A stretch of 41,217 nt of DNA from Eubacterium sp. (GTDB lineage Bacteria; Bacillota; Clostridia; Lachnospirales; Lachnospiraceae), in assembly GCA_022794015.1 (NCBI GenBank), contig JAAWDZ010000007.1, positions 1-41,217 on the forward strand. The letters run 5' to 3'. Shown here piece by piece: positions 1-41,217 of this stretch. Position 1 is the first letter of the stretch, and each line of letters opens with the position of its first letter. Both the position numbers and the translations under genes were made by a program. Below the pieces are notes generated by a model that saw nothing but the letters and a program-made list of their open reading frames with translations, had not been told where the DNA came from and ran no database searches.

Positions 1-190
1 CTATATCGGAATGACATGGGATGGTCAAGAGGGAAACGTGCCGCATCCTACAGCACGCTCTTGTAGATAGTATTTGACACTTGAGAATTTAATTTGACGT
101 TTTTGTGCGGGAGACAGGAACTTTAGTTTGCTGGGCTACACGAGGGGCTGGATGCGCGCACCCACTGCCCGTTCTGTGAGAGTTAGACAG
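1..190. other. Intergenic or window-edge DNA without a supported gene
   Basis: This stretch lies downstream of sbcC. A 22-codon open frame on the plus strand (2 to 70, ending TAG) could be the 3' end of a gene cut by the window edge, but it is too short to judge. A near-perfect 16-bp palindrome sits at 149 to 164. I see no clear terminator and no RNA gene. Confidence 0.4.
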
Positions 191-3100
191 CTACTCTATC
201 CTGGCCTGGCTTGTTACCCCCTCTTTTGTCCTTTTTTTCGTAACGACGATTTTCTTTTCAATCTGTTCTTTTAATTCCGTAACATGGGAAATAATTCCCA
301 CCAGGCGGTTTCCTTCTGTAAGACGCACCAATACTTTTACTGCCTGGCCAAGGGATTCTTCATCCAGGGAACCAAAGCCTTCATCCACAAACATAGAATC
401 CATCCGGATACCTCCGGCAATCGACTGAATTTCGTCCGAAAGACCGAGCGCCAGAGACAGAGAAGCCTGGAAGGATTCGCCGCCGGACAGCGTTTTTACA
501 CTGCGTTCGGTTGCATTATAGTGATCGATCACACTAAGCTCCAGACCTGATTTTTCTTTTTTGTTTGCACCTTCCTTTACTTCTTCCCGTTTTAATTCAT
601 ACTGGCCGCTGCTCATGGCAAGCAGGCGCAGGTTGGCACGCCGGATAATGCGGTCAAAGTAGGCCATCTGGATATAGGTTTCCAGCTCTATTTTTGACTT
701 GCCGTTTAACATGCCGTTTGCAGTATCGGACAAGGATTTCAGCCATTTATATTTTTCTTCCGCTTTCAGGATATCCTCCTGCTGGATTTTCACTTTTTTC
801 AGAATTGTATTGTTTGTGGTAAATGAACTGTTTTTCTGATCGCGCTTTTGGCTCAACTCTTTTTTCTCCTGTACAAGCTGCTGTTTTTTGTCCAGCACAT
901 CCTCTTCGGATAATATACCGGCTTCCCCTGCCGCTGCAATCTGACCGTTTAAAGTTTCTATTGCCGCCGTAAGCTTTTCATACTTTGTCTTACTGGAGTT
1001 ATACTCTTTTTCCGCTGCTGCAAGCGCTTCTTCGAGTTTGGCTTTCTTTGCGGCAAGTAATTCCATTTCATTTTGTACTTCGGATTTCTGTTCTGTTTTC
1101 AATTGTCCTTTTATTTCCAGAATCTGCTTTTTTCTGGCTTCACACCGTTCTTTTATCCTGGCTGACGCAAGTTCAGCGCCATTTATCTGGCTTCCCAGAA
1201 TTTTAAGCTCTTCCTCCTTTTGCGGAATTTCTTCCTCCAATTCCCCTTTACGTATCTGTCTGGCATGGTTTTTCTTTAAAGCTGCGTCTAAAATTTCCAG
1301 TTTTTCCTGCAATTCATTTTCCATATGCACCGCAGCTGCTTTGAGTTCTGCTTCCGGTATATAAACAGCAGAATGATACGGTTCTGCAAATTCTGGATGA
1401 TAAGACGAAATACTTTTCAAAAGCCCTTTTTCGTTTTCCTGTCTTCGGCTTATAATACCTTCTAACTGCCGCTCCAGCGCGTGTTTTTCATTCCTGATTT
1501 TTTCCTGCTGCTCTTCCTTCTGTTTTAAGCTGCTTTCTAACTGAATTCGGTTTTCGATTTGCAGATGAAGCGCTTTCACACAGTTGTCCAATGCCATACA
1601 GCAGTCTGTAATCCTCTGTAAATCTGACGTCAGCTGCAAAGCCTCCTGCTGCGCTGATATCTGGTCTGCCGCCGTCTGCCGCTCCAACGCCTGTTGTACT
1701 GATATCTGGCCTGCCGCCGTCTGCCGCTCTGACACCTGCTGTACTGTCTCCTGCTGCCCTGTTATCTGACAGATGTCGTCGCGCTTTAAAAATAACGCTG
1801 CCGCTGTCAGATCCCTGTCTGCCTGTTCCCTGTATTGGGCAATTTGATTTTTCCGTATTTTCTCCTGTCCTTTCAGCTCTGCAACCTGCTGATTATTCTG
1901 TTCTGTCTGTTTTTTCAGCCTCTGCAGATTTTGTTCCATCTGGACTGCTTCACGCTGCAGCTGTTCGAAACACTTTTTATCTGACACAGCTTTTTTATGG
2001 TTCTCCTGCGCTGTTTCAAAAGCCCTTTTTAAATACGCTTCCCTCGCTGCATGGGTATGTTCCACATTTTCCGGAAACCGCATCCCTGAAATTGTTTCAT
2101 CCCACTGTCTGTTTTTTTCAGACAATTTCCCTTCTGTTGCCGCAAGCTTTTGTTCTTCTTTTTGTAAAAGAATTCCCGTGTTTTTCTGTGTTTCCTCTTC
2201 CTGTTGAATCAGTTCATCCAACCTGTGTTTTCGGATATACGCTTCATCTGCTTTTTGGGCCTCTGCTTTTATATGCTGTAATTCTGCTTTTAACTGTATT
2301 TTTCTTTCTGCAGCTTTTTCTCTCTGCTTACTGTAATCGCCCTCCTCATACTTTTTGGCTGCCCCGCTGTCGTCTGTCCTGCCAAAAAGCTTTTCCTCCT
2401 GCATCAAAACCACGCGTTTTTGTTCTATTAAAAGCGATTTGATATGCCCTGCCTTTGTACTGCACCTGACTGCTTCTTCCTGTGCTTTTGAAAGCAGTTC
2501 TTTTTGCCTGTCAAGCTCGCTTTTTTTTGGCACGGTTTCCGGAATTTTTGCCAGCTTCGGATGATGTAGAGAACCACAGACCGGGCACGGCTCTTCTTCT
2601 TTTAACCCTTTTGCCAAAAGTCCTGCCTGCGCGTCCAGAAATCTCTTTTCCATATCCGTATAGATATGGTGTGTCCGTTCCATCTGCTCCGCCGCTTTTT
2701 TATAATCTTCCTGCCAGGCCGCCAATTCGTTCCACTGATTTTCCAAAACAAGTATTGCGTCCGTAAATGTATTCAGAGCCATATCCTGTTCCAGACAGTC
2801 CTTTTCCTTTTGCTGCAGCTTTAAAAGACAGGATTCTGCGTCCAAAATACGTTCTCTTTCCGCCTTCATCTGCTGCAGGCGTTTCTGCTCCTCCTCTGCC
2901 TGAACACGCATTTTTTCACATGCATTTTTCTGCTTCCGCACTTCTGCTCTCAGGTTGTCAAGCTCCCTTGCCTGCCTGCCAAAATCCTTCAGACGATCGC
3001 CCGTCTTCTGTACTTCCTGACTACATTCCCATTCCGCTTCCCCGGCTGTCTTTAACGTATCCAGCCTGATCTTTCTCTCTTCTTCCTCCCCTTTTAACTG

Positions 3101-4624
3101 TTTCTCCTGTCTGGACAGTTGATTTTGACGCTCTTCTTCCTGATTTAACTTACGTATGATATCCGCATAAGCCGCTTCTTCATTCCTCAGGTTTTCCCCT
3201 GATTTACTCAGTTCTTTCTGCAGCTCCTTTGCCTTTGCAAGAAGCGCATCCCTTCCATTCAGAGCTTCTATACTGTTTTTATATGTACAAATCGCTGCAT
3301 CTGTCATTTCTGTTTCTTTTTGTTTTCCGGCAATCTCTTCTTTCGTTATCTTTTGATCAGCGGTTTCCTTTTGATAAGATTCCCTTTGCTGTTGCAGATT
3401 ATTTTTATCACGCAAAGCGCTTGCCATTTCACGTTCCAGACGTTCTTTTTCTGCCCCTGCAGATGCAAGTTCTTTCAGGCTTTCGCGCCTGAGCCGAAGG
3501 ATTTCTTCCAATCCGGCTTTCTGCGCCTTAAGCATTTCCTTTTGTTTTTCATTTTCCTTAAACTGTGTCTCCTCTTCCTCTTGTATCCGTTTTTCTTTTT
3601 CCAGCTGTTCCAGTAAAAGCAGATTTTTCTGTTGTTCATTGATCTGCTGTGCAAGCTGTGTGCATTGCTTAGCGCTTTGCTTTGCCTGTCCATAATGATC
3701 CTTTGCTTTTACAAACAGCGGCTCCCATGCTGCCTGCTGCTCTTTATATTCCTGCAGGCTCTTCTGCTGCTCTTTGATTTTACGGATATTTCCGATCAGC
3801 TGATCCTTTGCCTGAATCTGGCTGTCCCGTTTTTCCAGTTCACTGTCCAGCTCTTTTAACTCTGCCTTATCTTCCTTACACAATTCTTCTAACAGCGTCA
3901 GACATTCCCCGATTCGACCGTCAAACTTTTCCCCTTTCAGTCTATTGATTCTGACAGTCGCAGGCGTATCTTCCGTACAGGAAATACCGTCCATATACTG
4001 ATTGATGCTGCGCCGAAGCTCGTCGTATTCCTTCCATTGGCGTTTCGCGTCCGCTTTGAGCTGATCCTGAATCTTCTGATAACAGTCCGTGTCAAAAATC
4101 TGCCGGAATATACTGCTGCGCTCTTCTGTCCCTGCCAGCAAAAGCTTCTGAAAATCTCCCTGTGCAATCATTGCAATCTGCGCAAACTGCTTTCTGTCCA
4201 GGCCAATCAGTTCCGTTACTGCTTTTGTCACTTCTTTTGACCTGGTCACCGGTTTGCGCGAATCTGGAAAAGTAAGCTCTGCATCGGCTTTTTGGGCCGT
4301 AAAACCCGTTCCACGCCCCTTTGGCCGCATATATTCCGGATTTCGCTTTACACGGTAACGTCTGCCGCGGTAATCAAAGAAAAATTCTACATAAGTAGGG
4401 ACTTCTGCTTTGGCATATTTGCTGCGGAACATATCCGACCGACGTACGTCGCCGCTGGCTTCTCCGTACAGCGCATAGGAAATTGCGTCAAAAATCGTCG
4501 TCTTACCCGCCCCGGTATCTCCGGTAATCAGGTAAAGCCCCTGTCCGCCAATCTTTTCAAAATCAATTACTGTCACATCCGCATATGGCCCAAATGCGCT
4601 TATTGTAAGTTTTACCGGTTTCAT
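191..4624 (-). CDS. sbcC: Exonuclease SbcC (Rad50-type SMC ATPase)
   Basis: This is the ATPase subunit of the SbcCD (Rad50/Mre11-type) nuclease, which opens and cuts DNA hairpins and protein-blocked ends. The N-terminal half-ATPase has Walker A GDTGAGKTT at about residues 35-43. The zinc hook is C680-P-V-C683, in the middle of two very long heptad-rich coiled-coil arms. The ABC signature SGGES is at 1380-1384, Walker B MFVDEGF at 1411-1417 and the switch histidine at 1447. At 1477 residues it is much longer than the roughly 1050-residue E. coli protein. Part of the extra length is a Gln-rich stretch built from a 15-residue tandem repeat in the C-terminal arm. It starts 15 nt after the sbcD stop with a GGAGGG ribosome binding site, so the two genes form an operon. 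Identification is near certain. Confidence 0.97.
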   Translation of the reverse strand: MKPVKLTISAFGPYADVTVIDFEKIGGQGLYLITGDTGAGKTTIFDAISYALYGEASGDVRRSDMFRSKYAKAEVPTYVEFFFDYRGRRYRVKRNPEYMRPKGRGTGFTAQKADAELTFPDSRKPVTRSKEVTKAVTELIGLDRKQFAQIAMIAQGDFQKLLLAGTEERSSIFRQIFDTDCYQKIQDQLKADAKRQWKEYDELRRSINQYMDGISCTEDTPATVRINRLKGEKFDGRIGECLTLLEELCKEDKAELKELDSELEKRDSQIQAKDQLIGNIRKIKEQQKSLQEYKEQQAAWEPLFVKAKDHYGQAKQSAKQCTQLAQQINEQQKNLLLLEQLEKEKRIQEEEETQFKENEKQKEMLKAQKAGLEEILRLRRESLKELASAGAEKERLEREMASALRDKNNLQQQRESYQKETADQKITKEEIAGKQKETEMTDAAICTYKNSIEALNGRDALLAKAKELQKELSKSGENLRNEEAAYADIIRKLNQEEERQNQLSRQEKQLKGEEEERKIRLDTLKTAGEAEWECSQEVQKTGDRLKDFGRQARELDNLRAEVRKQKNACEKMRVQAEEEQKRLQQMKAERERILDAESCLLKLQQKEKDCLEQDMALNTFTDAILVLENQWNELAAWQEDYKKAAEQMERTHHIYTDMEKRFLDAQAGLLAKGLKEEEPCPVCGSLHHPKLAKIPETVPKKSELDRQKELLSKAQEEAVRCSTKAGHIKSLLIEQKRVVLMQEEKLFGRTDDSGAAKKYEEGDYSKQREKAAERKIQLKAELQHIKAEAQKADEAYIRKHRLDELIQQEEETQKNTGILLQKEEQKLAATEGKLSEKNRQWDETISGMRFPENVEHTHAAREAYLKRAFETAQENHKKAVSDKKCFEQLQREAVQMEQNLQRLKKQTEQNNQQVAELKGQEKIRKNQIAQYREQADRDLTAAALFLKRDDICQITGQQETVQQVSERQTAAGQISVQQALERQTAADQISAQQEALQLTSDLQRITDCCMALDNCVKALHLQIENRIQLESSLKQKEEQQEKIRNEKHALERQLEGIISRRQENEKGLLKSISSYHPEFAEPYHSAVYIPEAELKAAAVHMENELQEKLEILDAALKKNHARQIRKGELEEEIPQKEEELKILGSQINGAELASARIKERCEARKKQILEIKGQLKTEQKSEVQNEMELLAAKKAKLEEALAAAEKEYNSSKTKYEKLTAAIETLNGQIAAAGEAGILSEEDVLDKKQQLVQEKKELSQKRDQKNSSFTTNNTILKKVKIQQEDILKAEEKYKWLKSLSDTANGMLNGKSKIELETYIQMAYFDRIIRRANLRLLAMSSGQYELKREEVKEGANKKEKSGLELSVIDHYNATERSVKTLSGGESFQASLSLALGLSDEIQSIAGGIRMDSMFVDEGFGSLDEESLGQAVKVLVRLTEGNRLVGIISHVTELKEQIEKKIVVTKKRTKEGVTSQARIE
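1655..1744. repeat. Two tandem 45-bp units inside sbcC
   Basis: Two head-to-tail 45-bp units, 1655-1699 and 1700-1744, differ at only a few bases. They encode a 15-residue Gln/Ala/Ser-rich unit (core RQTAA-QIS-QQ) in the SbcC coiled coil. A degenerate third unit follows at about 1745. The period is a multiple of three, so copy-number changes would keep the reading frame and only change arm length. Confidence 0.85.
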
Positions 4625-4639
4625 CCTATCCCTCCAAGC

Positions 4640-5773
4640 TTATTCCATGCCCTCTATCATCTGCTTTATGTATTCCGCCTGCACATTACTCATAGGCATA
4701 TTATTCTGCAGCTCATAAAATTCTGCAAACAGCTCCGTCCTTGACTTTTGCTCAATATCTCGTACAGCTTCCACATCTCTGCTTTGCCTGGTTCTGCTGT
4801 TATCGTATTCTAACTGCATCAGATTCGGATAAATAATGCGCAGCTTCTGCATGCCGTCCGGAATATCTTCTTCATCTGTCAGCGTCACCTTTATATAATC
4901 CTCTGTGTCTGTTTTCTCATAAAATGACCTGGCTGTTACTTCCAGATAAGTCCCCCGTATTTTTCGCATATCATGAAGCGGAACAAGCGGAACCGTTTCT
5001 GTCACTACCTGTCCCTTTTCTTTCAATTCCGCCACTGTTACCGATTTTGTCTGCCCTGCTTCGGAAAACGAATACTTAAGCGGCGTGCCGCAGTAACGCA
5101 CCGTTTTCCTCCCCACCGACTGCGGACTGTGGATATGCCCCAACGCCACATAGTCAAATGCATGGAAAATCTCTGCATCCACATTGTCAAGGCCGCCAAC
5201 AGCCACTTCTTCTGAATCACATCTCCCCGCTCCTGTCACAAACTGATGGGCAACTAAAAGATTGCGCTCGCTCTGATCCACACATATCCTGTCTACAGCC
5301 GCCTGTATGGCATCCTGATAGCTTTCCGGCATCTCGTCTGTTTTCCCTTCCAGGGCATGACGCACCGAAGCTGGCTTTAAAAATGGAAGTAAGTAAATAT
5401 TTAACCTTCCATAACTGTCTTCCAATGTTATTTTAGAAACGTTCCCATCATAAACCGGAGAAACATAAACCTCTGAACGGCTCATAAGCTGCGATCCAAA
5501 CGCAATCCGTTCTGCAGAATCGTGGTTGCCGCTTATGACAAACACCTTCTTTTTCTGCTCTGACAGACTGGTCAGAAACGAATCAAAAAGCTGCACCGCC
5601 TCTGCGGAGGGAACTGTTTTATCATAAACATCTCCTGCAATCAAAACTCCGTCCGCCTGTGTGGTTTCAGAAATTTTCAGAATCTGGTTTAAAATATATT
5701 TCTGGTCTTCTATCATGGAAAACTCATTCACGCGCTTTCCGATATGAAGATCTGAAATGTGAAGAAATTTCAT
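4640..5773 (-). CDS. sbcD: Exonuclease SbcD (Mre11-type nuclease)
   Basis: This is the nuclease subunit of SbcCD. The 377 residues carry the metallophosphoesterase motifs in order: HISDLHIG (5-12), AGDVYD, SGNHDSAERIAFG, VAHQF and ALGHIHSPQ, which supply the di-manganese ligands. Length is typical of the family. It lies immediately upstream of sbcC in the same orientation (15-nt gap) and is probably the first gene of the operon. The preceding GAGGGG and AT-rich stretch at 5780-5850 fit a ribosome binding site and promoter region, but I could not fix a convincing -35/-10 pair. The nuclease call is certain from the motifs. Confidence 0.96.
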   Translation of the reverse strand: MKFLHISDLHIGKRVNEFSMIEDQKYILNQILKISETTQADGVLIAGDVYDKTVPSAEAVQLFDSFLTSLSEQKKKVFVISGNHDSAERIAFGSQLMSRSEVYVSPVYDGNVSKITLEDSYGRLNIYLLPFLKPASVRHALEGKTDEMPESYQDAIQAAVDRICVDQSERNLLVAHQFVTGAGRCDSEEVAVGGLDNVDAEIFHAFDYVALGHIHSPQSVGRKTVRYCGTPLKYSFSEAGQTKSVTVAELKEKGQVVTETVPLVPLHDMRKIRGTYLEVTARSFYEKTDTEDYIKVTLTDEEDIPDGMQKLRIIYPNLMQLEYDNSRTRQSRDVEAVRDIEQKSRTELFAEFYELQNNMPMSNVQAEYIKQMIEGME

Positions 5774-5892
5774 CGTGATTCCCCTCTTTCTATATCCAGT
5801 AGAAGCTTATTTCGATACGATAAGTTATACTTTATTTTATCCCAAATATATTTCTGTTTCAATCACATGATAAAATCTTTTATCAACAGTAA

Positions 5893-5926
5893 CACAAGCC
5901 TCCCCTGCATCCGCAGAGAAGGCTTG
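5893..5926 (-). terminator. Hairpin terminator after the GH2 gene
   Basis: ACAAGCCTCCCCTGC pairs almost perfectly with GCAGAGAAGGCTTG around a four-to-five-base loop, just past the stop of the giant GH2 gene and before sbcD. The U-tract on the minus strand is weak, so termination is inferred mainly from position and stem strength. Confidence 0.6.
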
Positions 5927-5960
5927 CCCTTCACAATTTTATTATGCGTCCCGTGAATGA

Positions 5961-8900
5961 TTATTTTATAAGCTCAAACACAACGGTCTTTTTGAGTCCT
6001 TTACCCTTAAACAGCTTTCGGTACTTTATTTTTTTGCCGTTCGGTACATAAACTTTCGCTTTTGCTGAAACTCCCTTAAATGCATTTTTGCCAATCTCCG
6101 TAATCTTCTTGCTCTTTACTGTGATATTGGTCAGTTTTGCATCTTTATAAAATGCTTTCCTGGCAATAGATGTGACACTCTTTCCAATAACTACCTTGCG
6201 CAGCTTCTTCATATTTGCAAATGCATTCTTAGCAATCGCTGTTACCTTGCAGGTTTTTCCGTTGATCTTCACAGAAGACAGCACATGGATATAAGACAGG
6301 CTCTTGTACGTTACACCATATGCTTCTGCCAGTTTCTTTTCTGCATTCGTCACACGGTACAGCACACCCTTAACTTCCTTATAATCGCCCACCTTTAAGC
6401 CTTTCGCAGCAGACTGTGCTATCTGGTTCTTCAGCTTTTCAATCTCCTCTTTTGCCTGTGAAAGCTGCTTGTTGATATTGTCTGCATCTGTCTGCTGTTG
6501 TTTCATCAAACTCTCAAGTTCTTTCACACGTCCTTCGGCTGAAGCCAGCTTCACATCCAGAACACCGGCTTCTTCCTTAACTGTTTTCAATTCTTCCAAT
6601 AAATCCGCTTTTTCGCCTTCTGCTGTTTCCAGTTCATTATTCAGGCGTGAAATCTCATTGTTTAAGATGGAAATCTGAGTTTCTTTTTCGGAAATCTGTC
6701 CCTGAAGCGTTATCACTTCCGCATCTTTTTCAGAGATCTGTCCCCGAAGTGTTCTGATCTCCTTTTCTTTCTCAGAAATCTGTTTCAAAAGCTCATCTTT
6801 CTCACCGCTTGCCTGTGCTAACTGATTCTCCAGAGCTGTTTTTTCATTATTTGCTGCCTCTAACTGTGTCTTTAAGCTTTGCAGCTGGCCGTTCACGTTT
6901 TGTAACTGGCCATTTAAGCTGTTTATCTGATTGTTTGCTGCTGTCAGCTCACTTTCTTTAGCGCTGACCTGGTCTTTTAATCCTCTTATCTCTGTATCTT
7001 TCCCGCTTATCTGACCCTGCAATGCTTTTATCTGTTCATTGGCAGTATTTAACTGTCCGGCTAAAGTTTCCACCTGTTTTCTCAATTCTTCCAGATCCCC
7101 ATCGTCTGCATGGGAGGATTTCAGACCCGCGATCGCTGCCGCTACCGCGTCAAACTGTGCCTGAATTTCTTCTGCTGTGGAATCTCCGGCTTTTATTACC
7201 TCTTTTGCTGCTTCTACCGCTGCCGTAAGAGCTGCGTAGGATTCTTCCGTATAGTCGTCAGCAGAAAGCTTTTCTGCAATGGCAACCGCCGATGCAAGAG
7301 CCGCTTTTTCGTTTGTAAAATCTGCTGTTTTGCGGATTACGATAAAGCTTATCATTGTATCGCTGTTATCTCCGGTATTCGTCGGGGCAACATGCAAACA
7401 GATGCTTCCCTTTTTATCCAGTGTAATATCGGTAAAGGATACCTGTTCCTTCTCCTTGATATTATGATCCGCTTTTGCTGCCAGCTCTTTGCCCGCCAGA
7501 TCTGTTACGGAAACCTTTGCATGGCGGTTATCATTTGCCCACTGTGCCCATGGGTCATAGAAGCCTGCTGTAACCTCATACGTACCTGCGTCTAACGCAA
7601 ACCGGTAAGTCAGGGTTTTTCCGGTTACACCAGAAACAAAATTACGGATACTGTCGTAAGCGTCTCCGCTGCCGTTCACCTCAAGCTCCGTCTCTGGATT
7701 GGTATAACCCCACCCAGTGCTTTCGCTGTATGCATCGTCCGGCGTCTTATTCTTCATCGTTGCCTCGTTGACATCTGCAAGCAGCTGTCCCAAGGCTGTA
7801 AATTCGCTTGCGCCGCTGTCTACAAAATAGATGATATTTGCCACAGATGCAGCTACAGATACGGAAATCTCTCTGTTTTCAAACTGTGTAAGCGTACCTC
7901 TGACGGTATTTGCAGAAACCTCTGTTGCTGCCAAAAGCTTTGTTACATCTGCTTCATTCCATACGACGGGCGTATCGAAGGTTTCGCCTGTAACGGAAAT
8001 ATTAATCCGTTCCGGCATCCGGTATCCGGTATTTCCAATCAGGTATGCCGGAATTTTGGTATTCACCGTAATGCGTGCCGGCGTCCATTTTGCATAAAGC
8101 GTCATATTGCCGGTAACAGCAGAAGCAAAGTTCCATGCCGCTGTTAAGCTTTTGTCACTAAACCAGCCTGCAAAATCGTAGCCGCGTTTTGTCGGCGCTG
8201 CCGGCTCTGACGCAATACCTGTCGACGAAGGCACCTGCTGTGATGCCACGGCGGAACCGCCATTGGAATCAAATGTTACGGTATAGACAACATTCTCCTG
8301 CCCCTTTAAAGCCCCGCGGATGGTTACTGCATAGGCAGGCATTACGAAAGAGTAACTGCTGCCGTTTTGTGTTACTTTGATATCTGTCACCTGGTTATTA
8401 TCGCTTCTTACAATGACCGGCATCTCTGTAAATTCATATCCGGCTTTTGCAGAAAATGTTACGGTATCGCCTGCTGCTGCAGAGCCTGCCATTTCCACCT
8501 CTGCTTCTTCTGCAGCGACTACATAGGTTTCTTTTCCTTCTTCATGTCTGAATTTTACGGTGTATTCCTGCTTCTTCTCAGCATCTCCGTTTTCCGGGAG
8601 GAATATTACCCTGGCTGTGCCGTTTACGGCCTCTAATACAGTCACAGATGCGTTGTTGGTTGCTTCCGCTGTAATTACGCCTGTATCCGCTGTAACTTCA
8701 AGCGTCTTTGTTTCTTCATCAAACTGTGCCAGTACGTCCTGGCCGTCGATACTGATTTTACTTACTTCATAGCTGTCAAATCTGGAAACCGGCTCGTAGT
8801 ATACTTCAAATTCTTCCAAACCTGTCCAGTTCTCTGCCTGTGGCGCCAGTGTAATACGGATCGCCGTCGTTTCTACCGGCTCAAATGCCACGTCTACCAT

Positions 8901-11900
8901 TTTCTTAAAGTTATTGACAGACGGTACTGCAGGCTTGCCGCCGATATAGGTTACTTCAGTCCAACCGTCATATGTTTTGATTGGATTGTCTTGTCCCCAT
9001 GATCTTACGTCGCTGCAGCCGTTGTTAACTCCGGAACTGCTGTTTAACAGCCGGTTTGCCGCAATAACACCATCAGAAGCACTGTAGTACTCAATTTTAT
9101 AATTCTGCGGCAGACGCACCTTATGCTCATCTGTTCCGTCTTCTTCCATAAATCCAATAGAAACCTTATTTACACTATATTTCTTCTGAGCCGCATTATC
9201 TGTACTTCCTTTTGTACCAAAAGCAGTTGCTACGAACGGCTGACGATCTGAATCATTTACCCCTGCATCTGCGTTGGTGTGGTATACGCCGTCTTCCCAG
9301 TCACTCCAAATTCTCTTCCCCGATCCGCTGACAAATTCTTTTACACCATCTGTCGCACGATGCGCCAAATCATTTGAAGAGGATACATAGGCAAACGTTC
9401 TCGGCCAGGTCGTAGACTCATTAATTCCATTCTCATTCAATGCCAGGTTTGCACCAACCGGCGTGTTATTTGCATCCGCTGCGGCTTCCCCGACACGTAC
9501 AGTAGCCTTTGCATCTGCATTTCCAACTTTACCCATAACGGTAACAATACCAACATTATCAAAACCATTTTCCGGCATATCCCATGTTACTTCACGTTTT
9601 GCAGCATCACCGTTGCTGTAGTAAACAGTTACCTGATCTGGCATAACCGGAATAATGCCTGCTGCAGTAGTAAGCGTCGCATGCACTACCCCAATCACGT
9701 CGCTGACCGTAACCTTTGCCGCAACGCGGGCATTTGTCTCTGTTACAGTACCATATACGGTAAAAGTATGGAACCGATTCAGTAAACTGCTGCTGACGCT
9801 GTCCCAGCGGACTTCTACAAGCTGATCGCCAATTGTCGTCTTAGCCGTTATTGTACCGGGCAATACCGGATATTCACCCCTTGCCGTCGTTACAGCTGTC
9901 TCTTCATATTCTTCAATTTCTACATCTACATCATGGATGGTAAATTCTGTTTCCACTACACCGGTATAGCTGCCGATACCTGTCACGACAACGGTTGCTG
10001 TACCAGGCTCTGTGTTATTGCGGTAGCTTAATGTGTAATCAGCGTCTTTGGTCAGGACAACGCCTTCTGCATCTGCAGATGCTTTATAAGTAACAACCGG
10101 TTCCGGCTCAATCGCTTTACCGGTATAATCCACCTCTTTTTCGGCTTCTGCAAGAACCGCAGTTGTATTGCCACTGTGAATTTCACTTGCGACACACTGC
10201 ACCCTCACCTCTGCTGCCGACATAAACTCGTTTCTCACATTGCCGCTGTTATCGGAAGTGCTTACGCCATACAGACGGATATATTTCGCATCTACCTCAT
10301 CAAACTGCACCATCTTCCATTCTACTGCCGTACTCCAGTCATCGCCAGACGCTACTGCGCTCCAGTTTTCTCCATCTGTGCTGACCTCAATCCGGTATGC
10401 CATAACAATACCGTTTTTATCCTTTGAACGCGGCAGATAACGCAGACCTTTGATTGCCTTGGTATCCTTCAGTTCTATCTGCAGATAGCGCAGGTCTTCC
10501 CTTTCTCTCAGATCCTTTTCACCTGATCCGGTGTCTCCCCATCTGCTGTGCCATATGGTATCAGCCGCTCCATCGTTTGCCTTTGCCGGAGGTTCAGCTC
10601 CATGCCAGCTTGGCGCAGTAAGCGTCATACTCGCATACGGATAATCCAGTGAAGCGTCATTTGCATTTTCCACCTTTGTATTGTCTTCTCCCAAAAGAAC
10701 CTGGTAAATACCGCGTACTGCATGATTCTCAGATTCCATCAAAATACGGATTATATTTTTATCATCCTTCGGAAGGATTGTAATGCTTGCATTGTCCTTG
10801 CCCGCTGCCTGAACATCTGCTGCGTCCAGCGTTGTATCCATAACACCGAACCAGCCCTTTTCAAGCGTAGCGGCATTTGCAATATGACCGTCCACCTTCA
10901 GAGAAGAAAGCGCAGCTTCAGATCCTACCGTAAAGGTCGGGATACGCGTATTCATTTCCACTTCCAGAAGCGTCGTCATCTTTTCAAATTCCAGACGGAA
11001 CCAGGTTTCGGAAATGGTGTTTGCCGGTGTTAAGGTACGTACGGTTACTCCATCTTCCTTCCGGTTGCTTATTTTACAATCTGCCGGAACCCAGTTTGCA
11101 CCGTTGTCATTGGAAGAATATACCTTCATAGTGGTAGAAACCGGAGCTGTATCCTTCAGATATAATGTAAAATCTTTTAACTCAATTGCCGTATCCAGAC
11201 GGAAATCCAATGTGCCGCGTCCGGTCCATGCCACGTCCATTTTAGACGTTTTATTATCCCTCAGTTTGGCTAAAGTATCTGCCACACCACTGTTTTGAGC
11301 ACTTGATATACCATTGATATACATCTCCGGTACATTTGGCAGAGCCTCGTCGCCATCCCTGTAACCGCCTGATGTCACGCGTACGGAAGCTGTCACTTCA
11401 TAGCTCTCGCCAAATACGTCTGCTGTTCCTTTTACAATCTTCGTACCAACAGAAGCCGTCAAATTTTCCGGTACATCCCATGTAACCGGAAATTCCGCCT
11501 TCATGATACTGCCGTCTGCCTCAACAGCCGGACGGGCTGCAGGCAGGGCAATCTCTGCATCCTTACCAATTGCCGCAGAATAATTCAAAATTGCCGTTAC
11601 ATTTCCGACTTCTGTTACATTGACCTGTACTTTTATATCCAATCCTGTAATCGCACCCACGATAGAATATGCGTTTTCTCCTGATGGAATATCACCCCAG
11701 ACAATATCCTTTTCTTCAGATGTATCATCAGAATAATAAACCATAACCTTCTCCGGAAGAACCGGAACAGTACCCGGCTTCAGATAATAATTGCGGGACA
11801 GCTCATAGCTTACCACATACTTCTCCTGCGGATCACCTGATTCTGCTTCTGTTGTCACCTTCTCTTCCACGCTCTGATAGCCTGATGCACTCGCTGTTAC

Positions 11901-14585
11901 CGAAAAGCTGCCCGCCTTATCCGTAGACTGTACAATTGCAAGCAGTTTGCCCTTTCCGGCTTTCCTTGTCGGCTCGCTGTAGGATGTCACATCATTCTGC
12001 ACACCGTTATCCAGTGCCAGAAGCTTACCGGCTCCCTCTACAGACACTGTTATTTCCGGCTCTGCCCCATTGACAAACTTACCGTCTGCGTCCGTTACAT
12101 CAATTGTAATATAACTTAAATCTTTTCCATCTGCCGTAATTGTCTTACGGTCTGCCTCTATTGTGAGTTTAGTCGGATTCTTTGTTGTTTCTACATAGCT
12201 GCGGCCAACCGTACCCGTAATTTCCGTCGTGCCGTCCGCTTCAAATGCTTTTGCTTCCAGTTTCCCTTCCTCATATGGCACATTAAAAGTCGCATACAAA
12301 GAAGTATAGCCGCTTGCCTTGCCGGTATCAAAACAGCCGGTACCCGAAGTATAGTTCTGATAACCGCCTGTCGGCGTATTCGTCCTTTCAGCCGTCGCCG
12401 TACCGACCTCTTCTCCGTTCAGATACAGCTTCACTACCGGAGCGTCACTGTAAACGACTACTTCTACCTTGCCATTGCCATCTATTACAATTTCATCTTC
12501 ATTCCATACCGGAAGTACATGGAGCGTATGTAAACTGTCATTCCACTGGCTCTGATACAGATAGAAGCTGTCTTTCGGGAAACCTGCGGTATCAATAATA
12601 CCAAAATAAGAATTCTTGGCAATATTCGGCCAGGTACCGTTTGCACCGGTCCCCTGCCAGTTATCCGGAGTCGGCTCTCCGATATAGTCAAATCCTGTCC
12701 ATACAAACTCACCTGCATTAAACGGCTGAGTCATTGTGATCCAAAGTGCACTAGCAGCCAAATGCCCCCAACTTACACAGCTCTTATCATAAGAAGTGAG
12801 ACGTTTGTCGCCCCTGCCTCCATCGCTGCCGTTTGTCTTTCTGTCATATACGCCGCGACTGTTGATAGAAGACGCCGTTTCAGAACCATATACCATCCAG
12901 CCTTTATTATAACCACTTTGAATCTGTGAAGCGCCACCATAGTTAAAACCAACAAGACCTCCCGGAACACTGCCGTATTTTTCGGCCTCTGCAATTACAT
13001 CCGCCGTCTTCACCGGATCGTTGTTTGCATTTACATTACCTTTCATCTGGTTGTCGCCAAAACTCACATATCGTGTTGTATCTTCTTCGCCTACCCATTT
13101 GATCAGATTTTTTGCCACATCCGGGAACCGGCTGTTCTGACTGCTGTCAATCAACTGCTGGAACACCTCGTTGCCAAGGCTCCACATGATAATTGAAGGA
13201 TGATTGCGGCCGCGTTTTACCATTGCCTTCAAATCAAATTCAGACCACTGCATGCCTGCTTCGCCATCTACAATCTGATTGCCCTCTTCTATCGGCTCTT
13301 CAAACCATTTACCAAAATCCTCGGTATTTCCCGCTTTACCGGAAAGCCAGCAGTCAAATGCTTCCTCTACCAGCATCATACCCTTGCGGTTGCAGATATC
13401 AATTAATACCTGAGAAGCCGGGTTGTGCGTTACACGGATAGCATTGACACCCATCTGCTGCAGCTTCTCTACCTGCCGCTCAATCGAACGATACCATGCT
13501 TCTGAACCAAGCCCGCCCTGGTCATGGTGCATGGACACGCCCTTAAGCTTCACATTTTTCCCATTCAGGAAAAATCCATTATCTGCTGTAAAAGATACCC
13601 AACGGAATCCAAAATCCGAATCATAAGAATCTACCAGTGTATCCCCCACATACACTTCGGTACGAACCGTATACATATTCGGCGTTTCCGTAGACCACAG
13701 CTTCGGTGATTCCACTGTTACGGTATCTGAAATTTCCGCAGTCTGGCCTGCAGCCACAGTCTGTGCCGCCGTCTTTACGCCTTCCGCCACCGGCTCTGTA
13801 CCATCCTGCTCGTAGACTACCTGCCGTACAGAGACTTCTGCATCCTTATCACTGTCATTCTGCACGGCAGTCACTACCGAAACCTTACCCTTGCCATCTG
13901 CAATCTCCGGTGTCGTTACAGCCGTTCCATAATATGCTACATGAACCGGATCCGTCACCGTAAGCTTAACATCACGATAAATTCCACTGCCTGAATACCA
14001 GCGGCTCGACGGCTGCTTATGCTCTACCTTAACCGTCAAAACATTTGTCCTGCCGTCGAAATTCAAATCTTCCTCCGGCAAAGTAAACGAAAACGGCGTA
14101 TAGCCATATGGATGCGTCCCCAACTGTTTCCCATTCAGATAAACCGTTGCATTCATATAGACGCCGTCAAATTCAATGCTGACTTCCTTTCCTGCCATAT
14201 CCTCCGGAAGCGTAAAATATTTCCTGTACCAGCCTGTACCGCCGAGCACATAACCGCTCTCCTGCTCTGCCGGCGCAGCCGTACTAAACCCCTGATCAAC
14301 ACTGTAATCATGCGGCAGATTAACATCTTCCCATGCGGAATCATTATATGCTACTGCCTCAGCCCCATTCAATTCTCCTAAATAGAAGCGCCAATGATCA
14401 TTAAACGATACCGAACGCTCCCCTGTACCATATGCATTTACATAAACTCTTTCTGGTTCTGATACAACTTGTACAGCTGCATCCCGCACTTCTGGCGTCA
14501 CAGCCGCAGATACATTCCCCATACCTGCCTGAAACACCATAGCCACAGCCAATACGCTACTTAGAATCTTCTTTGATCCTATCAT
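5961..14585 (-). CDS. Giant secreted multidomain GH2 glycoside hydrolase (beta-galactosidase-like)
   Basis: Predicted extracellular retaining glycosidase of 2874 residues. A signal peptide covers about 1-28 (ends VSAA). GH2 sugar-binding and Ig-like domains span about 55-330 and the TIM barrel 330-690. The acid/base glutamate is in SLGNE (E473), the likely nucleophile in YGSETASS (E569), and AGEFVWTGFDYIGEP follows at 624-637. Then come a DUF4982-like domain (about 705-780), invasin/Big_4-like Ig domains, three F5/8-type-C-like carbohydrate-binding domains (about 1095-1230, 1312-1465, 1705-1932), an InlB/Listeria-Bacteroides-type repeat (about 2100-2170), a malectin/CBM-like domain (about 2255-2420), a FIVAR-like helical domain (about 2425-2490), a 230-residue coiled coil (2493-2725) and a C-terminal BspA-like repeat region (2735-2874). 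No LPXTG anchor is present. Layout resembles pneumococcal BgaA; the exact substrate (galactoside or other) is unknown. AGGAGGATAT precedes the ATG. Confidence 0.9.
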   Translation of the reverse strand: MIGSKKILSSVLAVAMVFQAGMGNVSAAVTPEVRDAAVQVVSEPERVYVNAYGTGERSVSFNDHWRFYLGELNGAEAVAYNDSAWEDVNLPHDYSVDQGFSTAAPAEQESGYVLGGTGWYRKYFTLPEDMAGKEVSIEFDGVYMNATVYLNGKQLGTHPYGYTPFSFTLPEEDLNFDGRTNVLTVKVEHKQPSSRWYSGSGIYRDVKLTVTDPVHVAYYGTAVTTPEIADGKGKVSVVTAVQNDSDKDAEVSVRQVVYEQDGTEPVAEGVKTAAQTVAAGQTAEISDTVTVESPKLWSTETPNMYTVRTEVYVGDTLVDSYDSDFGFRWVSFTADNGFFLNGKNVKLKGVSMHHDQGGLGSEAWYRSIERQVEKLQQMGVNAIRVTHNPASQVLIDICNRKGMMLVEEAFDCWLSGKAGNTEDFGKWFEEPIEEGNQIVDGEAGMQWSEFDLKAMVKRGRNHPSIIMWSLGNEVFQQLIDSSQNSRFPDVAKNLIKWVGEEDTTRYVSFGDNQMKGNVNANNDPVKTADVIAEAEKYGSVPGGLVGFNYGGASQIQSGYNKGWMVYGSETASSINSRGVYDRKTNGSDGGRGDKRLTSYDKSCVSWGHLAASALWITMTQPFNAGEFVWTGFDYIGEPTPDNWQGTGANGTWPNIAKNSYFGIIDTAGFPKDSFYLYQSQWNDSLHTLHVLPVWNEDEIVIDGNGKVEVVVYSDAPVVKLYLNGEEVGTATAERTNTPTGGYQNYTSGTGCFDTGKASGYTSLYATFNVPYEEGKLEAKAFEADGTTEITGTVGRSYVETTKNPTKLTIEADRKTITADGKDLSYITIDVTDADGKFVNGAEPEITVSVEGAGKLLALDNGVQNDVTSYSEPTRKAGKGKLLAIVQSTDKAGSFSVTASASGYQSVEEKVTTEAESGDPQEKYVVSYELSRNYYLKPGTVPVLPEKVMVYYSDDTSEEKDIVWGDIPSGENAYSIVGAITGLDIKVQVNVTEVGNVTAILNYSAAIGKDAEIALPAARPAVEADGSIMKAEFPVTWDVPENLTASVGTKIVKGTADVFGESYEVTASVRVTSGGYRDGDEALPNVPEMYINGISSAQNSGVADTLAKLRDNKTSKMDVAWTGRGTLDFRLDTAIELKDFTLYLKDTAPVSTTMKVYSSNDNGANWVPADCKISNRKEDGVTVRTLTPANTISETWFRLEFEKMTTLLEVEMNTRIPTFTVGSEAALSSLKVDGHIANAATLEKGWFGVMDTTLDAADVQAAGKDNASITILPKDDKNIIRILMESENHAVRGIYQVLLGEDNTKVENANDASLDYPYASMTLTAPSWHGAEPPAKANDGAADTIWHSRWGDTGSGEKDLREREDLRYLQIELKDTKAIKGLRYLPRSKDKNGIVMAYRIEVSTDGENWSAVASGDDWSTAVEWKMVQFDEVDAKYIRLYGVSTSDNSGNVRNEFMSAAEVRVQCVASEIHSGNTTAVLAEAEKEVDYTGKAIEPEPVVTYKASADAEGVVLTKDADYTLSYRNNTEPGTATVVVTGIGSYTGVVETEFTIHDVDVEIEEYEETAVTTARGEYPVLPGTITAKTTIGDQLVEVRWDSVSSSLLNRFHTFTVYGTVTETNARVAAKVTVSDVIGVVHATLTTAAGIIPVMPDQVTVYYSNGDAAKREVTWDMPENGFDNVGIVTVMGKVGNADAKATVRVGEAAADANNTPVGANLALNENGINESTTWPRTFAYVSSSNDLAHRATDGVKEFVSGSGKRIWSDWEDGVYHTNADAGVNDSDRQPFVATAFGTKGSTDNAAQKKYSVNKVSIGFMEEDGTDEHKVRLPQNYKIEYYSASDGVIAANRLLNSSSGVNNGCSDVRSWGQDNPIKTYDGWTEVTYIGGKPAVPSVNNFKKMVDVAFEPVETTAIRITLAPQAENWTGLEEFEVYYEPVSRFDSYEVSKISIDGQDVLAQFDEETKTLEVTADTGVITAEATNNASVTVLEAVNGTARVIFLPENGDAEKKQEYTVKFRHEEGKETYVVAAEEAEVEMAGSAAAGDTVTFSAKAGYEFTEMPVIVRSDNNQVTDIKVTQNGSSYSFVMPAYAVTIRGALKGQENVVYTVTFDSNGGSAVASQQVPSSTGIASEPAAPTKRGYDFAGWFSDKSLTAAWNFASAVTGNMTLYAKWTPARITVNTKIPAYLIGNTGYRMPERINISVTGETFDTPVVWNEADVTKLLAATEVSANTVRGTLTQFENREISVSVAASVANIIYFVDSGASEFTALGQLLADVNEATMKNKTPDDAYSESTGWGYTNPETELEVNGSGDAYDSIRNFVSGVTGKTLTYRFALDAGTYEVTAGFYDPWAQWANDNRHAKVSVTDLAGKELAAKADHNIKEKEQVSFTDITLDKKGSICLHVAPTNTGDNSDTMISFIVIRKTADFTNEKAALASAVAIAEKLSADDYTEESYAALTAAVEAAKEVIKAGDSTAEEIQAQFDAVAAAIAGLKSSHADDGDLEELRKQVETLAGQLNTANEQIKALQGQISGKDTEIRGLKDQVSAKESELTAANNQINSLNGQLQNVNGQLQSLKTQLEAANNEKTALENQLAQASGEKDELLKQISEKEKEIRTLRGQISEKDAEVITLQGQISEKETQISILNNEISRLNNELETAEGEKADLLEELKTVKEEAGVLDVKLASAEGRVKELESLMKQQQTDADNINKQLSQAKEEIEKLKNQIAQSAAKGLKVGDYKEVKGVLYRVTNAEKKLAEAYGVTYKSLSYIHVLSSVKINGKTCKVTAIAKNAFANMKKLRKVVIGKSVTSIARKAFYKDAKLTNITVKSKKITEIGKNAFKGVSAKAKVYVPNGKKIKYRKLFKGKGLKKTVVFELIK

Positions 14586-14620
14586 TCACCATATCCTCCT
14601 TTTAATTGTCTGATTTACAC

Positions 14621-14671
14621 TTTTGCACAGCCAAATCTCAGTTTGTGCAAAATGGCATTTCCTATATTATA
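14621..14671 (-). promoter_or_regulatory. Candidate promoter and operator/leader stem of the GH2 gene
   Basis: On the minus strand a TATAAT hexamer lies at 14666-14671. Just downstream is a perfect 9-bp inverted repeat, TTTTGCACA (14621-14629) and TGTGCAAAA (14644-14652), with a 14-bp spacer. The position, between the likely transcription start and the AGGAGGATAT ribosome binding site (14591-14600), fits a repressor operator or a leader hairpin. No good -35 is seen, so an activator-dependent promoter is possible. Confidence 0.45.
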
Positions 14672-14848
14672 TAAAAAATCTAAACAAAAAAATATGGATT
14701 ATTTTTTGTATTTTGGTAATATTTTTGGCAATCTTCTCTCATATCTGTGTTGTAATTTAAAAAAAGACAAAAAAACAGAGGCTCTCTTATGAAAAATGCA
14801 AAGTTTTCTACCTATTTATAATATTATTTTGTTTCTGCCATAAGTACC

Positions 14849-14900
14849 CAGTATTCCTTACGGCAGCAGCCTGCGAACACAGCTTGAATACTGTCGTAAG
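14849..14900. repeat. Interleaved inverted repeats in the GH2 / deacetylase intergenic region
   Basis: The 384-bp gap 14586-14969 holds the GH2 control region and this structure. CAGTATTC (14849-14856) and CTTACG (14856-14861) are followed by their complements GAATACTG (14886-14893) and CGTAAG (14895-14900) in the same order, which is the topology of an H-type pseudoknot. GC-rich GGCAGC-type tracts flank both halves. No ORF is evident in the rest of the gap, which is very AT-rich between 14660 and 14840. Confidence 0.5.
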
Positions 14901-14969
14901 CAGCTGCCGAAGATTTTGCATCCATTGATAAAAATGCTGCGCTTCTCCCGGTAAATACCGCACAAAGCT

Positions 14970-15713
14970 TCAGTCAAACAACAGTTCATCTACCGTAACA
15001 AAAACATAGCCTTCTGCCGTAAGCTTATCAATAATCTCAAAGGCTGCATTAACTGAGGATTCTGAGGCGTCATGCAGCAGAATAATGTCGTTTTCCTGTA
15101 CTTCGCTTAACACACGTTCCACGACGGCTGCGGCATTATCTGTTTTCCAATCCAGCGGATCGACATTCCAGAGTACCTCGATCATAGTTGTTTCATAATC
15201 CAGGTTGCTCTTCCAGCAGCCGTATGGAGGACGTATATATTCCGGATATTTCCCGGTAATTTTATAGATTGCTTCATTGGTCATATCTACCTGTGCAATG
15301 GCGGCTTCATCGTTTAAACTGCTTAAATTGACATGCTCATATGAATGGTTTCCAATCAGATGTCCGTCTGCATGCATCTGTTCTACCAGCTGCGGCGATA
15401 TCTCCACAGCTTTTCCCAATAAAAAGAACGTGGCACGTACACCACGTTCCTTCAGGCCGTTTAACAAACCTTCCGTATAAAGCGCATTCGGGCCATCATC
15501 AAACGTCAGTGCCACCTTTTTCTTCGCAAGATCCTGCGTACTTACCTCTGACAACTCCTCATTTGCTCTGTTTATCTGCATGACTGGCTGATCATTGTTT
15601 ATCCCCGTTTGCATTTTAACCAGACGTTCCATTCCTTCCTCCGCTGCCGCCCCCATTAAAATGCAGGCCAGCATCAGATCCAGACATAGAAGAAAATTAC
15701 GAATTTTTTTCAT
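14970..15713 (-). CDS. Polysaccharide deacetylase (NodB/CE4 family), membrane-anchored or secreted
   Basis: This enzyme removes N-acetyl groups from a cell-wall or capsular polysaccharide, probably peptidoglycan GlcNAc. All five CE4 motifs are present in 247 residues: TFDDG (70-74, catalytic Asp and metal Asp), HSYEH (123-127, metal histidines), RPPYG (161-165), DPLDW (185-189) and LLHD (212-215). A hydrophobic segment at residues 5-23 without a clear cleavage site suggests an N-terminal anchor or signal peptide. Length is that of a single-domain PdaA/PgdA-like enzyme. It sits between murI and the GH2 gene, all on the minus strand, but its own control region (15714-15787) separates it from murI. 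The substrate is not determined by the sequence. Confidence 0.92.
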   Translation of the reverse strand: MKKIRNFLLCLDLMLACILMGAAAEEGMERLVKMQTGINNDQPVMQINRANEELSEVSTQDLAKKKVALTFDDGPNALYTEGLLNGLKERGVRATFFLLGKAVEISPQLVEQMHADGHLIGNHSYEHVNLSSLNDEAAIAQVDMTNEAIYKITGKYPEYIRPPYGCWKSNLDYETTMIEVLWNVDPLDWKTDNAAAVVERVLSEVQENDIILLHDASESSVNAAFEIIDKLTAEGYVFVTVDELLFD

Positions 15714-15787
15714 TTTATCACTACTTCCAATGCTCTTATTCTACTATATGCAGGCAGCGTGACAAAAATCCACTTTTTTGCATAGAT

Positions 15788-16585
15788 TCAGTACGCCAGC
15801 TTAAGCAGCTTCTCGCAAAGCCTGCGCTTCTCCTTAGAATACGCACTGTTTTCAAACCAGACCTCACCTTTGACACCCTCTTTTCTCAAAAGTCCTGCCT
15901 CTGCCAGTCTTCTCTTCGTTTCCCTTGCCGTGCCTGGCCCCCCTTCATAAAGTCTCACGCGATCTCCCAGCACTTTCTTCAATTCCCTGCTCACAAACGG
16001 ATAATGCGTACATCCCAGAACAACTGCGTTGAGCTTTAGCTTATCAAACGGCTCAAACAGTCTCTCCAAAAACTGCTCCAGCTCCATACTGTGAATATCC
16101 CCATGCTCAATATACTCCATCAATCCCGGACAGGGCAGCGGAATAATATGTGCTACTCCCATATAACGATTCATCAGATTATTGAATTTCTGCTCCCGGA
16201 TTGTCATCGGCGTCGCCATCACAATCACATTTGGGTGATTTCCCGACAATGCAGCCGGTTTTAGCGCCGGTTCAATGCCGATAATTGGAACTTCAGGATA
16301 TTTTTGGCGCAGCAGCCGCACGGCAGCGCTTGTTGCTGTATTACAGGCCACTACCACAGCTTTTGCACCCTGTAAGATAAAGCGGTCCACATGGGCTATT
16401 GTCAGTTTTCTCACTTCCTCTAAGCTTTTTGTGCCATACGGGGCATTTGCAGAATCTCCGTAATACCAGTAATTTTCATTTGGCATTTCCAAAAGCAGCG
16501 CACGCAATACACTGATTCCGCCTACACCAGAATCAAAAACAGCAATTGGCGCATTATTTTTTATATTTAAATTAAAAAAACTCAT
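15788..16585 (-). CDS. murI: Glutamate racemase
   Basis: Converts L-glutamate to D-glutamate for peptidoglycan synthesis in the cytoplasm. The 265-residue frame starting MSFFNLN has AVFDSGVGG (D18, S19), VVACNTATS (catalytic C81) and VVLGCTHYPF (catalytic C192, H194), plus the YGDSANAPYG loop, so both thiol acid/base residues are intact. I chose the ATG at 16585 because an AAGGGAAG ribosome binding site lies just upstream. The open frame extends 38 codons further, but that extension has no family similarity and overlaps the divergent promoter and the next gene. It is transcribed divergently from the zinc-ribbon gene at 16647. Confidence 0.96.
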   Translation of the reverse strand: MSFFNLNIKNNAPIAVFDSGVGGISVLRALLLEMPNENYWYYGDSANAPYGTKSLEEVRKLTIAHVDRFILQGAKAVVVACNTATSAAVRLLRQKYPEVPIIGIEPALKPAALSGNHPNVIVMATPMTIREQKFNNLMNRYMGVAHIIPLPCPGLMEYIEHGDIHSMELEQFLERLFEPFDKLKLNAVVLGCTHYPFVSRELKKVLGDRVRLYEGGPGTARETKRRLAEAGLLRKEGVKGEVWFENSAYSKEKRRLCEKLLKLAY

Positions 16586-16616
16586 AGAAAACTTCCCTTT
16601 CTGCCCTCTGTTGTGG

Positions 16617-16622
16617 TATACT
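16617..16622 (+). promoter_or_regulatory. Extended -10 promoter of the zinc-ribbon gene
   Basis: TGG followed by TATACT (16617-16622) makes a TGn extended -10 element. Only a poor -35 (TTCCCT at 16593) is present. Transcription would begin near 16629, directly before the AGGAGG at 16631. Confidence 0.5.
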
Positions 16623-16646
16623 AATCCTAAAGGAGGATTTATACAT

Positions 16647-17057
16647 ATGGAAACTTCAAATTCAAAATCACTTTTTGTAAACGATATAAAAGTCTGCAAA
16701 GAATGTCACAGGGATTTAAAACCGGATTATACAGAAGAAATATGCCCTGCCTGTAAAGAACGCCTGCTCTTTTCCCGTGTCAAAGACTACATCCGGGAAA
16801 ACGATGTCAATGAATTTCAGGTCGCACAGCATTTTGAAATTCCGCTCTTTAAAGTAAAGGGATGGATTCGGGAAGGCCGAATCCAGTACAAAGAACTTCA
16901 AACCCCAACCGTCGAATCCCTGCACTGCAAAGAGTGCGGCGAGCCAATTTCTTTCGGATCATTATGCAGTAAGTGCCTGCGCAAATCAAATATCTCAGGA
17001 AATGCCCTTTTTACATCCCCAGAAGAAGAGGAACGCTTCCGCTTCTTACAAAAATGA
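16647..17057 (+). CDS. Double zinc-ribbon protein similar to flagellar-operon protein YvyF
   Basis: Small cytoplasmic protein of 136 residues. An N-terminal zinc ribbon (C17-x2-C20, C33-x2-C36) is followed by a helical segment, VKDYIRENDVNEFQVA and then FKVKGWIREGRI (about 45-80). That order matches the YvyF/TIGR03826 'flagellar operon protein' family, whose helix-turn-helix-like part ends in IREGR. A second ribbon (C94-x2-C97, C107-x2-C110) lies near the C-terminus. Start at ATG 16647 with AGGAGG eight bases upstream; the TTG 12 codons earlier lacks a site. No flagellar gene is in the window, so a motility role is unproven and a DNA- or RNA-binding adaptor role is equally possible. It is the only plus-strand gene in the left chromosomal part. 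Confidence 0.8.
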   Translation: METSNSKSLFVNDIKVCKECHRDLKPDYTEEICPACKERLLFSRVKDYIRENDVNEFQVAQHFEIPLFKVKGWIREGRIQYKELQTPTVESLHCKECGEPISFGSLCSKCLRKSNISGNALFTSPEEEERFRFLQK

Positions 17058-17084
17058 TACGAAAATCCGAGATCCTCGTATCAT
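17050..17084 (-). terminator. Terminator of the suf operon, between convergent genes
   Basis: ATGATACGA (17054-17062) pairs with TCGTATCAT (17076-17084). On the minus strand the stem is followed by a run of five T, giving an intrinsic terminator for sufC-sufB. The stem overlaps the stop codon of the convergent zinc-ribbon gene and may serve both. Confidence 0.75.
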
Positions 17085-17095
17085 CCTCTGGGACT

Positions 17096-18013
17096 TTATT
17101 TCAGGAAGCCACTGATAATCTGCTGTTCTGCTTCTTCCTCTGTCAGGCCAAGCGTCATCAGCTTGATCAGCTGTTCCCCGGCTATCTTACCGATAGCAGC
17201 TTCGTGGATCAACCCGGCGTCCACATGGTTCGCCGTAAGCTGAGGGCTTGCCGTGACACAGGAATGGTCCATAATAATCGCATCACATTCACTATGTCCT
17301 GCGCAGGCTGCATTTCCATTGATTTTTGAAAAAAATTCCTGCCTGGAAGTATCTCTTGCTACCGAGCGGGATATTACATTTGCGCTGCAGCCCTCTCCAT
17401 TCAAATCCACTTCAAACTCTGTTCTTGCATACTGATTGCCATGCGTCATCAGTTTTTCATGCACTTCTAAGCTGGCGCCTGCCTTTAATTCACCCTTTGT
17501 TATCCGATTCGTCGAATCAACTCCCTTAATCTGGGTTGTCTCGATCTCCAGATGCGCATTCTCTTCACAATACACCACCGTCATCGGGTTCATAATCCGC
17601 TCCCCGCTTCCGTCACCGTCTCCATAATGCTTCTCCACATAACGCACCTTTGCATTCCTGCCCACGTAAAAAGTATGAATTCCATCATGTTTAGACGTAT
17701 CCACACCGCAGTTGTGTATGCCGCAGCCTGCAATAATCGTCACATCGCAATCTTCTCCAATATGAAAATCATTGTACACCATCTCCTGATAGCCGCTTTC
17801 ACTTAAGACCACCGGAATGTGTACACTCTCATTTTTCGTACCGGGCTGAATGATAATATCAATGCCCTGCTTGTCATCCTTTGTTACAATATCAATATTC
17901 GCCGTCGTATTCCTGCCCGTCATTTTTCCGTTTGCGCGGATATTATAGGCCCCTGTCGGAACCTCATGCAGGCCCGCCACCTGCTCTAATAAATTCTTTT
18001 GAATCGTATCCAT
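17096..18013 (-). CDS. sufB: SufB/SufD-type Fe-S cluster scaffold, short form
   Basis: Scaffold subunit of a SUF-type iron-sulfur cluster assembly machine, working with the SufC ATPase encoded just upstream. The protein has 305 residues, clearly shorter than E. coli SufB (about 495), and consists essentially of the beta-helix core and C-terminal helices (for example CAGHSECDAI, TANHVDAGLIHEAAIGKI). This short form is typical of the minimal SufC-SufB pair found in many anaerobic Clostridia and archaea. No sufS, sufU or sufD follows. I use ATG 18013 because GGAGGAG lies just before it; the longer frame would overlap sufC. It is probably co-transcribed with sufC (13-bp gap) and ends at the terminator near 17060. 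Confidence 0.9.
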   Translation of the reverse strand: MDTIQKNLLEQVAGLHEVPTGAYNIRANGKMTGRNTTANIDIVTKDDKQGIDIIIQPGTKNESVHIPVVLSESGYQEMVYNDFHIGEDCDVTIIAGCGIHNCGVDTSKHDGIHTFYVGRNAKVRYVEKHYGDGDGSGERIMNPMTVVYCEENAHLEIETTQIKGVDSTNRITKGELKAGASLEVHEKLMTHGNQYARTEFEVDLNGEGCSANVISRSVARDTSRQEFFSKINGNAACAGHSECDAIIMDHSCVTASPQLTANHVDAGLIHEAAIGKIAGEQLIKLMTLGLTEEEAEQQIISGFLK

Positions 18014-18026
18014 CGGTATCTCCTCC

Positions 18027-18749
18027 TTAAGCCTTCTCAATCAATGCGCTGCAGGTTCCTTCCATACCCATAAGCTTTGGCATAATCTCTTCCTTGTTCC
18101 CCGCTGCAGAAACCATCCCGTCTGAGATTAGTATAATCCTGTCCGCCACATTCAAAATTCGCTCCTGATGGGAAATAATCAAAATCATACCATTGATTTC
18201 CCTGCGCATTTTCTCAAATACATGTATCAGGCTGTTAAAGCTCCAAAGATCAATCCCTGCCTCCGGCTCGTCAAAAATAGACAGCTTCGTCCCCCTTGCC
18301 GTCACCATCGCAATCTCAATCCGCTTCAATTCCCCGCCGGAAAGACTGCTGTTAATCTCTCTGTCAATATACTCCTTCGCGCACAGCCCAACCTCTGAAA
18401 GAATCTCACAAATTTCTGAAATCGTCATCACACGCCCTGCAGCAAGAGAAACCAGATCCTTTACCGTAAGTCCCTTGAAATGTACTGGCTGCTGAAACGC
18501 ATAGCTGATTCCTGCCTTTGCGCGCTCTGTAATATTAAGTCCTGTAATCTCTTCCCCATCCAGAAAAATCTGTCCGGAAGTCGGTGTGATAATCCCTGCT
18601 ATAATTTTTGCAAGTGTAGATTTACCTCCTCCGTTTGGCCCTGTAATCGCCACAAAATGATCGTCAATCGTAAGACTGACATCCTTTAAAATCTCACGGC
18701 TTTCCTTATCGTCTTCTACCTCGTAAGATATATTCCTCAATTCTAACAT
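18027..18749 (-). CDS. sufC: SufC ABC-type ATPase of the minimal SUF system
   Basis: Cytosolic ABC ATPase that powers Fe-S cluster assembly on the SufB scaffold. In 240 residues it shows Walker A GPNGGGKST, the Q-loop (YAFQQPVHFKG), signature SLSGGELKR, Walker B LSIFDEPEAGID and switch H in ISHQE. The FDEPEAGID form is characteristic of SufC rather than of transporters, and there is no membrane partner nearby. Start at ATG 18749 with GAGGAGG upstream; the open frame before it covers the structured leader and is not coding. It is first in a two-gene operon driven by a strong promoter at 18944-18972. Confidence 0.93.
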   Translation of the reverse strand: MLELRNISYEVEDDKESREILKDVSLTIDDHFVAITGPNGGGKSTLAKIIAGIITPTSGQIFLDGEEITGLNITERAKAGISYAFQQPVHFKGLTVKDLVSLAAGRVMTISEICEILSEVGLCAKEYIDREINSSLSGGELKRIEIAMVTARGTKLSIFDEPEAGIDLWSFNSLIHVFEKMRREINGMILIISHQERILNVADRIILISDGMVSAAGNKEEIMPKLMGMEGTCSALIEKA

Positions 18750-18938
18750 AACAACCTCCTCTGATTCCGCCAAAACTGCCGGAATAGATTTATTGTAACA
18801 GTTCAGTCTTCCGGCTTCACTGTTACGGAATCCGCCCATTTAAAGTTTGCCATACGGCAAAGGGGCGGATTCTACTTAAGCCTTTACGCATTCTCATGGA
18901 CTTTGCAGCAGGTGCAAAGTCCTGGGCTGAACTGTTAC
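18750..18938 (-). ncRNA. Structured 5' leader of the suf operon (repeat-derived)
   Basis: The predicted transcript starts near 18937 with GTAACAGTTCAG and folds back on CTGAACTGTTAC, a perfect 12-bp closing stem between 18927-18938 and 18795-18806 (plus-strand positions). Inside are a perfect 10-bp hairpin (GGACTTTGCA / TGCAAAGTCC, 18898-18922) and a nested stem (GAATCCGCCC / GGGCGGATTC at 18828-18837 and 18863-18872 enclosing TTTGCC / GGCAAA). A smaller stem precedes the GAGGAGG site. This could be a cis-regulatory RNA, or simply an inserted palindromic repeat that the promoter reads through. No known riboswitch consensus was recognised. Confidence 0.55.
18795..18938. repeat. Palindromic intergenic element, copy A
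   Basis: Bounded by a perfect 12-bp inverted repeat GTAACAGTTCAG / CTGAACTGTTAC. The ends are shared in part with copies B (19002-19060) and C (21951-22094), but the interior differs. MITE-like in layout. No target-site duplication was confirmed. Confidence 0.6.
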
Positions 18939-18943
18939 GATTT

Positions 18944-18972
18944 ATTATACTACTATGCCCGGAATCGTTCAA
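18944..18972 (-). promoter_or_regulatory. Strong promoter of the suf operon
   Basis: On the minus strand, TTGAAC (18967-18972) and TATAAT (18944-18949) are separated by 17 bp. The expected start, about 18937, falls on the first bases of palindromic element A. Confidence 0.8.
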
Positions 18973-19001
18973 CTTATTTTTGGAAATTACGTCTGATGCC
19001 T

Positions 19002-19060
19002 CAACAGTTCAGACAAGATGCCTTGTTACACGCTTTGCCAGATAGCGACCGTCTGAACTG
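19002..19060. repeat. Palindromic intergenic element, copy B (short form)
   Basis: CAACAGTTCAGAC at the left and GTCTGAACTG at the right form inverted ends 59 bp apart. The subterminal bases (read on the minus strand, CGCTATC near one end and AACAAGGCATCTTG near the other) match copy C, so B looks like a shortened relative of C. It lies between the suf promoter and the terminator of the 19136 gene. Confidence 0.65.
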
Positions 19061-19066
19061 ATGCAT

Positions 19067-19100
19067 AAAAGGCACAAACGAAATCGTTTCGCTTATGCCC
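19067..19100 (-). terminator. Intrinsic terminator after the DUF6033-like gene
   Basis: On the minus strand GGCATAAGCGAAA pairs imperfectly with TTTCGTTTGTGCC and is followed by TTTT. It lies 36 bp past the stop codon of the gene at 19136-19897. Confidence 0.7.
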
Positions 19101-19135
19101 TTTCACTGAAAAATCTTATTCATTTTAAATGCGCT

Positions 19136-19897
19136 TTAAATCGAAAAGTCAAACCTTCCTCCGACCCAGGTCTCCTCCTCGGTTCTTACGTAATCGCTCA
19201 TCCCCATAGAAATCATGCTGTTAATTTTCTGAATTAACTCTTCCACCGACGACGCCGTAACCGTCACTGTATCCGCGTCATCGCCAAAGCCTGGCCTTTC
19301 TGTATCCTCCTTTCGTTTCGCCTTGCGGTTCTCTGCCCGCTTCTCCTCTAAAGCCTTCTTCGCCTCTTTTTTCTCCTCTGCTTTCTTTGCTGCATTCTTC
19401 TGAATGCGTGCCTTCTGAGCCATCAGAGACTTATCAATGACTGCAAAAAAAGATGCCGCGCCGTTGTCCTTCATCTGCATTCCATACGTTTTTACAAAAG
19501 CTCCATTTTCCCCAAGACTCTGCTTTAACTGCGCCATCTGAGGAGACGCATTCTGAATGATTGCCTCATACTTCCTCCGATAATCTTCGTCCTCTGCCAT
19601 ACGTTCGATTTTTTCTGTATCGATCAGTACCACCATACGGTTTGCATTCGCATATCTTCCCACATTCGCCTGTGCCTCTGCTTTCTTGTCTTCACTGACC
19701 AGAATAAAATCCATATTGGCGTATTTTTTCCTGAGCTGCTCATAATACTTCTTCGCTTTATCGCTCAGCTCCGGCGTTCCGATTGTCGCTCCGTTTGTCA
19801 CCCTGGACTTTTCGCCCTTCTTATTCGTTTTATCTGCCGCCGTATGTTGGGCTGCCATCGCCGCATAACCTGTCTCTGCCTGTGCCACCTGATTCAT
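19136..19897 (-). CDS. DUF6033-like protein of unknown function
   Basis: A 253-residue soluble protein with no signal peptide or membrane segment. The central part (about 50-165: KKYYEQLRKKYANMDFILVSED, ANANRMVVLIDTEKIERMAED, MQMKDNGAASFFAVIDKS) resembles the DUF6033 family common in Lachnospiraceae. It is followed by a highly charged Lys/Glu/Ala-rich helix (about 170-205) and a short C-terminal tail ending WVGGRFDFSI. I chose ATG 19897 because AAGGAGG lies directly upstream; the 17 codons before it are unlikely to be coding. It is flanked by terminators on both sides, so it is probably monocistronic. The family assignment is from memory of the pattern; function is unknown. Confidence 0.6.
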   Translation of the reverse strand: MNQVAQAETGYAAMAAQHTAADKTNKKGEKSRVTNGATIGTPELSDKAKKYYEQLRKKYANMDFILVSEDKKAEAQANVGRYANANRMVVLIDTEKIERMAEDEDYRRKYEAIIQNASPQMAQLKQSLGENGAFVKTYGMQMKDNGAASFFAVIDKSLMAQKARIQKNAAKKAEEKKEAKKALEEKRAENRKAKRKEDTERPGFGDDADTVTVTASSVEELIQKINSMISMGMSDYVRTEEETWVGGRFDFSI

Positions 19898-19981
19898 TTT
19901 ATATCCTCCTTGAAAAAATAATGTAACTCCGTTTACCTGTATCCCCACAGATCGGCTGCGGCCTCTGCAAAAGTTGCCACG

Positions 19982-20030
19982 AAAAAAAGAGCCGAACTGC
20001 TTATCTGCATCATATATCGGCTCTTTTTTT
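19982..20030 (-). terminator. Intrinsic terminator of the transketolase operon
   Basis: AAAAAAAGAGCCGA (19982-19995) pairs perfectly with TCGGCTCTTTTTTT (20017-20030). A-tract and T-tract on both sides make it potentially bidirectional. It lies 19 bp past the stop of the C-terminal transketolase subunit. Confidence 0.88.
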
Positions 20031-20048
20031 GCATAATTTATCTTTCTG

Positions 20049-21008
20049 CTACACTATTGTCCCTTTAATTTTCTGATAAATGCCTTCTGCATCCAGCCCA
20101 TACTTATGTAACAGCTCCAAAGCCGGGCCGGACTCACCAAACACATCATTGATTCCAATCCGCGTTACTTTTGTCGGACATTTTTCGCTCAATACGCCGC
20201 AGACTGCCTCGCCAAGCCCGCCAATCACGGAATGTTCTTCCACGGTAAATACTTTTTTGGTCTTTGCGGCAGAAGCTACAACCAACTCCTCATCAATAGG
20301 CTTAATCGTGTGAATATTGATCACTTCTGCGTCAATGCCTTCCTTGGCCAGTTTCTCTGCTGCATACAGTGATTCTACCACACACAAGCCGGTCGCAAAA
20401 ATAGTCAGATCCTTCCCTTCCCGAAGAACAACTCCCTTGCCCAACTCAAATTGATAATCTTCCCTGTCATTCATGACCGGAACTGCCAGTCTGCCAAGTC
20501 GCAGATAAACCGGTCCATCATACTCATAAGCTGCCTTTACAGCCGCTTCTGCTTCTATTGCATCACATGGGTTGATAATTGCCATCCCCGGAATAATGCG
20601 CATCAACGCAATATCCTCATTACACTGGTGCGTTGCGCCGTCTTCTCCGACAGAGATTCCTGCATGTGTCGCTCCGATTTTGACATTCATATGAGGATAG
20701 GCAATCGAATTTCTCACCTGTTCAAACGCACGTCCTGCCACAAACATGGCAAACGTACTCATAAACGGTATTTTGCCGGAAGCGGCTAAGCCGGCCGCAA
20801 TACCTGCCATATTTGCCTCTGCAATACCGCAGTTGATATGCCTGTCCGGAAATGCCTTCATAAATGCGCCTGTCTTAGTCGCTGCAGCAAGATCTGCATC
20901 TAATACTACAATATTCTCATCCAGTTTTCCCAACTCTGCCAGCGCTTTGCCATAACCCTCTCTGGTCGCTACCCTGGGCAGCTCATTGATATTTCCGATT
21001 ACTGTCAT
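20049..21008 (-). CDS. Transketolase, C-terminal subunit
   Basis: Pyrimidine-binding and C-terminal domains of transketolase as a separate 319-residue subunit. Together with the upstream N-terminal subunit it transfers two-carbon ketol units in the non-oxidative pentose phosphate pathway. Visible features are the GIAEANMAGIAAGLA segment with the thiamine-activating glutamate, THAGISVGEDGATHQ, and the C-terminal HTIKPID / EEHSVIGGLGEAV region. The start overlaps the stop of the N-terminal subunit by 4 bp, implying translational coupling and equal expression. Two-gene transketolases are normal in Clostridia and archaea, so this is not a frameshift. A DXS-like enzyme is ruled out by the split layout and motifs. 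Confidence 0.94.
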   Translation of the reverse strand: MTVIGNINELPRVATREGYGKALAELGKLDENIVVLDADLAAATKTGAFMKAFPDRHINCGIAEANMAGIAAGLAASGKIPFMSTFAMFVAGRAFEQVRNSIAYPHMNVKIGATHAGISVGEDGATHQCNEDIALMRIIPGMAIINPCDAIEAEAAVKAAYEYDGPVYLRLGRLAVPVMNDREDYQFELGKGVVLREGKDLTIFATGLCVVESLYAAEKLAKEGIDAEVINIHTIKPIDEELVVASAAKTKKVFTVEEHSVIGGLGEAVCGVLSEKCPTKVTRIGINDVFGESGPALELLHKYGLDAEGIYQKIKGTIV

Positions 21009-21832
21009 AATGCTTCACCTGCTTTCTCCAAATCTTTCATAGCGATTTCAAATTCAGCGTCGTTTGGCGCCTTGCCGTGCCAGCTTACCTCATCCTCCAT
21101 AAAAGAAACGCCCTGCCCTTTCACCGTGCGTGCAATTATTACCGTTGGCTTTCCTTTTACAGTCCTGGCTTCTGCAAACGCTGCGGCAATTTCTTCAAAT
21201 TTATGGCCGTCAATGTTAATGGTATGAAAGTGAAATGCATTGAATTTCTCATCTATAGGATACGGAGAGCAGACATCCTCTATGTATCCGTCAATCTGAA
21301 GCCGGTTATTGTCTACAATTACAACGAGATTGTCTAATTTATGATACCCGGCAAACATCGCTGCCTCCCAGATTTGGCCTTCCTGGATCTCGCCGTCGCC
21401 GCACATCGCATAAACGCGGTAGTCCCTGCCATCCATCTTGGCTGCCAAAGCCATGCCGACTGCCACAGAGAGCCCCTGGCCCAGAGATCCTGTCGACATA
21501 TCTACGCCAGGCGTCTGTTTCATGTCCGGATGCCCCTGTAAGTAGCTTCCCGTATGACGCAGTGTCATCAGATCCTCTACCGGGAAAAATCCGCGAAAGG
21601 CAAGCGCCGCATAAAGCCCCGGTGCCGTATGTCCTTTTGACAGTACAAAACGATCGCGCTCTTCCATACTCGGATTCTTCGGATCAACGTTCAGCTCTTC
21701 GAAATATAAATACGTAAAAAGCTCCGCTGCAGACAAAGATCCCCCTGGATGCCCTGCCCCTGCACTGTGTAACGATTTGATAATCTCTTTCCTGACATTC
21801 AAAGTCATCTTCTGAAGTTCTGGTATGTTCAT
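21005..21832 (-). CDS. Transketolase, N-terminal subunit (ThDP-binding)
   Basis: Thiamine-diphosphate-binding half of transketolase, 275 residues. Motifs in order: AGHPGGSLSAAE (substrate/ThDP histidine), SKGHTAPGLYAAL, TGSLGQGLSVAVGMALA and the GDG...N metal/ThDP motif (GDGEIQEGQIWEAA to VDNN). It pairs with the overlapping C-terminal subunit. It is preceded by a GGGAAAAAGG stretch and by a 25-codon ORF with transaldolase-like first residues. A TATAAT with extended -10 at 21947-21952, formed at the end of palindromic element C, is the likely promoter. Confidence 0.95.
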   Translation of the reverse strand: MNIPELQKMTLNVRKEIIKSLHSAGAGHPGGSLSAAELFTYLYFEELNVDPKNPSMEERDRFVLSKGHTAPGLYAALAFRGFFPVEDLMTLRHTGSYLQGHPDMKQTPGVDMSTGSLGQGLSVAVGMALAAKMDGRDYRVYAMCGDGEIQEGQIWEAAMFAGYHKLDNLVVIVDNNRLQIDGYIEDVCSPYPIDEKFNAFHFHTINIDGHKFEEIAAAFAEARTVKGKPTVIIARTVKGQGVSFMEDEVSWHGKAPNDAEFEIAMKDLEKAGEAL

Positions 21833-21844
21833 ATCCTTTTTCCC

Positions 21845-21922
21845 TCACTGTCTATCCGTATAATTGTTGTGCCGTACGCTGTGCTGGCATGGCTGGTTTA
21901 CAGTATCAATAAAAAATCTCAT
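21845..21922 (-). pseudogene. 25-codon ORF with transaldolase-like N-terminus (remnant or leader peptide)
   Basis: ATG at 21922 follows a good AAAGGAAG ribosome binding site and reads MRFFIDTVN, almost the invariant MKFFIDTAN start of TalC/Fsa-type transaldolases. The rest (QPCQHSVRHNN...) does not resemble that family, and the frame stops at 21845, 12 bp before the transketolase start codon. In related bacteria transaldolase and transketolase are often neighbours. This may be the stub left after deletion of a transaldolase gene, now possibly acting as a coupling or leader peptide. The match covers only nine residues, so chance cannot be excluded. Confidence 0.4.
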
Positions 21923-21946
21923 CTGTTCTTCCTTTCTCTCGTTCGT

Positions 21947-21952
21947 ATTATA
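21947..21952 (-). promoter_or_regulatory. Extended -10 element for the transketolase operon
   Basis: Minus strand TGT followed by TATAAT, located at the gene-proximal end of palindromic element C. No -35 of quality at 17 bp. The promoter may be partly supplied by the repeat itself. Confidence 0.5.
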
Positions 21953-22094
21953 ACAATTCAGGCAAGCTGCCCTGTTATATGCTTCGCAATGCACACCAAC
22001 CGCCTGTCTGGCAATTTGCCGCTGACTGACCCTGGGATTTTTATGCATACTGCATAAAAACACATCACGGGATAGCGGCTGTCTGAACTGTTAC
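21951..22094. repeat. Palindromic intergenic element, copy C (long form)
   Basis: Left end TAACAATTCAGGCAAG and right end GTCTGAACTGTTAC form imperfect terminal inverted repeats. Inside is a perfect 10-bp hairpin TTTTTATGCA / TGCATAAAAA (22038-22060). Both subterminal regions match copy B, while the interior is about 85 bp longer. It fills most of the 378-bp gap between transketolase (21832) and the tRNA (22211). Confidence 0.65.
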
Positions 22095-22122
22095 TTAGTA
22101 TTTTCATTTCCCTTGATACTAT

Positions 22123-23979
22123 TCATTCCCACACATTATAGATCACAGTATGAAGTTTGTCAAAAAGTATCCTTGCTTTTTTAAAAAAATATGTTATACT
22201 TAATATCAGCGGGGCATTGGCGCAGTTGGGAGCGCGCAACATTCGCATTGTTGAGGCCGTGGGTTCGAATCCCATATGCTCCACCAGAAAGTTCTTACTC
22301 CAACCCTTACCAAAAAAATTCGATAAACGGTTGGGTATTGATGATAGGAAGCTCGTGAGCAAATGCTCACGAGCTTCTTCGTTGCCTTTCTGAGAATTAT
22401 ATTGAGCCAATCCATCCTTCAGTGATTCTACCAACATAGTAAATGGTTCGGCAAACTCTGCCGTCACCTGTCCATCAGGGCCGACCAGCAGGCGTGTAAA
22501 AATAGCCTGATTCATTAGTTTCTTCATTTTATCGTTAGCCAAACGATAGGTTGTACCACAATCAGAAATCAGCTCTATTGCATCATCCAGTCGTTCAATA
22601 ACTGTAGTAAATGTGTTTTCATAAGTATTCATCTGGTGGTGAATCGCAGCAAGCTGTTTGGCTATTTTCTGCTGTTCGCTTTTCAGGAGGTCAAGTGGGA
22701 TAGCGTCATTATAATGCGCTTCCAACAGTTTCTTGCGTTGCCGTTCTAATTTATCTTTTTCCCGACGCAGTCCGTCCAATTCTGTCATGTATTTATCACG
22801 TTCTTTCTCTATATTCTGTTTTAGCCAGTCTTCCAGATAGTTGGCTATTTGCACAGGGAAAGAGTATTTGTCATAAATCTGCTCCACCTGCTGTTCGACA
22901 TCCGTGATTAATACTGCGCGCTGTTTGCAGTCAGTTCGTTTACTATGCCGTCCCCCACAGACAAAATACGGATAGTAAGTGCCTGTATGGGATTTCGTAT
23001 AGTTAATGAACATTCGTGAGCCACAGCTTTTGCAGAACACGCTGCCCTTTAAGAAGTGTGGGTGTTCCCGGGTACGTTCGCCATTAACATGCGATTCCAG
23101 AATATCCTGCACCTGCTGCCAGGTATCAGGAGTTACCAGAGCCGGATGCGTACCGTCGTATTCTACGCCCTGATACGGCACGATACCTTTATAGTAAGGG
23201 TTTATCAGTATGCTGTTTAGAGATTTTTTATTGATGGGCTGGGATGGGATTCTGGGCGTGGCACGGGTAGTCAGCCCACAGGCTGCCAAATGCTCCGCCA
23301 AATCCTGTACTGTCCAGTTGCCAGTCGCATACTCCTCAAATGCCAGCTTAACCAGTGGCGCGCGCTCTTCATCCAATATAACAGTCCGTTCTTCGCGCCC
23401 TTTATCGTCTGTGCGCCGGATATTGAGGTAGCCAAGTGGGGCACGACTGGGCGTCCCGCCTCCTTTGACTTTTTCGTTCAGTCCTTTTTTGACTTCGTTT
23501 GCCAGATTCTGCGAATAAAACTCAGCGATAGAACTCATAATGCCATGGAGCAGCATTCCTGCCGGAGTGTCATCAATGCTTTCTGAGGCAGATACCAGTT
23601 GGATGCCACATTCACGCAATGTGCGCATAATGTCGATATCGTCGCCACGGTTTCTGGCAAGACGGTCGACTTTATGTACAATTACGTAATCCACCCGGTC
23701 AGCATTTTCTTTGACATATTCCAGCATCTTCTGTAATTCCGGCCGGTCTGCAGATTTAGCAGAAGTCCCCCGGTCAACAAATTCCTTGCCGACCATTGCT
23801 CCCATAGATAAAGCCTTCTTCCTATTAGCCTCTCGCTGGGCAGGGATAGAGAATCCTTCATCTGCACCTCCACCACGTTCTGCCTGCCCACGTGTTGATA
23901 CACGGAGGTAGGATACGGCAAATTTCGGGGTCATGGCAGTCGCTAATGACTGTAAAGGATTATCTGATGTTTGACTCAT
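22123..23979 (-). CDS. Large serine recombinase (integrase of the element)
   Basis: Large serine recombinase that integrates and excises the element. The resolvase domain begins YLRVSTRGQ with catalytic S28 and includes DRGTSAKSADRPELQ and KVDRLARNRGD. The recombinase domain covers about 180-290, a zinc ribbon FCKSCG...FVCGG...DCKQ about 310-355, and a coiled coil about 390-455. Start at ATG 23979 is set by AAAGGAGG. The frame does not stop at the element's end: about residues 565-590 are the antisense of tRNA-Ala and the last about 30 are host DNA. The natural C-terminus is therefore probably near 555-565 or formed differently in the excised circle. A 13-bp palindrome (22348-22377) also falls inside the tail. 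Sequence style resembles recombinases of actinobacterial and clostridial gut elements. Confidence 0.93.
   Translation of the reverse strand: MSQTSDNPLQSLATAMTPKFAVSYLRVSTRGQAERGGGADEGFSIPAQREANRKKALSMGAMVGKEFVDRGTSAKSADRPELQKMLEYVKENADRVDYVIVHKVDRLARNRGDDIDIMRTLRECGIQLVSASESIDDTPAGMLLHGIMSSIAEFYSQNLANEVKKGLNEKVKGGGTPSRAPLGYLNIRRTDDKGREERTVILDEERAPLVKLAFEEYATGNWTVQDLAEHLAACGLTTRATPRIPSQPINKKSLNSILINPYYKGIVPYQGVEYDGTHPALVTPDTWQQVQDILESHVNGERTREHPHFLKGSVFCKSCGSRMFINYTKSHTGTYYPYFVCGGRHSKRTDCKQRAVLITDVEQQVEQIYDKYSFPVQIANYLEDWLKQNIEKERDKYMTELDGLRREKDKLERQRKKLLEAHYNDAIPLDLLKSEQQKIAKQLAAIHHQMNTYENTFTTVIERLDDAIELISDCGTTYRLANDKMKKLMNQAIFTRLLVGPDGQVTAEFAEPFTMLVESLKDGLAQYNSQKGNEEAREHLLTSFLSSIPNRLSNFFGKGWSKNFLVEHMGFEPTASTMRMLRAPNCANAPLILSITYFFKKARILFDKLHTVIYNVWE
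22173..22200 (+). promoter_or_regulatory. Promoter of tRNA-Ala
   Basis: TTGCTT (22173-22178), 16-bp spacer, then TATACT (22195-22200) preceded by TGT (extended -10). Transcription would start about four bases before the mature 5' end at 22211. It lies on the host side of the element, so integration leaves tRNA expression intact. Confidence 0.7.
22211..22286 (+). tRNA. tRNA-Ala (anticodon CGC)
   Basis: Full cloverleaf of 76 nt including an encoded CCA end. The acceptor stem GGGGCAT / ATGCTCC contains the G3:U70 pair that specifies alanine. The anticodon stem CAACA / TGTTG encloses loop TTCGCAT, giving anticodon CGC (codon GCG). The T arm is GTGGG-TTCGAAT-CCCAT. The gene is complete and sits at the left edge of the integrated element, whose recombinase frame runs antisense through it. 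Confidence 0.97.
22287..22377. other. Left junction region of the element (candidate attL)
   Basis: Directly after the tRNA CCA end. CCAACCC (22300-22306) and GGTTGGG (22329-22335) form a dyad typical of serine-integrase half sites around a T/A-rich centre. A perfect 13-bp palindrome GAAGCTCGTGAGC / GCTCACGAGCTTC with an AAAT loop follows at 22348-22377. The exact crossover dinucleotide cannot be read from one junction. Confidence 0.4.
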
Positions 23980-24092
23980 AAAAGTCCTCCTTTCTGGGTA
24001 TTTGTGCGATTATAGCGCCAATTGCATCTCACATCAAGCCGTTTAAGTTTTTGTTATCAATAAGTTAATAATATCAGTTTTTTGTTGTGGAA

Positions 24093-24117
24093 AGTCTGCC
24101 CCATAGCAGGGCAGACT
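24093..24117 (-). terminator. Hairpin between the element operon and the recombinase
   Basis: AGTCTGCCC (24093-24101) pairs perfectly with GGGCAGACT (24109-24117). It lies after the DUF4314 gene and before the recombinase, so it probably insulates recombinase expression. The tail on the minus strand is not a clean T-run. Confidence 0.55.
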
Positions 24118-24165
24118 GGTATTTTTACGGCGTTATTCTGCCGTGATTAAGGTACTACAGAAAGA

Positions 24166-24396
24166 CTATATCTTCCGTATCTGGTCGACTCCATACACTA
24201 CGCCAAGACCAGAGCCACAGTCCCAGCTGACGAATATGGTAGCCGTATCATCAACTAAGCTGACCGTGCCTTTATCGCCGGGGTTAAGGTGACTGTATGG
24301 GTCGTCCATCTGCACGAGTTCTACCCGTGTGCCAATGGGGTACATTTTTTGTACACGTTTGATGGTGCTTCGATTAGGGAAATTGTTAATTGCCAT
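24166..24396 (-). CDS. DUF4314 family protein
   Basis: Small protein of 76 residues. The segment YPIGTRVELVQMDDPYSHLNPGDKGTV then WDCGSGLGVVYGVDQIRKI is the compact beta-barrel-like pattern of DUF4314, a family carried by many Firmicutes conjugative elements. Function is unknown; the GDKGTV motif resembles SH3/KOW-like folds. I chose ATG 24396 (MAINNF) because GGTGGTGAAG sits before it. It overlaps the end of the upstream gene by 11 bp, so it is translationally coupled and the last gene of the operon before the hairpin at 24093. Confidence 0.8.
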   Translation of the reverse strand: MAINNFPNRSTIKRVQKMYPIGTRVELVQMDDPYSHLNPGDKGTVSLVDDTATIFVSWDCGSGLGVVYGVDQIRKI

Positions 24397-25180
24397 TCTC
24401 TTCACCACCTTTATTTTCTAAGTCCGTCAGACGTTCCGGCTGATGACCGGATTTCCAGCTGCCGTTTCCGGCGAGGTTACGGAGCAGGATTTTCCGGGCA
24501 GTTTTGTATTCGTCGCCAATAAACCCCAGCCGGACTAAAAATAAGCGCATACCGTATTTGGCATTTTCTTCTGGCTTTTCTATAGCTGTCACCCGTTTTT
24601 GGGTCTTTGCCATCTTGCAGATAGCAGCGATTAAACGGCTGTAAGCATCAGCTTCACCATCCAGTCCATGTAAGGTAAACCATGGGAAAGTGATTTCTCC
24701 ATCATGTTCTATAATAGCTAAGTCGTCTGTTCCCAGAGCTTGCTTTAGAAGTGTCGCTTTACTGGCAACTATCTTTCTGAGGTTTGCCCGTGTTTCTGGA
24801 GTAAATCCGGTATCGGGCATTTTGATTGTAAACTTATCCAAAGATTCGCTGTCTGCCGTATTCTCTGCTACAGTAGCTTCTTCTGCATTCTCTTCGCACG
24901 GATTATTTTTTGCATCATCAAGCTTTTCCGATTCCGTTTCTTCCGTCGTAGCTACAAACCCACGTTCCTGTAAATCACGAATGAGTACCATCGCAAAGTC
25001 GGGGTGGATATTGTTGCCGTATGACAGTACGCCATTCCGGTCTATAGTATAATCCCCAACCGTATAGGCAAAGCTGGGTGCACCCTGATAAATGGCTGGT
25101 TTGTCCAGTATCTGGCTGATGGCTTCAATTAACGGCTTCCGGTTACTACCACTGAGGTTGTAATTATATTGGAAGTTCAT
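24386..25180 (-). CDS. 'Virulence-related' family protein of mobile elements
   Basis: A 264-residue cytoplasmic protein often annotated 'virulence protein' in clostridial elements, without proven function. The N-terminal part (1-75: APSFAYTVGDYTIDRNG) is followed by an acidic linker (80-115), a middle domain (118-200: MPDTGFTPETRANLRKIVASKATLLKQALG) and a C-terminal module (203-245: EENAKYGMRLFLVRLGFIGDEYK...LAGNGSW). That last module is nearly repeated at the C-terminus of the amidoligase at 27296-28255. AAAGGAGC precedes the ATG. The shared module suggests both proteins act on, or dock to, the same partner. Confidence 0.72.
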   Translation of the reverse strand: MNFQYNYNLSGSNRKPLIEAISQILDKPAIYQGAPSFAYTVGDYTIDRNGVLSYGNNIHPDFAMVLIRDLQERGFVATTEETESEKLDDAKNNPCEENAEEATVAENTADSESLDKFTIKMPDTGFTPETRANLRKIVASKATLLKQALGTDDLAIIEHDGEITFPWFTLHGLDGEADAYSRLIAAICKMAKTQKRVTAIEKPEENAKYGMRLFLVRLGFIGDEYKTARKILLRNLAGNGSWKSGHQPERLTDLENKGGEENGN

Positions 25181-25285
25181 ATTTTTGCTCCTTTCTTCTC
25201 GTTACACACTATCTATCACTTTGATTGCCATAAACATCAAGTGTTGACATTTTCTGGGGATTGTAATGTGCCTGCGAGATATTGC

Positions 25286-25951
25286 CTACCAATCTTCGTC
25301 ATCGTCATCCACATCTTCAGACTCATCCCGGTAATCGAACATGTCTTCATAGTTTGGGGTAGATTTTAGCTCCGGGTGCGCTTCTAAGTAAGCCAACACA
25401 TCGGTTTCCAAAACCGTCAGAATAGTATCGTAACGGTCGTCATCATAAATGCCCCAGATGTCGGAAATATCAGCTGCCACAGCCTCCCCGACGTTTTTAG
25501 CAAGATAACGGGCAGCAGGGTTACAGGTTTCACGGCCGTAGCCGACTCCGATGTGGTCGCCATCATAGTAGTTTCGGTAGCCGATACGGGAGATGGCACG
25601 GACGATTTCTCCTGCCACCGTGTCTGCTTTACCCCTCATCGGCACAAGCTCATCAAACAGTGCAGAAAGCTTTGCCTCGGCCTCTTCTTTGGTGGTTTGC
25701 AATACTTCCATTTTGGGTTTCTCAGATGGTCTTGTAGACGCAGTTTTTCTCACGTTTGGCTTATCTGTTTCCGTGTCACCACCAAAGATAAACCGACAGT
25801 ATTCTTTACGATTTGTCGCATCTGAGAGCCAAGACACCAGCTCATACCAGTTATTGTCATGCGCAATACGCATCACTGCACCCACATCAAACATATTGGT
25901 TTCTCGGGTATCGCGTACTTTAAGGATTTGTTCTTTTACGGTCTGTTTCAT
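25286..25951 (-). CDS. DUF5049-like N-terminus fused to an unknown domain
   Basis: 221 residues. The first 55 (TVKEQILKVRDTRETNMFD...EYCRFIFGG) match the DUF5049 pattern found in mobile elements. After a basic linker a second domain (about 85-200) contains AGEIVRAISRIGYRNYYDGDHIGVGYGRETCNPAARYL, a conserved-looking block with possible Asp/Glu/Cys active residues. The tail is very acidic (DDDDED). AAAGGAGG lies upstream of the ATG. It is flanked by gaps of about 105 and 155 bp. Function unknown. Confidence 0.65.
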   Translation of the reverse strand: MKQTVKEQILKVRDTRETNMFDVGAVMRIAHDNNWYELVSWLSDATNRKEYCRFIFGGDTETDKPNVRKTASTRPSEKPKMEVLQTTKEEAEAKLSALFDELVPMRGKADTVAGEIVRAISRIGYRNYYDGDHIGVGYGRETCNPAARYLAKNVGEAVAADISDIWGIYDDDRYDTILTVLETDVLAYLEAHPELKSTPNYEDMFDYRDESEDVDDDDEDW

Positions 25952-26061
25952 GTTTGCCTCCTTTTTGTTTTTAGCTGTTGGTGGTATCCTCCTTTCTGCC
26001 CACCAGTTAGTTGGTTTATGGTGCCACGTCTAGGCTGTTCTGCCTGTCAGTGGCATATGCC

Positions 26062-26081
26062 GGGCGACAAAATTGTCGCCC
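26062..26081. repeat. Perfect palindrome in an operon gap
   Basis: GGGCGACAA and TTGTCGCCC around AA, between the genes at 26106 and 25951. There is no T-run, so it is more likely an RNA processing or stability hairpin than a terminator. Confidence 0.5.
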
Positions 26082-26105
26082 TTAAGCTTATAAAGTGCAG
26101 GAGGT

Positions 26106-26816
26106 TTAGTCCAAAACTCCGTAATTATAATGGATGCTGGTTGCCCCGGCTTTTTCCAGCATTCCTTTTATTGTCCCTATATGTGTTTCCCACGAGAGGC
26201 TGCCTTGGTATGGGGACTGTGGGGCCATCCGGTACTCTGCTCCGTCGTAGGAGAATGTGAACCCTGCGCCAATGACACAGCTCCCTTTGTCGCCGGCCTC
26301 AGAACTCAGCCGGTGCCATTCTCGCATAATGGATTGCAAAGCTGATGGGATTTCTGTCTGCCTGTCCGGGTCGTAGATATAAATTGGGTCGGGTTTAATC
26401 CTGTCCGTGTAATCCGTGTATTCGATTTGGGGATATTGGCTGTCATCGAAAGGGTACAGGCTCAGATTCCATGAATCACCCAGTTCATAATACAAGCCAT
26501 GTTCCGTCAGAATTTTATCGAAGCCACCGAATTCCCGGCCACCGTAATTGATGGTTTCGTAAAGGGAGCCTTCAAAAGACATACTTAGGATGTGTTGATG
26601 GTTTCCGTATGTAAAATAATCAAACGGGCAAAAGCCATCTTCGATAACCAGCTCGGGCTCTCCAATGCGACAGTGGAACTCATCATGGCCGTATTTGTGC
26701 CACATCCTTTTTCCGTTGTAAAAGATAAACACATCTTCATCCAAATTTTGTCGGGTTAAGAAGTCCATAATCTCCCTTGCGAGCTTATCAATATCTTTTT
26801 TAGTCATTTTCTCCAT
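26106..26816 (-). CDS. Unrecognised mobile-element protein, 236 residues
   Basis: No family recognised with confidence. It starts with a helical segment (KKDIDKLAREIMDFLTRQ), followed by a mostly beta, aromatic- and acid-rich body (FIFYNGKRMWHKYGHDEFH, HILSMSFEGSLYETINYG, GLYYELGDSWNLSLYPFDD). A C-terminal part (GAGFTFSYDGAEYRMAPQSPYQGSLSWE) looks like a second small domain. No signal peptide or membrane helix. I chose ATG 26816 because AGGAGG lies eight bases upstream; the longer frame merely overlaps the upstream gene. It overlaps the GGCT gene by 17 bp, so it is probably translated with it. Position inside the amidoligase/GGCT cassette suggests a linked function. Confidence 0.65.
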   Translation of the reverse strand: MEKMTKKDIDKLAREIMDFLTRQNLDEDVFIFYNGKRMWHKYGHDEFHCRIGEPELVIEDGFCPFDYFTYGNHQHILSMSFEGSLYETINYGGREFGGFDKILTEHGLYYELGDSWNLSLYPFDDSQYPQIEYTDYTDRIKPDPIYIYDPDRQTEIPSALQSIMREWHRLSSEAGDKGSCVIGAGFTFSYDGAEYRMAPQSPYQGSLSWETHIGTIKGMLEKAGATSIHYNYGVLD

Positions 26817-27303
26817 AAGTTTCGCCTCCTTCATACTTTTTAGAGAGATACGCTTCCCATACCGAATCCAGTACGGCGTGGCGCAGGATTTTGCTATCAA
26901 AGCCAGCTTCCTCATAACCCTGCCGGATGGTGTCAAAATATCTACGCGAAGGTGTACCATATGGGTGCAGGGATTCGTTCATGATATAGACCATGGCTGA
27001 GGTTCGTCTGCCATTTACAGAAATTCTCAGCATTCTCTTACGGTAGAGGCTGGGATAGCCTTCATAGATATCGAGACTATATTCGTCACTTGGTTGCAAT
27101 AGCCAGATGAGGACTGGCACTTTGCTGCCTTTCTGCTTCTCGATTGTTGCTACGGCAGTGTTTTTACCCCGGAACATCAGCTGGTAATTATGTAGGCAAG
27201 TTTTGCCAACTATTTTTGCAGTGGGGCATCGTCTTGCCATCTGCTCCAAGTTGAGATTGGAACCGTAGGCGATGTATAAACGTTTCTTGTTCTGGTTACT
27301 CAT
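26800..27303 (-). CDS. Gamma-glutamylcyclotransferase (GGCT/AIG2-like)
   Basis: Predicted cyclotransferase of 167 residues. The phosphate-loop-like YGSNLN (13-18) binds the gamma-glutamyl group, and LDIYEGYP supplies the catalytic glutamate (E81). Known family members release gamma-glutamyl amines as 5-oxoproline. Linkage to an amidoligase suggests it trims or reverses an amide made by that enzyme (inference; such GGCT/amidoligase pairing has been proposed for mobile elements). Start at ATG 27303 with GGAGG; the open frame to 27354 is inside the amidoligase. It overlaps the amidoligase stop by 8 bp and the next gene by 17 bp. Confidence 0.87.
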   Translation of the reverse strand: MSNQNKKRLYIAYGSNLNLEQMARRCPTAKIVGKTCLHNYQLMFRGKNTAVATIEKQKGSKVPVLIWLLQPSDEYSLDIYEGYPSLYRKRMLRISVNGRRTSAMVYIMNESLHPYGTPSRRYFDTIRQGYEEAGFDSKILRHAVLDSVWEAYLSKKYEGGETYGEND

Positions 27304-28255
27304 TCTGGGTACCTCCATTCCGTGTATTTCTGGCATTGATATGGCTTCTGACATTTTCTTTTGACCCGTAACGCCAAGCAGCGTTACCGTCTAAGTGCTG
27401 GTACAAATGCTCCCGGCAGGCCTTAAACTCGTCGCCGATAAATCCGATACGGTTCAGCCATACACGCATTGCGAACTTCTCGTTTTCTTCCTGTACCTTA
27501 CGGCAGCTGGCGCTTCTCTGGGTCAAAGCCTGATGGTTGAGAGCAAGCGCCAACACGATATATGCCCGGATTTTCCCGGCGTGGAGCGTACTGTTAAAGC
27601 CCCTGAGCTCTACCGTATGGTTTCCATGGAAGAAACTGTGCAGGTTCAGGAAATGGTAACGGCTCTGATGGTAGTGATTGTTCCGGCCGCCAGTATAACC
27701 CTCATACCAAATCGATTCGATTTGTCTTAGGGTCTTTGGCTTGAGCTGGTTCATTTTCTCTACGAGATATGCGTCCATTTTCTGGCAGTAGCGCATCCGT
27801 TCCGGCGCAATTTGCAAAGACTTGTAGAGCAAATCATTATGTGCGTAGATAATGTTCACAAAATTACGGATGCTTCTGGGCGTGTGGCTGGCTCCGTCCA
27901 GATGGATATGAATGCCACAGGACTTATTGGCAAAACCTCCAGCTTTCCTAAGTCTCCGAGCCAGCGCCTGTATGGTATCAATATCCTCCCGGTACAGCAG
28001 AATTGGGCTGACCAGCTCCACGCTGTAGTCATTACTGGTCGAGATTACTCTCTGACCGTTTTTCCTCTGGCATTTAATGCTACCATCGTACATCAGTTTC
28101 CAGATGCGTCCGTCGGGCGCAGTGATTTTCTGGGTGTCGTAATAATCCCCGGTAATCGTGGCAGTGCCGTTCAGGTACTCTGATACGGTTTCTGCTGCCT
28201 TTTGCCGGGTAATCCCTGTAAACTCGATTTCCAAGCCGAACTTTCTGGTAAACAT
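27296..28255 (-). CDS. Amidoligase (COOH-NH2 ligase, glutamine-synthetase-like fold) with extra C-terminal module
   Basis: Predicted ATP-dependent amide-bond-forming enzyme of 319 residues (amidoligase_2 type). Motifs: GLEIEF (7-12), VELVSP (79-84), CGIHIHLD (113-120) and HTVELRGFNST (213-223). These carry the acidic and histidine residues expected for metal-ATP and substrate binding. Beyond the catalytic core, residues 256-296 (EENEKFAMRVWLNRIGFIGDE...LDGNAAW) almost duplicate the end of the 264-residue protein at 24386-25180. AAGGAAGGAGG precedes the ATG. A 23-codon ORF on the same strand ends directly at this start codon. The substrate is unknown: a peptide, a protein lysine or a small amine are all possible. 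Confidence 0.85.
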   Translation of the reverse strand: MFTRKFGLEIEFTGITRQKAAETVSEYLNGTATITGDYYDTQKITAPDGRIWKLMYDGSIKCQRKNGQRVISTSNDYSVELVSPILLYREDIDTIQALARRLRKAGGFANKSCGIHIHLDGASHTPRSIRNFVNIIYAHNDLLYKSLQIAPERMRYCQKMDAYLVEKMNQLKPKTLRQIESIWYEGYTGGRNNHYHQSRYHFLNLHSFFHGNHTVELRGFNSTLHAGKIRAYIVLALALNHQALTQRSASCRKVQEENEKFAMRVWLNRIGFIGDEFKACREHLYQHLDGNAAWRYGSKENVRSHINARNTRNGGTQNE

Positions 28256-28291
28256 TTACCCTCCTTCCTTACGGCTATGGGCAGTGGAGGG

Positions 28292-28330
28292 GGCATGATG
28301 CACCCTCCAAATCTGGCTGCGCATCATGCC
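28292..28330 (-). promoter_or_regulatory. Hairpin upstream of the amidoligase cassette
   Basis: GGCATGATGC (28292-28301) pairs perfectly with GCATCATGCC (28321-28330). A 23-codon open frame (28327 to 28256) runs through it and its TAA abuts the amidoligase ATG. Its own start has no clear ribosome binding site. The rest of the 221-bp gap 28256-28476 holds no other gene that I can support; an AAGGAGG at about 28374 has no start codon behind it. Confidence 0.4.
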
Positions 28331-28476
28331 GCAATGTTTACTTGGTTTTTATGTTACTTGTTTTTATAGCCTCCTTTCTCGGCACTTCCCAAACTACTTA
28401 TCTTTTGGCGAAACAGATTTTGCCAGGGAAGACGCCTATTGTATTTATCTGGGGGATGTAAAATTGGGATTTGACA

Positions 28477-28677
28477 TTATGTCATGGCATCCCCCTTTCT
28501 GGTTCTTTCTATTAAAGTAGACATCCCGTCATTGCTTTCTTCGGGTTTAGCACGGCTGATTGCAACAGAAATCAGCACTCTGCCTATTTTCTCAATATCC
28601 GGCCTCTCTCTAAACTCTGGTGTGACGGATACATTATGCGCAGTCATTGGCCGTCCACGTTTTCTTTTACTTGTCAT
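28477..28677 (-). CDS. Small basic protein coupled to the cytosine methyltransferase
   Basis: 66 residues starting MTSKRKRGRPMTAHN, with an AT-hook-like KRGRP motif at 6-10, then RPDIEKIGRVLISVAISRA. Its ATG overlaps the methyltransferase TGA by four bases (ATGA), a strong sign of translational coupling. Function unknown; a DNA-binding accessory or regulator of the methyltransferase is a plausible guess. Confidence 0.6.
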   Translation of the reverse strand: MTSKRKRGRPMTAHNVSVTPEFRERPDIEKIGRVLISVAISRAKPEESNDGMSTLIERTRKGDAMT

Positions 28678-29762
28678 GTTGCCTCCTCTTCTGCCATGAG
28701 CGCTTCGTAGGTGGATTTAAGGCGAAGGCCGATGGCGTGTATTACATTCACAGTTACGGCATTGCCGGCCTGTTTATAGGCCTGCGTGTCGGAAGTTACT
28801 GCCAGCAGCCGGTCAATCTGGGTTTCTGAGAAGCCCTGCAGCCTCAAGCATTCCCGTGGGGTGAGGCGCCGGATTCTCATATCTGCCTCAACTACGGCTT
28901 TGTCGGGTTTCGTGGTGAGGGTGTAGGCAATGCCATGCCCGACGCGCGCACGTTTCTGGTTCTGGTCAGCATAAGAAGTATCTACCGAATCCCCCGGCCT
29001 TGCTTCGCTGTACTGGCGCTTGGTCGCTTCCTTAATTAGAAGGACATTATCTGAGGTGTCTTTCCGGCTGTTTTGTTTTATTAGATACAGCCCGTTTTTG
29101 GAACCGCCTCCTCCACAGCTGGCGAGCTGGGTGCAGGCGACTCCGGACGGGTCGTAAACCCTTTCCCCCTGCGCCCCTCCGATGATTTGTATAAGAGCTT
29201 TTCCACCTGCTTCTCGGAGAGGTAGTATTTTTCCGGCACATCTTCGGTCAAGATATCCGACAATATACACCCGTTTCCGGGACTGTGGGACGCCAAAAGA
29301 TTTGCTGTTAATAATTTTCCATTCGACATAATACCCCAGTTCTGATAACGTGCTGAGGATGGCCGTAAACGTCCGTCCTTCGTCATGGTTAAGCAGGCCG
29401 GGTACGTTTTCAAGGAGGAGAAACGCAGGGTGTTTGGCTTTAAGGACGCGTGTGATGTCAAAAAAGAGCGTGCCTCTGACATCATGGAAGCCACGGCGCT
29501 TTCCGGCAATGGAGAAACTCTGACAGGGGAAGCCTGCGCAAAGCAGGTCGAAGTCCGGCATTTCTTCGGCTTTGATGGTTTTTGCGTCTTCATAATAAAC
29601 CTCCTGTGGGTCAATGGCATATATGTTTTGATAGGCTCTGTGGGCATGTTTATCGATTTCCGAATGGCCGATGCAGGTAAACCCTCCGGCACGTTCCAGA
29701 CCGGCACGGAATCCACCAATTCCGGCGAACATATCAAAAAACCTGATATTCCTTGTGTTCAT
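28674..29762 (-). CDS. DNA (cytosine-5-)methyltransferase, orphan
   Basis: C5-cytosine methyltransferase of 362 residues. SAM-binding motif I FAGIGG (12-17), catalytic motif IV GFPCQS with C80, motif VI ENV (118-120), motif VIII QSRKR (160-164), a short variable target-recognition region and C-terminal motifs IX/X (RRLTPRECLRLQGF, QAGNAVTVNV). I start at the second ATG (29762, MNTRNIR) because AGGAAG is correctly spaced from it, not from the ATG two codons earlier. No restriction endonuclease is adjacent, so it is an orphan enzyme that probably shields the element from host restriction or marks its DNA. The recognition sequence cannot be read from this. Confidence 0.94.
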   Translation of the reverse strand: MNTRNIRFFDMFAGIGGFRAGLERAGGFTCIGHSEIDKHAHRAYQNIYAIDPQEVYYEDAKTIKAEEMPDFDLLCAGFPCQSFSIAGKRRGFHDVRGTLFFDITRVLKAKHPAFLLLENVPGLLNHDEGRTFTAILSTLSELGYYVEWKIINSKSFGVPQSRKRVYIVGYLDRRCAGKILPLREAGGKALIQIIGGAQGERVYDPSGVACTQLASCGGGGSKNGLYLIKQNSRKDTSDNVLLIKEATKRQYSEARPGDSVDTSYADQNQKRARVGHGIAYTLTTKPDKAVVEADMRIRRLTPRECLRLQGFSETQIDRLLAVTSDTQAYKQAGNAVTVNVIHAIGLRLKSTYEALMAEEEAT

Positions 29763-29811
29763 AGGCATCTTCCTTTCTTATGTTTATAAATATTTAGTTA
29801 TTAGCGCTGGG

Positions 29812-30783
29812 TTAGCACAGCATGTTCCGGTCGCCACTCTCCACGATGAGGTGTTCCAGCTCTTCGCAGGTAATTACTGCAAATAGTTTGGGGAGTTTAT
29901 CGAACGCCTCTTTGAGGTGTCGGATGAGTTTTTCTTTCCGGGTAACGTCCGGCACAATCCAGACGGTGAGTGGAAACATCCCGGATTCTTCCTGCTCCAG
30001 GCCGGAACGGTAATAATCATGGTATCTCCAGCATTTCTCAATCACTTTGGCTGGGGATTCCGTATCCAGGTCAATTTCCAGAAAATAACGGTCTTCATAT
30101 TCTTTGGTCACAACCGATACGTAAAGGTCTGGCTTGAGAGAGAGCGATACGCCGACGTTCGTGTATGCCCTCCAGCACTCCGGCTCTAATTGCAAGGAAG
30201 CAATTTCTGGTTCATGCTCCCGGCAGATTTCTATCAGCTGGATAGCAGACTCGGCAACGGCTAATGAGTGCGCCAGATAATGGGGGCTGGGCTCGAAGAA
30301 GCGCCGTATGGGGTGCGTCTCATTACTGCTTAAGCGAAGTAGCCTTTCTCCGGCATGGGTCAGATACCAGATAAGAGAACTTGACCCTGCCCGTACTCCA
30401 CCAATCCTCCGGGACAGGCTGCTGACCAATCCAAACTCACTGAGCTTTTTGAGGGTACGGCTGGCTGCCCGGAGTCCGGCAGAGGGGTTGGCTGCATCGG
30501 TAAAGAGCAATTTCTGCGCCTGCCCGGTCATGAGATAGCGATATTTTTGTACAGCGTGGAGCAGCTCCCGGTCGCGCGCGCCTAAACGGCTGTCAATCTC
30601 CAGTAGCTGTTTCTTGGATACACGCTGAGGTGTCTGTCCATCAGTAACAGGGGTGCCTCCCGTAATAGAAGAATCCGTAGCAGGTATGCTAAAGGAATCT
30701 CGCACGTTAAACTGCGCAAAGTCCCGTATTCCGGGCTTTTCCGGTTGTGGTTTCTGGTCGCCGTTCGTCAGTCGGTTCGTCAT
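29812..30783 (-). CDS. Replication-relaxation family protein
   Basis: 323 residues matching the replication-relaxation family of Gram-positive plasmids and integrative elements. A disordered N-terminus (1-60) precedes a winged-helix-like region (LGARDRELLHAVQKYRYLMTGQAQKLLF, then SRTLKKLSEFGLVSSL...WYLTHAGERLL). The C-terminal part has HSLAVAESAIQLIE, LKPDLYVSV and YFLEIDLDTESPAKVIEKCWRY, a nuclease-like D...ExD pattern. It is thought to act in replication or transfer initiation, and could stand in for the missing classical relaxase. It overlaps the coupling ATPase gene by four bases (ATGA). Confidence 0.8.
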   Translation of the reverse strand: MTNRLTNGDQKPQPEKPGIRDFAQFNVRDSFSIPATDSSITGGTPVTDGQTPQRVSKKQLLEIDSRLGARDRELLHAVQKYRYLMTGQAQKLLFTDAANPSAGLRAASRTLKKLSEFGLVSSLSRRIGGVRAGSSSLIWYLTHAGERLLRLSSNETHPIRRFFEPSPHYLAHSLAVAESAIQLIEICREHEPEIASLQLEPECWRAYTNVGVSLSLKPDLYVSVVTKEYEDRYFLEIDLDTESPAKVIEKCWRYHDYYRSGLEQEESGMFPLTVWIVPDVTRKEKLIRHLKEAFDKLPKLFAVITCEELEHLIVESGDRNMLC

Positions 30784-32945
30784 GGTCTTTTCTTCCTCCC
30801 GATGTTTGTATCGCCGGGGTTTTCCTCGGCGTTTTTATGGTTAATAGCAAAAATGTTGAGATATTCCTCCTCGGCCTGTTCTGCCGGGATGCCGTAGGCA
30901 GCCTGGACTTTTGCTTTAAGGTCGATGGCATCGCGCAGGGCAGGAGGTGGTGGCAGGGTCCTGCCTTGTATCCATCCAGTATTCCTGCCATTAGACTGGA
31001 ACGAGGTATAAATCTGGTAACGGGGCAGTGCCATAAAATCTTCGGCTGTGAGTTCCGGCGCCATAGCTGCCATGTCTTTAGCGTCCTTAGATTGCAGTCC
31101 GAATATTATCTTGTTCCTCGAGTTGGCGTCTATCCCGGAACGGATATTGATGGGCAACTGGTCGCGATACTGATGCGCCAATGTCAATCCAACCCCTAAT
31201 CCTCTGGCCTGCGCCAAAGCATCAGACAAATCTGTAGGTAAGCTGAGATAGTCCTGGAGCTCGTCGATAAAGATAGAAACAATGTGCCGTTTCTCGGCTG
31301 GAATACCAGCGCGAGATAATGCCAGCGTCCAAGTTAAGCCGACAATTAGACTACCCAGCAACCTAGCCGTACTGGCTCCAATCTGCCCACGATTCAAAGG
31401 AACTAATACAATCCGGCGCTTATAAAACAAGTCTGTCAAAGAAAACTTTGGCTTTGCCTGTCCTAACACATTCCGAAGCCCTGGCCGTAAAGTTAGCTGG
31501 CGCAGTTTGTTGAGCACTGGAGAAATCTGTTGTTTCTTCTCGGTATCACGCAAAGCCTCAAACTGCTCCCAAAAAGGACGAAGTGCTATCCGGTCTTTGA
31601 CCTTGCTGGTGATTCTGCGTCGGAAATGCTCATCGGTCAGTAGTGGCAATAACCACAAAAGTGTAGAATTTTCTGCCTCTACCAAAGTCAATAGGGCAGC
31701 CGTTAGTACATCTTGCGTGTAAATTCCCCAGCTATCGCTAAAAATTTCCTTAAGTACCGAGAGGATAGCATCGGCAATCAGGGACGGGTTGCCGTAATCC
31801 TTAAACGCCAGTGGGTTAAACCCACATGGGCAAGGGTCTGATGGATCGATAATTACGACATCACCCACGCGTTCTTCGGGAATTCTCATTAGTATACTGC
31901 TAACAAGCTCTGCCTTCGGATCCAATACGAGGATGCTTCTTCCGGCGTTTATGTCTGCCAGAATTAGGTGCAACATTGCAGTGCTTTTCCCCGATCCTGT
32001 AGGCCCTAAACAGACCGTATGTTCGAGTGAATCTTTTGGAGAAATGCTCAGTCTTTTGGGATTTATGGCATCCATGCTGACAGCAAAACTACGGTCCATT
32101 TTCTGGTTAGTTGGGCTATAATACCAAGGAGGTGGCAGGGTAAGTTTTGGATGCAGACCCGGCGTTCCCGGCAGTTCTTCCTCCCCGGCAGCTGTGCATA
32201 AGAAGTTTACAGCTTCTTTTACCGATAGTCGCAGAGGAAAGTGCCAGGGTACATGAGCGTTGTTAATGTGGTCGGGCTTTATATTTTCTTCCCGTATCCG
32301 TACACCTGCTGCCTCCAGTACCTTAAACGCGCTAAGGATACTATGTATCCGGGCATTGGCATTTTCTCCGGCCACACCGATACGGATGACGGCTTGGAAA
32401 ATATGTTGCTCGGCTTTTTCTCGCACCGTTTTACGGCTCTCAGCTGAAGCTTTCTGTACGTCGCCAAGTAGAACCTGTAGCCAAGTAGCATTTGGGTCGG
32501 TCAGGTTAGTTGGTACTGGAGATGGAGCATAAGCTCTCCCCAGTACAATCTGTACCACTATTTCCGTGCCACCTTTGTCTTCTACGAGTGCCGCCAACCC
32601 TGCCCGGGTAACGGCGTCGGTAATATCAGTTCTGAGGGAAAGCGTCGGGTGGCTAATCCTCAGTTGCTGGGCAGTACCAACTGATGTACGTGCTGTTTCT
32701 TCCATAGCATGGAACTGGATGTTGCCATGGGCTTTGATGGCTTCTTCTATGCTGGCAATATATTTCTTATCTGCACATAAAAGGTACTCAATATGCCCGT
32801 TTTTACTTCTGGTTTCCCAGATAACTGCGCCCCTTGGCGTCAGTGCTGCCAGATGAGATAAGGTTTCCCATACGGTTTCTATTTTGTAAGGTCTCGTCCA
32901 GATGATTTGCTTCCAGACGGGATTTTCTATGATATGTTTAGTCAA
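30780..32945 (-). CDS. VirD4/TraG-like coupling ATPase
   Basis: Conjugative coupling protein that would deliver the relaxed DNA to a type IV secretion channel. Using the TTG start at 32945 (721 residues), Walker A GPTGSGKST is at 314-322, followed by SILVLDPKAEL. Walker B is in HIVSIFIDELQDYL and a TraM-recognition-like C-terminal region follows (GVGLTLAHQYRDQL...RNKIIFGL). The first 300 residues are a family-specific N-terminal domain without predicted membrane helices. I prefer TTG because GGAAGGAG is eight bases upstream; the ATG at 32990 has no site and lies inside the preceding gene. It may need the small membrane protein at 32971 for anchoring. Confidence 0.88.
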   Translation of the reverse strand: MTKHIIENPVWKQIIWTRPYKIETVWETLSHLAALTPRGAVIWETRSKNGHIEYLLCADKKYIASIEEAIKAHGNIQFHAMEETARTSVGTAQQLRISHPTLSLRTDITDAVTRAGLAALVEDKGGTEIVVQIVLGRAYAPSPVPTNLTDPNATWLQVLLGDVQKASAESRKTVREKAEQHIFQAVIRIGVAGENANARIHSILSAFKVLEAAGVRIREENIKPDHINNAHVPWHFPLRLSVKEAVNFLCTAAGEEELPGTPGLHPKLTLPPPWYYSPTNQKMDRSFAVSMDAINPKRLSISPKDSLEHTVCLGPTGSGKSTAMLHLILADINAGRSILVLDPKAELVSSILMRIPEERVGDVVIIDPSDPCPCGFNPLAFKDYGNPSLIADAILSVLKEIFSDSWGIYTQDVLTAALLTLVEAENSTLLWLLPLLTDEHFRRRITSKVKDRIALRPFWEQFEALRDTEKKQQISPVLNKLRQLTLRPGLRNVLGQAKPKFSLTDLFYKRRIVLVPLNRGQIGASTARLLGSLIVGLTWTLALSRAGIPAEKRHIVSIFIDELQDYLSLPTDLSDALAQARGLGVGLTLAHQYRDQLPINIRSGIDANSRNKIIFGLQSKDAKDMAAMAPELTAEDFMALPRYQIYTSFQSNGRNTGWIQGRTLPPPPALRDAIDLKAKVQAAYGIPAEQAEEEYLNIFAINHKNAEENPGDTNIGRKKRP

Positions 32946-32970
32946 GAACGCCCACTCCTTCCTTTTCTTT

Positions 32971-33168
32971 CTACCATAACCCCGAATCATGTTTGTGCTT
33001 CCAAATACGATAAATAATAATGCTGATGATGATAATCAGGGCAATGGCGAGCAGTACTGGCCATACTTCCAGAATCCAATATGCAGCGAGATTGATGAGG
33101 AAGGCGCTTACGGCCAGCATAAAAGCGAACTCTAATATTTTGGTGATTAATCTTTTTGGTGGTTCCAA
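32971..33168 (-). CDS. Small two-helix membrane protein
   Basis: 65 residues: short basic N-terminus (EPPKRLITKI), two hydrophobic helices (about 12-32 and 34-53) and a basic tail RIWKHKHDSG. Starts at TTG 33168, eight bases after GGAGG; a nearer ATG (33172) is out of frame and too close to the site. It lies directly upstream of the coupling ATPase and may anchor it in the membrane (inference from position and from the soluble appearance of the ATPase). Confidence 0.65.
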   Translation of the reverse strand: MEPPKRLITKILEFAFMLAVSAFLINLAAYWILEVWPVLLAIALIIIISIIIYRIWKHKHDSGLW

Positions 33169-33183
33169 TCATGATTCCTCCTT

Positions 33184-33768
33184 TTAAAGGGCTTTAGCAC
33201 TGTATTTAGGCACAGGGTAGCCGGGGATAATAATGTCGCTATCGATTTCGTTACCCCAGACGTCCCAGCCGGGCTGCCGACGGCGAGCAAAGAGCTCAAG
33301 ATAAGGGCCCGGACTGACTCGTTCGACGATTTTATGGATTTCTTCAGGTTTATGGGAGTGGTCCTGCACGGGAAAGACACCAAAATTTATCTGGTTTTTA
33401 CACAGAACAGGTGTTTTACCTCTAGTTCCCAAGAGAATGTGCTCTGTACAATTTCTCAGATAGGTTCCGAGCCCCATCCGAAGCTTAGCCCATGTAAATA
33501 TGGAACGTGGCGTGAATCCCCATGCTTCCAGAACATCATAGCCGTATCGTAGAGTCCCATTTGTGACCCAGAGCCAGCAGTGGCTGTTATCTTCTGCCAA
33601 GTCTTGTATTGGCATACTCTTAATTTGTTTTATAGTCATTAAATTATAATGATTAATTGCTCCGTAGGTTCCTTTCTGCATAACATCCCATGGTGGGTCG
33701 ATGAGCAGGGTAGGGTAGCGTTTACTTAAACAGCTTTTATTTTCCGTACCGTTAATTATTTTTTGCAT
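33184..33768 (-). CDS. MT-A70 family DNA N6-adenine methyltransferase
   Basis: 194 residues with the DPPW catalytic motif (24-27) after a short N-terminus, then HCWLWVTNGTLRYGYDVLEAWGF, FTWAKLRMGLGTYLRNCTEHILLGTRG and a C-terminal SPGPYLELFARRRQPGWDVWGNE block. This is the standard order of MT-A70-like phage and element methyltransferases. It would methylate adenine N6. No restriction partner is present, so with the cytosine enzyme it probably provides anti-restriction protection. A GGAAG site lies just before the ATG. Confidence 0.93.
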   Translation of the reverse strand: MQKIINGTENKSCLSKRYPTLLIDPPWDVMQKGTYGAINHYNLMTIKQIKSMPIQDLAEDNSHCWLWVTNGTLRYGYDVLEAWGFTPRSIFTWAKLRMGLGTYLRNCTEHILLGTRGKTPVLCKNQINFGVFPVQDHSHKPEEIHKIVERVSPGPYLELFARRRQPGWDVWGNEIDSDIIIPGYPVPKYSAKAL

Positions 33769-33787
33769 TCATTCTTCCTTTCTTTGC

Positions 33788-33829
33788 TTGGTGTGGCTTT
33801 GAGGGTATTTAAGCTCAAAACCACACCAA
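33788..33829. repeat. Long hairpin upstream of the MT-A70 gene
   Basis: TTGGTGTGG (33788-33796) pairs with CCACACCAA (33821-33829), extended inward by TTTGAG / CTCAAA with one mismatch. It sits in the 254-bp gap 33769-34022, which otherwise shows no supported gene. It could be a leader stem or regulator site for the methyltransferase. Confidence 0.5.
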
Positions 33830-34022
33830 AACATAATTCTTATGTCTTAGACTTTTGGAGCGATTAGACATGTCCTAACAGGGGCGAAAAGCCTATTAAG
33901 AGTAAACAAATAACGTTGCTGTGAAATTATCAAGGATATGTTGACAACAGCTTGTTTGGCGTCTTTTGCAGCCTTCTTCTTGGCAATATGTAGCCTTTTA
34001 CGCCCTGTTTTCTGCCGGAGCT

Positions 34023-34250
34023 TTAATCTTCATTATGAAGCTCTGTTTTTACATTCTTCTGGCAAGCCCTGCGAATCATTGCCCTGTGCGATTCCATATA
34101 GTCCCATTCCATCAAAAAATAATCTTGCATGAAGCGCTGCATCAGTTTTTGCATAGCCTTCTTCCTGCGATAATACTTGTAGAGCCAATAGCACAGGCTA
34201 CCAACAATAACCGTCGCGCTTATTGCCGTTGCGATTAACTCTGATGTCAT
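34023..34250 (-). CDS. Small single-span membrane protein
   Basis: 75 residues: one N-terminal membrane helix (about 4-26, ATAISATVIVGSLCYWLY) followed by a strongly basic YYRRKKAMQKLMQRFMQ segment and a charged tail. GGTGGTGATT precedes the ATG. It follows the 104-residue gene by 6 bp in the same operon. No family recognised; such proteins are common in transfer modules. Confidence 0.6.
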   Translation of the reverse strand: MTSELIATAISATVIVGSLCYWLYKYYRRKKAMQKLMQRFMQDYFLMEWDYMESHRAMIRRACQKNVKTELHNED

Positions 34251-34256
34251 AGTTAA

Positions 34257-34571
34257 TCACCACCTTTCTAATCTGGTCAGGGCATTTTTGGTGTACATTG
34301 CAATGATGGCCCTGTAGCAGTTAATAGCATCCGGGTTCATGCTGGCGAGCTGGTCGGCTGTCATAGCTAACATGCCGATGTTTTCCATAGAGCCTTTGGC
34401 GAGCTGGGCTGAGAGCTTGTCTCGTCCGGAATCCAGCATGGCTCGCTCCAACATGGTATTAGCCTCGTATCTGGCCATCCAGCTGAGGTTGCGTGGTGTT
34501 GGTGTGTAGTTAGTGAGATTTTCTGTGATGGCATCCTCGTAGCCATTTGGATAAATGTTTGCTTGTTTCAT
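34257..34571 (-). CDS. Hypothetical protein, first gene of the element's minus-strand operon
   Basis: 104 residues, soluble, mostly helical after residue 30 (ARYEANTMLERAMLDSGRDKLSAQLAKGSMENIGMLAMTADQL). AAAGGAGC is well placed before the ATG. It is divergent from the STAND gene, with both control regions packed into 34572-34769. No family recognised with confidence. A small hairpin (GTAGC / GCTAC) lies about 20 bp upstream. Confidence 0.6.
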   Translation of the reverse strand: MKQANIYPNGYEDAITENLTNYTPTPRNLSWMARYEANTMLERAMLDSGRDKLSAQLAKGSMENIGMLAMTADQLASMNPDAINCYRAIIAMYTKNALTRLERW

Positions 34572-34626
34572 AAGTCTTGCTCCTTTCTGTAGCGTTTGCT
34601 ACGATAACATAATTAGTAAGTTTTTC

Positions 34627-34656
34627 TTGAACAGCACAAAATGCGTATGTTATAAT
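34627..34656 (+). promoter_or_regulatory. Strong promoter of the STAND gene
   Basis: TTGAAC (34627-34632), 18-bp spacer, TATAAT (34651-34656) preceded by TGT (extended -10). Start near 34663, giving a leader of about 105 nt that contains the inverted repeat AATCTTA / TAAGATT (34663-34695). A near-consensus promoter suggests steady expression, as expected for a sentinel protein. Confidence 0.82.
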
Positions 34657-34769
34657 ATGGAAAATCTTATTGTTGCATCTGCTGTTCTTAAGATTAATTA
34701 TAGTTTCAAAAAAACGGACCGGGTTGTCCTTGTGTTGTCAAAAAAGTTGTCATGGAGGTGATGAGTACT

Positions 34770-37049
34770 TTGAGTGGATTATCTTATAGTGAATTTGACC
34801 AGCTTCTTTTTAGTTTTTGTAAGGATAGTACCAAAGAAGAGTTTTCTAGGACTCTGCTAAAAGCCGGTCTGAAAGAGAGCGATTATAACTGCATTGATCA
34901 AATGGACAAATTTATAATATCAAAGATGCGTACTGGCGTAAGAAATGTAACAAAAGCAATCGTAGGATTTTATTGTGACCAATATGCCAATGAACGGACG
35001 GCAAAATATTTTCAGTCCCATATACTATGTCAAATAGGAGAGGATAGTTACCTCAATCTGATTAAAAAGATTAATGAATTGATTTCCAACGATGGTTCTA
35101 TCGAGGTTGATCAAGCCAATAAATTTTCTGATTATTCCAAAGCAGCAAGAGATTTAATCAAGTCTGCAATGGCAATAGGTGATAAGAATAGAGAGGAACG
35201 CACTGCAAAAGCGACTAAGAAAAACGAGGCATTAGAGGCAATGTCGAAGTATCTGGCCGAAGTATTTGTTTACTGCATTCAACATAAAAACAAACCGAAA
35301 GAGGTACTTTCTTTACCACTTCATAACTTAATGTCTCAAAATACTCAATTTACTGGACGTAAAGAAATATTGCAAGAACTCTCTCAGAATTTTTGGGAAG
35401 GTAGCCATATTCAAATTTTATCGGGTATGCCAGGCGTCGGAAAAACACAGATAGCTTTGCAGTTTGCATACCAAAATATACATGAGTACAGTGTCATATG
35501 GTGGATCAATGCTGAGAGTGAAGCCACTATGCTAGAATCATGCAACGCCTTTTTGTGTTGCAAAAATATTTCCAATTCAGACTATACTGCCCCCAAATTT
35601 TGTGATTGTTTCAACCAATGTGAGGATTATTGGCTTTTGATATATGATAACGTAGATTTTTCATCTGCAAAAAGAAAACAGATGCTTGACAATTACATTC
35701 CTAAAAACCGAAAAAAGGGGAATATATTAATAACATCTCGCTGTAGAAATGATTTTTATGGTATATCCCCAATTGATGTGGGCGCTTTTGCCCTACATGA
35801 GGCAATATGCTTTATCCGAGATAATTTAGAAAAAAGCCAAATCAAAGGGGATAAATACTTGGCAAGACGGCTAGGGTTTTTACCTCTGGCCCTAAGTTAT
35901 GCGGTTGCCTATATTAAACAAACTCCGTCTTGTAACTGCTCAGATTATCTAAAGAAGTTATCAAATAAAGGCGTTAAGCTCTTTGAGGTTAGTGACGACA
36001 TTGGTCTTGATTACTACAGAAAGACAGTCCGTGCTACATTTATGATTTCTATTGAAGAATTTGAGGAGAAATCTAAGAACGGAGACAAATTCATGTCGGC
36101 TGTTCTAGAATTTATTTATGCAACTGCTTATTTTCCACCCAATAACATTGACTTAAACCTCATAACCATGTTTTGCGATAATTTCTCTACCACGCTAAAC
36201 GAAATTTTACATGACTCCTCCCTGTGTGATAAGCTAGTGCGCATATTGATTTCTCGTTCACTCTTTTACGTTGTGGCGACTTCTGCTGCCGAGTACCGCC
36301 ACGAATACAATGACCAAATACTAGGCATGCATCGTTTGTTTCAGGAAATTCTCATGAATGAAATGCCACCAATCTTTCCTAAAGAATGGGATACAATTTA
36401 TGCTCCTTTTCCACATAAATCACGTATAACACCCTGGTTGCCAAAAACAATAACAGGTGAAACTACATATTTTACTAGTGAAGACATATTAAGCCTTCTC
36501 CCACTTCTTTACCAAAAAATACAACTTTTACGCCTAAATCCTGGAGCAATGAAGAATACTATTAGAATAATCGAAAATATAGAAAATTTTTTTGCAAATA
36601 TGAAAGACGGCCAAATAATCATACCTCTCACCTTTTTAATAGAACGTGGGTACGACTTGCTGAATATGGATTTATCCACACACATTAAGGGGCTTCAGGG
36701 ATATTCGCGTCATCTTTTATATTTATATCTGGATTTCTTACGATTAATTATTCGAATTATATTACTTAATGACGGCCATTTAGTCGGACTTCGCAATTTG
36801 GATGAATATAATGAAGAGTCCACATCCGCAATCATCGATACTTATTCCAGTTTATTTTTTTCATTAAGTACCCCTGATCACGCTACGGAACAAGAATTTG
36901 ACGATAACAAGGGTAATTTCCGTATATATATTCAAGAAATACTTGCTCGTGAGGGGCTCACTATTACTAATGGACTATTAGCCAATATACGAGAATCAAC
37001 GAATAGTATACATGATGTAAATAAGAACGATGAAACAGGCGAAATATGA
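34770..37049 (+). CDS. NB-ARC/STAND NTPase, candidate defence sensor
   Basis: 759 residues (numbered from TTG 34770). Region 1-190 is helical and unrecognised, the place where effectors sit in this superfamily. The NTPase module follows: FTGR (194-197), Walker A GMPGVGKT (219-226), WWINAE, Walker B WLLIYDNVD (288-296), ILITSR sensor (319-324), LGFLPLAL (368-375, the GLPL motif) and MHRLFQEIL (520-528, MHD-like). Residues 535-759 are helical without obvious TPR or WD repeats and may be the sensor. GGAGGTGAT, fully complementary to the 16S end, sits seven bases before TTG; the in-frame ATGs at 34752 and 34761 are poorly spaced. The gene is AT-rich compared with the element genes and stands alone on the plus strand. 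Known relatives act in anti-phage defence or signalling; the ligand here is unknown. Confidence 0.85.
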   Translation: MSGLSYSEFDQLLFSFCKDSTKEEFSRTLLKAGLKESDYNCIDQMDKFIISKMRTGVRNVTKAIVGFYCDQYANERTAKYFQSHILCQIGEDSYLNLIKKINELISNDGSIEVDQANKFSDYSKAARDLIKSAMAIGDKNREERTAKATKKNEALEAMSKYLAEVFVYCIQHKNKPKEVLSLPLHNLMSQNTQFTGRKEILQELSQNFWEGSHIQILSGMPGVGKTQIALQFAYQNIHEYSVIWWINAESEATMLESCNAFLCCKNISNSDYTAPKFCDCFNQCEDYWLLIYDNVDFSSAKRKQMLDNYIPKNRKKGNILITSRCRNDFYGISPIDVGAFALHEAICFIRDNLEKSQIKGDKYLARRLGFLPLALSYAVAYIKQTPSCNCSDYLKKLSNKGVKLFEVSDDIGLDYYRKTVRATFMISIEEFEEKSKNGDKFMSAVLEFIYATAYFPPNNIDLNLITMFCDNFSTTLNEILHDSSLCDKLVRILISRSLFYVVATSAAEYRHEYNDQILGMHRLFQEILMNEMPPIFPKEWDTIYAPFPHKSRITPWLPKTITGETTYFTSEDILSLLPLLYQKIQLLRLNPGAMKNTIRIIENIENFFANMKDGQIIIPLTFLIERGYDLLNMDLSTHIKGLQGYSRHLLYLYLDFLRLIIRIILLNDGHLVGLRNLDEYNEESTSAIIDTYSSLFFSLSTPDHATEQEFDDNKGNFRIYIQEILAREGLTITNGLLANIRESTNSIHDVNKNDETGEI

Positions 37050-37057
37050 TGAATAAA

Positions 37058-37244
37058 TTGACAAAAGTAATTATGTATGCTATCTTGATATAAGTTATCA
37101 ACAGATAATTACGAACATTAATATACGCACTAGGTTTCCATGGTTCGCCTAATATCTCCTCCAGACAAAGGAAATTATTACAGAAATTGCCAATCCTCAA
37201 TTTTCGAGGATTGGTGATACTGTAATAATTTTTATTATTGGAGG
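37058..37244 (+). promoter_or_regulatory. Promoter and structured leader of the 225-residue gene
   Basis: TTGACA (37058-37063), 17-bp spacer, TATCTT (37081-37086). The leader then contains CCTCCA (37158-37163), complementary to TGGAGG of the ribosome binding site (37239-37244). Between them is a long stem: AAATTATTACAG / CTGTAATAATTT (37172-37183 and 37220-37231) enclosing CCAATCCTC / GAGGATTGG (37190-37198 and 37206-37214), followed by TTTTT. The stem may be the terminator of the STAND gene, an attenuator for the next gene, or both. Confidence 0.6.
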
Positions 37245-37250
37245 TGCATT

Positions 37251-37928
37251 ATGAGACGATACGACTACAACGTTGAACCATGTTCCCCGTATTTAATCCA
37301 GAGTGAAGGTATGAACCTTTCTTATAACGACAAGAAAGGCAAAGAGGAGATTCGCAAATTGGCGATTACTCTTTCGAACTTCGAACTTGATGTATATGAT
37401 TGCATAACTTCGAGTATGAATCACCCGACCTCCCTCTGTGATAGCTGTCTAATTGACGACCATTCATTCGATGACAGTAACCATGATTATAGTAGCGAAG
37501 ATGGTGATTCGATTTTTTTTCGTCAAAATTATAAGTGTATTATGCATGGGGAAAACGCAGATTGGATTCTATGTGGTATTGGACTTTGGTTTGATTGCAT
37601 TAAGTTTCAGTATTGTAATTGTAGCATTAAAAATGCATGTGACAGGAAGAGACACGGAGGAACTGTTTATATCCGACAGGCTAAAAACCTTGTAAAAGAT
37701 CTCAAATTTGTAGCAAAAGTACCATTGCGCCAAGGGGATACTTATGAGAAATATGGGCTCTGGTGGGCTGCAGACGACTGGAAGTTCAGAGATGGCACAC
37801 TCGGGAATGCGTTTACGGTCATTGAAACATCGATGCAGGGAGAACATTGCACTTTAGAATACTATCGTCCGGAAGGTAGGCGACATTATCTTTGCAAAAT
37901 TCGCCAAGGGGTACATACCTTCGAGTAA
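37251..37928 (+). CDS. Unrecognised cysteine-rich protein, 225 residues
   Basis: No family recognised. The protein is soluble, acidic in the middle (SFDDSNHDYSSEDGDS) and has more than ten cysteines, with pairs CDSC and CNC and nearby His that could bind metal. The C-terminal half (GTVYIRQAKNLVKDLKFVAKVPLRQGDTYEKYGLWWAADDWKFRDG) contains Trp-rich turns. GGAGGTG is six bases before the ATG. It follows the STAND gene on the same strand but has its own promoter and ends at its own terminator (37933). Similar AT-rich base use suggests it came with the STAND gene. A partner, ligand or regulator of the NTPase is possible but unproven. Confidence 0.65.
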   Translation: MRRYDYNVEPCSPYLIQSEGMNLSYNDKKGKEEIRKLAITLSNFELDVYDCITSSMNHPTSLCDSCLIDDHSFDDSNHDYSSEDGDSIFFRQNYKCIMHGENADWILCGIGLWFDCIKFQYCNCSIKNACDRKRHGGTVYIRQAKNLVKDLKFVAKVPLRQGDTYEKYGLWWAADDWKFRDGTLGNAFTVIETSMQGEHCTLEYYRPEGRRHYLCKIRQGVHTFE

Positions 37929-37932
37929 AAAT

Positions 37933-37956
37933 AACCTCGCTCATATGGGCGAGGTT
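37933..37956 (+). terminator. Intrinsic terminator after the 225-residue gene
   Basis: AACCTCGC (37933-37940) pairs with GCGAGGTT (37949-37956), followed by TTC and a T-rich stretch. It lies 4 bp past the TAA stop. Confidence 0.85.
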
Positions 37957-38005
37957 TTCATTTATTGTTCAATAATAATCTTTCTAGACCTCTGGCCGGT
38001 CAAAT

Positions 38006-38035
38006 TTGAGCCAGAATCAAGGAATGTGATACAAT
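38006..38035 (+). promoter_or_regulatory. Promoter of the attenuator leader
   Basis: TTGAGC (38006-38011), 18-bp spacer, TACAAT (38030-38035) preceded by TGA (extended -10). The expected start is 38040-38042, exactly at the first arm of the leader stem. Confidence 0.7.
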
Positions 38036-38039
38036 AAGA

Positions 38040-38171
38040 GTGTCTTACTCTTATAAATAATCAGATGTTTTGTTTTGCTATTGGTTCGCTCAAAGCGGCA
38101 TCGCATAGTAATCAATAGTGGAATGCATCTGATTGCGAATAGGAGTAAGACACCTTGCGGTGTCGCTTTTT
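38040..38171 (+). ncRNA. Leader RNA with antiterminator/terminator geometry
   Basis: The 5' end GTGTCTTACTC (38040-38050) is perfectly complementary to GAGTAAGACAC (38143-38153). Inside, AATCAGATG / CATCTGATT (38059-38067 and 38126-38134), CTATTG / CAATAG (38078-38083 and 38113-38118) and CGCT / AGCG (38087-38097) stack into one long stem. The 3' arm of the closing stem overlaps a second hairpin, GACACC-TTGC-GGTGTC (38149-38164), followed by GC and TTTTT (38167-38171). The two structures exclude each other, the hallmark of a transcription attenuator. A 17-codon ORF lies inside. No known riboswitch or T-box motif was recognised. Confidence 0.65.
38065..38118 (+). CDS. 17-codon upstream ORF in the leader
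   Basis: Reads MFCFAIGSLKAASHSNQ and stops with TAG at 38118. Its start codon lies in one arm of the second stem and its stop in the third stem, so ribosome movement would open these stems and shift the balance between the closing stem and the terminator. No strong ribosome binding site precedes it, so translation is unproven. Confidence 0.35.
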   Translation: MFCFAIGSLKAASHSNQ

Positions 38172-38209
38172 GTAAGGATGCCCAAATAAATAATCATAAG
38201 GAGTCGTCT

Positions 38210-38587
38210 ATGGATAATAACGAGATAAAAAAGCATACTACTCGTCAAGAGATGGTTATTGGTTTAAGTTTCATAATCGGATTAATCTTAAGTATTATTA
38301 CCTTTATTCTTGCTGCGCGACTTTTTTCTACTTCTGGGCCAGAAGCCAATGCCCCAGCGCTTCTGTTCTTTCCTTTTTTAATTCTCTTAGCAGACCCACT
38401 CGGACTAATTATGGCTATATTATCTATAGTGTATCTTAAAAAGAACTATCACAAACCAAGTACCCTCACGCTTGTGCTCGGAGTAATAGGGGCTATTTTA
38501 TGTTCAATTCCAATCCTGCTCACAGCGATTATGTTTGTCGGTAATTATAGTACGTATAACAATAGCTGGGATTTCTTTTTTCTATAA
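38210..38587 (+). CDS. Small multi-span membrane protein under leader control
   Basis: 125 residues with three to four hydrophobic segments (about 14-36, 44-71 and 81-108), a short charged N-terminus (DNNEIKKHTTRQE) and an aromatic tail (NNSWDFFFL). It has the general look of DUF4190-type proteins, but I would not assign it. Start at ATG 38210 after AAGGAG; the longer open frame upstream covers the leader RNA and is not coding. No transporter motif is visible. The attenuator in front suggests an inducible response, perhaps to an antibiotic or a metabolite. Confidence 0.7.
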   Translation: MDNNEIKKHTTRQEMVIGLSFIIGLILSIITFILAARLFSTSGPEANAPALLFFPFLILLADPLGLIMAILSIVYLKKNYHKPSTLTLVLGVIGAILCSIPILLTAIMFVGNYSTYNNSWDFFFL

Positions 38588-38779
38588 TTCCACTTAAAAA
38601 TATAAAATATGCTTCCTGATGTTGAAATTCTCGTAGATTCATCAATCCAGCTTTGACCCCTAAAAGGAACCAATATGTTTTGTATATCGACTCCTTATAA
38701 TTGGGAAACAATTTATTTCGGAAAATCTAAATTATAGCTTTGTATTTATAGGTTAAATAATCGGTCGCAAGTGTTTCTT

Positions 38780-41217
38780 TTATCTAATCTTTATCTTCAC
38801 ACTCGCCTTCCTGTTACTTCCATCCGTAGCCATTGCAGTAATCTTGACGGTTTTACCTTTGCCAGCCTTCTTGGCCGTTACTCTACCTTTGTTGGTTACG
38901 GTAGCATATTTCTTATTACTACTCATCCATTGCGGGGTTTTGTTTGCGCCTTTTGATGCTGTCACTTTGGCTTTGAGGCTTATGGATTTGCCAACCTTCA
39001 GGTTCTGGGTCTTTTGTCCAGAAATAGTAATCTTCTTTACAACACCCTTCATGCCCTTGATTTTATAGGATGCTTTCTTTCCACTCCCATCATTAGCTGT
39101 AGCAGTGATTGTAACGGTTTTACCAGCTCCGGCTTTCTTGATGGTTACAGCGCCTTTACTATTTACTGTGGCATATTTTGTGTTACTAGATTTCCAAGTA
39201 ATAGATTTATCTGTGGCATTGGATGGTGTTATAAAAGCTTCCAGTGTGATTTTCTTACCGGTGGCTATTTTGTGGGAGAGGCCGGTGATAGCTATTTTCT
39301 CCACTTTGACGGTCGTATCTGTCTGGTTGCTGGAATTGCCTGGATTTGGCTGGCTTGTTCCGGGAGTGCTTGGGTTGCCAGGAGTGTTAGTGTTCGTGTT
39401 GCCGGGGTCTGGATTATCGGGATTTTCTACTTTGTCTACAACAGGTATTTCTGTCCCATTTCCATCTGCTACTACTTCTGTTTTAGCGTCCCCATTATCA
39501 TTTAAGACAAACAGCTGGACCTCGGATGTTTGAATACTTGTACCCTCCGGAGAATTATCTCTTGGCTGGACAGAACTAATCATCTGCTTGCCCTCAGTAA
39601 GATTGACATTAGCAAATGTTTTACTGTTAACTACGGACTGGTCGCTCGTTCTGATATTTTGCACTACGTATTCCATCGTACCGTCACTAATAGCAGTTAT
39701 CTTAAATGTATATGCGTCATTATCCAGTAAGTAAATATCTTTCTGGCCATCAGTTATGGATATGTAGATTTTATCACTATTGATATAATCTACAATATTA
39801 TTTGTTATTTTACCTGCGAGCTGCCCCTTGGCGTCGTAAATTTCCACATTTACAGGACAGTGTATACCTATAAGCCCTAAGATATTTGCTCCAACATCAC
39901 TCAGAAGTTTAACTCGTCGCCAATTTGCAGCCCTGTCTAAGGCTGCTTTCGCTTCGTCTTGTGTTTTATACTCGGATATATCCTTTTCATCACGTAAATA
40001 TTCTAGGTAAGCTGCTTGATTATGGGCACCCGTACACATTTCTAGTCCTTCATAATCATTCCAAATATTGCTATACCAATAACTTTGACCAAATTTATTC
40101 CAGATATTGCCTAAAATTGTCCGTGGCACCCAAGATACAATATCTTCAGCATCGGCTATATTAAAAATATTTTCATAAGAATCTACTTTGCTGTCAGAGA
40201 AAAGTCCTACATCAGGACAAGCAAAAGTATAAGCATAAATGTCAGTCTGCGAAACCCCACTATCTACTAAACGCCCAGCTAAAATATTTGCCACTGCCGC
40301 CCCTCGGCTAAAACCAGTGATTACGAAATCCGTGTTGGAAAAATCTGTTGTTCCAAGGAAACCAACCATTTTATAATAGAGTCCGTTTGCTGCCTGCGAA
40401 AAGCCCTGATGTTGACCGGTAGTGATATCAATCTTAGTATTTAAATTACTGAGCCATTCTATTGCATCTTCGGTGCCCCGGGCCACAATCAATACTAAAT
40501 TTTTCCCATTATCTAGATTCTTTTTCGCCATTCCATAACCAACCCATATTCCATCCCACATATTGTAGTCCGTAATCGAATCAGAATCATTAAAGCCAAA
40601 GCTATTGAAGGTAGCTTTCATATTGTTTTCATCGTAAACGGAGTTACACATAGCAATCAGCATATGAGCTAATTGTGGATTATAAACAGTAGCATCTGTC
40701 TTTCTCATACATACTTCTAGAGGGCGATCAAATCCTTCGTAACCATCAGGTGGAGAAACGTCTTTACTGGTATAAACCTTGTATTTAAAAGGGTCATAAT
40801 CTGGAGCTGTACTGTTGAAATGAATGGTCGCAGTGATAAATGCGTTGTTTCTAACTCCAATTTCTATATTTTGCCAACTGGTTTCATCACTCGTATAATA
40901 TACATCTGTCAAGTTATCACAGCCAGCAAATGCACTGTTTCCAATACTGGTGACGCTATCCGGGATATTAATACTGGTCAGTTTACTACAACCATAGAAT
41001 GCAGAGACTCCAATGCTAGTGACGCTATCCGGGATATTAATACTGGTCATCCTACTACAATCTTCGAATGCACAGATTCCAATACTGGTGACGCTATTTG
41101 GGATATTAACGCCGGTCAGTTTACTACAACCATTGAATGTATAGTTTTTTATACTAGTAACGCCATCTGGGATATTAATGCTAGTCAGATTGGAACAATC
41201 CTCGAAAGCACCCTCAC
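38780..41217 (-). CDS. BspA-like LRR protein with class-3-lipase-like domain and Ig-like C-terminus (5' end cut off)
   Basis: The frame is open to the window edge; 811 residues are visible and the start lies outside. Order: BspA-type leucine-rich repeats (four full 23-residue units, fragment residues 7-98), then a Lipase_3-like alpha/beta-hydrolase domain (about 170-420) with nucleophile motif GFSRG (301-305, Ser303), likely Asp355 or Asp358 in ADAEDIV and His398 in TGAHNQA. An Ig/beta region follows, then a Pro/Asn/Thr-rich linker (NPDPGNTNTNTPGNPSTPG) and two Big_2-like domains ending VKIKIR. The ATG at 41050 is an internal Met in a repeat, not the start. Probably a secreted or surface protein that combines binding and ester hydrolysis; the substrate is unknown. 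No LPXTG anchor. Confidence 0.86.
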   Translation of the reverse strand, partial: EGAFEDCSNLTSINIPDGVTSIKNYTFNGCSKLTGVNIPNSVTSIGICAFEDCSRMTSINIPDSVTSIGVSAFYGCSKLTSINIPDSVTSIGNSAFAGCDNLTDVYYTSDETSWQNIEIGVRNNAFITATIHFNSTAPDYDPFKYKVYTSKDVSPPDGYEGFDRPLEVCMRKTDATVYNPQLAHMLIAMCNSVYDENNMKATFNSFGFNDSDSITDYNMWDGIWVGYGMAKKNLDNGKNLVLIVARGTEDAIEWLSNLNTKIDITTGQHQGFSQAANGLYYKMVGFLGTTDFSNTDFVITGFSRGAAVANILAGRLVDSGVSQTDIYAYTFACPDVGLFSDSKVDSYENIFNIADAEDIVSWVPRTILGNIWNKFGQSYWYSNIWNDYEGLEMCTGAHNQAAYLEYLRDEKDISEYKTQDEAKAALDRAANWRRVKLLSDVGANILGLIGIHCPVNVEIYDAKGQLAGKITNNIVDYINSDKIYISITDGQKDIYLLDNDAYTFKITAISDGTMEYVVQNIRTSDQSVVNSKTFANVNLTEGKQMISSVQPRDNSPEGTSIQTSEVQLFVLNDNGDAKTEVVADGNGTEIPVVDKVENPDNPDPGNTNTNTPGNPSTPGTSQPNPGNSSNQTDTTVKVEKIAITGLSHKIATGKKITLEAFITPSNATDKSITWKSSNTKYATVNSKGAVTIKKAGAGKTVTITATANDGSGKKASYKIKGMKGVVKKITISGQKTQNLKVGKSISLKAKVTASKGANKTPQWMSSNKKYATVTNKGRVTAKKAGKGKTVKITAMATDGSNRKASVKIKIR
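40922..41197 (-). repeat. BspA-type leucine-rich repeat units, 69 bp each
   Basis: Four tandem units at 41197-41129, 41128-41060, 41059-40991 and 40990-40922, each encoding a 23-residue repeat of the form CS-LTSINIPDSVTSIG--AF. DNA similarity between units is high, so recombination between them could change repeat number. The array probably continues beyond the window. Confidence 0.88.

Follow-up and report, generated by a model that had tools for sequence, protein, structure and literature searches.

Two genes, for a STAND NTPase and a small protein, share one cargo slot beside the MT-A70 methylase gene of an integrative-element family

What might a STAND NTPase and a small protein of no evident family be doing side by side in the cargo of a bacterial mobile element? 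The question is raised by a 41,217-nucleotide stretch of DNA, here called the window, for which a preliminary description made from the letters alone had proposed a two-gene cargo of a mobile element, possibly with a role in defence or element control. The two genes are real, and what is new is the place they share: a single cargo slot that adjoins the MT-A70 gene in a family of integrative elements. With a probability that we put at about 0.6, the NTPase is a sensor of the NLR-like (STAND, NB-ARC) kind, for immunity or exclusion, that such an element carries as cargo.

The element lies to the left of the cargo. Its serine recombinase (22123..23979, - strand; Pfam Resolvase 4.3e-32, Recombinase 1.2e-12) is followed by a replication-relaxation protein (29812..30783, -; Pfam Replic_Relax, PF13814, 9.9e-36), a VirD4/TraG-like ATPase recognized by Pfam and by its relatives (30780..32990, -) and the MT-A70 methylase whose gene anchors the slot (33184..33768, -; Pfam 2.5e-27). 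Two element ORFs border the slot, of 75 aa (34023..34250, -) and 104 aa (34257..34571, -), both with relatives beside the slot in other elements, and DUF5049, GGACT and Amidoligase_2 proteins together with a cytosine methylase are also found on this side. The presence of a recombinase, a replication/relaxation protein and a VirD4-like ATPase beside the slot bears out the earlier assignment to a mobile element, which is taken as integrative and is probably mobilizable. No direct repeat of 12 or more bases is shared between 21801-22800 and 34501-41217, and the single congener looked at had no syntenic site. The C-terminal end of the recombinase ORF (22123-22286, -) overlaps a tRNA-Ala gene (22211-22286, +), which may mark the integration site. 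On the far side of the cargo the window end cuts off a surface-type protein (38780-41217, -) whose domains are BspA-like leucine-rich repeats, a class 3 lipase and Big_2.

The NTPase gene (34752..37049, +) encodes 765 aa counted from the first ATG, the likely start codon being at 34761 or 34770. Upstream is a promoter-like site, TTGAAC-18-TATAAT with a TG (extended -10), at 34627..34656 (+), of a kind no more frequent by count than chance allows (16 found against 14.8 +/- 3.7 expected). Three parts can be distinguished: a helical N-terminal domain, ‘type A’, at residues about 8-180 (34773..35291, +), without a Pfam match; an NB-ARC and winged-helix switch at residues 187-540 (35310..36371, +); and a C-terminal putative sensor at residues 541-765 (36372..37046, +). 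Walker A, Walker B, sensor arginine, GLPL and MHD-like motifs are all present, with key positions conserved in relatives, and a fold search with a structure model returned the NB-ARC and winged-helix fold, so that the identification as a STAND NTPase stands. The Pfam NB-ARC score is below the gathering score (16 bits against 23.5; E 0.0073); that of a slot relative, L037, passes the cut-off at 43.6 bits. As NB-ARC dominates the fold search of the full model, the N-terminal part remains without a fold assignment. In the C-terminal part Pfam recognized no repeat family, nor any TPR with the limit set at E 1, and nothing similar was seen among the relatives compared; L026, unlike the window NTPase, has TPR. 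PADLOC, which presumably includes models for Avs, gave no Avs match and no fitting defence model for the window NTPase at a limit of E 1, its sole match being Cas3fv at 3.7e-4; it gave no match for L025 or L037, and for L026 a TPR model only. The NTPase had no match in phages nor, by single-sequence search, in viral contigs.

What else travels in this slot? Relatives were collected through the VirD4-like protein, through the MT-A70 protein and, separately, through NB-ARC. With the same or near-identical contigs merged and about 2.4 kb or more visible beyond MT-A70, there were 17 distinct elements, the window included; left out were two contigs cut at the MT-A70 gene (L114, L135), three cut in VirD4 (L121-L123) and L141, whose VirD4 is 30% alike and 3.9 kb away. 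An NB-ARC STAND occupies the slot in 5 of the 17 (the window, L025, L026, L037 and L118), a count inflated since L025, L026 and L037 were found through the NTPase. One element holds a kinase that has TPR and matches a STAND-type ATPase below threshold (L115/L130), and one holds Gabija (L117/L120; GajA 7.9e-288, GajB 1.1e-256). A JAB-E1 gene is found in two, L132 and L133, in the second of them together with a type I REase, and the PADLOC E1-E2 matches here are partial. A small-protein family without an NB-ARC STAND is found in five (L111, L112, L119, L124, L146), and three (L113, L116, L125), the proteins of which were not scanned against family libraries, have no assigned gene. For the 13 elements other than the window that were found via backbone genes, the figures are one NB-ARC STAND, one kinase with the STAND-like match, one Gabija, two JAB-E1, five with the small-protein family and three with no gene assigned. 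Cargo GC is below backbone GC in all seven sister elements measured. The proposal of a defence function is thus made plausible by the Gabija, the kinase-STAND-like protein and the type I REase of sister elements.

Several neighbours in these slots deserve mention in their own right. In two elements the JAB-E1 (ThiF) gene and an AAA-like gene after it stand right next to the MT-A70 gene (L132:640-3398, L133:5810-8805), and the kinase-TPR-STAND-like gene adjoins that of a 473-aa protein with a subthreshold HTH_3 match (L130:3-4931). Downstream of the Treponema slot STAND is a small ORF (L026:8386-8703) that, by reading, resembles a ParE/RelE toxin.

Are the slot STANDs of one kind? An NB-ARC scan of genome contigs gave at least 452 confirmed stretches, of which the best 80 were used; the top two of these best 80, L025 (7e-61) and L026 (5e-44), both lie in the slot, as does L037 (2e-35). 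The 45 best NB-ARC rows, taken without duplicates at E of 1e-15 or lower and with 250 or more query residues covered, were placed in a maximum-likelihood tree with midpoint rooting only. A single branch (99/96; found in 99% of 200 bootstrap trees) sets the five slot STANDs apart from the rest. L037 (1.74, flagged) and the window (1.45) have long branches and odd letter make-up, for which reason the order inside the slot clade is unsure. The L025 contig is labelled uncultured Lachnospiraceae, that of L026 Treponema, and L118 is a viral-collection contig. A viral scan with L206-like STANDs found nothing.

It is at the N-terminus that the clade shows its own character. Among 10 N-termini scanned of related STANDs outside the slot, TIR_2 was found in 8, SIR2_2 in 1 and nothing in 1; that of the window NTPase is without a TIR or SIR2 match in Pfam. 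The type A domain is common to the window NTPase, L025 and L026. When 89 sources that have an NB-ARC relative were compared with its profile, the sole matches were these three N-termini, which are themselves rows of it. L133 also carries the domain, and once it was added as a fourth row the profile matched in 6 of 179 other genomes, at E 1.6e-9 to 8.7e-4, some of the matches covering the domain in part only. In four genomes it is on STAND proteins (one Pfam-checked, the others 30-57% identical to that one), one further carrier is a protein without a family assignment, and it also heads an ABC-3C protein, L205 (E 1.6e-9, part of the domain matched; ABC-3C CTD6 2.2e-41, beside MC2 at 2e-45). The preliminary description had allowed that the N-terminus might turn out to be a well-known non-defence domain; no Pfam family or PDB sequence matched, type A having no sensible Pfam match and reaching at best E 0.14 against PDB by profile. 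The window N-terminus alone had no match in plasmids or in 249 other genomes.

The slot STAND of L118 carries another helical N-terminal domain, ‘type B’, which also heads proteins of the small-protein modules considered below and a 333-aa neighbour of Gabija (E 5e-4 and 0.001; 0/1000 shuffles as high for either). The 333-aa protein (L117:4194-5195; type B at E 5e-4) is possibly an extra Gabija-associated protein in these elements. The L037 N-terminus is weakly type B, with 9/1000 shuffles as high. A link between types A and B was tried and rejected: the window N-terminus scored -0.6 bits against the type B model, with 732/1000 shuffles as high. With types A and B, helical modules occupy in these slot STANDs the position of the enzyme in relatives. 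They may be adaptors, by analogy with effector-associated domains as described in the portions available of two sources (PMC7159879, PMC8195603). Those effector-associated or Death-like domains are likewise small, helical, without a recognized enzyme and N-terminal on STAND proteins, going by the same portions; unlike them, the type A domain was not seen in a second copy beside the window gene.

The small gene (37251..37928, +; 225 aa) begins after a gap of 201 bases, with a promoter-like site of its own upstream (37058..37086, +) and a terminator-like hairpin closing the cargo (37933..37956, +). Alone, its product matched nothing in any family library or PDB, nor, in single-sequence searches, anything in plasmids, phages, viral contigs or genome contigs, and its structure model is of low confidence (mean pLDDT 40.4). 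Single-sequence searches among 14,907 ORFs gave at best E 0.043 (phmmer, L037) and 0.32 (blastp, L124). A four-row profile (L111, L112, L119, L124) brought in L146 (1.3e-7), L037 (6.6e-4) and the window protein (0.032), with noise from 0.97; a six-row profile, two rows of which (L146, L037) were chosen from the results of the first, gave the window protein 4.2e-5, the next ORF being at 2.3. None of 2000 shuffles reached the real score against any of three family models. The protein is probably a distant member of this slot-specific family, the homology being probable and not proven since the match is limited to residues 64-125 and the better score came from rows picked out of the first search; it gains weight from the location of every member in one slot, the family being present in 7 of the 17 elements and always beside the MT-A70 gene. 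Over 180 genomes the family profile found only the window and an L003 site, the latter rejected as antisense to what by reading is a PpiB-like ORF. Also set aside were L004 matches at 17-98 or 18-98, inside a protein read as hydrogenase-like, other matches in the 17-98 range, which are long open frames taken as like L004 without reading each, and an L015 match that contains stops.

Do the two genes then belong together? A homologue of the small protein beside such an NTPase, which the preliminary description had named as a check, does exist: in L037 a probable relative is encoded head-to-head with the NB-ARC STAND gene. A fixed pair, as first suggested, does not hold. No family member was found in the slot DNA searched of L025, L026 and L118, and five of the seven family members accompany other genes, so that pairing, confined to the window and L037, amounts to two of the five STAND slots and two of the seven family slots. 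It occurs and is not obligatory. Could the STAND and small genes be independent cargo that are neighbours by chance, the small gene a remnant of a three-gene membrane/DUF11 module? We regard this as doubtful, if the best placed of the alternatives. The company that five members keep with membrane/DUF11-type genes instead of a STAND, the separate promoter-like site and the 201-base gap all speak for it; against it, the probable family member adjoins a slot STAND in L037 too.

The module itself is a recurring one of small protein, helical N-terminal protein and DUF11-like protein with a GGRP stretch (L146:5045-8026; L119:405-3764; L124:2233-5551; L136:5054-7766; L111:465-2929), possibly signalling to the cell surface. 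In L112, L119, L124 and L146 the family gene adjoins that of a protein with a type B N-terminus, then one more; where measured (L112 as L136, L124, L146), the type B protein contains a strongly hydrophobic segment, and the third protein has DUF11 above cut-off in L119 and L146 (L112 and L124 were not scanned). In L111 both are apparently fused, in 573 aa, with DUF11 just under cut-off and a weak type B score (3/1000 shuffles as high).

To return to the immune sensor, the window STAND is real, mobile and in a slot with defence genes in sister elements, and from its sequence it is probably an immune sensor, a variant of the NLR-like STAND sensors with its own N-terminal domain and a small companion. 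At rest the NB-ARC and winged-helix switch would hold ADP; the fast-changing C-terminal part would recognize something made by a phage or a competing element; exchange of ADP for ATP would let the NTPase oligomerize; the clustered helical domains, standing where relatives have a TIR or SIR2 enzyme, would form a recruitment platform; and the recruited partner, once switched on, would stop growth or block the invader. The small protein is a plausible, non-obligatory partner. Pointing to this reading are the Gabija, kinase-STAND-like, type I REase and JAB-E1 genes in the same slot of sister elements, the NB-ARC fold and motifs with all five slot STANDs in one clade, the TIR (8/10) or SIR2 (1/10) of scanned related STANDs, and the type A domain at the head of an ABC-3C protein with CTD6 beside MC2. 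So do anti-phage proteins of a P4-satellite hotspot, which in the part of the source available (PMC9122126) include TIR-STAND-TPR, SIR2 or a nuclease replacing TIR in others. To the extent described there, these share with the window NTPase a central STAND switch, a variable defence slot of a mobile element and an N-terminal domain that differs between relatives; unlike them it has, going by sequence, a helical N-terminus foreign to Pfam and no C-terminal repeats found. Against the reading, the window NTPase has no recognizable enzymatic effector and no fitting PADLOC defence model, its C-terminal putative sensor is without a usable structure model, and an NB-ARC STAND occurs in 1 of the 13 backbone-found elements as against 5 for the small-protein module.

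Comparison extended to other known systems. The best family match, FxSxx_TPR / fxsT (NCBIfam NF040586; E 7.4e-52, residues 195-540), scores 176.9 bits against a curated cut-off of 300, and no TPR was found in the window NTPase. Plant and animal NLR/apoptosome ATPases (NRC1/2, Apaf-1) are 14-16% identical and differ in their N- and C-terminal parts. ABC-3C of the CTD6/MC2 type, though headed in L205 by a domain related to the window N-terminus, has an SMC-like ATPase and middle component in place of NB-ARC. A literature search yielded no recognized description of the slot or the N-terminal domain, which is not to claim absence from print.

STAND proteins also act as transcription regulators. 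One of the MalT/AfsR kind might sense a signal and control excision or transfer, its helical N-terminal domain binding DNA or an element protein. Such a switch seems unlikely: a scan of eight type A N-termini with a limit of E 1 reported no helix-turn-helix family, the slot's other cargo includes Gabija and a type I REase, and 8 of the 17 elements have no assignable NB-ARC STAND, other STAND-like or listed defence gene, so the element does not need a STAND. A bolder idea, and a distinctly improbable one, is an immunity specific to mobile elements in which an NLR-like STAND clade gave up its enzymatic effector and took on helical recruitment domains that STAND and ABC-3C proteins trade among themselves. 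The fast-evolving small-protein family would supply the recruited partner and serve two delivery machines with it: the STAND, or, in sister elements, a membrane protein that is coupled to a DUF11 surface protein. Least probable is a two-gene effector or toxin-antidote system, with the small protein an effector freed or switched on by the STAND, or an antidote, for although slot STANDs without TIR or SIR2 (the window, L025, L026) lead one to expect a partner in trans, and a probable family member adjoins the STAND in both the window and L037, the pairing is confined to those two and the small protein has neither a family or PDB match nor a confident model.

A bacterial NLR-like clade with a shared helical domain where relatives have TIR makes it testable how an enzyme-less NLR signals. 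The slot, with an MT-A70 methylase gene as its anchor, also offers a defined place in which to look for defence genes. Contigs on which the element family was seen bear the labels Lachnospiraceae, Treponema and Saccharibacteria, and a viral collection has it too. The Saccharibacteria contig, L037 (NZ_PRLM01000003.1), labelled Candidatus Nanosyncoccus (Saccharimonadota), holds an element of this family, by either cross-phylum transfer or contamination, both possible.
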